Part shown: piece after piece, positions 1-64,000 of the stretch
How positions within the stretch are numbered: position 1 is the stretch's first letter
Layout: every line of letters starts with the position of its first letter
Made by a program: the position numbers and the translations under genes
NCBI RefSeq assembly: GCF_032854445.1
Contig: NC_088300.1
Location: 10,166,001-10,230,000 of the forward strand
Direction of reading: 5' to 3'
Length of the DNA: 64,000 bases
Source: Liolophura sinensis
Taxonomy: Eukaryota > Mollusca > Polyplacophora > Chitonida > Chitonidae
The notes under the pieces: model-generated
What the model was told of the DNA's origin: nothing
What the model saw: the letters and a program-made list of their open reading frames with translations, nothing else
Database searches by the model: none

Positions 1-834
1 TCTTCACCACTTACTACGAATATCAAAAACAGAACGGAAAAACGTGGGGAAAATCTGGTCTGTTGAAGAAACACAGGTTTTTTTCAAGAACCCTGGTTAG
101 AAAAATTATTCCAATCTACAGAGTAGTTTTTCACATGAATCTGAGCTCTAAGTCCTCTAGCATATCAAACACCTGTCCATTTTTCTCTTTTCCTTTTCTC
201 AGCTCCATAGATGTACTTGTCGCATGTTATAGTTTGAACAAATAAAGTAAATTAGAGTTCACATCAAGTCTACCACATTAACCAGCACTGTGGGCATTAT
301 ATCACCAATGAAGTTACGTGCCTGTATTAATGTTCAGAGTTTTTTTGAGTAAGTGGACACTGACGCATGTTTCACCAAGTGCAAGTAGTGTAATGTGCAT
401 GTAACATCCACAGTGACCAGTACTGTAGGTCCCATAATTCCTCAACATTTACACATATGAAAGAGAAACTTTCAGTGCAATTTATGCATAGTTTCAATTT
501 GATTTTGAAGACAAAACAACACTGGTGGGAGTGACAAATTTCAAGGCTTCACAAAAAGTATAATTTTATCAGTCCACACAAAATAATGTCTTCAGAATAT
601 CCTTGAATAAACACCTTGCAGAAACATGAAAAGGTTAAAGAATTACAGTATTACGTCAATATGTAAGTATGTGTATATTGTGAAACAAGCTCCTGGGAAG
701 TTTTTCCTAAATCCCATCTAATCATAATTATTGTCTTGACTTTATTACCACCACTTACTGAAGTTTTGGAAGCCAGAGTTTATTCCACTCAAAGTATTAG
801 GATAAGACTACATGTGTGTACTATACATACTAAC
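1..834. other. Probable YLPM1 intron, left edge
   Basis: AT-rich sequence without a convincing exon. It contains a MITE-like copy (431-650). The short reading frame at 63-245 has no recognisable protein features. Confidence 0.5.
431..650. repeat. MITE family A, copy 1
   Basis: Ends in imperfect inverted repeats: CATAATTCCTCAACATTT at the left and AAAAGGTTAAAGAATTACAG at the right. The interior (CTTTCAGTGCAATTTATGCA, then AGTATAATTTTAT) matches the copy at 38439-38624. Confidence 0.6.
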
Positions 835-1894
835 CTATCCATGTCCCTGTTCATGGGGTCATCAGGCTTACCCCTGTCCTCATTGTCCCGATCCACAAAC
901 TCCTCACCCAGCTTCTGTGTGGGCTTTGGGACCTTCAGGTCCATCAAGGACACAGGACCCTGCTGCCGGGGGCCTCCTCCCCGCACCATGCCTCGCCCAG
1001 CTGGACCCCCAAATCTGCTGCCCATCCCCCGGTTGGAGTCGAAACAACCAGACTGACCCATGCTTCTACCTTGAGCCCCAGGGAAGCGTATTCCTCTACC
1101 AACGCCCCTACCAGAAAGATCTCCTCTCTGGTTGGGGATTCGGGGTCTAGGACCCCCCATGCTCATGGAGCCTTGCTGTCCTTGATTGGAGAAGTCATAG
1201 CCACCCTGCTGGGACACTGTCCCCATGTCCTCCTGGTTGTCCTCTGACGGCTCAATGTCCATGTCCCCAGATCCCTGACCCCGCATCCCAGGGCCTTGAA
1301 ACCGCTGCTGGCCCTGCCCCTGGTTAACTTGCCCCCAGGGCCTACCAAAACCCTGGCCCCTCTGACCAAACCCTCGCCCCCGCTGCCCAGGGCCTCCGAG
1401 CTGCTGTGACAGGTCATCCTGGTTGCCCTCCTCTCCCCCATAGCCTTGTGGTCCTCCTCTGCCCATGTTAGGCCCAGGCCCACCTCGGCCTCGCTGGAAG
1501 CCGCCCCTCATTCCGCGGCCTCTGTTTCCTTGGCCCATTCCACCATCCTTGTCCCAGCCCTGTCGCTGTTGGTTCCCCATAAAACCCCCTCCACCCTGAT
1601 CCATATCATTCTGACCTCCTTCAAAAGTCTGCCCCTGGAACGCCTGGCTTCTCCCCTGGCCAAAGCCTCCCTGAGGCCCACCTCTTCTCTGGCCTCGCAT
1701 TCCACCACCTTGTCCACGGCCACGTGCAAAATCAGGACTTCCACATGCTTGCTGATTGAGCTGGTTAAAGCCCTGTTGTTGTCCTCCTCTACCGCGCTGC
1801 TGGTTGTAGCCATATCCCTGCTGATGATTGTCTCCATAACCAAACCCTTGGCTGTAATTCCCTCCAGCATTATCTTGCGAGCCTGGCCCCAAAC
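835..1894 (-). CDS. YLPM1: YLPM1-like exon 5, Gly/Arg/Gln-rich
   Basis: 1060 nt with acceptor TTTTCAG and donor GTTAGT (G at 834). It encodes about 353 residues rich in RGG, GGF, QGG and GRG motifs, as in RNA-binding RGG proteins, then a more ordinary segment (GPVSLMDLKVPKPTQKLGEE). It is much more GC-rich than the surrounding introns. Splicing from exon 4 restores a single frame. It leaves in phase 2, so the next exon is left of the window or too short to recognise in 1-834. Confidence 0.8.
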
Positions 1895-4800
1895 CTGAAA
1901 ATGTTAAAAAAAAAACATGCACCTGTTGGCCTCAGGATCCAACTTTGCAATCGCCATGATATGGCTGAAATATTACTGATGTGGCATTCAGCCACATTCA
2001 TTCATTCCAACTCAACATTTCAAAATCACAACAGGTACAGTCCAGCTCAGACTAGAGGTCAATTATTTACCACTCATATCATGCTCTGAGATACTGAATA
2101 ACGCCTTACTGACATGAGACAAACACTTTACTGAGCTACTGAGGCGCATAGGATTATCGTCGAAGTTATGAATATACTATCCTAGCTAGTTTGCAAGCAA
2201 AGGTGCAGTCCCCGTGTATTCAGCTATGTTAGCATATTCTAGCTGTGAAAAGCGGCAAGTTTATCTTGCAATATGTAACCTACCTCAGCAAAACAAAATC
2301 AGTTCAAGTGGATTAAGCGACTTATTTAAGGGAGTAAATATGCGATCTAAGTCATCAACTGGTATCGATGATCAGCGTATTAATTTTGATATCCATTTAT
2401 GTTATGCCATAAAGAACCTTACAGCAGATATTTCATAGCAAAGTCGGCAAATCTTCACATGAACAAACGCGATTTTCTTGTGAATAAAGCATGTGCAATA
2501 CCGCATGCCTCCCACCTAGGACATCGCCCCAACACAGGCAGACAGCAGTCTTGTGTGGCCTTGCCTTTGCATGATCCTTCACACTCATGTCTTAATCCAA
2601 AAAATTCAAATAAAGTGTTAAACCAAAAATTCAAATAAAGTGTATTCAGGGTTCGCAGGCCTGACAAACTAAAAAATCCAAGGACTTTTCAAGTACTTTC
2701 AAGTACTTAAAATACAAATTCAAGTTCCTCAAACACCAGTCCCAATCTCCGCTTTCGCGTACTAACTGTGACACCAGGCACAGCTTGAATACTTTTTTAG
2801 GTCATTTCGTTTTCGTAAGCGTGGTACAGCCATGCCGTGGCATTCAACCGGTACGCAGCCTTGGTGCCATAACCTTCAGTCGGTGCAGACATCACTGATA
2901 ATCAGACAACCCATATTTGATTCTTATAAATTTTCCACTGTCCCTCAGAATAAAAAACGCAGCTTAAAATATTTTCGCACAACACATGTGTTTGTAAACA
3001 GCACCACTGTCAGTCATGAGTAGTCCAGGGCGGACTTGCCCATACTGGAGACATCTATTCTTCGGAGACACAATTGGCTGTGTGCCCGACTGACACTGCT
3101 GGCGTCGCGCAAAGCCAGTCCTTGAAATCTGGGAACTGCAGCCATTCATCACTGAAACAACAGTTGTCTGGCATCTTTAATGTTATCTTTCACACACCAA
3201 ATCACACTCAATGACAGCTTAAGTTGTTACCGCCAAACCAAAAAATGGCAATCTTAGCGCCCTCTGGCAGAGAAACCGAAGTCTATAGTGGCACAAAACT
3301 ATTACCGCGTACATACCACTGGCAGCCACTTTAGGTGCATGTCCATTGCCAGTTGATTCACAGATTCTTACCACCGAATAACTTTCTTCACATGACACAA
3401 ACAAAATCAAGTGCTTTCATGGACCTCCACATCAAAATGGCACTTTCCAGTTCTAGGGAGATGAAGAATGTAGAGTTAGTTTTAGCAGTGGTGATCCATT
3501 ATGAATCTCACGTGGACTCACACATAAATCACTACTTTAAAAGAAGATTGCCATAACAAAGAGCTAAATTTTCTGTCGTCAGCTTTCCACAGACATGACA
3601 GTTCTCAGGCACGTGTGTGTGATCAGTGACAGTGGGCAGATCACTGACTCTGCAGGCGACTGTCTGCCCTGGAACTCTCCGCAGGTGCTCCACAAGCTCT
3701 CTATAAGACCTCCAGGATCACACTTATCTATGCCTGCTTTTGACTTTTAGTCCGAGCTGTACTGTATAGAAAATAGATTTTAGTTTCAGACACTAATCAT
3801 GAAGTTATTAAAACTGTCAGAATTTTTTAAATAGAAGTAATCAGATTCTGAATACATCTTGAGCACCACTGCCAACAGTTTTTGTTGACACAAGACAAAC
3901 ATCATTTTTAAAAGTACTTTAAATACCTTTTTGTCTTTGGCTTTCAAAGCAGCCATTAAATACAACTCAGCAGGTCTGTTTAGCTACCTATTTCACTTGT
4001 CCTACCCTGGGTACTGGATGGGTCTGGGCCGGCAGATGAGGGAGCAGCACTGGCTGCAGATTGCAGGACCTTTTCTTTCCTTGTCTTGATGTCAGCTTTC
4101 CTCTGCTCCATCTGTACTTCATACTGCTTCCACTGTGACTCATACTGCTGAAACAGTTCCTTGTTAGGGTGAGCTGAAAACAACAAAAACAACACACATG
4201 ATATTTCTTCACAAAGCTATACGACAAGGGTTTAACTTCGTACTTATATGATGGCAATTGCTTTACAATTGTTCCTAAAGTAACCTACATGCTCTTCATT
4301 CAGCTACCTGAAACTATCTCCTGGCTTGAAACCACAGCCAACTCAACCACAGTAGGATTCAAACCTGCACCCTCACACTGACCAAAGGCAGAACACAAAT
4401 CATGATTGTGTCACCATGCAATGTCCACAAAACTCAAGTCATGCTCTGTGCAACCAGACCTGCTATTACAGACTGTGAAGGACAAAGACTAACATGTTTT
4501 AAGTTTAAGTATAACTATAAGAAAACATTTCTTATAAAATATTTCACCAACAACTGAATGTTTCATGTGACAATGTTTTTTTTCTGTGTCGATGAACATT
4601 ACAACCAATGAAATTACACTGTAATGAAACTCTCAAAAGTATTTTAACAGACAAAAGTTGTCAGGGTTAAAATGTAGAAAAAAAGTTAAAAAGCCTCGTA
4701 GTTCCCCATGGAAATCTTCAAAACTGAAGAATTTTCTCCCAAATGACAGTGACAGCCCTGCATGATGGCATACCTTTGTTTTGTTCTTTCCAATCATCGT

Positions 4801-6646
4801 ACTGTTTTCTCCAATCTGAATACTGCTGACTGAACTCCTCTTCCTCTTTCAGTATGGCTTCAACTTCTGTAGAGAACAGCATTTATTTCTTTACTGGTAT
4901 GGTCAAGTATGATTCCACAGCATGATTTCTGGATTTCTTATCTCATTATATTTATTTATTTGATTGGTGTTTTACACTGTACTCAAGAATATTTCACTTA
5001 TATTTCGGCAGCCAGCATTATGATGGGAGATGGGCACATGCCACATATGGTCAGGAAGGAGACCAGCATGAGCTCGACTTGAGCTTACAGCGACCACTTT
5101 GATGAGAGGCTTCCGGGTCATTCGTGTAAAAACGGAGGCCATGGGGCCCCATCAGGTCATTATCAGAAAAATGATAGAGACAGCAGATTCAGATACATGA
5201 TTCAGTATTTCTGAACAAATTTCTGTCAGTAACAACTGTAACTTTTGGCCACCAAATTCATTTGTGAGAAACAAAAACATGCCTGGATTCTATTAGTTAC
5301 CTGGTGTTTTTGTTGGTGATGGAGGTGGTGGCTTCTGCGTGTTGCTATATGGGTTAGGAGCATCCCTGGGGGGTGGGGGAGGCTGCTGGTACATGCTCCA
5401 GCCCTGATACTGCTGAGACTGCTGTGGTTGATGTGGTTGATATTGATGCTGTTGTTGCTGTTGCTGCCATTGTTGTGCTTGCATCTGAAGCTGTGACAGC
5501 TTCTGTTGTTCAATATCATCAGATGGTGTCAAGCTCTGGAATGTAACACACATAGTCATGTAACATAATATCTACGGATAGGATCATCTGAAAATGGGTT
5601 TCTCTCTGTTCCCTTAAGATTGAATAAATGAATGATCATGGCTAAATGCCACTTAAATGACATTTGCAATTTTATAGCCATACTGTGGCAAGAACATGTC
5701 TAAACCATGAGGAAATAAACCCTTAAAATTGAAAGTAAATATATCCAACAAGCCGATTCAACATTTCATGATCTTCGTAATAATACAAGATATATATACT
5801 CTTTCTGGCATTCCACCGGCATTCCTGCCTTAGTTGGTTGGCAGCCCACTTCTTTGGTGTTAATTGTGACTCTTCAATGAACTGAGGCCATTCTACCATG
5901 TGCATCAATCTAGAGTTACAATAGCCAGAGCCAATACGGCACTTCTACTCACTTATGTTGGGATCTGTACACTTTAGGCTGGGCTGCCTTTCTTTGTTGT
6001 TCTCAAGGCATCCATCGTGTAATTCAAAAGTACATTCTTCAATAAAATGACATTGTATTCTACCACTAGAGCAAATTAACAACTGTACAAGGCCTATGAG
6101 AGATGCAAGCTCTCGGCAGTTCTGCAACCTCAGAAGTTGAGGTTAGAACCCTGGCAGTATCCGCTGTTCACGCATTAGTGTCGGGCGAATGGAGGCCTTT
6201 CTAACTCCAACTTCCCGTAAATGCGCGAGCACCCCCACATGGAACTCCCAAGAACTCGTATCTCTCGCAGGCCCTATTTCAGAGTAAATACAGTACAGGT
6301 CTATGAATAGGACAATACTTACAGATTCCCCCTTAGCTGACTGTCCATCATCAGAAGGTGGAGGGTCAGGAGGTAGCGGGGGCTTTTCATCTTTGGGTGG
6401 GGGTGCAGGGGCGACTGGGGGATCACCCTCGGGCTGTGGAGGCTGTGGTGGCTGTGGTGGTAACGGCGGCTGCCCTGTGTTCAGAACCGATGACACCCCG
6501 CCGTACCCTTGTTGTGCGGCCCATGGTTGCTGTTGTTGTTGTTGATAATACCAACCATATATTTGCTGTTGGTAGGCCATTTGCTGAGGGTTCATCTGCT
6601 GCATATCGTTGGGTGCCTGGCCCATCTGATGCCAATTCTGATACAT
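835..6646 (-). CDS. YLPM1: YLPM1/ZAP3-like protein, N-terminal five coding exons (partial gene)
   Basis: Five coding exons, read right to left, at 6646-6323, 5535-5301, 4866-4774, 4173-4006 and 1894-835. All junctions are GT-AG and the phases agree (0, 1, 1, 1), giving about 626 residues before the gene leaves the window. The product starts MYQNWHQ and is Gln/Pro-rich. Exons 3 and 4 carry the Trp/Tyr/Gln-rich helical stretch typical of YLPM1 (QYSDWRKQYDDWKEQ, then NKELFQQYESQWKQYEVQ), which I align by memory to the vertebrate protein. Exon 5 is Gly/Arg/Gln-rich. In vertebrates YLPM1 is a nuclear, PP1-associated protein with a C-terminal P-loop kinase-like domain; that domain must lie left of position 1. 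The function here is inferred from the family. The extra Gly/Arg-rich block could be lineage-specific. Confidence 0.85.
1948..2018 (+). repeat. Short SINE tail (CATT-repeat type)
   Basis: Contains GATATGGCTGAAATATTACT and ends in CATTCATTCATTCC. The same tail recurs inverted at 44094-44153, 5622-5690 and 63098-63145. A tail with a short tandem tetramer is typical of mollusc tRNA-derived SINEs. Confidence 0.5.
2020..4005. other. YLPM1 intron 4
   Basis: About 2 kb between exons 5 and 4. No exon, array or recognisable element was seen beyond the short SINE tail ending near 2018. A short micro-exon cannot be excluded, but phases of exons 4 and 5 already match. Confidence 0.5.
4006..4173 (-). CDS. 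YLPM1: YLPM1-like exon 4
   Basis: 168 nt, acceptor TTTTCAG, phase 1 in and out, donor GTAGGA. It encodes AHPNKELFQQYESQWKQYEV and a charged helix, then an Ala/Ser/Pro tail. It corresponds to the YPHKDQLQEYEKQWKTW stretch of the vertebrate protein. The donor leaves one G that joins exon 5 to make a Gly codon. Confidence 0.85.
4320..4400 (-). repeat. Possible tRNA-like SINE head fragment
   Basis: On the minus strand the segment contains GGTTTGAATCC, close to a pol III B box, followed by a sequence resembling SINE bodies. It sits in YLPM1 intron 3. No tail or duplication could be found, so it is weak. Confidence 0.3.
4774..4866 (-). CDS. YLPM1: YLPM1-like exon 3
   Basis: 93 nt, phase 1 in and out, with acceptor CTACAG and donor GTATGC. 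It encodes 31 residues of strongly charged, Trp-spaced helix (EEEEFSQQYSDWRKQYDDW). This is the most family-specific part of the visible protein together with exon 4. Confidence 0.88.
4950..5156 (-). repeat. tRNA-derived SINE family 1, nearly complete
   Basis: Minus-strand SINE in YLPM1 intron 2, ending in an (AAAT) tail (TTTATTTATTTGATTGG on plus). The tRNA-like head lies near 5156. It is flanked by TCATTAT at 4943-4949 and 5157-5163, a probable target-site duplication. Confidence 0.75.
5301..5535 (-). CDS. YLPM1: YLPM1-like exon 2
   Basis: 235 nt, entering in phase 0 after acceptor TTCCAG and leaving in phase 1 at GTAACT. It encodes SLTPSDDIEQQKLSQLQMQA followed by a Gln/His-rich run and a Pro-rich end. 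The segment LSQLQMQAQQWQQQQ resembles the LKQLQ..AAHWQQ stretch of vertebrate YLPM1. Confidence 0.85.
5622..5690 (-). repeat. Short SINE tail (CATT-repeat type), degraded
   Basis: Starts with GAATAAATGAATGATCATGG and continues through a diverged copy of the same tail as at 44094-44153. It lies in YLPM1 intron 1. Confidence 0.45.
6323..6646 (-). CDS. YLPM1: YLPM1-like exon 1 (start exon)
   Basis: Exactly 108 codons from ATG at 6646-6644 to a strong donor (GTAAGT, G at 6322). It encodes MYQNWHQMGQ, a Gln/Tyr-rich stretch with a short poly-Gln run, then Pro-rich segments (PPLPPQPPQPPQ) and ends AKGES. Low-complexity composition matches the YLPM1 N-terminus. The plus-strand readings over the same bases are shadows. 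Confidence 0.85.
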
Positions 6647-6719
6647 GATTGCTCAAATTGATTAGGGACTGAGAGAAATTCGGATTATCAAAGAGTAAAA
6701 CAAGAAAAGCACAGACTGG

Positions 6720-6800
6720 AGGCAGACATAATGTCACTGATAACGTCTCGCGAGATACCACGCTGTTCTCCTCACACAACGTTTTCCAGGAGAAAACCTC
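6720..6800 (-). promoter_or_regulatory. Probable YLPM1-like promoter with TCTCGCGAGA palindrome
   Basis: The perfect palindrome TCTCGCGAGA lies at 6746-6755, 100 bp upstream of the YLPM1 start codon. In vertebrates this motif marks CpG-type housekeeping promoters and is bound by BANP. Its placement suggests the core promoter of YLPM1, possibly shared with the divergent crotonase gene. The transcription start cannot be seen. Confidence 0.55.
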
Positions 6801-7207
6801 CAGAAGGTGGAGAGGCTGATGGGCGGCTGACTCGGCTTTATGGTTGCATGCGTGAAAATTTTACGGTTCAAACTAATGTGGCAAATACTCAACAGACGAT
6901 GTAGAAATATAAGCGGGGTATGAGCCTCAACCGCTTAGTGTCGTAACGTCCAAAAAATTTTGCGTTGTCATGTCTAGATTTAGGCCGATTTGCCAAGATT
7001 TTGTGAGGTAAACCTCTGGACGAGGCGACACCAATTTCATGTGGTGTTATACGGGGAGCCGGAAAAAGGGCGAAAATGATTGTGCCATTACATTTTCACC
7101 CAATAGCGAGATTTTACAGTTTTGAACCTAGGAGGACCATATGTTTCTCAATTAAATATGTCTATAAGCTCTGCAGGCTGTTAATATTTCAGCTCAATCG
7201 CCTCACT

Positions 7208-7241
7208 GGTTTTATATATATTTATTTTTATATATAAAACC
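7208..7241. repeat. Perfect AT-rich hairpin
   Basis: GGTTTTATATATA and its exact complement TATATATAAAACC flank a short loop, in the intergenic space between YLPM1 and the crotonase gene. It may be cruciform-prone. No function can be assigned. Confidence 0.6.
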
Positions 7242-7324
7242 AATACGGCTGTCAAATCATGTGTCCCAAGACTTCACTAGCCTATCTACAACATAACTAG
7301 GTTTCAATAGTTTCTGTTTGGGGG

Positions 7325-7619
7325 TGTTACATCCAATCCTGGGTTGAGTCACACCTAAGACATTGAAAGAGGAAGTTGTAGCTTCCTTGCTTGGAGTTCA
7401 GCATTGAGGGCATAGTGCAACGACGGGTTGACACGTATCAGTATAATGGCTTGGGTGGAGCAGCTTATTTGCCTTCAGTAAGTCGTCTTAGTGAAGCAGC
7501 ACTAGATAAAAGGGTGGTGGAAATTCATCCTGCAACAAGGAGGCACATTACGTGCACTCTAAGGACTCCGTCGTCATATGACTGAAAAAACCCTTCAACC
7601 ATTAGCACTCACTCACTCA
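7325..7619 (+). repeat. tRNA-derived SINE family 2, 5'-truncated
   Basis: Begins near the B box (ATCCAATCCTGG) and runs through GAGGAAGTTGTAGCTTCCT to the CACTCACTCACTCA end. It is the same element as the full-length minus-strand copy at 50166-50505. Any reading frame here is SINE sequence, not a gene. Confidence 0.75.
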
Positions 7620-8117
7620 ATAATTTCTGTCAAGTTGTTTTTGTTCCAGACATGAAACAAATTTAGCTTCTAAGTCCATCATGTTATGTCAGTAGGCTTG
7701 AATTTCTTTCTAGTGAAGTTTTCTGGGTATATCTCAAAAATTTCAAAGGTTCAGAAAAAGACAGAGCACATTCGCAGTCAGTGAACTAATATACATCAGA
7801 ATACATCAATATTGTATCAAAATTCCAACCTTTTTGTGACATCATATTATTGACCAGTGGGGAACTTAAGAAGTTTTGAACAAATTTTGAGGTTTTTCCC
7901 AAACTCTGTGTAGCTTAAGTTCCTTGATCCCGTATGAGGACATCTGCCCTTATCCAGTAAGGCCATGGAATTGAATCCAGCTCTAGCTGTCATCACTACC
8001 TGTACCAAACAATTTTCTTGTGATTAGTCAGGCTAATATTCAGCAACTTGGCACCAACAATGATAATGTCATTGAGCACCATCACACTTTTGACCTTTGA
8101 CTTTTCATGACATCCAC

Positions 8118-8530
8118 AGGGGCCTCTGTGGCTGAGGGGTTTAACACGCCAGTGCGTGGTAATGACCCAGGAGCCTCTCACCGGTGCGGTCACTGTGAGT
8201 TTAAGTCCAGCTCAGCAACCTGCAGATGGATACCAGGTTTCCTCCCACCATAATGCTGGCCGCCATCTTATACCCTAAATGACCATAAATTTCGTCCATG
8301 ACTAACTTGTCCAAGTTTCCCGATTCTAAGAGCTCTGTTGATTTTATAAAAGGTGTTTTGAGGTTTGCTTGGAACATGGGATAATATTCTACTTGAAAAT
8401 TATAAGTTTCAACACTAATAATATTTTGTGACATTTATTTGCCTCTGAAAATGCTCTTTTTTTTTTTTAGGTCATTTAGGGTAATTGAAATATTCTTGAG
8501 TGCAGCATAAAACACCAATGAAATAAATAA
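8118..8530 (+). repeat. tRNA-derived SINE family 1, split by an inserted MITE
   Basis: Head GGGGCCTCTGTGGCTGAGG (A-box region) and B-box region GTGAGTTTAAGTCCAGCTC. The body ends at 8272, is interrupted by a 209-bp inverted-repeat element, and resumes at 8482 (TAATTGAAATATTCTTGAG) to the AAATAAATAA tail. The tail lies about 35 bp before the crotonase exon 1 acceptor-like site. Confidence 0.8.
8273..8481. mobile_element. MITE family B nested in a SINE
   Basis: 209 bp bounded by CCCTAAATGACC and GGTCATTTAGGG, exact inverted repeats, with TA on each side where the uninterrupted SINE has a single TA. This is the footprint of a TA-targeting non-autonomous DNA transposon. No open frame of note. 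Confidence 0.8.
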
Positions 8531-8568
8531 GCACAGATGACTCCATGTAAAGGTATATTTTCAGTTTT

Positions 8569-8760
8569 ATGAGCCCTGTATGGTGCAGGAAGATGTCATC
8601 AACAAGCCTGCCTGTATTCAACAGCATTTTGTACTCTGTCAAGAACAGAGTTGCCAATATTCAGTTAAATCGTCCGGCGCGAATGAATGCCATTGATCAT
8701 CACATGCCGAGAGAACTACAAACTGCTGTCGAGCTTGCCAATGAAAATATGGATGTAAAG
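8569..8760 (+). CDS. Crotonase-like exon 1
   Basis: 64 codons from ATG 8569, with donor GTACTT at 8761. ATG 8593 is an alternative start, because conservation begins only around residue 17. A TTTTCAG at 8558-8564, five bases before the ATG, suggests an acceptor and thus an unseen upstream 5'UTR exon. Confidence 0.85.
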
Positions 8761-11700
8761 GTACTTAAGGAATTAGTGTACAGATTAGTTATTTTTTAAT
8801 AGTAAGCCATTACTGTATACATTGTTAAACTGAATGTAAAAAAATATTGGAAAAAAGTACAATAAATCTGAGTAATATGGCATTAAAATCACTAGATAAT
8901 GAGACTGGGTTTATGCATTTTTTCCGCCATTACTCGGTAACATCTGCTGAATGACGTCATACAAGTCCAACTTTTACGAGCTGTCAGAGCTTCACCATTT
9001 AGTTCAGTGTTAAATTGCCACACAAGTGACAACAAGCTTATTGAATTTCTCCACGAAATGGTTTGCTGTACTGTATACGGTTGTGAAAACAGGTCCCTGA
9101 AGAACCCTGAAGTTGGATTTTTAAAGTTTCCAGATAATTTGGCCCTCAGGAAAGTGTGGATTCACGGCACAAAACAGAGGGGTTTTATACCCAGTTAATT
9201 TCTGAGACCCCATTTTGAAGTAAATCCACTTGGGGAAGGAATGATATTTATTGTGAAGCAGACAAAAGGAGAGAATAGCAAATATTAAATCTGATATGCA
9301 AATGAAATGTAGACCTACAGTGTAGCACAGGATACAGCTTTGCCTTACCAGTTCGTGTTGCCAGTGCGGTTGGAAATGCCTGGACAAAGATCAAATTCAG
9401 TGTCTGAAAACTTGAAATCTAAAGTCTGATCAGAAATGTCAGTCTCATAAATCGTCCACTGTGGGTTCAAATTTACATGGCGGTATGCTTGTTTCTGTGT
9501 AGCTAGAATCCATCTCGAAAATGACACCGTTTTCAGCCAGGGTAGTAAATCTATTGTTTTTGGTCATAATTACGATTCTCAGAGGCCCACCTAGTAACAT
9601 ACCTGTAAACAGGTCATAAATTTTTATGCTAAGGAAAAATAGCTAAATCTGGACACTAATCCTTTAACTGAGGCAAGGGCATAATAGAGGCCCACTTTAA
9701 GAAACAGGAGTTACCCGTGTTGGCTTTTTTGTAGAATTACCAATGTGTGCTTGTAGAGTTACCAGTTTGTGTTTAATTATTTGTAGAGTTACCAATGTGT
9801 TCTTGCTTTTAGGGTTACCATTGTGTGCTTGTAAAGTTACCATTGTCTTGTGTGCTTGCTTGTAGAGTTACCAATGTGTGTTTGTACGGTAGTTAACAAT
9901 ATATGCCTGTAGTGTTACCAATGTGTGCTTGTAGATTTTTACCATTGTTTTACCATTTTAATTGTAGAGTTACCAGTGTGGACTGTCTTGTAGAGTTACC
10001 AATGTGTGCTTGCTTGTAGTTATCAATTTGTGCTTGCTTGTAGAGTTACCAGTGTGTGCTTGCTTGTAGAGTTACCAGTGTGTGCTTGCTTGTAGAGTTA
10101 CCAGTGTGTGCTTGTAAAGTTACCAATGTGTGCTTGCTTGTAGAGTTACCAGTGTGTGCATGCTTGTAGAGTTACCAGTGTGTGGATGCTTGTAGAGTTA
10201 CCAGTGTGTGGATGTAAAGTTACCAATGTGTGCTTACATGTAGAGTTACCACTGTGTGCTTGTTGTGTTACAGATGTGTGCTAGCTTGTATAGTTACCAG
10301 TGTGTGCTTGTAGAGTTACTAATGTTTCTTTGTAGAGTTACCAGTGTGTACTTGTAGAGTTACAAATGTTTGCTTGTTGGGTTTATAAATAACATTGTGT
10401 GGTTGTAATTACCAGTGTTTGCTTGCTTGTTTGCAGCTGATTTTATGAAGGGAAATCTGATAAAGGATTTATAAAGGATTTTCAAAATATCTGATCTTCG
10501 ACCAAAATGGCCAAATCTAATGATTTTACTGTTAAAATGGGGGTTGGTTTTCGAGAAGAAGTTGAAGTTAATTTTGATGGAAACGGTTGTCTTTCCAGCT
10601 TGTGGAGTTACCAATTGGTTCATCTAGAGTTTACCACGTCATTTTAGAGACTGAGTTACCAATCTGTGCTTGTAGCAATACCAATAAATGCGTTTTTAGT
10701 TCTAGCATTGTGTGTTTGTGGAGTGACCAACATACATGTATTTGTAGCATACCAGTATGTGTTTGTAGAAATATTTCATAACTTTTGTGAGATCACTTTG
10801 TATTTTTTCTGTTTAACCTCAGCTGTCATATTTGGATCACACTAATCTTTAATAGCTAAACATTAGCCAAAAATAAATATATAAATAAATGAGGCATAGT
10901 GGTCAGAATTGGTCAGTGTATATTGTACGCACAGTTTGTTCATATGTTGTTTACTCAATCTGTTGTTTCATGTTGAAAGTACAGCACATAGGTCACAGAA
11001 GGATTTTTCTGGAGTTAACCTCTTTGAATGAGGAATTACTGCAAGAGTTTTTGAATGATCTGCAGAGAATAAATTATAGTTGTATGGAAGATTAGGAGGG
11101 AATATATGGAGAATATATAGACGATAATTGGGGTAGTTCATTGAGGATCTGCTGGATGGTTCATGGAATTGTTCTTGGTGAGTGAGTGAGTGCTTGGGGT
11201 TTAACGTCGCCTTGCTGTGTATGCAGGGCATACAAGGAATTGTTCATGGTGAGTGTGCAGGGTATAAATAGAATAGTTCTTGGTGGGTGTGCAGGTATAA
11301 ATGGAATAGTTCATGGTGGTGTGCAAGGTTTAAATGGAATAGTTCATGGTGGATCTGCAGGGTATAAATGGAAAAGTTTGTGGTGGGTGTGCAGAGTATA
11401 AATGGAATTGTTCATGGTGGGTGTGCAGGATATAAATGGACTAGTTCTTGGTGGGTATGCAGGGTATACATGGAATAGTTCTTGGTGGGTCTGCAGGGTA
11501 TAAATGAAATAGTTCTTGGTGGGTGTGCAGGATGTAAATGGAATAGTTCATGGTAGGTGTGCAGGGTATAAATAAGATAGTTCATGGTGGGTGTGCAGGG
11601 TATAAATGGAATAGTTCATTGTGGTGTGCAAGGTATAAATGGAAAAGTTCACAGTGGTTGTGCAGGGTATAAATGGATTAGTTCATGGTGGGTGTGCAGG

Positions 11701-13537
11701 GTATAAATGGAATAGTTTTTGGTGGATGTGCAGGATATAAATGGAATAGTTGATGGTGGGTGTGCAGGGTATAGATGGAATAGTTTTCGGTTGATGTGCG
11801 GGATATAAATAGAATAGTTCATGGTGGGTGTGCAGGGTATAAATGGGATAGTTCATGGTTGGTGTGCAGGATATAAATGGAATAGTTTTTGGTGGATGTG
11901 CAGGATAAAATGGGATAGTTCATGGTGGGTTTGCAGGGTGTAAATGACATTGTTCACGGTGAGTGTGCAGGGTATAAATGGAATAGCTCTTGATGGGTGT
12001 GCAGGTATAAATTGAATAGTTCATGGTGGGTATGCAGGGTATAAATAGAATAGTTCTTGGTGGGTGTGCAGGGTATAAATGGAATAGTTCTTGGTGGGTG
12101 TGCAGGGTATAAATGGAATTGTTCACGACGAATCTGCAGGATATAAATGGAATTGTTCGTGGTGGGTGTGCAGGGTATAAATGGGATAGTTCATGGTGGG
12201 TATGCAGGGTATAAATGGGATAGTTCATGGTGGGCATACAGGGTATAAATGGAATTGTTCATGGTGGGTGTGCAGGGTATAAATGGGATAGCTCATGGTG
12301 GGTATGCAGGGTATAAATGGGATAGTTCATGGTGGGTATACAGGGTATAAATGGAATTGTTCTTGGTGGGTGTGCAGGGTATAAATGGAATAGTTTTTGG
12401 TGGGTGTGCAGGGTATAAATGGAAATGTTCACGATGAATCTGCAGGATATGAATTGAATAGTTAATGATGCATATGTGCAAATTAATGGGAGAGTTAATG
12501 ATTTTGTGCAGGATAAATAGAATAGTTGATGGAGAATTTGCATGGGATGGACTGCTGTAGTCCATGCTGAACGTGTGCCGGGGGATAAATGCAGTAGTGC
12601 TTGGTGGGTCTCTATGGTATGAATGGTATAGTTTATGAATAGTTAGAGCAGGAACTACTGTTGATCAGAGGTGGCTGTGCAGTTGATATTGACCAGGTTT
12701 TAAGCGGCCGCATTGCACCCACCAGAATTAATCCATCGCTAAGGTTGCTCTCCCGAAAAACCAATCAAGCTGTTCCCAGATTTCTTTGTCACTTATAGAA
12801 TTTATTTTCCTTGTTTTCCCCTCCAGGTGATTGTACTGTCCGGTAGTAAGGTGTTTTGTTCAGGGTATGACCTGAAGATCTTTGCTGAGCCAAAGCGGGG
12901 CACAGTGCCGGGCAGTCAGACCATGCCCTGGGACCCGTACATCGACTACACCTTCATGTCTGCTTGCACCAATGCCTTCATGTCTATCTGGAGAAGTTAC
13001 AAACCTGTAGTTGGTAAGATCAGCGGGGTGGCCATTGGAGGGGGAAGTGACATCGCTCTACTCTGTGACATCACAGTAGCTGCGGAGGACGCCCGCATTG
13101 GATACCCCCCGTCTAGAGTTTGGGGCTGTCCCACAACTGCTATGTGGGTGTACAGAGTAGGCCTTGAGCGAGCTAAGCGCATTCTGCTGACAGGGGACTT
13201 ACTAACTGGCAAACAGGCAGCAGACATTGGTCTCATTGGAGAGGCTGTTCCAGCCAGCCAATTGGATGAAGCTGTGGACAAGGTAGTGCAACGATTGGTC
13301 ACTGTACCAACCAATCAAATGTTCTTTCAGAAACAAGTCATCAACAATGCTGTGGAAATGATGGGATTGTTTTCTTCTCAGAGGCTGGCCACGTTCATGG
13401 ATGGTATGACCCGACACACCCCAGAGGGCGTGGCATTTCAAAAACGAGCACAGGAAGTGGGCTTTAAGGAAGCGGTGAGGGAAAGAGACATGGGTGTGGA
13501 CACCACATGGTCAACTCCTCCCAAACCAAAGTTGTGA
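8569..13537 (+). CDS. Crotonase-fold enzyme (enoyl-CoA hydratase/isomerase-like), two exons
   Basis: Coding exons 8569-8760 and 12827-13537 join in phase 0 to give 300 residues. Crotonase hallmarks are the N-terminal strand VANIQLNRPARMNAI (NRP...NA), the first oxyanion loop VLSGSKVFCSGYDLK (about residues 67-81), and the second, KISGVAIGGGSDIALLCD (about 128-145). Length is in the family range. The two catalytic glutamates of classical enoyl-CoA hydratase appear replaced: the first by Asp139 (GGGSD), the second by the Pro158-Pro159 region of IGYPPSRVWG. It may be a noncanonical acyl-CoA enzyme rather than a true hydratase. The segment VWGCPTTAMWVYRVG resembles a bacterial-type crotonase subgroup, by memory. 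No clear targeting peptide. It lies head to head with YLPM1. Confidence 0.92.
9058..9250 (+). pseudogene. THAP-domain relic
   Basis: The frame from ATG 9058 reads MVCCTVYGCENRSLKNPEVG, then FLKFP, a Trp and RGFIP. This is the order of the THAP zinc finger: first Cys pair, F-x-FP, Trp, R..F.P. A stop follows at 9196-9198. Beyond it the frame still reads FLRPHFEV, where C-x2-H-F would be expected but the Cys is lost. It is probably a fragment of a P-element-type transposase or a THAP gene stranded in the crotonase intron. Confidence 0.55.
9715..10780 (+). repeat. Minisatellite, about 25-bp unit
   Basis: Around 35 diverged copies of TGTAGAGTTACCAGTGTGTG plus CTTGCT-like spacer, in the crotonase intron. 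It is interrupted at about 10440-10590 by unrelated sequence, then resumes in degraded form. Copy divergence is higher at both ends. Confidence 0.85.
11180..11215 (-). repeat. SINE family 2 3' end fragment
   Basis: GAGTGAGTGAGTGCTTGGGG followed by TTTAACGTCG is the reverse complement of the SINE family 2 terminus. It borders the 34-bp array. Confidence 0.55.
11220..12450 (+). repeat. Minisatellite, 34-bp unit
   Basis: About 36 copies built on GGGTATAAATGGAATAGTTC plus ATGGTGGGTGTGCA. This is the largest array of the crotonase intron and ends about 380 bp before exon 2. Frames seen across it on either strand are repeat artefacts. Confidence 0.9.
12827..13537 (+). CDS. Crotonase-like exon 2 (terminal)
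   Basis: Follows a pyrimidine-rich acceptor (TTTTCCCCTCCAG) and starts GTG ATT GTA, read as Val because it is internal. It encodes residues 65-300 and ends at TGA 13535-13537. It carries both oxyanion loops and the C-terminal helices (QMFFQKQVINNAVEMM). Confidence 0.93.
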   Translation: MIVLSGSKVFCSGYDLKIFAEPKRGTVPGSQTMPWDPYIDYTFMSACTNAFMSIWRSYKPVVGKISGVAIGGGSDIALLCDITVAAEDARIGYPPSRVWGCPTTAMWVYRVGLERAKRILLTGDLLTGKQAADIGLIGEAVPASQLDEAVDKVVQRLVTVPTNQMFFQKQVINNAVEMMGLFSSQRLATFMDGMTRHTPEGVAFQKRAQEVGFKEAVRERDMGVDTTWSTPPKPKL

Positions 13538-13674
13538 ATATCTGACAAAGTGTAAAACTACACAGTGAATGCAGTGAATATTTCAATTTACGTATTCAGC
13601 TGTAGTTACAGAATCACTTGAGTGCGATTGAGTGACAATGGAGGTCTGGGTTAAGGTCTGCAATCTTGATCTTG

Positions 13675-13680
13675 AATAAA
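13675..13680 (+). terminator. Polyadenylation signal of the crotonase-like gene
   Basis: AATAAA 138 bases after the stop codon, followed by a GT-rich stretch (TGTGTGTTATCC). It is a plausible 3' end for the gene. Confidence 0.6.
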
Positions 13681-13998
13681 TGTGTGTTATCCTAAATTAA
13701 GGCTAGCTAAGACATAGCCTGGTCTTGTCTGTCTCTCACCAATCAGCAACAATTCTGTATCCCTTTATAAAGTAAGGATGTGTTAAGGATGTAGTGGTTG
13801 ACTTTGGACTATGTCTAGTTTCCTCCACCCACAAACCTGACTCTCTCCATGTAAGTCAAATATTCGTGAGTAAGACATCAAAAGAAATCCAGTTTAAGAA
13901 ATAACACCTATTTGCTTGTTGCTAAGAAGTGAAATCCTATCTCATTCATATAACGGTTGAATTTTGATATCAGGTGTGCACAGTACTGATGTAGCATG

Positions 13999-14240
13999 TT
14001 ATTTATTTATTTGATTGGTGTTTCACGCCATGCTCAAGAATGTTTCACTTATACCACTGAGGCCAACATTATGTTGGGAGGAAACCAGACAGAGCCCCAG
14101 AGGAAACCCACAAGCATCCACAGGTTGCTGGGCTGGACTTAAACTCACGGCGACCGCATTGGTGGGAGGCGGCTGGCAGACCTTCCCGTGTATGCCCAGA
14201 GAGGAATTCAGCATGAGCTGACTTGAACTCACAGGCCATC
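13999..14240 (-). repeat. tRNA-derived SINE family 1, rearranged
   Basis: Tail TTATTTATTTATTTGATTGG on plus and body through CAACATTATGTTGGGAGGA. The segment containing AACTCACGGCGACCGCATTG occurs before, not after, the GCATGAGCTG segment, and a second ACTTGAACTCACAGG follows, so part of the element is duplicated or reordered. Confidence 0.7.
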
Positions 14241-14244
14241 TGTT

Positions 14245-15690
14245 CATTACATGTATAGCCATAGCTCTAAAACAAATTGAAATACTTGCATTTGTGGAAG
14301 GTCTGTCACAAGGCTGTGATAGGACCACTTTACATGTTTATACCCAAATTCTTAAAAGATTGCCAATACTACCTTCTCACCCGACGAGGTAGTAACAAGA
14401 TCAAGCCATTCTCATATTTTGAATGGCATATTGTGCGGACTTGACATGACGTTAATGTATGCAAAAAGCATCCTTGCTTGCAGACAGAAATGTAGCATCA
14501 TCACATCAATTTTGATGCCTTGAACATTGTAAATATTAGGTCTTGTAGAACAAATTGGTATATGGAGGCCTTCCCCTCTAGTCATACCAAGATTGCTTTA
14601 GATTGCATGTAAAAGGATATCACTCAAGAAAAAGCCATCTTCCTTAACCAGTTTGAAATAAAATGAGAACACAGACCTTTGATCAGAAAATAGTTATATT
14701 GAGACCAATACATGCTGTAGGAAAGTATGATATAAAACTGAACTATGTACAAATTTCCAACATATCATACCTGATAACATAAAGCGCTTCAGAAGCAGGC
14801 ACAATGAGTGCTACTTCCATGGTAGGCTATAACAAAGACAAGTCTTTTGCACTCTCACCATTGCCTATTAAATCCATCAGCTCAAAAGTCAAATACTAGT
14901 ACCACATACAATTAATACAACATTAAAGCTGTGTACATTTAATGTGATACTAACTCTTCATACAGTTTTAGTTTATCATCCGCATATGGAGCTGAACAAA
15001 ACAGAAGCTGCTGCTGTAAGCTGGCGAGAGACAACAGTGGATTCAATCTATCAACAGCCTACCATCATTTGATGCTGTCTGAGAAGTCGAACATTGTCTT
15101 CATATCAAACACATCCTCTTAAAATGTAGTAAGATTCACTTTCTCTCTTTATGATCAATATTTGTGGGTTGAAAAGTTAAGTTGAGACTTGATTCATTTT
15201 GATATAAAGTGTCTGCTTAAACATGTTTGCATATATTGTAACCAGCTCATATTTATATTCATTATAACGCACTGCTATGTTAGTCTGGGGAACTATATTG
15301 TCAATAACACCTCACCCCCTAATAGAAGAGACAGTCAATGGAATATTGTCCAAATCCCAACTGTGATTTTGCGTTCCATGAATTTCCTGACCAAACAACA
15401 GTGTTTACAAATAGGATGTGATGACACAGTCTATGTCCAAGGTACATGTAAAGGCATGGAATGGTGTGGGAACACATACAGGCAATCCAAGTCTATGTAT
15501 TCTTTGGTGGGAGAGAAGTGAATTGGTACCATCTGTTTTCACAGTTAACCTGAGGGGCCAAAAAATGAATCTGCTCAAAACATTACAACAAAATCCAACG
15601 ACAATATTTGAAGCAATTGTTGAGCAGAAATGAACCAGATGTTAAAATCCATGAAAAATCCTTAAAATATACAAAAATGCACTTTTCAAG
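14245..15690. other. Intergenic, no feature recognised
   Basis: AT-rich sequence between the crotonase gene and the convergent SPTLC2 3' end. Short frames at 15189-15633 have no coding signs. Confidence 0.5.
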
Positions 15691-15694
15691 AGGG

Positions 15695-16155
15695 TAATGG
15701 TTAGGACTGACAGTTGGATACACACTTATGACCTCAATGGTTTGAATAAAGAGCTGGATACACACTTAAGACCTCAATGGTTGGATAAAGAGCTGGATAC
15801 ACACTTATGACCTCAGTGGTTTGGATAAAGAGCTGGGTACCAACTTACATGTATGACCTCAATAGTTGGAGTCAAGAGCTGGATACACTCTCATGACCTC
15901 AATGGTTTGAATAAAGAGCTGGATACACACTTATGACCTCAATGGTTGGAGTCAAGAGCTGGATACACACTCATGACCTCAATGGTTTGAATAAAGAGCT
16001 GGATACACACTTATGATCTCAATGGTTGAAGTCAAGAGCTGGATACACACTTATGACCTCAATGGTTGAAGTCAGGAGCTGGATACACACTTATGACCTC
16101 AATGGTTAGGGCCAATAGCTGGAATTGCACTTATGACCTCAACGGTTATGGTCTG
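15695..16155 (+). repeat. Minisatellite, 40-bp unit
   Basis: About 11 copies of TGGATACACACTTATGACCT followed by CAATGGTTTGAATAAAGAGC, between the tail-to-tail genes. Alternating TTTGAATAAAG and TTGGAGTCAAG variants suggest a two-unit higher-order period of about 80 bp. Confidence 0.85.
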
Positions 16156-16159
16156 GTTC

Positions 16160-17530
16160 ATCCATTGATAGCTGCTACATTCTTCCCTGCCTACATCAAG
16201 ATCTGTTCCATTCCATTCACCAACCTGGAACTTGATATTTCTGAATGTGCTACTCTCAATATCAAGCTGTAAATGTAGCCTTGTTCCATTCTAAAGTCAA
16301 ATAATGTCAAAATTAACACAAATGTACCTGGCACATCAGTAATTCAAACTTCACTACCCAGTAATGACCATTTTCAGTCTGAGTAGGCCTCACTTGACAT
16401 GGGTTGGGCAGAAAGATAAATTCATGGAATGTTAATTGCAACATTACGGTCTTCATTGTTCTCACATAATGAAGTGATATCAATTCAGCATCACTCAAAA
16501 TCAGGGGAAATGTTCTTGTGGCGCACGCCTTCAGCCTTTGGCACCACGGGGACAGCAATGGCAACAGGACAAAGCTCCAGGTTTGATAATGTAATGAATA
16601 GAGTGGGAAATGCAGAAGCTGAGCTGGGAACATGGCCTAACAATCTCGAAGCTAGTGTCTAGCATGCTGGCACAAAAACCACCCCACACTGTACAAGTAT
16701 ATTTTTTGTACTATGCCTCTTGAACATGAATCCAGTCTCACAAACATACAAATAAATTTATCAAACAATGTACATATATACATGAAAACTTACTCTAAAC
16801 TTTCTGAAGTGAACATATGCATAGAACTACACTGTGCACATACACTTCGCAGTTGATACAGATAGATCAACAAAAAGAAAACAAACTTATAACACTGGGA
16901 AAATTCAGTGTCGTTTGGCCAAAAGTATTAAATCGGTGTGGAACACTGTAACACAACAAATATGGTCTTACTCCAATAAATGTCTGAAAATTATAACCTG
17001 ACATACTAACCCAAAGTCAGACATTTAAAATATCCTCTAGCGACAAAACAACCATTGCTGGGAAACACATGCCCCTTACACATGATGTTCTATTGGATGA
17101 CAAATTCCTAAAATATGTGCTGATGTGGAAGTGAATATCAAGAAAAGTTAATAATTACAATGAAAAAACAGATTAATATTGCTAGACATATCTACTTCAA
17201 GGAAAAAGCTGGACACCAAGTTATCCGAGGTGCCTTTGCTGAAGTGACCATGGTCTGTATAAACAAAGCCTGCATTATTAACACTCATCAAATATTATGA
17301 AGAATTTTCATTGCAAGACAATTACAAAATAGTCAAAGAAAAATATGTCTTTCAATTATGCTTCATGACATTTTGATAGATGTAGTTATTTTCTGTCTTC
17401 CTCATACCTAGATATCAATATACACACATGGTTTACTTAAAAAAAAAATAGAATACACTAACATAACAAAACAACTAAAGCTGGGAAGAAATTTCCAGTT
17501 ACATCCATTGTGACAAAAGTCATTTTTGAT
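16160..17530. other. Intergenic or SPTLC2 3' flank, nothing recognised
   Basis: No exon, array or mobile element could be supported here. Confidence 0.45.
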
Positions 17531-18482
17531 TTTATTACATGGCCATAATAAAGTTAATGCTGCAATCTGTTGATCATGGTTACCAGCAGTCAGATTTGGT
17601 GAGCTTTTGCTACATACATGTACACCAATGCAAAACCTTACAAGTGGCAGGCAGTAGTTGGCAAAAGACATGTATATACATTCCTGGAGAAAATGAAACA
17701 TATTACTGAGATAATGATTTCTCTGTTTCACATGTATTTTATCTGGGATACTATTCTCTGAAAATAGTATGTAGACAAACCACTAATAGGTCAAAAATTG
17801 AAAATAGGTCAAGGTTATTTCCTTAAAGAACTACATTATCAAACCAAATTTCAAACACATTTGCAACGCTTACTACTGCAATTTTTGTTGAAGTTTAATT
17901 TCACATGACTCTCTTTACATGTTCACATTTTAACATCATGGCTTACAGAAAATTAAGTACAAACTTACAAGCAAAATGCTCAGGTCAAGTACAGAATTTC
18001 ACAATTTTTGTACTAAATATGGGGCCTTTGTCACAGCCTTTTTTCGCAAAAGCTAAATCATATGTAACATAAATCAAAATCCAGAGTAATTAGTATTTGT
18101 GGGTATGTTGACCCACAAAGGGACTGTGCATGTACTGGTATACACTGGTCATCAAAGCTTCCTAAAGCACCTAACGCTCACAATGATTTGGTCTGAGTAC
18201 AGTATCACAGAGAGGAACTTTTGATAGAAAAAGAAAAAAACTTAAATCCAGGCATACAAACACAACGAATATGTAAACTCAGCAAGACTCTGATATGCTA
18301 CCAAAGCTAACCTCACAATACACAGGGTACAAGATGGCTGAGGTTGTAATGACAATCTGCACAACAATCCCCAGTCAAATGACCCTACTGATGACAGTAA
18401 GTGCACTCCCCAACAAGATGGACGGTCTTACAGTCTAATAGCAGAATATTTGTTCTTCGATGAGATCATCTGGCTTGACTTC
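17531..18482 (-). other. Possible SPTLC2 3'UTR exon and poly(A) signal
   Basis: A good acceptor (TTTGTCTGTCAG) ends at 18483 on the minus strand and could pair with the donor at 18849. AATAAA on the minus strand at 17536-17531 is a candidate poly(A) signal. The exon also has a short open frame (EVKPDDLIEEQIFCY), but the upstream stop makes it untranslated unless exon 12 is skipped or cut short. Confidence 0.35.
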
Positions 18483-18849
18483 CTGACAGACAAAGAATAA
18501 TGAGAAATAACATACTTAATGAACCTGTTTTTCAAAATGTAAATTAAATCATTCACAAAATAATTTAATATATTATAAAACCATCCTGTCTGTTCACTTT
18601 GTTCCTCTTAATAAATTCTCACACAACATACTTTGCTACTTACCACTAACATGAAAACATGTACAAATATTCCTTGAAGTTAAAACAGACAATTAGTTTC
18701 TAGTTTACAAAACAAGATAAAGCTCTAATCTTTGATTTTATGAGCTCAGTTATGAATACACAATGTAAGTGCTTGTTACAATATAGGTTGACAGATACAC
18801 GTTAGCGAAAAAATGTATCACTCAGAAAACTAAATTGTTTTCGTCTTAC

Positions 18850-18955
18850 CAAATAGTATTCAATCATCAATAAATTCTTCTGCATAATCTTCTGGTTTTT
18901 GGGATGAATACTTTATTCTAAAGTAATCCGCTGTTTCATTTATAATTTGAAGGGC
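18850..18955 (-). CDS. SPTLC2: SPTLC2 exon 12 (last coding exon)
   Basis: Acceptor TTTTGCAG, phase 0. It encodes [20 protein letters not shown] then [11 protein letters not shown] and TGA at 18862-18860. A donor-like GGTAAGA begins 10 bases beyond the stop, suggesting that the exon ends at 18850 and the 3'UTR is spliced. Confidence 0.9.
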
Positions 18956-21900
18956 CTGCAAAACAACAAAAAGTACAAGAATTTTCCACATCACAACAGT
19001 AACATTTACATACCTGCAACGATTTGCTGATAAGTTAAAAACATACAACGGAGTAATATTAAGGCAGCCTTTGCATTTATTATGCAGAAATACTAATTAT
19101 CAGCTATTTCATCAAAGTTACACGCTGGCATACATTTAATCTATCCCTAGGCAAACTACATCCACATTCACTTGATACACATTTTTCACTCTTACGATTC
19201 AATAGCACACTCCATTGGCCAATGTCACTTTCACTCGTTAGGCAACACTACTTTATCGTGTGCTCTGCAGGCAAGCAGGCACTATAAAATTCAAAATCAA
19301 CCTTAATTTCTCTGTTGTTAATATATTTTTTCAAGGCATTTGATCACATTCCGGATTTCCCATAAATAAATGAATTTTCAATGTTATTTTTACTTCTATA
19401 CCCTCCTCCAACATTGAAAAAAGTTCATTCTGCCCTGTTAAACAAAAAAATTAATTTGTGTGGCTTTAACCAATTAAACATGGTGAAAGTTTGAGCAGGT
19501 GATGCAAGGTTGAAGTGAGCAGACTCCAGGTTGATGAAGCTTGATACAAGGTTCAAATGGGTTGCTTCAATGTTGAGGCCTTCAACTTTGCAAACAACAT
19601 TGTGCATAATCACAAATACTGGTACAGCTGTAAATAGTTTTCGTCTTCACAGCTGTCAAGTGGTTAATGACATCCTCTTATGACTATAAGCCTATTTCTG
19701 AGGGCCCTACTGATGTTTGAGCAAAAATACATAATACTGTAGCAATGCTACACATAGCCCTATTGCCCATGTACAGTGTTTTTCAATTAGCTATAAAATC
19801 AGAAAGCTCACATGCAAAATGCTATAGATGTATTTCAGGCAAGACAACCGACTGCTTTTGACCTTGAGAAGATTGACCTTAGGAAGACTGACCTTGTCCA
19901 GTGATTCCTTGTTGTGGGCAGCTGATAGGCAAAACCGAACTCTGGACTGTGTGATGGGAGTTGCAGGAAAGCCAACAACAACAACACCAAGGCCACGCTC
20001 AAGTACATGCCTGCTAAATCCCCTGTAAATAATCCATGAAATCTCCTGTGACTGGTTTGACAATCATCCTAACCAAAAGATGGCATTTGCTAACTTGTAA
20101 TCGAAGGTGACATGCAAAAGTTACCACTTCAGGCTAGTACATGCAAATCTAAAATAGCTTTTGGTGTTATTTCTATTCAATACACGAATGCAGATTAAAT
20201 TCATTCACTTTCCCGCCAAATGTTAACCATTTATTCATTTAAGCAGCCAGACCTTACTTATGTACATCCGGAAAGGTACTAAGATAAAAGTGTGGATGCC
20301 TGCAGTGCCATCTTGTCCTTTAAGAACACAATTCATATTGATCAAGAGTGATAAACAGCCAGGGAATGGGTTTTAAGACCAGCGACTACAAAGGCTAATT
20401 TCAGAGCTTATATCATTAACTGTTTGATATTTCCACCAAAATACTCTATAAAAGTTTGTAAATAAAAAAAAGTTTGGGATAAATAAACAAATTGATTTGG
20501 GATATAAATCCTTCATAACTATAAGACTGGTTCCTACATCCATTGGCTATTACAAAAACTTGTGTTGAATTGTCTGTCTCTGACAATGAAATGTTCAACA
20601 CAAATAAACCAATGACGAAAGAAACTTACGTGACTTTAGAAGGTAAATAGACTAGCATGGGAACAACAGGGGAATCCCTGTTACCATATATGATCAGTCC
20701 CATCTCCTTCAGCTTCCTTCTGAAGTAACGACTGTTCCATTTGAGCTGGGCTATCCTCTTCTCACCTTTGAGAACAAGAAATCACCACACCTGAGCTACA
20801 TGACGCGGACTGAAGCAAGCACCAAATCTGGTCTAAGTTAGACTACGTTACAACACTTTTCTTCTCACCTGAGAGAAACCATAAAAATCATCATACAGCT
20901 GAGGTATACCTGTGTGATGGTGACTGAAGCAAGCTCCAACAATGTTGTGTCACACAGAATTATAACATTCCTGTTTGCCCAGAGATATCTGGATGCCACC
21001 ACACTGGAGTACGTGAAATTTTATGCTACACATGCACTGAAGACAATATCACTTACAAGACATTAAAAACGTGGTTTAGTGTCAAATGGAAACCAGTACA
21101 CCTCAACAAAAAGCTGATAAAGCTCAGGACATTCAGATCAGGCATGCCAGACCAGACATTGCCTCAGGATCGCCAGAGATGCCAACTTAGCAAGAACAGT
21201 TTAGGCTCAATTAGTTAATTTCAGAACTCTTTAACATTAGTCACAAGCATGCAATTTATCAAACAATTACTTGCCCACACAATTCATCAACCAATCATTT
21301 ATCTAGAATTCACTTACGAATGAAGTCAATTTACACTGTGTGCAGGTGTATATATACATCAATCATTTGCCTATTCACTTCAACAATCAAGCATTTGTCC
21401 ACACAATTCACCCATCACATCTTTCTCCATACCATTCATTCAATACCCAGTTGTCCACATAATTAATCCACATCTTATTTGTCCATCCATTTCATCCTCT
21501 ACTCATCTATCCACACAATTAATCCACTACTCATTTATCCACACACTTCCTCCTTAATTGTCTCTACAATTCGTCCACTACTCATTTGTTCACACCTGTC
21601 ATTCACTATTCATTTATCCACACACTTCCTCCTTAATTGTCTCTACAATTCGTCCACTACTCATTTGTTCACACCTGTCATTCACTATTCATCTGTCCAT
21701 ACAATTCCTCCTTAATTGTCTCTTCAATTCGTCCACTACTCATTTGTTCACACCTGTCATTCACTATTCATTCATCCACACACTTCCTCCTTAATTGTCT
21801 CTACAATTCGTCCACTACTCATTTGTTCACACCTGTCATTCACTATTCATTTGCCCATACAATTCCTCCTTAATTGTCATGGCTTCCTCTCCGGCCGTAA

Positions 21901-22030
21901 GTGGGAAGGTCTGCCAGCAACCTGCGGATGGTCGTGGGTTTCCCCCGGGCTCTGCCTGGTTTCCACCCACCATAATGCTGGCCGCCGTCGTATAAGTGAA
22001 ATATTCTTGAGTACGGCGTAAAACACCAAT

Positions 22031-22064
<34 letters not shown>

Positions 22065-25000
22065 TTAATTGTCTCTTCAATTCGTCCACTACTCATTTGT
22101 TCACACCTGTCATTCACTATTCATTCATCCACACACTTCCTCCTTAATTGCCTCTACAATTCGTCCACTACTCATTTATTCACACCTGTCATTCACTATT
22201 CATTTGTCCATACAATTTATCCATTACTCAACTGTCTCTACAATTCGTTTGTCCATACAATTCCTCCTTAATTGTCTCTACAATTCGTCCACTACTCATT
22301 TGTTCACACCTGTCATTCACTATTCATCTGTCCATACAATTCCTCCTTAATTGTCTCTTCAATTCGTCCACTACTCATTTGTTCACACCTGTCATTCATT
22401 ATTCATTCATCCACACACTTCCTCCTTAATTGTCTCTACAATTCGTCCACTACTCATTTGTTCACACCTGTCATTCACTATTCATTTGCCCATACAATTC
22501 CTCCTTAATTGTCTCTTCAATTCGTCCACTACTCATTTGTTCACACCTGTCATTCACTATTCATTCATCCACACACTTCCTCCTTAATTGTCTCTACAAT
22601 TCGTCCACTACTCATTTATTCACACCTGTCATTCACTATTCATTTGTCCATACAATTTATCCATTACTCAACTGTCTCTACAATTCGTTTGTCCATACAA
22701 TTCCTCCTTAATTGTCTCTACAATTCGTCCACTACTCATTTGTTCACACCTGTCATTCACTATTCATTTGTCCATACAATTCCTCCTTAATTGTCTCTTC
22801 AATTCGTCCACTACTCATTTGTCCACACCTGTCATTCACTATTCATTTATCCACACACTTCCTCCTTAATTGTCTCTACAATTCGTCCACTACTCATTTA
22901 TTCACACCTGTCATTCACTATTCATTTGTCCATACAATTTATCCATTACTCAACTGTCTCTACAATTCGTCCACCACTCATTTGTTCACACCTGTCATTC
23001 ACTATTCATTTGTCCATACAATTGATCAATCATCACTCAGGATGTTCCAGTCACATGACAGCAGGATGCCATTTTGTGCAAGGCCTCCGGTACAAGGTTT
23101 GTTCCCACAGCAAGCAGGCCACCTACCTTCCGTGGTTCCATCCTCGCCCATGATGATTTTAAGGACGCAGATGATTTGCTGAGCCACCGGAGCGGGCATC
23201 GTTGCCGCATAGATAGAGCTATGCGAGTATGCACGCAGGTAATTTATGATCCTCTGAAAAATAAAATTACAGGTTTTAATGTTACTAGATCAGACAGACA
23301 TTTATTATAGTAATCCCTAAAGCTTTTGTGAACATTCACACAACACCTTACACTGACTATCAGATCAAACTTGTACGAGGAATTATCATGAGGTAAAGAC
23401 AATGAAATCAACTTCATATTTCGTATGTCAAAAAGAAAAATTAAGCACTTTCTGACCAAACACAAATAGAACTCTTTTTAGCAGATCTGTATTCCGACAT
23501 CTCATATACTGCACTCACTCATTTCTCCAGAAAATTGCATGATTTCCACACCTTATGAATTACACTAAATTCATAATGACTTCCCTGAATACCTGGGTTG
23601 GTGAAGATATTGCCTTCAGTGCAAGCTCAGAATTCTTCCCATTTTGATTACTTTGTATAATGATGCATTATATAAGATCATCTTACCTTTGAACCCCCTA
23701 TATATCCCCCAGCTGCTCGAAAGTTTAATTTTTGGCCATCTCACTCGAACTGTCTATATATTTATTTATTTAATTTATTTGATTGACGTTTTACGCCATA
23801 CTCAAGAATATTTCACTTATACGACAGCGACCAGCATTATGGTGGGAGGAAACCGGGCAGAGCCAAGGGGAAACCCACGACCATCCGTAGGTTGCTGACA
23901 GACCTTCTCCTGTACGGCCAGAGAGGAAGCCAGCATGAGCTGGACTTGAACTCACAACGACCGCATTAGTGAGAGACTCCTGGGTTATTACGCCGCGCTA
24001 GCGCACTACCCAACTGAGGCCCCTGAACTGTTTATATATCCCCAGCTGCTCCAAAGCTTTTTGAGATCTCACCCTTGAGCCCCCTATACAGCCCCCAACT
24101 GCTCCAAAGCTTTTTGACCTCACTCTCAAGCCCTCTATACAGGTGCCCTTCATGTAATGATGCTAAAATCATTTTACCTTTGACCCCCCTATATATCCCC
24201 CAGCTGCTCCAAAGCTTTTCGTGTAGGTACCCATAAGAATGTCCACATCTCTTGGGTTTACCCCAAAGTAGTCGACCACACCCCTGCCATGTGGCCCTAG
24301 AGCTCCAATACTGTGGGCTTCGTCCAGGTATAGGTAGGCATTGTACTTCTTTTTCAGATCTATCACCTCTGGTAGACGTACTATAGAACCTTCCATGCTG
24401 TGGATAACAGGACACAAAATACAACTCTTGTATGAATTTGGTGTCGCAACATTCTGCGCATAATTATGAATTCTCCTGGTATGTGGCACTTTCCGTTTGG
24501 CGCATTTCGTTTACAGTATATTTACTGAAAGACCGAATAGTGAAGAGTTAGACAGCCGAGGGAAAACTGCGAATCTCCTCATAGGTTGTTTTTTTTTTCA
24601 AATTGCCATGAGGCTTGTTTGTCTGAGTGGTGGAAATTTGGTTGAAAAACATTATAAATCTGTTCAGCTGTCATGTAAATAAAAATGAAATATATGTATA
24701 TTGGAGTTACATCTGCTCAATCTATTACGACTTGCCATGAATCATTCCTTGTGCTTATTTTGAGCGACAGATTTGTTGTCACCAATCCAGTGATGTAACA
24801 ATATGTCGCCACATTCTTACATATTGTCAAGGATTAAGGTTTATTAAAAATTCACCATTCCATAAACAACGAAAGAATTCTTGATATACTCATGCAGGTC
24901 TAAACTTCACCTTTCTTGAAGATACCTGACTCGATTCACGGATAAAGCAATCCATTCAGTAATGCTAGGCATGGTAAATCACTTCATACATGATGATGAT

Positions 25001-28000
25001 CCAGCCTTTACTGAGACATGCAAGAATTTTTATAATTGTTATTGTTTTATTAAACCCGGTAACTCACTCAACACAAGTACCTGAAATTCTTGTATACATC
25101 TTGTATCATACTACTATCGTGAAGTCACGTTCAGATTTCTGCTTATTCCAGCCAATATAACTTTTGGGTCCGTATGAGTGCGTTATTTCAAGGGAGCAGT
25201 GTAATCATATAATGTACGTCTTTAACCTTTTAAACCTCTAAAGCATTTTTTTCAGTGTAATTCATGCACACAATTGTTATGCAAATAACACTAAGAATGA
25301 TTTGTTTATGTCACTAAAGATGCAAGATTCACAAAAGTATGCATTATTTCTCTACACCTTATAGTTTTCTCAGAATATTTGAAAATATTGCCTGAAGATG
25401 TAGTTGAAGTAGCTCTTTCATGTAGATCATGTAGCTCTTTTAATACAACTGAAAGTGCATTACCTGGCAGTATGCAACTTCCCTATAGCTAGCCACATGT
25501 TTGTTTTGTCACAACTGCGCAGCAAACGCTTGAGAAACGGTTGATGCATGGTGGGGGAAAAAATGTTCCAAATGCGTTTGTGTTGAAACAGACCAATAAA
25601 AATTACAACAACAGAGGGTTTTTAAAAGGACAACAATGTCGTTAATAGTAACTGTTTTAGAGTTGTTTGGAAATACAAAAGTAGGCAATGGGTTCTTAAC
25701 TGCATAGCAATAATGATTAGCGAAATTACAGTTTTTAAATGCAAAGTTTTGGTTTCAAGATGTGGCCAGTTCTTGTAGGAGCCATTTAAATTTCCACCCA
25801 AGAGGTTGGCATATTTCTCCACCAGGTGGTGCGAGCTTATACGGATGATGTAACATGTGTCATGTGCAATGGAGACACGCTACATGTATAGGGAAGTTGT
25901 ATACTTCTAGGTAATGAACTTCTCATACTACACACGTGTTAACTTTGTAAGTGATTCCATACCTAGAACAGATCCAAAGGCAAACACCCAAGCAGACAGC
26001 TGAAGCTGTTGTGACGTGAAAGCCAACGTAATTGGTATTACCATTGTATTTATATACCAAAGAAAATTGTATGTTTGTGTTAAAATATTTTCTACCCTAC
26101 TTATATAAATGAAAACAGCTTTAGGAGACCTTTGGCAGCATCTTCTTTTAGCAACATAATTCCCTGGTAAACAAGACAGACTTACCTGTAAACACCTTCC
26201 ACTACTATCAAGATTTTTTTCCAAGGTCGTTTGGTTTTTGGATGTCCTTTAACAATTGCTTCTTTTAGAATGGATTCCAGATCTTTCATATCTGAGAATA
26301 TAGAGTTTAATCTTTTAGAGAGATACAGATAGTGACCTTTCCAGGCTGAGTCTGCAGAAAATAATCACTTCAGTAGCTCAACAATATTTGTTCACATCGG
26401 TGGCTGCTGCGATAACCAAGGCTATCTTGAATTTTCCTGGATTTTGTATTTTAACCATTGTACACAACATGGTGCCAAACAGCCTATCAGAAAAATATTG
26501 GTTAGGGAGAGAACTTCAATAAGTAACTTGTTTGATGCATAGACAAAAACATTAATCCTATTTACATTTTTTTAGAATTTAAATAAGTGTAATTTTAGTG
26601 GTTTTAAAATTTCCACAATTATTATCTACTTGATTCCTCTCATGCTTAATTCATAATGTTTCAACATTTTCTTTAGAGTACGCAAGGAGTAAGAAGTGAT
26701 AATGCTGGGTACTGCTCAGCAAATTTGAAGGAAAAGTTGCATATTTCTGTTCGTAGTGAAACAATACATGAATTACTCCCCTTGAGTGATGTACACTTCA
26801 TTGAATGTCTGCTGTAAAAGTTGTGTGCATGTGCCCTACTTACAGCGTATATGTTTGATGTATGAAATCACTATGCTGTATCCACTAAAAATGCATGCAC
26901 ATGCATTCCATTTGATATCGTGCACACATGTAACCTACATATACATTGTTGTAGCCTTTGGTTATTTTTTTCCCCACTAAAATGATGATCAATTAAATGT
27001 AGATGTCTTACTCCTGCTACAGTTGTGGCACCATTTATGGAGAATTAGGCTAAATGGGAAGCGCCACCATCACAGGATAAAGATTTACTTATAATTTGAC
27101 AAGTATTTTATTATATTTGATGACCCAGTTTTTAGACTTGAGCTGGACCTTGCAGTGTCATGGCAACAGCAGGGATTCCCCAAGCTACAGATACAAGCTA
27201 CACCATTTTACTGTACCATACACCACCTGCCTTGATCCGTCCCGTCAGCACCCAGATGTGTTATTATCTGTCCATCCTGGGGTGCCAATAACCACAGATC
27301 AAAATTTCCCAGGAGAGATGCATTCTTAGTATGCATTCTACCAGACTTCTCATTTTGAGCACTACCCAGTTTAATTTTCACACAGATTTTTGGAAGAATT
27401 ATTATAGATTATTGGTTTCTTGATAAATATTGTCTTTGTTTCTGTCTCACAATACCAAACCACAATGATTCAGGGGTATCAAAGTAACTACTTGTACAAG
27501 TTAGGTTTAAATACTTTAGTGTTTGCCCCAGACAATCAGGCTCCAAATATCAAAGAGGCATGGTTCACACTGCCATTATGTTTGAATACCTTGGTACTTG
27601 CCCCAGGCCAAAGAAGCAAAGTTCAGTTGTATCAAATTTACCATTATGTTTGAATACCTTGGTACTTGCTCAAGAGACCAAAGAGACATGGTTCAGTTGT
27701 ATCAAACTTATCATTATGTTTGAACACCTTCTTATTTGTCCCAGACAATCTGGCCCCTAACACAAAAGAAACCTTGTTTAGTAATATCAAACTTACCATT
27801 GCGTCTGAATACTTTGATATTTGCCCCAGACAATCTGACTCCTAACACCAAGAAGCATGGTTCAGTTGTATCTAACTTACCATTATGTTTAAATACTTTG
27901 ATATTTGCCCCAGACAATCTGGCTCCTAACACCAAAGAAGCATGGTTTAATTCATCACTGATGATTAAACAACCCTGAAACAGAACAGTCAAATTTAAAT

Positions 28001-29385
28001 ATTTACTTTTCTCAAAGGTGAATGGAACACTAACTGCTATGTTCTGAGTGGTGAATTTACCAGAATAAAGCTACAACTGCTAGCTGCTGTCCAGGTGTCA
28101 AAGACAACTTCAACATGCCAAAGCAAGAACAATGTGAATTAATAAACTTTTCTCAGTTTAACATGGTGATATTTGTGATGAGGCACACGCATCTAATCCT
28201 AACATACTTAACACTCACTCCCATGGGGGTGGACAAACTGAGAAAACCTTGTGAACAATACAGGGAATGTTCACGGGAGTTTGTGGACAAACCGAGATCA
28301 CCAAACTGACTAATACATGAAGAAGAAACCTTGTGAACAATACAGGGAATGTTCACGGGAGTTTGTGGACAAACCGAGATCACCAAACTGACTAATACAT
28401 GAAGAAGAAACCTTGTGAACAATACAGGGAATGTTCACGGGAGTTTGTGGACAAACCAAGATCACCAAACTGACTAATACATGAAGAAGAAACCTTGTGA
28501 ACAATACAGGGAATGTTCACGGGAGTTTGTGGACAAACCGAGATCACCAAACTGACTAATACATGAAGAAGAAACCTTGTGAACAATACAGGGAATGTTC
28601 ACGGGAGTTTGTGGACAAACCGAGATCACCAAACTGACTAATACATGAAGAAGAAACCCTGTGAACAATACAGGGAATGTTCACGGGAGTTTGTGGACAA
28701 ACCGAGATCACCAAACTGACTAATACATCAAGAAGAAACCTTGTGAACAATACAGGGAATGTTCATGAAGTTTGTGGAAAAACTGTGATCAATCAACTGA
28801 CCCACATACCTTTTGGACAAGACAAGGAATGTTCATCGAGTTTGTAGCAAACCCCATGGGGTATGTCATGGCTGCTTCAGTACCCAAGTACCGGGCCATC
28901 AGGCAGTCCAACTCTTCATGGATGGCTAAATAGCCTGCAAACAGAAAACATGCACAGATTTTATTACATTTTATGTTGAAAGATTTATTTATTAAAAGAA
29001 CACAACCCTTCAAGTCTCCTGCTCACCAAAGAGAATTCTTGCTTATGCATGTTGTAAACTGAAAGCAGAATCCACAGGAATGTTCCGTTTTTATAAGACT
29101 GGTTTCCAACCAACCCCCTAGTTGTATGTATTAAAGGTTCAAGAAGAATATCCCTCTCCTCCATCAACCAATGGTTGCAGAGCTCTTGGCATGCTTGATC
29201 TGTTGATACCATGACACATCAACCAAACCATTCTGTAAGTGTTCATGACTCATTCCAGAGATACACAACGACAAACTAATAACTGGCGTATGACTTACTA
29301 AGGGGTATATGTATGTTCCTATATGTATGATTAGGGTTTTACACTGTACTTATCAGTTATACATATATGACGAGGAGGAATCATC

Positions 29386-29452
<67 letters not shown>

Positions 29453-32400
29453 TGTTTTTGTGTGTGTGTGTGTGTGTACATATACTCTGTATTCTTGGAG
29501 TCCATGTTACCAAAGTGCTGCAACTGCTGAAGTATCATGCCAAAGACACCAGACATGACACCCAACCCAGTCACATTATATTCACACCATGCAAACCAGT
29601 TCTGTTTCCTTCCTCAAACATCTAATTGCTGAGCACCAAATGAGGCAGCAACATTTACCATTTTAAAGCATGACACGACTCAGGTTTGATCCCAAGTTTC
29701 CCGACGAATCAGACACTTCTAACAACTAGGCCACCGAAGAAGTCATTTACCACAGGGCAGTCTGTAGAACAGTTATCCTGGCTTATTTCTGATGAAACTA
29801 AAAATTCACTTAAAAAAGTACATTGTTAACAGATAAATAAATGGTAGAGTTATAAAATATTCTTGCTACTAGAACTTAACTATTTCTATTACAATATCAT
29901 CATACCTTCCAAAGAAATCTCAAAACACTTGACATCCCTATAACTCTCCAAATCTGCCTAATAATGGTGTGTGTATGTAAGGTGCACATACCCAGCTCCT
30001 GTTTGCTGCCACCCACCCCGACCCCCAGTTCTCTGGTCACCTGCTCCACCTTGTTCATGCAGGGTGGATATTCGTCAGCAAACCCAAGGTAGTTGTACGA
30101 CCCAAAGTTCAAAGCCTCAATATCGCGGCCTGAAAAACTGGAAATGTGCAGAAATATTTGTTAGCTTAATTGTTAGCTTAATGTTAGCCTAATTCCATCT
30201 GGTTAGTAGATTGGTGTTACATCTTACCCCTATGTTAAGACCATATAAGATCAGTTTTATGAGTGCATCACAAAGGACACCAATGCCAGGTACACCTCCA
30301 CGCATTTGGCACTACTAGAAATGAAGTTGCAACCAAGTCCATTTTTCCATATATTTTACACATAATACAGTATACCCTATCTTATGCGAGTTTTAGAAGC
30401 ATAATATTCATTCAAACTTAAACACAAAATGTCATTTTCCCTATTCAGGCGGTCTAAGACATTGCTGCTGTACTCCATTCAACTCACGGAAGTTTTTTAG
30501 ATACTATCATGGACAATCATCAGAATGATAAAACTTCAGGGCGACCATACATAAATGGCACTGAGTTGCTAAAGGTATGAATGTAAGTAATTCAGAAATT
30601 GCTCGCTTTAGGGCTACCAATTTGAGCCACTGCAGTTACATAGAATTCTACAACATGAAAACTTAATTAACAAGGCGGCTGAATTCTGACTTACTTGAAG
30701 CTCCAGCCATAATCTGGCGACACCCTCTCTTTGACCTTGAAAACTGACCCTGCCCCACTGGCCAAAGGTCTGTTAAAACAGTCCCTCACTCTTCTGTAGG
30801 CATACCTTGTATAGAAACTCTCCCAACTATGTAGCAAGGGGACAAAACCCTGTAAATCCAAACATTGTGAACATTGTCAACATATTCATGTAGGGGACAA
30901 AACCCTGTAAACCCAAACACCATGAACACTGTCAACACATTCATGTAGGGGACAAAACTCTGTAAACCCGAACACCTGATGAACATTTGTCATTACAATC
31001 ATGTTGGGGACAAAACCCTGTAAAGCTGAGCATCATGAACACTGTCAACACATTCATGTAGAGGACAAAACCCTGTAAGCCTAAACATTGTGAACACTGT
31101 CAACACATTCATGTAGGGGAAAAACCCTGTAAACCTAAACATCGTGAACATTGTCAACACATTCATGTACGGGACAAAACCCCGTAAACCCAAACACCAT
31201 GAACATTGCCAACACATTCATGTATAGGACAAAACCCTGTAAACCAAAAAACCATGAGCACTGTCAACACATTCATGTAAGGGACAAAACCCTGTAAACT
31301 TCAAAATCGTGAACACTGTCAACACATTCATGTAGGGGACAAACCCTGTAAACCTAAACATCGTGAACATTTTCAACACATTCATGTACGGGACAAAACC
31401 CCGTAAACCCAAACACCATGAACATTGCCAACACATTCATGTAGGGGACAAACCCTGTAAACCTAAACATCGTGAACATTTTCAACACATTCATGTTGGG
31501 GACAAAACCCTATAAACCTAAACCTCGTGAACATTGTCAATACATTCACCTGGGGGACAAAACCCTGTAAACCTAAACCTCATGAACATTGTCAACACAT
31601 TCACCTAGGGGACAAAACCCTGTAAACCAGAGCATCGTGAACACTGTCAACACATTCACCTAAGGGACAAAACCCTGCAAACCCAAACGTCCAAAAGACT
31701 CTATTCTTTCGTGCATATTTAATAGATGGATTCTTCCGGAAAGTCAAGCAGAGGTATGCACATGTACTTGATACTAGTCCATCCCAGAGAATCTATGTTC
31801 ACATTGTGTTTAAAACTTGCCTGTTTTAGAATCTCAAGTATTGCCCATGCACACTGTTCCTTTTATCAGAAAGACATGAAGAATTATAGTGAAACAAACC
31901 TGAGTTGGTTTGTTGCAAATGAGTTTAATATTGCAGGATGATCAGTCAGGACGATCCAGACAGAGTGACAGTCAGCTTCCATGGTTCAATATATAAACTG
32001 ATCCGTAAAATGATGCCTACTGACACAGCCCATTAATGGTAACTTTCAAGTTAACGACCACTTATGTGCATGTGTATGGGATCAGATTGTTCAAGGGTAT
32101 ATGCCATTCCATAAATGGCCCCATTAACCACCACACAGCTAACCATGCTGTGATAGCTGAAGCAGGGGTAGACTGATATCACAAAAACAGCCAGATTTAT
32201 CTGTGTACAGTAGCACTGAGTGTCTACATGTATGTGTGAGACCATGCAGTAAGCCCTGGCACCACACGTACAATGACCAAGAACCTGCAAGCCATGTAGT
32301 TATCTCTTTAAGAACAAATATATTTCTTAATCTTCATGTTCCATACATTTAGCAACATAGTCTTAGATTGGGTTCCCCTGGGTTCTGGCTGGTTTTCTCC

Positions 32401-35400
32401 CACCATAATGCTTGCCGTCATCGTACAAGTGAAATATTCTACGGCGTAAAACACGAATCAAATAAATAAATAACCTTAGATTCGCAAAAATTTTGGTACA
32501 TTTCTATTAAACACTGGCAATTTTATACTGTAACATGAGTTATTTCCAGTTCTACAACATGTACACAATTCTGCAGGGTTGTCTTACATGCTTTGACAAC
32601 AGGCTAACGATTAAATCATGCAAAGAACAGGAAATGGCTCCCATGAAGGCCATTGTGACTTTTTGTTCATCATGATGAATGTATAGGGATTTGTGAAAGC
32701 AACCTTTTATCTGTATACAAGCTCACATGGCAAAGACCATAGAGGCCTGCTGATTGATAAGAGTACGCATTAGGTTAGAAGAGGCTTGCAGACTCAATAT
32801 TGCAGCCGAGAGTTTATGCAGCCATGGCAACTGGTCCCATAAAAAAGATTTATTACCCCTCTCTGGAATAAGTATACAAATAAGTAAAGATATTTTCATA
32901 TTAATCTCAAACATATAAAAGCAGCTGAAAATAATACAATAATTTCACCTGTATGTTTGTCAGAATTCACATGTGTTTAGACAAGCCAAATTCCTCAGTT
33001 TCTACCTCCAACATATTAAATAATTAACCTTACAATCATTAATAGAACTTTGTTTTCAACCTTGAAAGGATTTTTCAAAAAAAAAAAAAAAGCATGACCA
33101 AACTTCACCAAAGGATACTTGTGATTCATTCTTGATTGAATTTGACTCCAAACAATATAAATAACATACGCCACAAATTCAAACCATGCACGCACACAAA
33201 AAAAGAAAGAAAAAGAAGAACCGCATTGAAACTTACCGCAATTTTGCTATACCCTTAACACTAAAAAGACCATGTGAAAACAGCATTCTAATCACAAACT
33301 CACCTCAAGTTTGGGCTCTTGATAAGCGATCTTTTTGTCGAGTCCATAATACTGTAGAAGATCTCGAATTGAGCCCACAACAACTAGGAAGGCATAGCTC
33401 ATGTAAGTCAGGATGGCTATCAGGAGAGGTGTCTCTTCAAACGACTCGTAAAATCTTGGAAATGATTTCTGAAAAAATAAAGGAACGTATATTTTCATTA
33501 CACAGAAGGCAATCTGTCAACATATCCATGCACCTAAATGGTCTTTCTGTGAGTTTAAGGTTAAGAAATGAGGAATGTGCAGCAGTATATATAGATATAT
33601 ATATATATATTTAACATATATATATATGACATGTATACATAAACAAGGACAAAACCAAGACTTTCCGGACAAAGTGATTTTAAGCCACTTTCTTGAATAC
33701 TGTTAAATCATTTCAAAACCCTGGTGTATATGTAAAATGGGAAAATTTGGATCCTGTCTTCTGCCACCCACCCCTCCCCCTTCACCTTCACACACACGTA
33801 GCCCCCACACACACAATCCAACATTCCCTCTGCTACTTCCACACTCCTCCACATTGCACTCCACACACTGTCACCACTTGCATTAAAACATCCCTACATG
33901 TATGTGTCTTAAGTAACTCTGATACCTCACTATCTCACATAACACTGTCACATAAAACTTGCATGCTTCACTCCATGTGAAAACTAAGATCCAAACTTTG
34001 AAACAATTTAAAGCTTTAAAGGAAAAAAAAGAGGTCAGGATTCTACAAAACTGGTATTTGTGTCTACTACAGATCAATAGAGGTGATTTCTCCATGCCAC
34101 AAACAGACAGGAAAACACAGGACGTCCAGACCTGAAGCCTGTCTAATCCCTACTCATTATGCACTCCGCAGCTTGCAGCTGATCTTTGCACCCACTATCC
34201 AGTGGCATATGCATTTACATGTCCTATCACACTCCTTACAAAGCTTTCAATTCTCCGCCAGCCATTATAAAGGCTTCACTCAAGTCCAACACTTGTCCAA
34301 GAAGAAGATCGGATGTTTTCTTCCCCAATAAGATCAATATTTGAAGATCAACAGCAGACTAGAACCTGGCAAGCTACACCTTGCAAGAGCAAACACACAC
34401 GTGTACAATAGAGTGGTGTTTACCAATGTCTCAATAAAATAAGCCATCTAATTTTGCCGAATAACCAATATCTCCTCAATATCTTAATTATGCTCCTCAA
34501 TGTTTTGTATATATATATATATATATATGCCAGTTGACAGGCACCATTATTGCAAACCTGAAAACTAATATCTGACTCACTGTTAAAATGTGAGGCGCAA
34601 AATAACCGCTCATAAACTAGCCTTTAAGATCAGAGGACACATTGGTGGAAGTTGCTCTTTTCCCCCAGACACTGTGTTGGACCCAACCTCTATATTATCA
34701 TTACCTGGCCCATCGTACCACTCCGATTCATGGATATCATCAGTTATTGTCATAGACCTTGTGTTGGACGCACCCTCTATAATATCATTACCTGGACCAT
34801 CGTACCACTCCGATTCATGGATATCATCAGTTATTGTCATAGACCTTGTGTTGGACGCACCCCCTATAATATCATTACCTGGCCCATCGTACCACTCCGA
34901 TTCATGGATATCATCAGTTATTGTCATAGACCTTGTGTTGGACGCACCCTCTATATTCTCATTACCTGGCCCATCATACCACTCTGATTCATCAGACATT
35001 CTTCCAGACAGCATGGGCTGTTGTAACTCTAATCCAGTGTCCTGTTTCACTGTGGTGTATTGCGCAGGTTTCTGCTAAAAATCGGGTCATTCACTGCCTG
35101 AATGCAATATGTACCCCAAAGCGAACATGCAGGTGTGTCACCAAGTCACAGTTTTAAAGGACAAGATCAACAAATTTTGACTGGGTTTCCGGTGTTTCTA
35201 GATGTCTTTTCACAAACAAAAGGCCTCCGCCCATGTAAATTGGCTATAATATAACTGAGTTATTCATTAACCCTAAAACTTGTACATACAAGTACGTCCA
35301 TAATAAAGTGTAACCCAGTCCAAATTCATTGGTCTTGTCCTTTAATTTTGTCTATAATATTCTCATGATCCATAGGGCAAGGTTCTAAACTATAAAATAA

Positions 35401-38400
35401 ATTTTATTAACTTTTTTTAAAACTTCTTTTATTATGAAGATATAGGGAACGTTTATGTTTTTAGCCAAATTTTTGACATACTCTACAGGTACTTCCTTTC
35501 TGGACTTAAGGCGACATGCCTGATCACATGATATCAATAACACGTGTGTACCTGAAACAGTTCCCTGTTTACAGAGTATTAAATAAATTTTAGCTTAATT
35601 TAACACATACTGTAGACAAAGTTTGTCGGGCAGGCCATTATTTTCCTGCACTCTTCGTAAGGTGACATACACATCAAGTAACCACTCAAATGGAACCATG
35701 AAGGTCATTTGTCATGTTCCAGTGACTGGCTCGTACTTCAGCTCCTGACCTATATTGTGTATGAATGACACGAACATATTTGATATGAAGGTGAGCATGT
35801 GACTATGACACATTTTTGTTATTTTTCTCTGCACGTATGGGTTACTAAAATAGTAAAACCCTGCGTTAGGAATAACACATGATACAGTATGAGATGTGGA
35901 GGTGTATAACCACAAAAAAAAAAAAGAAACACAACAAGTGTCGGACATTTCATGATTTTGTAGAGTAAAACCAAATCCTCACCTCACAGAGCCGTTAACA
36001 TCTTCCTTTTCAGTGTAAAATGTTCCTTTCTTAAGTTACCAAAGTGATGACAAATAAACCAAAAATTTATCAATGTTACACAAATACTGGTAACTCCTAG
36101 CAACACATCATACTTCGTCACAGGGGAATCCTACTTCACTATCAAAAGGTTAGATTTTATTTCTATGTATCCAACAGAAAATCTACATACTTGAAACTTG
36201 ACCTTGTATTTCTTCCACCTGTATTCACATCAAAACCTATGGCGTAGGCTGGACAGGGAAAAAGTCTGGCACGGTTAACTACAAATCCAGACTTACAATG
36301 CAAGGTGACTTTAGCCATCGCAAGTATGGCAAAATGTCTACTGTCCATTCCATGAACAATTCATTTTACCAGCAGTAAAATTTGATGTTCTCCACTCTCC
36401 TCTCATTAAAATTTTATTCTCAACCTTTAGAAAGAATCTTCTTTATATAATAAACAAGAATCTTTGAATCTGTAGATGGGAGACAATGCATGTGGGAAAC
36501 AAGAGGGGCTGATTTCACACAACGTTCAGCAGTGTACTGGGATTGTCTCCATTCTCTGGTTTTATACCATTAACCTCTCTATTACGGACTACATCTATAT
36601 AACCACATCTCCTGTAAAATACATGTACAGACTAAAAATTGCTGCCAGCCTTTGTAACTAGACAGACATGTGATTTGAATGAACTAGTCCTGAACTGATA
36701 TAGGTACCCATGGAGTAACTGGCATATCATCAGCTTGTTTACACAACACAATAAACCAGACATGACTGTGTTCACATGTGACCACAGGCTTTCCCACACA
36801 ATACATGCAGCTATGCTATAACTGTGTACTGTACGTTTTTTTCCATGTTCTGTATAGTTTTCCAGCCTCTACATTTCACCTTGCCCTGATGACCACATTG
36901 TACTGTATGGTTTTCCAGCCTCTATATTTCACCTTGCCATGATGACCACATTGTACTGTATGGTTTTCCAGCCTCTACATTTCACCTTAACCTGATGACC
37001 ACATTGTACTGTATGGTTTTCCAGCCTCTATATTTCAACTTGCCATGATGACCACATTGTACTGTATAGTTTTCCAGCCTCCACCTTTCCCTCTGCCCTG
37101 CTGACCACACTGTAGTGAATGGTTTCCCAACCTTTACATTCCCCACTGCCCTGCTGACCACATTGTAGTGTATAGTTTCCTAACCTCTACATTCCCCTCT
37201 GCCCTGCTGACCACATTGTAGTGTATGGTTTTCTAGCCTCTACATTCCCCACTGCCCTGCTGACCACATTGTAGTGTATGGTTTCCTAACCTCTACATTC
37301 CCCTCTGCCCTGCTGACCACATTGTAGTGTATGGTTTTCCAACCTTTACATTCCCCTCTGCCCTGATGACCACATTGTAGTGTATGGTTTCCTAACCTCT
37401 ACATTTCCCTCTGCCCTGCTGACCACACTGTAGTGTATGGTTTCCTACCCTCTACATTTCCCTCTGCCCTGCTGACCACATTGTAGTGTATGGTTTCCTA
37501 ACCTCTACATTCTCTCTGCCCTGCTGACCACACTGTAATGTATGGCTTTCCAGCCTCTACATTTCCCTCTGCCCTGCTGACCACATTGTAGTGTATGGTT
37601 TCCAACCTTTACATTCTCCTCTGCCCTGCCTGACCACACTGTAGTGTATGGTTTTGTTGTATTGTGAATGTTAGCAGGCCTTACACATAATCTGTTTTAA
37701 TCTGGTCTTGCAGTGGAACTGTAGGCATGGTGACCACCTACTGTTTTAATCCACCGCAACGCTGCATATCAGGGACCAGTCATGTATGTTATTGTTAGAA
37801 TTGTATGTCTGTATACCTTGTTAAAACTTGTTTGTTACTATGCTGTATGTTTTTTGTATAAAAATGTACTGTCACTTGTCAAGTGAACCCAGAGCCCCGA
37901 AACCACCGACTCTGTGATACAATTGTGCCATAGCTGAAGTTACACCAGCTAGTGTGAATCTGATTACAAATTGTAACCGGCATCACAATAGTTTCCTTAA
38001 CCTCTACATTTCCCTCTGCCCTGCTGACCACATTGTAGTCTATGGTTTCCCAACCTCCACATTCCCATCCGCCCTCTGACCACACTGTTCTGTATACACT
38101 GTACAATGTAAGGTCCTCACCTGATTTGACCTGTATGTGAGCCTCAGCAGGGCTAGTGTTTTTGCATGTGACACCAGCACTGGACTGAAAGGTATCTGAG
38201 TCACACATCCATGGAACTGCATTATCACCTAGTGTACATGTACCTAGTCCAGTGCTCCCAATAACAGACCAAAACACACACCGAGTACTAGTTTCCCCAA
38301 AATGAGCCTGTTTATATTATTCCCACAGAGACACTGACTTATTTATGATGATGAAATATCAGGAATTCTTACAAAGAGGCGTGTGCTATTTGTATATAGC

Positions 38401-41400
38401 ACAGCTGTTACTTGCAGTTTTATTATCACACTGCTGGCTACCCTAATACCTCAACCTTTTTGCATATGAAGGAGCAACTTTCAGTGCAATTTATGCAAAT
38501 TTTTTATTTCATTTTGGAGGCTTCACAGAAAGTATAATTTTATTAGCCAACACAGAATAATGCCTTCAGAATATGCATGAATAAACACCTTGCAAACATC
38601 TGAAAAGGTTGAAGAATTACTGTATATCATTCAGAAATCCACAGCATATTTCTTAGAGGGCATGATGCTGCCGCCTATGAACTCCCTAGAACTCTCTAAT
38701 CACTGTAACCAGAAGGGAAGGAATTATAGCAACCAAGTAACAAGTCACAGAGAAAGGCAGTAATTACCAACAGCGCAGCAGGGATAAGTAGATGTACTGT
38801 GTGTGCCAAGGCTAGCGTTTTAGCTCTAACCAAACATGTTCAACTGAGATGATTGTTGTTTTGCTATAATTAGATCAGAAAACAAAAAGACAAAGAATTT
38901 GAATCAGTGAAACAACTTTAATACAAAACCTCTTATTAAGATAGTAAAACAAAATCTGCTTCTAGCATGAGGATGGTAACAAAATCTAATTCTAACATGA
39001 GGGCAGTAACAACAAAATCTCCTTCTAACATCAGGATACCGATAGTATAAACACAAAATCCCCTTGTAAACATCAAGATAGTCGAACACAATTCACCTGC
39101 TGTTCACTGGTAATTGCAGACATGGCAGCGCTCAAATTTACACTGCTGACAGGTACATGCAGACACATAACATTATTAATATTTCAACAACTAAGAACCA
39201 GGTAACAAGACACCAGAAAGCATGCAAATTGTGTTGCGCTGGCATGCAGTAAAATTTTAAACACAAGTTATACATGTAGGTGTAATATGGGGAATAGGAG
39301 TTTGACTGATAGGTTCATTCAACTGGCACCGTTTTACTCAATCTCCACCTCTGTTATACAATGTCCATGTCCACTTTAGGATCTATAACATGTCTCCTAA
39401 GGGAGCCTGGCAGAGGTGTAACCAATTACAGCCAATGAAAACCCAGGAATTCCCCATGCCAACCACGACAACACGGCATCACTATGGCCCTAACAAGTGG
39501 AGGGGAAGACTGTCTAGACTAAAATTATCCTCATGGCAAACAATTGGCAGTAAGTGCACTGGCTATGTTTAAACAGGTCATTAAAGACCAAACTCAAGCT
39601 GCACTGCACGATAGATGTGCACGAGACCTTGAGCTGTACAATTATGCTGGTCTATTGCTCTAATTACACTACCTGTTCTCATCAAACCAGCTGTTTAAGG
39701 CATGCCAAGTTCACAAGAACTATAATTTTATCAGTCTACAGCATAATGCCTTCAGAATATGTTTGAATAACATACGAAAAGGTTGAAGGATTACAGTATT
39801 TTAATGTAATAGGGGTAGGTGCCTTTAAACTTGCCCCTACATTTCACAGAGAGAGAGGTTTTGTGAGTTATTATCTACAGATCTTTATACCTGGACAAGA
39901 TGATGACCTAGATAACACAGAGAGAAGTAGATCAATGTGTGACACCCATCTCCTAGCAATGGAAATATTTGTAATTTAGACTGAAAAAAACCTGAGAAGC
40001 TGTAATCTTAAACAACTGTGGTCTGAAGGCCAACTTACCATCATAACTCGCCCTGAAAAAAGTGTCTGAAAAACTACTGTCCTGATGTAAATTCTTTTTC
40101 ACATGGTGTCATGATGTCTCATGAGCAATGTTTGGTACCTGTGGCAGACCTATTGGCAGACTGCTTCATGAGCGATGTTTGGTACCAGATACAGGGCTGT
40201 GGTTTTCTCAACGTGTCACATGTTTATACCCTATATGGCAGACTGCTTTCATGAGCGATGTTTGGTACCAGATACTGGGCTCTGGCTTTCTCAACGTGTC
40301 CACATGTCTAAACTCAATAAGGAAGGCTTTTTTCATGAGCAGTGTCCTTTATCTGATACAGGGCTTTCTCCTGGTGTCAAATGTATCCTGCTTTAACAGG
40401 CCAGGCAGAAAAAGCACACGGCATTAAGCTGTAGACATATGTCGGGCTAATTCGTCCCTTCTCGACTAAAACAGTCCTCCGACTACATGATCAGCTTTAT
40501 AAAGGTTACATTCTTAACAACATTAACTACTGCTGAATAAATAAAGAATAGAAGTGCTCTTTTTAATTTAAACACTGAATTTAACAGATTACAAACACCA
40601 CCATGTTAAATTCTGTGAGTGTTTTTTTTTTTTTTTTTTTTGGAACAGGGATATAGTGAATCCATCCAACCCCACTGTCAGGCAGATAATACAGCCTGTC
40701 AAATAGGCCAATCAATATCACATGCAGAGTGTGGGAGTTGGAAACCTTTCAAAATCCAGCCGACATCCTAGCAGTATTTGCATTTCTCTGCGTAATAACA
40801 TCTTGACATTTTCAGAAGATGTAAAAACTTTCCAATTTGACATTCAGAAGTCATACCACTATGTTCATGGTACACATGGTACAAGTGTCATATGCTAACA
40901 TAACCATAACCACATGCGGACCAAAATTCAATGTGATCCAACAACCCCAATCACATGTAGTGCCCATTTCACAAAGAATGGCCAGCATAATATACATGTG
41001 TTCATTTATTTACCTGATTGGTGTTTTACACTGTACACAAGAATATTTCACCTGTACGACAGCAGAAAGCATTATGATGGCAGGAAACCAAGCAGAGCCC
41101 GAGGGAAACTCACAACCATCCACAGGTTGCTGCCAGACCTTCTCACAAACTGTACACTTGTAAAGCACCACTACAGCATCATGATGGATTTAGTACAAAT
41201 TTCCCTTGTAGTGACAAGTAACACTGCCTGTCCTAAACTGAACATCAGTGCCATAGCTCCTTCTTTGTACCTCAAATATTGATCAACCTTCTGCACATCA
41301 CACTTGACTTTAAATTAAAACTGTTTACACTATGGAAATAGACTGCAAGAATAAGAAAACATTAGTACTTTTGCCCTCACTTGAAAGTATACTTACATGT

Positions 41401-44400
41401 CCGATTACCGGACACTGCCATTCTCCTGAAGTGCCCTTTGTGTCAAAAAAATCTCCTCAGTGGCAAAAGCAATGCATGCCTTTCAACTGCAGTTGTTTAG
41501 GTTTAAAGTTCATAAATTTACACATATTTAATGTTGGATCCAGAATCAAGAAAAGTGGACCCATGATAATTCAATTACCATTCAGATTATGAAGGCCGGG
41601 AATTACTTTCAATTTACTTTTCAATGACGGCCTGGGGTAGTTATGATATAATGTGATGATCAGATGCATACGTCATCCGGGATGGCAGAGTTCTCCAAAT
41701 ATCAGTCAATACTAGCCATCCTTAGAGTGAATTTTTGGGCTAGGTATGTGTTGTGATGTGCACGTGGTAACGAGGCCCTTAAAAATGTATGAGGATCAAA
41801 ATATTGAACACTGAGGTGCCCTTCACCGGTGGCTCTACTCCCTGCCCTTCTGACACCAGATTAGGCCCTGAGTATACTGACACAAGATATGACGTCACAC
41901 CTACTCAAAGCATACTGACACCTGAAATGACGTCACACCCATTCACAGTTTACTGACACCAGACATGACATCACACCCATTCACAGTATACTGACATAAG
42001 TTTCAACGCCTCACCCAGGCACAGCATACTGACACCAGACTCAACGCCTCACCCACGCATAGTATACTGACACCAGACCCAACGCCACATCCAGGCACAA
42101 TATACTAAACCAGATTCAGTGCCTCACCCAGGCACAGTATACTGACACCAGACTCAAGGTCTCACCCAGGCGCAGCATACTATCACCATCCTCAACGCCT
42201 AACCCAGGCACAGCATACTAACACCAGATTCAGTGCCTCACCCAGGCACAGCATACTAACACCAGATTCAGTGCCTCACCCAGGCACAGCATACTAACAC
42301 CAGATTCAGTGCCTCACCCAGGCACAGCATACTAACACCAGATTCAGTGCCTCACCCAGGCACAGCATACTAACACCAGATTCAGTGCCTCACACAGGCA
42401 CAGTATATTAACACCAGACACGACGTCACAGAATACATATTTATTCCCTTAATCAAGTTGATGAACTTATTTTGTTGTGCAGAGGTAGGTTATATATTGC
42501 AGCATAAATTTTCCCATTTTCACGGCTAGTATATGTTCAAAGAGCTGAAACGCGGGGACTGCACATTTGCTTGCAAACTAGGACAGGCCTATGTCTGAAG
42601 ACGGAACAATATTCACACCTTCTGACGATAACAAGAGAATGGAGAAGTCAACCCAAAGCTGAACAATCAAGCCTCAGTCTGAACAGCAGGGAGAGGACAA
42701 TGGTCATGCTCATGATAACTTAAGAACCAGGCCTGAACAGGCTGTTTTACTGTCTGCACAAAAATCACTGGAGCATATCAATATAATATGCTGAAAATCA
42801 CTCCATTTCTTCACGTGTAACAACATATATGAAAGTTTACTTACCCTACAGGCTACATCAAGTTCATGAGGTAAACCTGAAATGCAGTGAGGTACATGTG
42901 CACATACTGCAGAGTACAACCTGGGATTAAGATAGACAGAATCTTAATTCCAGGTACACCTTACTGAGTGATTACCAAAGCCTTCCTCAGACAGCAGGCA
43001 TATACTGAATTTTACTTAAAAGTTTGCATTTTAAAAGAGGGCATTTATTCTGTATTGTAGTATATAATAATTATACTTTTTCTGATCTTAAATTCGGTCA
43101 AGCCTACCAACGTATATGTAGTTTTGTCTCCAAAATCAACTTAAAAAGGTGCACAAATCACATTTAAAGCTGCTCTTTCACATGCCAAGTAGAAATTAGG
43201 GTAGTTCCTTGTGAATAATATAGGTCACAGACTAGATCAACTTCACTCATAGCCACTCTCCATCTGCAACCAGAAACATCTGAGAAAAGATGTGGAATTA
43301 CCTTGTGGAATGTGTGGATTAAAAGAAGATAGACAAATTGTTTCAGCACACAGACATAAAAGTACATACAGTTCAGCACAGACATACATGTACATACAGT
43401 TCAGCACACAGACATAAATGTACATACAGTTCAGCACACAGACATAAATGTACATACAGTTCAGCACACAGACATACATGGTGAAACTGTTCAGCACAGA
43501 CATACATGTATATACAGTTCAGCACAGACATAAATGTACATACAGTTCAGCACATAGACATACATGTACATACAGTTCAGCACATAGACATAAATGTACA
43601 TACAGTTCAGCACACAGACATAAATGTACATACAGTTCAGCACGTAGACATACATGTACATACAGTTCAGCACACAGACATAAATGTACATACAGTTCAG
43701 CATGTAGACATACATGTACATACAGTTCAGCACACAGACATACATGTAGATACTGTTCAGCACAGACATACATGTATATTCAGTTCATCACAGACATAAA
43801 TGTACATACAGTTCAGCACATAGACATACATGTACATACAGTTCAGCATACAGACATACATGCATATACTGTTCAGCACAGAGATACGTGTACATACAGT
43901 TCAGCACAAAGACATACATTTACATACAGTTCAACACAGACATAAATGTACATACAGTTCAGCATGTAGACATACATGTACATACAGTTCAGCACACAAA
44001 CATAAATGTACATACAGTTCAGCACGTAGACATACATGTACATACAGTTCAGCACGTAGACATACATGTACATACAGTTCAGCACATAGAATGAATGAAT
44101 GATTATGGCTTAACGACACATCAGCAATATTTCAGCCACATCGTGGCGATCAGCACATAGACATACATGTACATACAGTTCAGCACACAGATATACATGT
44201 ACATACAGTTCAGCACACAGATATACATGTACATACAGTTCAGCACACAGACATACATGTACATACAGCTCAGCACATAGACATACATGTACATACAGTT
44301 CAGCACACAGATCCATACTTATGTACTTGATCCCTGACCTCTGACCAGACTTTTAACCACAGTGTACCAGTAAGATGAAACTTGACGGGAAATCCTGCTG

Positions 44401-47393
44401 CAGTTAAGAGTCTACAATCAGTCTCTGTACCAAGTCAAACACTGCCAAAAGCAGACACTTCTGCCATTAAGAACGATAGTGTAGCTTATATCATACATTA
44501 GTACCATACTATTCTAGACATGGATAAAGCACAATGTGTCAAGTAACTATTACAAAATGCCACCTTTCATCGAACTGTATCTGGCCCCCTGTTTCAACTC
44601 AATAAGGTGTTTAACCGCACATCTAGGCACCCGATTTCACCCTATTGGTTTACATTTACCATGAAATAATCTTCAACAAACTCACAAAATAAAATAGGCA
44701 TTAGTAATAAATAATCCTAGTTCAAAAGAGGTAAGGTCATAATTTTACATCCATGCTCCTTTATAAACATATTTATTCAGAAACGTATGTTATAAAAACT
44801 ATACTATGCATTATCTACAAAATCATAAACCTAAGCATAAGCATTGCGTAAGGAAAAACATGCTCCTCAGAAACCAAGCAGAGCGCTAAAAAAACAAAAA
44901 CATTAGAGGACTGCCTGATGGCATCACCTTGGCGATGTGGTGACAAGCACATGTGGAGCCTGGGTATCTATACCTAAATTGTGGATATATCTTACCCAAT
45001 GTGAGCAAAAGTCCAAAAGGGAACAACCTGTTTCTGATCCTTTTTCTTTCTTTTTTTGGTCTTTTTTTTTTTTTTGCCGTTCCATGTACTTATACACTCC
45101 CTTACTGTTATAGTGTAATAATCAACATTATCGATATATCACCAGGTAAATGGAAAAAATCAATTTGGTATTCACACAAACAACCTAATCTTCATCTCTC
45201 GAAAACCTAATAACAGTTCAATAATACTACACTGAAGTGCTGATGATACAGTAGAGTGCTGATACACTCAATACGATTACCACGATGTACAATTTACTGA
45301 TTTATTCAATAGATTAGAGCTTAGTGCCATATTCAAAAATATCTGTGAGGTTTACTGGCAGAGGAAACCAGGGAGAACTGTCTCCCATCGCCAAGTACTT
45401 GACAAATTCAAATAATCCCCCAAAAAAGGGTACTGGTTGACTGTTGATTGGTAGCTCCACAGGCCTTGTGTTTTAATGGGTATCCGATACCCATAAATAT
45501 ATCCGTAAATTGTTTTCACGAGTATCTATTTAGATACAGTACCAGTATATTATTGTTGTCAAAATTTGGTATGTATTTTATGCAACTATCCGGTTTTTCA
45601 TCAGTGTCCATATATATTTCTATAATGAGGTGAGGTTTCAAATTAATGGTTAATTTGGTGAGGTAATCAATGGAAAATCTTGTGAACATCGCAGCTGTCA
45701 ACCTGGTGTTGCATTCTCCACAATTCGGTTCTTTTCACACCATTATACCTGAATCACACATCAAGTCTTACGAAATCGAACTGCGGAGAATTTAGTGTGA
45801 ACTATCCATTTTTCTGTGGCTCAGCCAATGCCCTTAAATTTTTCAACATGCAATGCCAATCACATTACCACATCAGTGTTTAGCAACTTTGCCATAGAAT
45901 GGTCAATGTGGGAGCCTCTTTACAGCCATGTGTTGATCTGCTTGCAAGCAGCACGTGCAATTGGATGACATTGTATTCTTTAATATAAAAAGAACTGCAA
46001 TGTTGTTGCTTACATGAAGTACTCGCAAAACACAATTTGTGGATAAAATCAATTCAGTTCTGGACAGATATTATCTCTGTGGGTAAAGTAATAGCCATTG
46101 TGACAAACTGAAACCAACTTATTCATATCATTAGATTTACAGGTTTAAGATCAAAACATAAGAGTTTTCTTTTAAACCCATGTTATCGAAGAATCCCAAA
46201 AATGGCCCCTTATTATCTTGGTGTTACCTGTTGTGCTCCTAGTACATGGGTTGGATTGCACATCCCAAATTTCTTTGGCAATAAAATGTTTGATCCTTCA
46301 TATGAAGACAGAATCCTCTACATTATAAACACTGCTTAATTAACATTAGAAAATTTGGGACACAATTATTATATAAATGAAACTAAAGCTGGAAACAGGT
46401 TTCTCGGTACAGACTTTATTTTGCTAGGTTTGATAATTGTTGATCTGCAAAGAAACTGGCCATGAGGTTCCACTTCACTCTTTCTCAAAACTATCAGCAG
46501 GACAAGATTTTGGCAATACTTTTGCATGCTCACTCCCTGACTTAATTTTAAAATATGTATAAATAATAAAATGTAAGGTACCACTCATAAAAAAAAAAAG
46601 TTCAACAAATGTTTATTTGTGAATAATATGTAGCTCATTGTTTAAAACTTATGTTTGTATTGACCTAACATCCATTTTTGTTAAACATAAAGAACATACA
46701 TATATGCGCAATGTATTATTTTATGTTTTATTGTAATGATTTAAGAACATTTAGTTTGGATAAGATATCAAGGAGCATACACGGGAGGGGTCAAGGAGGG
46801 GTGTCGTTGTGTGGCTTTAACCACTAGACTTTCCCATCAACTTGTATCATTCACACAAAATACCATTTATGCCAGTACATTTATGTGCAAATAACTCCTC
46901 CGTAACCAACACGGCAAAGCACTGTGTTAAGCTGATGAGGAGAACAGTTACAATAACACATGAAGTGCATTGATAACTAGTTGGGGAAACTCATCCACAT
47001 GTTTCATCTACACAAAAAATCACTCTTTCAACAGCCATTCTCCAACCTCCACCACCCTCTACAAATATTGCTGACTGAGCCAAGAGCTTTAATCACTACG
47101 GCAATTGGTACATGAATTGTACATAATATCACACTAACAAAAATTTCCAATCCAACAAAATACTTCAAGATTTTGTATTTCATTAGCTGATATAAACTGC
47201 GACATAACATATTAATGCATTGCTAGTGCTAATCATTGCAATAACAATGCATTAAGAACAATTTTGTTAAAGACCAACTGAACCGCCATGCCCATAAAAC
47301 AGAGAAAGTATGGATACCCTCCCTCCCTCCAAACAATTCTTATCTTAATATAGTTTATTTGTTACAGCAACAGCAGAGGTTTTCAGATATATA

Positions 47394-47443
<50 letters not shown>

Positions 47444-48242
47444 CCCTTCAGTTAACTCAAGTGATTAAATATGAACACAAACCATGAAACAGCATATCCC
47501 ACATTTGTCATATAAATGGACAATACAGAGTGCTTTCATAGATGCCTGTCAGACTTCACAGCACCAGATTTACACTATGACAATTACTCCAATGGGAACT
47601 GAATTAATGGGCATTTATTCATAGGCTTCACATGGCACGTGAACCAGTGTTTGTATGCCTACTTAAATAGGATTTTATCATATCAAATACACACCATTAG
47701 GTTAACGATGATGTTGAACACTGGAACTAGTGTTCTGGGCGAGCATAGGGGAGGGGGGGGGGGGGGGCATTGGTGGTCTGCTATGCATTACCCTAGGCCG
47801 TAAGCCGGATACCGGAGCACAACCAGTATGCCTCACCCACCAAACTCCCCTTCCTGGTCAAGTGACTCAATCGGATGAACGTCTAGGATGCAGTCAATCA
47901 GAAAGTTACGAATTGTTATTATTGAAAGTTTAAGCTGTAATTGCTTGCCGGTACGTACCTTATTATATTTTGATTAAAGACTGGGCCTACGGTAGTGATA
48001 AATGAAGTTTGGACAACTAGGCTGGCATACTTATAAGCCATAAACATGTATTACATTTACATAATTTACAACAACGACACAGGCGTGACCCATGATCGTA
48101 GCCTTGTTTTTAAACTGCGGGCAAGCTAAGTTTACAAGCTCGATCCTACCTGATGTTCTTTGCTATAAACATTCTCCGCTTTGACATGTCCGCTGGAGGT
48201 ATGTGAAGCCGGAGCCAGGCTATGTTTCGGCTCCCCGTGCAT
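18860..48242 (-). CDS. SPTLC2: Serine palmitoyltransferase long-chain-base subunit 2, complete
   Basis: Twelve coding exons with matching phases total 1593 nt, 530 residues plus stop (human about 562). With SPTLC1 it condenses L-serine and palmitoyl-CoA to 3-ketodihydrosphingosine, the first step of sphingolipid synthesis, in the ER membrane. Visible features are an N-terminal membrane helix (residues about 46-64), GSYNYLGFA, the DEAHSIG loop (Asp320 to the pyridine nitrogen, His323), and [11 protein letters not shown] with the PLP-binding Lys355. The C-terminal [20 protein letters not shown] is also present. The frame is intact, so the gene should be functional. Unusual: at least six exon edges have tandem copies of their splice junctions, and intron 1 spans 14.7 kb. 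The identification is firm. Confidence 0.97.
19861..19892 (-). repeat. Triplicated donor, 15-bp steps, at exon 11 of SPTLC2
   Basis: On the minus strand the exon end ACAAG|GTCAGTCTTCC is followed by TAAG|GTCAATCTTC and CAAG|GTCAAAAG, at 15-base spacing. Use of either downstream GT would add 5 or 10 residues without changing frame. Confidence 0.7.
19893..20022 (-). CDS. SPTLC2: SPTLC2 exon 11
   Basis: 130 nt, acceptor ATTTACAG, donor GTCAGT, phase 2 in and 0 out. It encodes [20 protein letters not shown] then [20 protein letters not shown]. Two further AAG|GTCA donors follow at 15-bp steps. Confidence 0.95.
20630..20765 (-). CDS. SPTLC2: SPTLC2 exon 10
   Basis: 136 nt, acceptor TTCTCAAAG, donor GTAAGT, phase 1 in and 2 out. 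It encodes [20 protein letters not shown] then [20 protein letters not shown]. Its acceptor region is duplicated about 110 bp upstream. Confidence 0.95.
20755..20945 (-). repeat. Duplicated exon 10 acceptor region
   Basis: Two copies of about 110 bp. Plus-strand landmarks are CTCTTCTCACCTTTGAGAAC at the true exon edge and TTTTCTTCTCACCTGAGAG near 20858, each followed by a GACTGAAGCAAGC block. The outer copy reads TTTCTCTCAG|GTGAGAAG on the minus strand, a better acceptor than the real one. Confidence 0.65.
21480..23030 (+). repeat. Minisatellite, 79-bp unit
   Basis: About 19 units with landmarks TCCTTAATTGTCTCTACAAT, TCGTCCACTACTCATTTG and CACACCTGTCATTCACTATT, in SPTLC2 intron 9. Blocks of units recur in the same order (a variant with CCATTACTCAACTGTC comes back), implying higher-order duplication of several units. 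Serial frames of 78 to 156 codons are artefacts of the repeat. Confidence 0.9.
21879..22061 (+). repeat. SINE family 1 inserted in the 79-bp array
   Basis: 5'-truncated element starting in the body (ATGGCTTCCTCTCCGGCCG) and ending in about 30 A. It is bounded by TCCTTAATTGTC at 21867-21878 and 22062-22073, a 12-bp target duplication. The neat tail and near-consensus sequence imply a young insertion. Confidence 0.85.
23127..23253 (-). CDS. SPTLC2: SPTLC2 exon 9
   Basis: 127 nt, acceptor TTTTTCAG, donor GTAGGT, phase 0 in and 1 out. It encodes [20 protein letters not shown] and [19 protein letters not shown]. It is more GC-rich than its introns. A 79-bp array starts about 95 bp downstream. Confidence 0.95.
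23672..23757 (-). repeat. Outlying copy of SPTLC2 exon 8 3' end with donor
   Basis: On the minus strand it reads GAGCAGCTGGGGGATATATA then GGGGGTTCAAAG|GTAAGA, a copy of the last bases of exon 8 with an intact donor. It is separated from the other copies by a SINE. Confidence 0.75.
23761..24024 (-). repeat. tRNA-derived SINE family 1, full length
   Basis: Complete minus-strand element with an AT-rich tail, body and tRNA-like head (GGGGCCTCAGTTGGGTAGTG on minus). The flanks GAACTGTCTATATA (23747-23760) and GAACTGTTTATATA (24025-24038) are a 14-bp target duplication with one mismatch. It landed inside the exon 8-derived repeats. Confidence 0.85.
24025..24177 (-). repeat. Tandem copies of SPTLC2 exon 8 3' end
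   Basis: Two to three diverged units of about 55 bp containing (plus strand) CCCAACTGCTCCAAAGCTTT and CCCCTATACAG. They match the end of exon 8 (CCCCCAGCTGCTCCAAAGCT) directly downstream of its donor. Confidence 0.75.
24178..24397 (-). CDS. SPTLC2: SPTLC2 exon 8, PLP-binding core
   Basis: 220 nt, acceptor ATCCACAG, donor GTAAAA, phase 2 in and 0 out. It encodes [35 protein letters not shown] and [18 protein letters not shown]. Lys355 in TKSFG is the expected PLP Schiff-base lysine. The GTAAAA donor is weaker than the duplicated GTAAGA donor at about 23680. Confidence 0.97.
24500..26185. other. SPTLC2 intron 7
   Basis: About 1.8 kb of AT-rich intron with no recognised element or array. Confidence 0.55.
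26186..26291 (-). CDS. SPTLC2: SPTLC2 exon 7
   Basis: 106 nt, phase 1 in and 2 out, acceptor ATTCTCAG, donor GTAAGT. It encodes [20 protein letters not shown] then [14 protein letters not shown]. It is too short and split to show as a long open frame, but matches the family closely. Confidence 0.95.
26300..27480. other. SPTLC2 intron 6, distal part
   Basis: No exon or known repeat recognised. The exon 6-derived array begins at its right end. Confidence 0.5.
27485..27880 (-). repeat. Tandem copies of SPTLC2 exon 6 3' part plus donor
   Basis: About five diverged copies, unit 70-90 bp. Plus-strand landmarks are CATTATGTTTGAATAC, TTTGCCCCAGACAATCTGGC and CATGGTTCAGTTGTATC, the complement of exon 6 coding for [19 protein letters not shown] with donor CATAATG|GTAAGTTTG. 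The translated copies still read [17 protein letters not shown]. Several keep a consensus donor. Confidence 0.85.
27881..27974 (-). CDS. SPTLC2: SPTLC2 exon 6
   Basis: 94 nt, acceptor TGTTTCAG, donor GTAAGT, phase 0 in and 1 out. It encodes [20 protein letters not shown] then [11 protein letters not shown]. The 3' two-thirds of the exon with its donor is repeated downstream. Confidence 0.96.
28224..28800 (-). repeat. 82-bp minisatellite derived from SPTLC2 exon 5 donor region
   Basis: Seven copies; CCTTGTGAAC recurs from 28247 to 28739 in steps of exactly 82. The unit (GGGAATGTTCACGGGAGTTT then GTGGACAAACC on plus) aligns to exon 5 at 28810-28855 (AGGAATGTTCATCGAGTTTG then TAGCAAACC) plus about 20 bp of intron. 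Inner copies are almost identical; the copy next to the exon is intermediate. Confidence 0.88.
28810..28934 (-). CDS. SPTLC2: SPTLC2 exon 5
   Basis: 125 nt, acceptor GTTTGCAG, donor GTATGT, phase 1 in and 0 out. It encodes [20 protein letters not shown], then [15 protein letters not shown]. The last 40-odd bases plus donor are the parent of the neighbouring 82-bp array. Confidence 0.96.
29331..29748 (-). repeat. tRNA-derived SINE family 3 with internal CA microsatellite
   Basis: The minus-strand head is CGGTGGCCTAGTTGTTAGAA with a B-box-like GGGATCAAACC. The body contains GTGTCATGTCTGGTGTCTTT. The 3' part resembles the SINE family 2 end (GATGATTCCTCCTCGTCATA). The (CA)n expansion sits where family 2 has a short CACGTGCATGCACCC stretch. 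Confidence 0.65.
29388..29477. repeat. (TG)n microsatellite
   Basis: About 90 bp of TG dinucleotide with two T-rich interruptions. Potential Z-DNA former and likely polymorphic. The Cys-Val and His-Thr repeat frames over it are artefacts. Confidence 0.95.
29992..30137 (-). CDS. SPTLC2: SPTLC2 exon 4
   Basis: 146 nt, phase 2 in and 1 out. Of two AGs eight bases apart only the upstream one (ATTTCCAG) keeps the frame, giving [20 protein letters not shown]. The downstream AG (TTTTTCAG) would bring a stop. It ends KQELG at GTATGT. Confidence 0.95.
30695..30849 (-). CDS. SPTLC2: SPTLC2 exon 3
   Basis: 155 nt, phase 0 in and 2 out, acceptor ATTTACAG and donor GTAAGT. It encodes [20 protein letters not shown] then [14 protein letters not shown] and PDYGWSF. 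Its acceptor and first 11 coding bases are the seed of the 54-bp array that lies immediately upstream. Confidence 0.95.
30850..31690 (-). repeat. 54-bp minisatellite derived from SPTLC2 exon 3 acceptor
   Basis: About 15 copies upstream of the genuine acceptor at 30850, spaced 53-55 bp (a few differ). Each carries, on the minus strand, GGGTTTACAG|GGTTTTGTCC, the exon 3 acceptor plus its first coding bases, followed by CTACATGAATGTGTTGACA. Translations of the array repeat GFVPYMN, echoing the true exon start GFVPLLH. Confidence 0.9.
31700..33300. other. SPTLC2 intron 2, right part
   Basis: Contains a truncated SINE (32370-32474) and an A-run near 33080. Otherwise nothing recognised. Confidence 0.5.
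32370..32474 (+). repeat. SINE family 1, 5'-truncated
   Basis: Keeps the end of the body (CCACCATAATGCTTGCCGTC) and the tail (AATCAAATAAATAAATAA). The direct repeats CTTAGATT at 32362-32369 and 32475-32482 are a plausible target duplication. Confidence 0.75.
33304..33468 (-). CDS. SPTLC2: SPTLC2 exon 2, membrane helix
   Basis: 165 nt, phase 0 in and out, acceptor TTTTTTCAG, donor GTGAGT. It encodes [20 protein letters not shown] and the rest of the transmembrane helix, then [12 protein letters not shown]. It matches the EAFEETPMLVAVLTY region of the human protein. Confidence 0.95.
33590..33628. repeat. AT-dinucleotide microsatellite
   Basis: Short TATATA-rich tract just upstream (in gene orientation) of SPTLC2 exon 2. 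A second short (AT)n lies near 34508-34528. Confidence 0.8.
34650..34995 (-). repeat. 87-bp coding-compatible minisatellite in SPTLC2 intron 1
   Basis: Four copies of an 87-bp (29-codon) unit. The minus-strand frame 35050-34610 starts [18 protein letters not shown] and repeats [20 protein letters not shown]; two plus-strand frames are also open. Each unit carries GGGCCAG|GTAATGA, a plausible donor. Splicing from there to exon 2 would break the SPTLC2 frame (phase 1 into phase 0), so it is not taken as an SPTLC2 exon. No function recognised. Confidence 0.7.
35154..35345. mobile_element. MITE family C
   Basis: 192 bp with long imperfect inverted repeats of about 34 bp: TTAAAGGACAAGATCAACAA at left and, on the opposite strand at right, TTAAAGGACAAGACCAATGA, both running on to GACTGGGTT. 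The outer TTAA or TA may be the target site. No coding capacity. Confidence 0.8.
35350..36850. other. SPTLC2 intron 1 sequence, unassigned
   Basis: AT-rich, no exon or known repeat seen. Confidence 0.5.
36850..37660 (+). repeat. Minisatellite, about 53-bp unit
   Basis: About 16 copies with landmarks GGTTTCCTAACCTCTACATT, CCCTCTGCCCTGCTGACCAC and ATTGTAGTGTATGG, in SPTLC2 intron 1. The left four copies (CCAGCCTCTACATTTCACCT, TGATGACC) form a distinct subtype. Confidence 0.88.
37990..38105 (+). repeat. Displaced copies of the 53-bp unit
   Basis: Two units (TTAACCTCTACATTTCCCTC and CCCAACCTCCACATTCCC) stand 330 bp beyond the main array, separated by nonrepetitive sequence. An internal insertion or an independent seed would explain this. 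Confidence 0.75.
38439..38624. repeat. MITE family A, copy 2
   Basis: About 186 bp in SPTLC2 intron 1. The left end TAATACCTCAACCTTTT is the imperfect inverse of the right end AAAAGGTTGAAGAATTA. The outermost bases are TA on both sides. No coding capacity, as expected for a non-autonomous DNA transposon. Confidence 0.65.
38937..39085 (+). repeat. Short tandem array, about 40-bp unit
   Basis: Four diverged copies around ACAAAATCTGCTTCTAGCAT and ACAAAATCTCCTTCTAACAT in SPTLC2 intron 1. Confidence 0.65.
39712..39800. repeat. MITE family A, truncated copy 3
   Basis: Shares only the right half of family A (ACTATAATTTTATCAGTC, then AAAAGGTTGAAGGATTACAG). The left half is missing. Confidence 0.5.
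40124..40400 (+). repeat. Tandem array, about 83-bp unit
   Basis: Three copies built on GCGATGTTTGGTACCAGATA then TTTCTCAACGTGTC and GCAGACTGCTT. The last copy is diverged. Confidence 0.7.
41003..41146 (-). repeat. SINE family 1, 5'-truncated
   Basis: TTTATTTACCTGATTGGTGT on plus, then the body to CCACAGGTTGCTGCCAGACC. The tRNA-like head is missing. Confidence 0.75.
41860..42430 (+). repeat. Minisatellite, 38-bp unit
   Basis: About 15 copies of TACTGACACCAGACTCAGTG then CCTCACCCAGGCACAGCA. The last five or six units are nearly identical, so expansion at the right end is recent; the left end has diverged (ATGACGTCACACC). Confidence 0.9.
43335..44312 (+). repeat. Minisatellite, 30-bp unit
   Basis: About 32 copies of GACATACATGTACATACAGT then TCAGCACACA. 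Because 30 is a multiple of three, long frames stay open on both strands. They show no sign of a real protein. Confidence 0.93.
44094..44153 (-). repeat. SINE tail inserted in the 30-bp array
   Basis: About 60 bp starting ATGAATGAATGATTATGGCT (plus) and ending CACATCGTGGCGAT. It is flanked by CAGCACATAG on both sides (from 44083 and 44152), a probable target duplication within the array. Confidence 0.7.
44330..47390. other. SPTLC2 intron 1, unassigned stretch
   Basis: AT-rich. A degenerate SINE-like segment at about 45297-45410 (AGAGGAAACCAGGGAGAACT) is the only hint of structure. Confidence 0.45.
47396..47440. repeat. (AT)n microsatellite
   Basis: About 45 bp of uninterrupted AT dinucleotide in SPTLC2 intron 1. 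Confidence 0.95.
47749..47768. repeat. G-run
   Basis: A run of about 19 bases with a single A interruption, upstream of a GGTGG motif. Similar runs lie at 49729-49747 (G) and 54212-54231 (C). They could form G-quadruplexes. Confidence 0.85.
48150..48242 (-). CDS. SPTLC2: SPTLC2 exon 1
   Basis: 31 codons, ATG at 48242-48240, donor GTAGGA (G at 48149), phase 0. It encodes [20 protein letters not shown] then [11 protein letters not shown]. An in-frame TGA lies upstream. The next residues, [14 protein letters not shown] from exon 2, follow directly, as in the family. This exon has weak conservation, as usual for the SPTLC2 N-terminus. Confidence 0.8.
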
Positions 48243-48249
48243 CTTGCAG

Positions 48250-48420
48250 CCCACCGTGTAGGTATGTTGAAATGATTGTCCTCACCCTCCGTAAATTACC
48301 ACTCCAACTGCTCAGGTAAATCTGTATGCACGCGGATGTCACGTCTGTGCCCACCACGCGATTGGCCACCCTGCCTGTGCTAGCCAATCAAAACAGTCCA
48401 TTGTTGAACTGCTCGCACCA
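48250..48420 (-). promoter_or_regulatory. Probable SPTLC2 promoter
   Basis: Just upstream of the start exon the sequence turns GC- and CpG-richer and holds two CCAAT boxes within 30 bp: one on the minus strand (48365-48361) and one on the plus strand (48384-48388). No TATA box is evident. The transcription start cannot be placed. Confidence 0.5.
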
Positions 48421-48429
48421 CGTGTTGTC

Positions 48430-50050
48430 TGACCACTGTAGCATTGACAACCAAACAGAGCAGAAATGTATGTAGCCTATATGTAGGCCATATACTGTAC
48501 AAGAACAAATAAGGTTTTATCGAAGAAAATCACAGGGGCATCCATAAACATGCCACAGGAGTGTACACGAAGTTGTCATGAAAATCATTCCGGTCATACA
48601 TTATACTCATGTTCTGTCATCGACCTCGTTAACAAGAAAACAAATCCCTTGGTCCCCGCAAAGAACGAGATGTTTAACTGTGTAGGCCAGTAATGCTTCC
48701 AATCACAGCATGATTCACTTAATTTCTGTTTTATATTCCGTACACGTGAATATAAATCCCAACAGATGAGTACAAGAACCAAATGGCACAATGTTACAAA
48801 GTGAAATGCTGTTTGGCTCTTAAATACCATGGATACCTAGCAGCACTTTCACGCGTTGCTATGGCAACTGGGTCAGCAGCGATGCACCGGATGTTAGCAA
48901 TGGATGGAATGCTCTTCAGGCGCAGGCTGTAATTATGGAAAATTTGGCGTATTGTAAGGCCGATGAAGCCAGCACGGTACAGACCTACTTACTAATCTAT
49001 AGCCGCCACACGTGGTGGTCTATATAGATCGTGTGTAACCAACATGTACTGGGCCTGCTACAGGTAGCCGGTTAATTGTCATGGCGGTATTTACATGTGA
49101 CGTGTTGTGAAGCGTCGTGCCATGCAAACGTTATAACAATGGGTAATAGACTATCCTTTATATCTATGCATGTATGTGGATCCGCAATAAAATGCCCACA
49201 GAAAGGGGATTAGATATTATTTAGAGACGCTGCTTTTAGTACCATATGAACAAACTTTCGCTCATCTTCACACAGTTTCAGAACGCGAACTTAGGAACCG
49301 CCAACTGATAGTGCTGTTAATTATGATTGGTCCATTCAAAAATATACTTGTCCTCGCAAATTGGTTAATTTTGATTGGTTGCCGAAAGGTTGATTCACGA
49401 GGTGCTTGCTTAACCTTAAACGTGAACTGCAGCGTTATCAAATTTTGCAAAATATGGTGTCAACAGCCTTCTCTTGATATGCTGTAAGATGGTAAAAGTT
49501 TGTTGAAAAAATTTATTAGGTATTTTTATTATTAATCTTTAAATTTGTAGAATATAACGTTGTATGGAAAATGTATATCACTTACCTTCCTTCATCTTTA
49601 GGATGTCGTGACGCCATTGACAGTGCCTGTTACTCATGTCTGAAAGCGCATTTTTTGACGTTGTTGTGGGTTAATGGACTAAGGTTACTGCAAACACCAG
49701 GAGGTGTGTGTGTGTGGGTGGGTGGCGGGGTGGGGGGGGGGGGGGGTCAAAACCATGGCGTTTTGAGTAAATTATACCATAGAGTGTGCAGATATGTGCG
49801 GTTTGGTAGCTAATCATGTAAGGTACAAATTGTTTAGACACACAAAATAACAAGAAGTGTAACACATGTACACATTCTAAGAACTCTCTCAGTTTCTGAT
49901 CAAAACCTTTGCAGTTTACCTTTAACATTGAAACAGAATTCTCTAATTATAGGAGTTTTCTTTTTTAACTGATTGCACAGTTGATACAGTAGATTCTGCA
50001 TGATAGACTGTGGGCTGGAGTGACCCGTTGGTATCATAATTTATAGGTCA
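48430..50050. other. Region right of SPTLC2, no gene recognised
   Basis: Holds the G-run at 49729-49747 and a GT-rich stretch before it. No exon could be supported. Confidence 0.45.
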
Positions 50051-50059
50051 GTTCCTAGA

Positions 50060-50150
50060 CGGTTCAATCCCGACTCGAGTCATACCTAAGACTTTAACAT
50101 CGGTAATGTTAACTGGCACTATATATCTGCATACTCGACCCTGCGGTATC
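50060..50150 (+). repeat. SINE family 2/3 fragment
   Basis: GGTTCAATCCCGACTCGAGT (B-box region) followed by CATACCTAAGACTTTAACAT, the stretch just after the tRNA-like head. It is in the opposite orientation to the adjacent full-length copy. Confidence 0.55.
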
Positions 50151-50165
50151 AAACGGTGTACAATG

Positions 50166-50505
50166 AGTGAGTGCTTGGGGTTTAAGGTCGTACTCAACAA
50201 ATTTTCAGTCATATGACGACGAAGGAATCATTAGGGTGCATGCACGTGTAATGTGCCTCCTTGTTGCAGGACGGATTTCCACCGCTCTTTTATTTAGTGC
50301 TGCATCACTGAGACGACTTACCGAAGGTAAGTAAGCCGCCCCGCCCGAGTCAACCAGTCGTTGCACTATCCCCTTCATGCTGAACGCCAAGCGAGGAAGT
50401 TACAACTTCCTCTTTTAAAGTCTTAGGTGTGACTCGACCAAGGATTGATCCTGGATCTACCGGTCCCGAAGCGGACGCTCTACCAACTGTGCTATCCGGG
50501 CCGGT
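50166..50505 (-). repeat. tRNA-derived SINE family 2, full length
   Basis: 340 bp. The minus-strand head is CCCGGATAGCACAGTTGGTA (A box) with GGATCAATCC (B box). It ends TTAAACCCCAAGCACTCACT. Perfect 12-bp duplications CGGTGTACAATG at 50154-50165 and 50506-50517 define the insertion. Confidence 0.88.
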
Positions 50506-50739
50506 CGGTGTACAATGTGATTAGTGTCTGTTGTCTTCGGTACAGCGTTCCAGTGAGGCAGCACTATAAATATATTGCCGTTGGATCTGGCCTGCTCCAA
50601 GGATACATGTGTACATTCGAAAATTCATAACATTTTCTCATGTTTTACCCTGGCTCAAGGTTTTTCTAATGAAAGCTTATATTATTAAAACAAAGAAAGT
50701 ATATGAAAAAGGGAATTAACACAAACGGAAAACAGTGAA

Positions 50740-51050
50740 AAACATTTTTTTTCGCTGTGTAAAGGTCTTCTCCGCAGTGTAGAGGCTCTTTCCGCTGTGA
50801 AAACGTTTTCTCAACGGTGTAATGGTCCTCTCCGCGGGCGATGGAAAGGTTTTATCCGCGGTGGAAAGGTTTTTTTTTTTAAGTGGTCTAAACCTTTTCT
50901 CTGCGGTGGAAACCCAATAGCTCCGATCTGAGATTTTAGACTCAGCATCCCAGGAAGGGTATGTTCCTCAGATTAACAACGGTAAATATCGCGGAGAAAA
51001 GGTTTGCACCGTGGAGAAAAGGTTTACACCGTGGAGAAAAGGCCTACCGC
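50740..51050. repeat. Inverted array of about 24-bp units
   Basis: The left half repeats CTCCGCGGTGTAAAGGTTTT-like units in one direction, the right half (from about 50890) the complement (CGGAGAAAAGGTTTGCACCG), around a short nonrepetitive centre. The transcript or single strand could fold into a long imperfect hairpin. Confidence 0.75.
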
Positions 51051-51851
51051 ACTAATGTAATTCGAAGCAAACATGTACCACGCCAATCAATAAACGTGTA
51101 CCAATCTTCGTGAATAACTATATAGCCAAAGTGTTTGTGGTTTATGTCTTGGACACTCCACTCGGACATGAAACTGATCACTATATACTGTGTGAGTGAA
51201 AAGGTCTTGTTGGTGTTGGATAAGTCAGATAAATAAACCAGAAGAAGGTTGACTCGCCCACTGATTGAAATAGGTTATATCTAGATGAGCTCATACTAAT
51301 ATAAGTGTCTGTAAGGTGAAGTGTATATGGCATGCTGGAAGAAGTCAGGACAAAAGTTTACACAATTGCATTGCGAAAGCAGCTATACACTCTGCCTTGA
51401 TTAGTTAGCAATGATGACCGCTGGCTGTAATCTACCTTGAAAGGACCGAGTATATGTATAGGCGCATGTCTGAGAATGATTATATAAAAGATCATTGATT
51501 ATAGATTAAGCGGACTGACTCCCGTCTCTAAACTGTACGTATTCGGATTCCTTCACTTGTATTTATCGCCACAACAAAACAGACGGTTACCATGGTGAAG
51601 TAATCATTGTTTTGTGAGAACAATGTAAATTACATGTTTATAAAAAATATAATGACTATATAATATATTGAGTTAGATTTGGATTGCATAAGTAAGGGGA
51701 TTAATATAAGTGTTGAGTTGCTTAAGTAACTATGCTGAACTCCTGGGAATGGCGGTATAGATTTCGGTAGACAGATCAGCCACGCATGGGCCAGATTTCT
51801 CCCTACATACATGCCCTATCTGCATACTACTTCTTTATCTTAACATACATT

Positions 51852-52132
51852 ATTTATTTATTTATTTATTATTATTTGATTGGTGTTTTACGCAGTACTC
51901 AAGAATATTTCACTTATACGACGACGGCCAGCATTATGGTGGGTGGAAACCGGGCAGAGCCCGGGGGAAACACACGACCATGCGCAGGTTGCTGACAGAG
52001 CTTTCCATGTATGGCGGGAGAGGAAGCCAGCATGAGCTGGACTTGAACTCACAGCGACCGCATTGGTGAGAGACTCCAGAATCATTACGCTGCGCTAGCG
52101 CGCTAACCAACTGAGCCACGGAGGCCCCCTTC
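51852..52132 (-). repeat. tRNA-derived SINE family 1, full length reference copy
   Basis: Complete element. The minus-strand head GGGGGCCTCCGTGGCTCAGT then TGGTTAGCGCGC, B box GAGTTCAAGTCC, body with CCACCATAATGCTGGCC, and an (AAAT/AAATAAT) tail. It is flanked by ACATACATT at 51843-51851 and 52133-52141. Confidence 0.88.
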
Positions 52133-52224
52133 ACATACATTTATATACCGAAGGTACAATGTGTAGTAAACTGGAGTATTAACAATACCTCTTCATAGTT
52201 TTTTAACACAGTCTATAGTGTGAA

Positions 52225-52355
52225 CTGGAGGATATCCAAGTGTAGGCATATGAGGCAAAAGGAAATACCGGTACCTAAAGAAATAAAAGAAATAAAAGTG
52301 GCTTGTAGAATATCCAAATCCATGAGGCAAAAGAAAACACCGGTACCTCAAGAAT
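52225..52355 (+). repeat. Twofold tandem duplication
   Basis: ATGAGGCAAAAGGAAATACC and ATGAGGCAAAAGAAAACACC, each followed by GGTACCT, about 80 bp apart. Confidence 0.6.
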
Positions 52356-52379
52356 GAACTGAATAACGATGCCATTGTC

Positions 52380-54200
52380 GCTCTATAAGACAGGCATAAA
52401 CATGCGGCTATATAGTGCTTAATAGTCTGGGCTCCTTTTTTTTTAAGCTGACCATATCTGTAAGTTCCTATACCTGCCGTGGCTGTTACATAAAGTTATG
52501 AAGTTGGATTCGATATTTTTATTATCTTGCACGCAGCTACGAAAACTGTTCAAGCCACTTTGAGTGATTATAAGCTTGTCCACATGCTATAAATACACAG
52601 GTGATTGATTTTTACAGATTCTATATACCATCTGTACTAACCTGTCCAGGTATATGACCATGCATGCATATGTATGTTTGCTTTATTCATTCATATACAT
52701 ATTTTTGCACTGGGGATAAATAGTATAGGGCTGTGTGTGACAACGTATTAATAATAACCATATATACTGGTTTATGGGAGCCAATGCGTGGGCCTACTAT
52801 TTACGTTCATAGGCGGTGCAGAGCTGCTGGAAGGGTGGCATCGAGGGGTTAGAGTGTTATGCAACCCCGTAGCTGGTTAGACATTATTCTGGGATACATG
52901 GGATCCAAATCTGTATGCGTGTGTATTTGTGAAGGGGAAGACGTTGACCCATTCGAGAAATATATAAAACTGAATCAATTTTTATTTTACTCTTGATTCA
53001 GGGATGTTTTGGTAGGTGTTTCGTTTTGGTGTTTGTAAGAAACCTCGACCGAGTTAGCCGCCTATGCGGGGGAGTATTTGTGCAAATGTTGATTGAGAGT
53101 AATCTCCCCTTCACTGTTGTTTTTTTTGTTTTTTGTTTTTTCATGTTTCTGGAATATGGTAGTGGTTGCATTTCTTCGCATAGAACATTCCTTGTGTCAT
53201 TTTGTCATCACTGAAAATTGCTGACTGTTACTCTTTGCATGAATCCACCCTACTGTCTCTTACTACTGAATATATATATATTTTTTTAGTCCTTTGACGG
53301 CTGTAGTGCTGACCATTGTTTTGAAATTGGACTATTATAGACCGCTACCTAGATTCATTTATTTACGTTGTAACCAAAAGACATATGGGACACAGAAGAA
53401 ACTCTGCATAACCTTCGTCATTTTGAAACGAACGGAATTTTTGCCGTGTGTAAAATATGAAAATATGTCGAGTAATCAACTATAGACCTACTTCTTCCTG
53501 AATTTAAGAAATAGGCTCAAACTGAAACGAAATGCCATGGTTAGGATTATCGCATCTAACATGCAAGCGATGTCTTCTTTGACACACAGCGTCGCATAGC
53601 CAGCTTATTTCTCCAACAAGTGGGCTTGTCTGGATTTATTGATTTATTTGATTTTTGCTTTGGTTCGTTCTGAGTACCGAAGTAGGCTTTGTTAAAAAGC
53701 ATTGAGTCTTTCCCTAGACAATAACGAGTCTGCACATGTGTGCCACAACTTATATTACACGTAAAATAACGTTAGGCCTGCTGTCTTCCCATTTTGACTC
53801 GCTAATAAGGGGCTTGACGATTGTTAGCCAGAAGTACACAGTGAAAATAAACAAATCTTGCTGCAAATAAGGTGCATCGATTTCATCTATACACCGCGGT
53901 ACTTAATTCAGGCCACAAACGTGAACTCTTTACATCTTCAATGTTTGTTGGGGTTCATTTTTACCTAAATTTCTATGGTGTATATAGGTCCATGATAGGC
54001 CTAACTGAAGCTCAAATGCAAGGTTATGTTGACCTTAGTGATATGGACGAACCGGTAAATACTTTATGTAGGGCAATGTTTTATTCATTTGCAAACAGTC
54101 AATTAAACCGATGATACATAAGGTCGATGTAGGCCTACTATTTGTCTTCAAGAACTCAGGGGACGTTTTACCGCACTTGCTCACACGATGATGTTTCGAC
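52380..54200. other. No gene recognised
   Basis: AT-rich, short unrelated frames only. Confidence 0.45.
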
Positions 54201-55104
54201 CTGCACCCAAACGCCCCCCCCCCCCCCCCCCGCCCAAACCATGACATATAAGGACCTACACTTCTAGTGTCATGAAACACTGTCATGCTATGAGCATGCG
54301 ATGATGTAGATCAACATGATGTCAGAATACATTCACTGCGCATGTCTTGTGGTACCAGGTCGAACTGTTGTGTTTTCAGCACGTGAAGCAAGTAGAGCAG
54401 AACAAAGCAGAACTTGCATGCGCCAAGAGCAAGGCCCAGGTGTGGGGAATCCCCAGCCCATGGCAGCAGTTTTAGGATCACCCTCACAGTGCAGACGTAC
54501 TCCGGTGCGACTCGTGAACAAGGCAATCTGTGCTTGACACACTAAATATAGTTTACTCTAATGTGTACAGGAATATGAATTCTAAACTTAAGTTTTATTC
54601 AAGCACTTCATTTAACTTACTTTGTGTGGCCACTCGGTACACAGGTACTTACAATTATTCTCAGGAATGAATTATGTCAGCCGAACTAACAGATCAGTTT
54701 TCAGCCTTTTTTAAAAATTTGTACGTTAGTTGACAGATATAGTAGGTGACGCGTATTCGACGACAGAGTTCGGGAATGCTTATTGGCTATACGCTGTGCG
54801 TCTCGGATGAAAAATGCAACCATAGATCTATGCTCACAGCACGGAGTGAGTATGAATATATAATGTTGGCCTTAGTCACACTTTAAATGTCCACACAAGG
54901 CCAACTGATCATCTACGTTTGTATAGACCTTATCATGGTGGGTACATGTATTTATTAGCTTTCCTGCAGGTTCTATTCAAGAAATCACACCAAAGACTCG
55001 GCCCACGTGCATGCCCGTCGTCAATTCTTCCTAGGGACCACATAATCACATGTAATTAAGGACATGTAATCAAGCATGTCAGTCAATATGTGTCAGTTCA
55101 GGAA

Positions 55105-55165
55105 GAGTATTTCACTTACATGGCGTTGGTCAGGATTATGGGTGGAGGAAACAAGACTGCCCGGT
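55105..55165 (-). repeat. Degenerate SINE family 1 fragment
   Basis: GAGTATTTCACTTACATGGC and GATTATGGGTGGAGGAAACA match the SINE body. Confidence 0.55.
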
Positions 55166-55289
55166 TGGGAAAAATAGAAAATAGTGAGCTCAATAATGTC
55201 TGCCTGTGAGAGATCGCCACCCAACGTCATATAGGACCACGTCAGAGTCCATACAAACGCAATTTATAGACTGCATATTACGGCCCAGG

Positions 55290-56640
55290 TACATCGATCA
55301 TTCCATATACAGGTACATCAACCAATCTATGTACAGGTACATCGATCGATCGATATACGGCTACATCGATCAATCCATATACACCTACACCAACCAATGC
55401 ATATGATACAGGTACACAGTGCAATCCATGTACAGGTACATCGACCAACCCACACACAATTACCAGCCAATGTCCAGCTGCAACAGCCAATCCATAAACA
55501 GCTACAGCAACCAAACCATATACAGGTACATCGACCAATCTATATACAGGTACATCGGTCAATCCATACAAGCCCAGAACAGGTACATCAACCAGCTAAA
55601 CCTCGTACAGGTACATCAACCAACCAAACCCAGTACAGGTACATTAACCAACCAAACCCTGTACAGGTACATCAAACAACCAAACCCTGTGTAAGTACAT
55701 CAACTAACCGAGACCTGTGCAGGCACAAAAACCAACCCAACCCAGCCCAGCCTTGTACAGGTATATCAGTCAGTTGAACCCTGCACAGGTTCATCAACCA
55801 GCTAAACCCCATTCATGTACATCAACCAACAAGCCCTGTACAGGTACTTCAACCAACCAAGCAATGTGCAGTTACATCAAACAACTAAGTCCTGTACAGC
55901 TACATCAACCAATCAAACCCTGTACAGGGACACCGACCAACCAAGCCCTATGGAGTTACAAAAACCAACCAAGTCCTGTACAGTTACATCAACCAACCAA
56001 GCCCTGTACAGGTACATCAACCAGTTAAACCCTGTACAGGTACATTACCACTCCCTCCCTGTACATGTACATCAACTAACCAAGTCCTCTGCAGGTACAT
56101 CAACCAATCAGCACAATACAGGTACATCAACCAGCTAAATCCTGTACATGTACATCAACCAACCAGCCCTACATAGGTACATTAACCAACCAACCCTGTA
56201 CAGGTACATCAACAACCAGACTTATGCAGGTACATTAACCAACCAAGCAATGTACAGTTACATTACACAACCAATCCTTGTACAGGTACATCAACCAGCT
56301 AAATCCTGTACATGCACACCAACAAACCAGCCCTATTCATGTACATCAACTAACCAGCCTTACATATGTTCATCAACCAACCAGTCCTATATAAGTACAT
56401 CAACTAACCAAGTCCTGTACAGTTACATCAACCAATCAAGCTTTGTACAGGTACATCAACCAACCAAGCCCTGTGCAGGTACATTAACAAACCAAGTTTT
56501 GTATAGGTACATCAACCAGCTAAACCTTATACAGGTACATCAACAAACCAAGCCCTATACAGTTACACCAACTAACCAAGCACTGTGCAGGTACACCAAC
56601 CAACCAAGACATGTACAGTTACACCAGCCACCAGTTATGT
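55290..56640 (+). repeat. Minisatellite, about 28-bp unit
   Basis: Nearly 50 copies of CAGGTACATCAACCAACCAA then GCCCTGTA. The first few units differ (ATCGATCAATCCATATAC). The unit is not a multiple of three, so each frame cycles through three translations, which explains the long but meaningless frames. Confidence 0.92.
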
Positions 56641-56659
56641 CACATATCCACTAACGATA

Positions 56660-57700
56660 GGCACCAAACAAACCACAACTATACTTACCAGTATACAAAT
56701 GTGCATATATAACTTTTATAATAGGAACCCGTAAGACAGAAAGTATTGATTCCTAAGCGATTAAAGCTCAAGGTAAATCTTTTCTGAAGATCAAAGAGGT
56801 ATCAAGTAAGACAGACACTATTCATGCCATATAGGCGTTCTGAAGACTAAAAGACTGTCCGCGAGAGCGTATTGGAGGTTATTTATGCTGCCTGCACGTT
56901 GTACGTTTGGTGAAACGACTCGTTATCGTCAAAAGATGATGTCGTTGGACAATATCTCGTTTCGCGTGACTGACGACAAAGCACAGTCTTTCTGGAAGTT
57001 CACAGAGGTCTTCAAACACTTTGATCATGCTTACGCTGCATCCAAGGGCAATGCTTGTTGGCCAACATTCTGGTGTGAGACTCCTGGATCACTGCGCCAC
57101 GCTAACCACTTCGGCCACGCATGATATTGAGGATATTGGGAAAGCTAAGTCATTCATGGCATAAATGTGGTGGCCGTATAAAACATTAAAATAAAACATC
57201 AGTGTATCCCAGGAACTGTATCTACCTCAGATATACAGCGTATCGTAGAATGGGGTAACAGTCATATTTCATATCTTGCTCCCTTCCATGTCATTCAGAA
57301 ACGGGCGGGTTATAGAATTATTAACCAGTCTCATCGACTTGAACAGGCAGGACCTATATCTAAAAATGTACAAATATTAACGCTGCTCCAGACAGCTAGT
57401 TACCAAATCCTGCTTTTAGTGTATAAATACTTTCATCATTCATTTTTACTGCCGATTAATTTTCGAAACTACCATGCATGCTGTCTGATATTCATAGGCG
57501 CAATACTATAAATTGTGGAGCAAACCTTTATTGCCCTTTCCACTTGTCTAAGTTATCTTTTCATTCAGCTAGAAATATATAAAGTTGAATACATAATCTT
57601 CCTCCTATTCTCAAACTAAAAATTTGAATTTTTTTATGTGTCCGCCAAATCAAAGCTTTTCTAATTGAATAAATATAGTAATTATTATACGACATATAAC
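56660..57700. other. No gene recognised; SINE head fragment inside
   Basis: Only 57075-57122 is recognisable (GTGAGACTCCTGGATCACTG then CGCCACGCTAACCA), a minus-strand fragment of the SINE family 1 head. Confidence 0.5.
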
Positions 57701-57714
57701 ATTTTGTTTTATTT

Positions 57715-57920
57715 ATACACAAATCGCATCCCAGTGATCTAAATAGTATCCCTGTATGTGACACAAATCGTACCCCAGTAATATAAATCGTATCGTGTAT
57801 GTGATACTAATTGCACCACAGTGATATGAATCGTATTCCTGCATGTATGTGACACATAAATCGTATCCCAAGGATGTAAATCGTATCCCTGTATGTGACG
57901 CCAGTTGTATCCCATACATT
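57715..57920 (+). repeat. Tandem array, about 45-bp unit
   Basis: Five diverged copies of AAATCGTATCCCAGTGATCT then CCCTGTATGTGACAC. Scattered echoes continue to about 58100. Confidence 0.75.
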
Positions 57921-58754
57921 GTATATTGTGATAGGAATCTTACATATCAGAGACAAACATTGTATCGCTGGGCAGTGGCCTGAATTGGGTTAAAGTGAGA
58001 AATGCCATCCAGGCGATATAAATTTTATACCTGTGACATAATCCTATGCCAGTGCCGACATAATCTCTATCCCAAGTATACAAATTGTATCTTCATATCG
58101 CGTGTTTTAAAGCGAATAAATATAAAAATGAATATAATTAGTCGCAAAATGAAACGTTGAAAGCGTGTGGCTATACTGTTTTTTTCTTATGTAAGATGAC
58201 GGTTTTATAGGTGGAGAAAACCATGTAGGCTAACATTGCAGGGGTGTGATGGTTTTGTGTTTTTTTTTCACCTACGATCATGATGGTTTTAAATGACAAT
58301 TCAACCTTACTGTTTTCCTGTCTATTTGTCAGAGAGCTCTTACATGGTCTGATTATTATCCACTGCATTATATACCATTCCCATCAGTCTTAGTGTCATG
58401 TTCTGACAGACGGAAATTAGCCGTCCATTCATGTGAAGATCGATGATGTATTTGTGTTGTAATAGCCCGTGGCTGAGCGTTTATAAAAGATTAGTATAGA
58501 AAATAACGTCTAGTTACGTCCTTAGAAACCATGCTCCTGCCACAAAGTTAATTCATTAGAATTAGAAATTCGTCCACTAATTCCTTCCGTTTGAACGATA
58601 GATGTACGGACGTTAGATGATACATGATGACACGAATGACAAAACATATGTTACAGGCAAATGTATAGTAAACATCACATGTACATTTGCCCACTATATA
58701 ATGAATGTATTGCCCACTTTGAGCAAAGCTATAGAAGCACTCTGTTGCAGTAAT

Positions 58755-59560
58755 TTAAATCGTGGGTTCATTGATAAATTCGTAGCCTGATACAGAAGCA
58801 ATCATTTTGAAAACGCTGTCGGCGTCTTGGTCCCGCAGAATGCCGTTCATAGCAAAACAGCGACCACGGAGTTCATTGTTCATTTTTGAAAACAGGTAGT
58901 TAGAGGGTTCCAAGTCACGTAAATATGGTGGGTGTTCCATGACTTTCAATCCCCATTCCTGGATGGTAGGATCTTCCATGTGGAATTGCACTCCTCTTGT
59001 CAACCTCCCACATGGAAAATTTTTGATTTTGCCCCTTAGTTGTAGAGCTCAGTTTAGTAAACTGACCGTTTATCGGTGGTCCACCAGCAGGACTCCTGTT
59101 ACATACCTGACCACCACATTGCATAAGAACGTCACTGACCTGAAGACAGGAGCCTGTGTGCTTCCACTGTGTTGACTTGTTTCGTGTCTGGTTGGATGTG
59201 TTGCGCCTAATTATCACCCATGGTTACAAAGAACTCGAGAAATTTCTCGGGGTCCGTGATAAAAATGGTAAGATTGTCGGCTGACATGTTGTGCCGAACA
59301 GGTCTCTGGTCAGGCCCAAAACGTTTCAGGACCCAAATGAGCTGACATCTTGGTCATTTTGAGCTGCTGACATCTTGATCGCTTGGAGCTCGTGGAAAAA
59401 AACTGGATGGATGGGTTTTTAGGAGACACCCAGCTCTGTGACATGTACCGCATCGTTACTGACCTATCCACATGTCAAAATCATGTCATGGATCATCCCA
59501 GTGGTCTCCTGTGTCGTGATGATGACAGACCTTCATCGACCATGTTCGTTTTCAGACTCT
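58755..59560 (-). pseudogene. Decayed mariner-type transposase
   Basis: Read on the minus strand, fragments in several frames follow mariner order. First a helix-turn-helix-like piece (VHVTELGVS), then a VTMGD..IIRRNTSNQTRN..STQWKHTGS segment at 59260-59150. Last is the C-terminal MEHPPYLRDLEPSNYLFSKM at 58940-58880, the HPPYSPDLAPSDY signature of the family with substitutions. Several frameshifts and stops rule out activity. Terminal inverted repeats were not located. Confidence 0.75.
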
Positions 59561-59976
59561 CATTGCCACTTTTGAATTCAGCCGTCCACTTCTTTACAAA
59601 GCTGTATAAAAAGACACTTTCGCTACTGTTGCTACTGTGTCATCGTGCGCCTCCTTCGGTGACAAGCCGTTGAGGACTTGTCCATTTTCTGAGATCGTGT
59701 TCACTTGTGCTCACTCATATGGAACAGGGAAACTACAAACATAATTGGCTTCAAGCTTTCTGTGTAATCATTAAAATTGTTGAACTGCAAGTGAATGTTG
59801 GCGGGCTGATAATTTTCCTACGGAATAACATACAACGAGCCCTTCTACATAACACTCTTAAGATCTAGAATTTCGAGAGAGCCGGGCTTTAAAAATGACT
59901 ATTTCCCTGATCATTTTAAGAAGTATTAATCAATGAGGGAAGTTCTTCTGTGGATTTGGTTGTAATGCGTGAGGAA

Positions 59977-60292
59977 GCTGATAGCGTCCATCTAGACTGC
60001 GAATTTAGCAATCTCGTGGAGGGCGCAGTTTTATTAAAACCGCTACCTCCGCAGGTTGCGAAAGATCGGGGTGGCGGTAGTCGCGGAACCGCGCCCTCTG
60101 CGACCTCAACGCCTACTGCGACCCCCGCCGAACACGCGGAACCGCGCCTTCCACCAAAACACCCAGAACACGCAAAGGGCGCGGATCCGTGACTTACGCG
60201 CCTTCCGCGACTCCGCGGAGGTCGTGGTTTTAACCAAGCCGCGTCCTCCCCATGGTTGCTAAAGGTCTAGGTCAAAAATGGACGCTATCAGC
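59977..60292. mobile_element. GC-rich foldback element
   Basis: 316 bp bounded by GCTGATAGCGTCCA (59977-59990) and its exact complement TGGACGCTATCAGC (60279-60292). The arms continue imperfectly for about 100 bp on each side (TTTAGCAA, TTAAAACC, ACCTCCGC on both). The centre is far more CG-rich than anything nearby (CGCGGAACCGCGCC). The frames across it are not considered coding. Confidence 0.75.
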
Positions 60293-60447
60293 CATCATAC
60301 GAATTGCTTACAAGTTCGAAACTTACATTAAAATGTCAGATTCCTAAAGAGGCCATGAAGTAGGCACAGCATTGCTGCTTTTGGAAAATGCATCGTTGAC
60401 AATCTCTATAGGCTATGTTCTTTTAATTCCAGCACGTGCTACCTTTT

Positions 60448-60614
60448 CATACGGTTGTTCATGGGAAGGTTTTCCAGCAACCTGCGGATGCATGGTCGTG
60501 GATTTCCAGAGCAGGGTCTTTAAACTATAATACTCGCTGCCTTCATATAAGTGAAATATGCTTGGGTATCGAATAAAACCGCATTCCGTGGATGCGAGTA
60601 AATAAATAAATACT
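60448..60614 (+). repeat. SINE family 1, 5'-truncated and diverged
   Basis: CCAGCAACCTGCGGATGCAT, TATAAGTGAAATATGCTTGG and a (AAAT) tail (AAATAAATAAATAC). An insertion (CGCATTCCGTGGATGCGAG, itself an inverted repeat) precedes the tail. Confidence 0.7.
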
Positions 60615-60619
60615 TTCTG

Positions 60620-63600
60620 GTTATAATACTTTAATGAATAATTGGATTCTGCATATGCTTGTACATATACTAGCTCTGTGTCCCCATGAAGCTTGACACG
60701 ATTTCCTTGTCTTGGTTTCACCATTTGTTTCCATTATTTGATAAAAAGGCCAAGGAAACTATCCCATTTGTTATGAATATTTCATTTTCTAAAAGCATAC
60801 AGCTACCACTGCGCCACAGGGAGGGAAATATGCTTGTCCCGCTCAGTAAGTCGCATGTCAAACCATGTGGCCGCGTGCATCTGAATACTAATTTGGATTA
60901 CAGGACATGTCACAGAACATATGTCGTATATAGATATATGTAGATATGAGTTAAGAATCATACGGGCATTAACCTAGATCGCAGGTTAACCTAGATAGCG
61001 GAAGCAAGACATGAGTCTCTCATTAAAATTAACCACATGCATAGTTAATATTCACCGAGTGGACTGATCATACACCAAACCTGACATAAGATTTGCCAGC
61101 GCGTGACATTTCACCAACAGATCAGTCCAGACGGCTAACAATAGACTACTGGTCTTGGCTTATTCAATGAACTATGCATTTTAAGTGACCCAGATATTTG
61201 TGGTGGGGTGCCCTCCTCTTTCAACACACAAGAGCTTATATTTAGCTTATAACTTATATTTTTACTATAAGCCAATCGTTAAATTCAAAATCTTTAATTT
61301 CTCGAATTCAGTCAAGGAGTGTGGTTTACTTCCGGAGCACCCAGATGTGATTGACAATCGTCGGATTTCACTTACCGCCAATGTAAACGTATGGCTACTA
61401 CACAGCGTGGAGTGGTTAAACACAGCAACTAAACAACAACAACAGTTGCTCTAACCTCAACGTACCAAGTAACGACAAGCACCCTCAGTAAACTACATGT
61501 TCACGTATTTACAAAACATCAGTTCTTTCCAAAAGAAAGAGATTTGTTGTATACAGGTGTATCGCTTAATACTGGATTCCAAAAATACATATATCTCCTT
61601 ACACACCATGTATACTTTAAAGTGAACGTAAAGTCAGCCACTAAAGCTTATTTAATTAATGAAGTGGTATTCCATAAATGTTCTAAAAGTATTTTTAAAA
61701 TTCTACACTGCTTGTCAACAAAATAAATAATAAATAGTCAGTGCCTACGCACTCATTTGGTGATGCCATTTTGCCATGTAAAAGCTATCTAGTGTGACGT
61801 CACAAAACCTAAGAGCTCTACCGTACCGTCGGTATTAAACAATATGACAATGAGAGAATAAAAAAAAAGGGCCGGATATCCAATCAAAGAGTATATCAAC
61901 TCCGTGTTCCGTGTTCAAAGGATCGATGTTTCTTTTAGTTTATCGCCCCGTGAGGGCGATGTTCGTGGACACAAGCGTCGTGTTTTAGCGGTCCTTCTCG
62001 TCTTCGTCCTGCATGGGTGTAAGCATTTGGCCTAGCTGGCTGTACCGACTTCAGGTAATTTACCAAACATAGCAGGACCTTCTGATTGATAACAGACCCT
62101 TTCATTCAGATTTTGGGAAGATATTTTCGTAATAAATCTGACTTCGCTAGGGAAAACTAATGCAAAGTCACAATATTTTTCTTCAAGCAATGACTCCTCC
62201 GAGGCGGTTTTCTTGCCAGGTCACCCTGACAAGTTACTGCAGTATGCTGCCCAACAGGTACGCATTGTGACACGGGCAGCCGCTCTCGGTTCCCGGCTCA
62301 TAAATCTCTTGTTCAACATGAATCATTTTAAGACTTAAGCTAGCCGCAAAATCCACTTTATTGCGCCGATTTCTGTCTATCCACAATAAGAAACCACACT
62401 GACAATCGAGAGATATATTTCTTGACGTGACAGCCAATTATCACTTTCGGCGCGAGTGATTGGCCAAGTTCATAAGTGCTTCTTCAACATGGCCACTCGG
62501 AGTGAAATGTCCGTCAGTGCCACATGCCCAATGCTGAACTTCATCTTCTCGGTTTCAAAACATAATTTTTACATATTTTTCTGTGATAACTGTGTTCTAT
62601 ATCATTTCTTCTATGCATGTATGGTGGCAGACTTTATGTTCACTTTAATGTGGGATCATGTTGTGAAGGTGTCTCTTCATACAGCTTGGTAAAGAAGCTG
62701 TACCGTCAAACTTTAACGAAGGAACTATTGTAACCAAAAGTTTGATTTTTGCGTTACTTGTTATATTTACATATAGATATTCCTAGGGATAAACACGTTG
62801 CACCCCTCTTGTCATACCTGTATACATGTACATGTTCTCAAGCCGGACTGTATGCCGAAATTCTTTCAGAACTGTGTTTACTATGCTCGATCATCCTCAT
62901 CCATCAGACGGTATATTCATGATGTGCGAAAGATTTACTGCATAGCAAAGGCTGAGAAAGACACATCCGCCATTACTGGATTTTATCCATGCATTTTGCA
63001 CATCGAGGTTACAGATCTGGACTTTGGTAGACCATGTGTGTTGTGGGATCTTTTCAACCAACAACTACAGTTGTGTCAATTAAGGAAGTATTTAGGTTGA
63101 ACAACCCATTAGCAATATTTTAGCCATAACAAAGTGGCAAGAATGTTCATCAAACGCCTTCACTCTATGTTTTTTGATAGGAAATATGGACGAAGTGTCC
63201 AGAAGTGTCACAAGGGGACAAGTAGCCTATGCATCGAGTTGAATAAAATATATGAGCAGTTGCAATCAAAGCACAATTGCCAGAGATATAAATTTTCGGT
63301 TGGCAGTCACAACGCAGTTATACTGTCTACGTAGCTGCAGAGATAAACCAGCCTGTACTTGCCCTATATCTCAGAAATGCTGCTATATCAACCAAAAAGT
63401 GAACCAAAAGATCTGTGGCATGACCTTCAACTTGGATACATAAAGATGCATCATTCATAACTCCAAGTAGAAAATGTCTCCCTTACGCCCAGATCATCGT
63501 ACAAAAAATGGAGACCTCACAAAAACTGCAAGAAGTGAGCAAGAAAAGTAGTACAAAAGTCTGAGCTTCATTTTTTTTTTCTTGCCTAATGTGACCAAAA

Positions 63601-63755
63601 CACATTGCAATCGTGCTATATATCTGACCCAAACTTCAGGTTATGTAAATTGACTATATAAGAGAGAGAAATTAAGACGGAGTTGCGTTTGACCGTCGAA
63701 GCTCCCAGCTGAAAGGCTTATGCTGAATTTCATGGATCCAGTGAAGTTCAAATAA
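60620..63755. other. No gene recognised
   Basis: Short frames only. A degraded SINE tail lies at 63098-63145. Slightly more CpG around 61900-62480, but no exon could be supported. Confidence 0.45.
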
Positions 63756-63764
63756 CAACGCAGA

Positions 63765-64000
63765 ACATTATACACCTCAATGCAGAATATAGGTCAAGTG
63801 GTGGAGTGCTTGATACGGCACCACAATGCAGAATATAGGTCAAATGGCCACGTAGTGCTTGATATATGGCACCATAATGCAGAACACATGTCAAATGGTG
63901 GAGTGCTTGATACGCTACCACAATTCAGAATATAGGTCAAATGACTGAGTGTTTGATACGGCACCACAATGCAGTATAAAGGTCAACTGCCCATGGAATG
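63765..64000 (+). repeat. Minisatellite, about 47-bp unit, reaching the right edge
   Basis: Five copies of CACCACAATGCAGAATATAG then GTCAAATGG and AGTGCTTGATACGG. The array continues beyond the window. Confidence 0.85.

Follow-up and report, generated by a model that had tools for sequence, protein, structure and literature searches.

Junction-spanning minisatellites of the "mirage" type in SPTLC2 and other genes of a chiton genome

Why would the introns of a gene carry minisatellites whose repeat unit runs across the border between exon and intron? The question arises in the chiton Liolophura sinensis (genome 609 Mb), in the 64,000-nucleotide stretch that we analyzed (C6:10166001-10230000, the window), where tandem arrays with a period of at least 12 and a score of at least 80 make up 16.5% of the sequence. 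The minus-strand gene of this window is SPTLC2: joined together, its exons resemble the human protein SPTLC2 (6m4n_B; phmmer E 2.5e-200), with the similarity spanning query residues 6-486. All borders of exons 2-12 are GT-AG, and these exons form a single continuous reading frame once joined. Comparing the upstream regions of the paralogues did not reveal exon 1. Tandem copies that span the border are present at 6 of the 21 internal edges of the gene. They are strong at the exon 3 acceptor and at the donors of exons 5, 6 and 8, and slight but real at the exon 10 acceptor and the exon 11 donor.

All of these features lie on the minus strand. The acceptor of exon 3 (30695-30849) is the last copy of an array of 55-bp units at 30837-31688, each of which holds the acceptor and about 13 nt of exon 3. 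Besides the real one there are 15 such copies, each about 55 bp long, and 13 of the 15 keep the AG. All six exons with affected edges were placed by protein match and splice borders. The end of exon 5 (28810-28934) recurs in 82-bp units at 28244-28791 that carry about 44 nt of the exon together with the donor. The unit is found in seven matching stretches, six of which scored as crossing the junction. Within this array the copies match at 97%, as against 66/93 in the best stretch compared with the real junction, and the array donor has degraded to gtttct. The exon 6 array (27451-27947; units of 70-85 bp with up to about 67 nt of exon end plus the donor) overlaps exon 6 itself (27881-27974), and five copies cross the junction. 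Exon 8 (24178-24397) is followed by irregular copies of about 53 bp at 24033-24177, with about 43 nt of exon end and the donor: two cross the junction, one is truncated, and one more, seen by eye, is degenerate. By eye, these copies are broken off by a stretch that looks like a dispersed element. A distal copy of the exon 8 junction at 23651-23726 is identical at 62 of 76 positions, and its donor, gtaaga, is closer to the consensus than the real gtaaaa.

The two slight cases are short or few in copies. At the exon 10 acceptor (exon at 20630-20765) there are two copies only, the original at 20757-20825 and a diverged second one at 20860-20939; their alignment scores 60, compared with 19.8 +- 3.2 over 1000 shuffles, none of which reached 60. 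The exon 11 donor (exon at 19893-20022) adjoins a 15-bp repeat of 2.6 copies at 19858-19896 that includes only about 4 exonic bases, and 0 of 300 shuffles matched its lag-15 similarity. In a separate probe test, a 30-nt exon-only probe was taken from each edge and matched against all introns, a design that misses the repeats at exons 10 and 11. Five of 20 pairs of an edge with its own intron attained the 95th percentile of the 200 other pairs, and the exon 8, 6 and 5 donors surpassed the maximum of all 200. The other two high pairs were the exon 3 acceptor and the exon 7 acceptor, the latter at chance level (z 1.8). The earlier note on this DNA had described repeat units across the border at these six edges, which the alignments and shuffle tests confirm, and had read them as copies of the gene's own junctions, a reading that the probe test, the junction alignments and the shuffles all support.

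Which came first, the exon edge or the repeat? The exonic parts of the repeat units encode residues common to human SPTLC2 and the paralogues. The exon edges find counterparts in human SPTLC2 and in three paralogues whose introns sit at the same places, so that the exons are older than the repeats; the conserved exonic residues and unchanged intron positions together indicate that the exon edges were the source from which the arrays were copied. We searched the whole genome with the units of exons 3, 5 and 6, that is, three of the six, by a method that skips very common words. Within those limits, the three have no match in the 609 Mb outside their own arrays and junction. Thus similar copies in many genes, as expected of introner-like elements, are absent for the three units searched, and a new intron position, as expected of intron gain, is absent because the positions are common to four paralogues.

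Three further SPTLC2 paralogues, termed B, C and D, are encoded in the genome (C6:10.261-10.270, 10.297-10.310 and 11.513-11.527 Mb), and the intron positions of all four copies are identical. None of 62 edges in the three paralogues has exon-derived repeats with z above 4, which rules out the structure as a trait of all SPTLC2 copies. Paralogue D is rich in arrays, with arrays in 6 of its 9 introns. Few of their adjacent pairs lay at the 95th percentile of the other pairs (0/20 in B, 2/18 in C and 1/18 in D), which is about the chance rate. In the acceptor test, exon 11 of C (z 4.0) and exon 9 of B (z 3.4) stayed well under exon 3 (37.9) and exon 10 (13.9) of the window gene. Exons 3 and 4 of paralogue C (C6:10.297-10.311 Mb) match piecemeal and not in one frame, suggesting either frameshifts or errors in the sequence.

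The window holds other repeats. Intron 9 of SPTLC2 contains an array with a 79-bp unit (21358-23023, minus strand) for which no link to an exon edge was demonstrated. The earlier note had seen no such link in the other arrays of the window; our check of that statement covered the donor-site scores of their consensus units. By eye, an insertion resembling a dispersed element lies in this array near 21880-22060, and similar stretches are seen at 23784-24030 and near 32360-32460; two of the three sit within or adjoin SPTLC2 minisatellite arrays. Also on the SPTLC2 strand, an 87-bp repeat (29 codons) at 34673-34992 keeps an open frame across 3.7 copies, each with a donor-like CAG|gtaatg. It has no direct phase fit with exon 2 and could be an exon that is not yet placed or else a coding-like repeat unrelated to the gene.

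Is the structure peculiar to this gene? The earlier note had described it as recurring within one gene, but the same structure is found in myosin and kinase genes. Border-spanning repeats occur at eight junctions in five of eight myosin pieces (12 fetched stretches merged, with 41 exon cores) and at four junctions in four of 14 kinase loci (the first 14 listed rows with a match of at most 300 bp and an open frame of at most 150 aa). The myosin donor cases are M1, M4 (two), M5 (two) and M6 (two). The acceptor case, M2, has 50 copies that are mostly 31-32 bp apart, with AG kept in 47. No junction-spanning repeats were seen in M3, M7 and M8. Among the kinase loci, L029 and L032 are donor cases and L022 and L023 acceptor cases; no case was seen in the remaining ten, where one exon per locus was examined. 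Exons were located by Pfam matches, except those at M4a, M5a and L032, which we recognized by motifs in their translations. The myosin tally was not blind: M1, M2, M4a and M5a came to attention through arrays with a splice-like consensus. With exon-only probes, 7 of 81 myosin edges had z above 4: four border-spanning arrays, two tandem alternative exons of M1, and one match in M7 that is 15 nt long and was put down to chance.

Several observations accompany this survey. The run of 50 acceptor copies, 47 of them with AG, precedes its myosin exon at L009 (local 1282-3105, C2). Near local 5594-6786 of L007 (C1), one myosin exon exists in three tandem versions, which are likely mutually exclusive alternatives. 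The kinase core matches of L027 and L030 contain a stop and hence run beyond an exon edge. Arrays occupy about 15,619 of 140,000 bases in the kinase loci, a figure in which overlapping rows are possibly double-counted. PF00122, with 10 genome matches, was left out of the gene sample. Elsewhere in the genome, eight consecutive matches to the haemocyanin beta-sandwich family, which is molluscan, lie at G000:C8:37880506-37891931. Innexin has 13 genome matches, eight of which cover nearly the whole model, and lancelets are reported to have one innexin (PMC8769644). On both counts a lancelet origin of this genome is rejected.

The earlier note knew of no named phenomenon of this kind. One exists: repeats of this type in lancelet genes are called "mirages" (PMC3087553, PMC3902484). 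They were described in Adh3 and in the globins BflGb6 and BflGb9 (PMC3087553); PGBD5 was added later, in a paper that also cites troponin C (PMC3902484). Lancelet mirages have units of about 10-160 bp across the exon-intron boundary, at acceptors or donors. Many copies, but not all, keep AG or GT, and the array is homogenized while the copy at the boundary diverges (PMC3087553, PMC3902484). RT-PCR of lancelet Adh3 and globins suggests normal splicing (PMC3087553). The chiton arrays are alike in that the unit spans the boundary, donors and acceptors are both affected, splice signals persist in many though not all copies, and the authentic exon stays intact beside the array (exons 2-12 in one frame). 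They differ in occurring in a mollusc, at six junctions of one gene and in several unrelated genes of a small sample. Exclusion of the boundary copy from homogenization is seen at exon 5 (97% against 66/93), but not at M5b or L032, where the array copies are close to the real junction. The phenomenon is real, was previously named in another phylum, and is present in several genes of this genome.

Other systems share part of this structure. Human IFI6 (6-16) likewise has a minisatellite with donor sites adjoining an exon, and there two repeat units serve as alternative donors (PMC4526556). Genes in human segmental duplications have internal tandem repeats at exon-intron boundaries that may form new introns or alternative transcripts (PMC2812944), while intron positions here are unchanged. 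In the Rogers intron-gain model and the potato RdRp case, too, a tandem duplication carries splice sites (PMC4974935), but in the chiton gene no new intron arose and the positions are common to four paralogues. A minisatellite in an intron of an abalone TSSK1-like gene varies in length between individuals (PMC6905558), which shows that such arrays can differ between individuals in a mollusc; the passages that describe it do not mention junction spanning. Among the matches listed in open-licence PMC text, we found no report of junction-spanning repeats in a mollusc.

How might such arrays arise? We think it probable that they are mirage minisatellites born of frequent local tandem duplication, in which seeds that straddle a junction are tolerated and the site next to the exon stays in use. 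Short stretches of DNA would often duplicate head to tail and the arrays would then grow; by chance, some seed duplications would straddle a splice junction. The copy beside the intact exon would go on serving as the splice site, and we infer that this exon-proximal site is the one used. Other copies would lie within the intron and be removed with it, so that arrays could be tolerated and drift, with copy number presumably shifting by slippage or unequal exchange. The placement of the unit fits this reading. A duplicated stretch placed at random should have a uniform exonic share, and the observed share (0.24-0.85, mean 0.50) is in keeping with this (KS p 0.29, n=16; all of the 18 cases except exons 10 and 11, with exonic lengths partly counted by eye). 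One observation speaks against the reading: the best copy scores no lower than the real donor in 11 of the 12 donor cases, and site strength thus fails to explain use of the first.

The copies might instead be useful as spare or decoy splice sites that tune intron splicing. Many copies, though not all, retain splice signals: AG or GT is kept in 12/12 at M4a and 6/6 at L023, as well as in nearly all copies at M2, and human IFI6 does use two downstream repeat units as donors (PMC4526556). Against a splicing role, the donors of the exon 5 array score at most 1.4 compared with 9.5 for the real donor, and only two of four exon 6 copies keep GT. Moreover, if the frame is extended beyond the donor, a stop follows after 18 nt at exon 5, after 6 nt at exon 8 and after 146 nt, beyond the first copy, at exon 6. 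The unit length is a multiple of three in only 2 of 13 donor cases, and thus there is no sign of frame-keeping isoforms. We consider this explanation improbable. Far less credible is an origin from dispersed satellites or introner-like elements that bring their own splice sites. Stretches resembling dispersed elements lie, by eye, inside two arrays, and no other support was found; this origin is contradicted for the three units of six that were searched and have no other genomic match, and the exonic parts encode conserved SPTLC2 residues. The earlier note had named satellites dispersed elsewhere in the genome, or an exon-unit similarity no better than chance, as results that would speak against its reading. 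For exons 3, 5 and 6 no such satellites were found, and similarity exceeded chance in the probe and shuffle tests. Chance resemblance of exon edges to intron sequence, a suspicion that exon 11 alone is short enough to raise, is ruled out by these tests and contradicted by the paralogue controls, and we give it the least credence of all.

Could a process tied to splice junctions, such as transcription-coupled repair, R-loops or slippage at the junction, start the duplications, above all at donors? Six junctions within one gene are affected, and across all cases there are 13 donors and five acceptors (exon 3, exon 10, M2, L022 and L023; binomial p 0.096), both 5' and 3' boundaries thus being involved. 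In an annotation-free test, we gave the consensus unit of each array a donor-site score on either strand. Scores of at least 7 were found for 14 sense and one antisense of 60 arrays in SPTLC2 and myosin (Wilcoxon p 0.0025); the kinase set gave six sense and two antisense of 40 arrays (Wilcoxon p 0.096). Together these make 20 to 3 of 100 array rows, although rows that belong to the same array family are not independent. The threshold of 7 was picked after seeing the SPTLC2 and myosin data and fixed before the kinase set; lowering it to 6 gives 17 to 6 and 10 to 4. Acceptor consensus showed no strand asymmetry at scores of at least 4 (11 to 10 and 6 to 8). From the actual lengths of units and introns, a crude neutral model predicts that 1.9 of 19 arrays in the four SPTLC2 genes should cross a junction, where four were counted (P 0.086). 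For the window gene alone it expects 1.04 of eight, again with four counted (P 0.0024), a post hoc value to be read in light of the gene having been chosen for being striking. In this model the four crossing introns and the exon 8 unit were entered by hand, exons 10 and 11 are not among the four, and the intron 9 array was given a 440-bp period, a choice that increases the expected number.

Other results do not favor a junction-tied process. The exonic share of the unit, being compatible with uniform, shows no fixed offset, and the paralogues have the same junctions but no affected edge, even though D is rich in intronic arrays. In a circular-shift test, the observed arrays cross 8 of 194 exon edges, against a mean of 30.5 on random shift, and 500 of 500 shifts reached 8. 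This result does not favor edge targeting; since arrays may fall on exons under the shift null, it chiefly reflects the scarcity of arrays within exons. An excess at donors beyond random duplication is suggestive but unproven, and we regard a junction-tied process as unlikely, though somewhat less so than the spare-site explanation. On a par with that explanation, and equally speculative, is the idea that arrays start or persist more readily at 5' splice sites than random duplication would allow, filling introns with arrays of U1-binding sites, perhaps favored since intron-bound U1 suppresses premature polyadenylation. Ordinary tandem duplication explains most of what we observe, leaving room for a donor excess.

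What do these arrays mean for the genomes that carry them? Mirages were described in a few lancelet genes, and here 9 of the 22 sampled pieces of myosin and kinase genes carry them. Their occurrence in a mollusc suggests that mirages arise wherever minisatellites are born often. The arrays are natural constructs, long runs of near-identical splice sites such as the 50 acceptor copies at M2, and they offer a good natural test bed for how the spliceosome chooses among many equal sites. They also bear on whether minisatellites feed intron gain.
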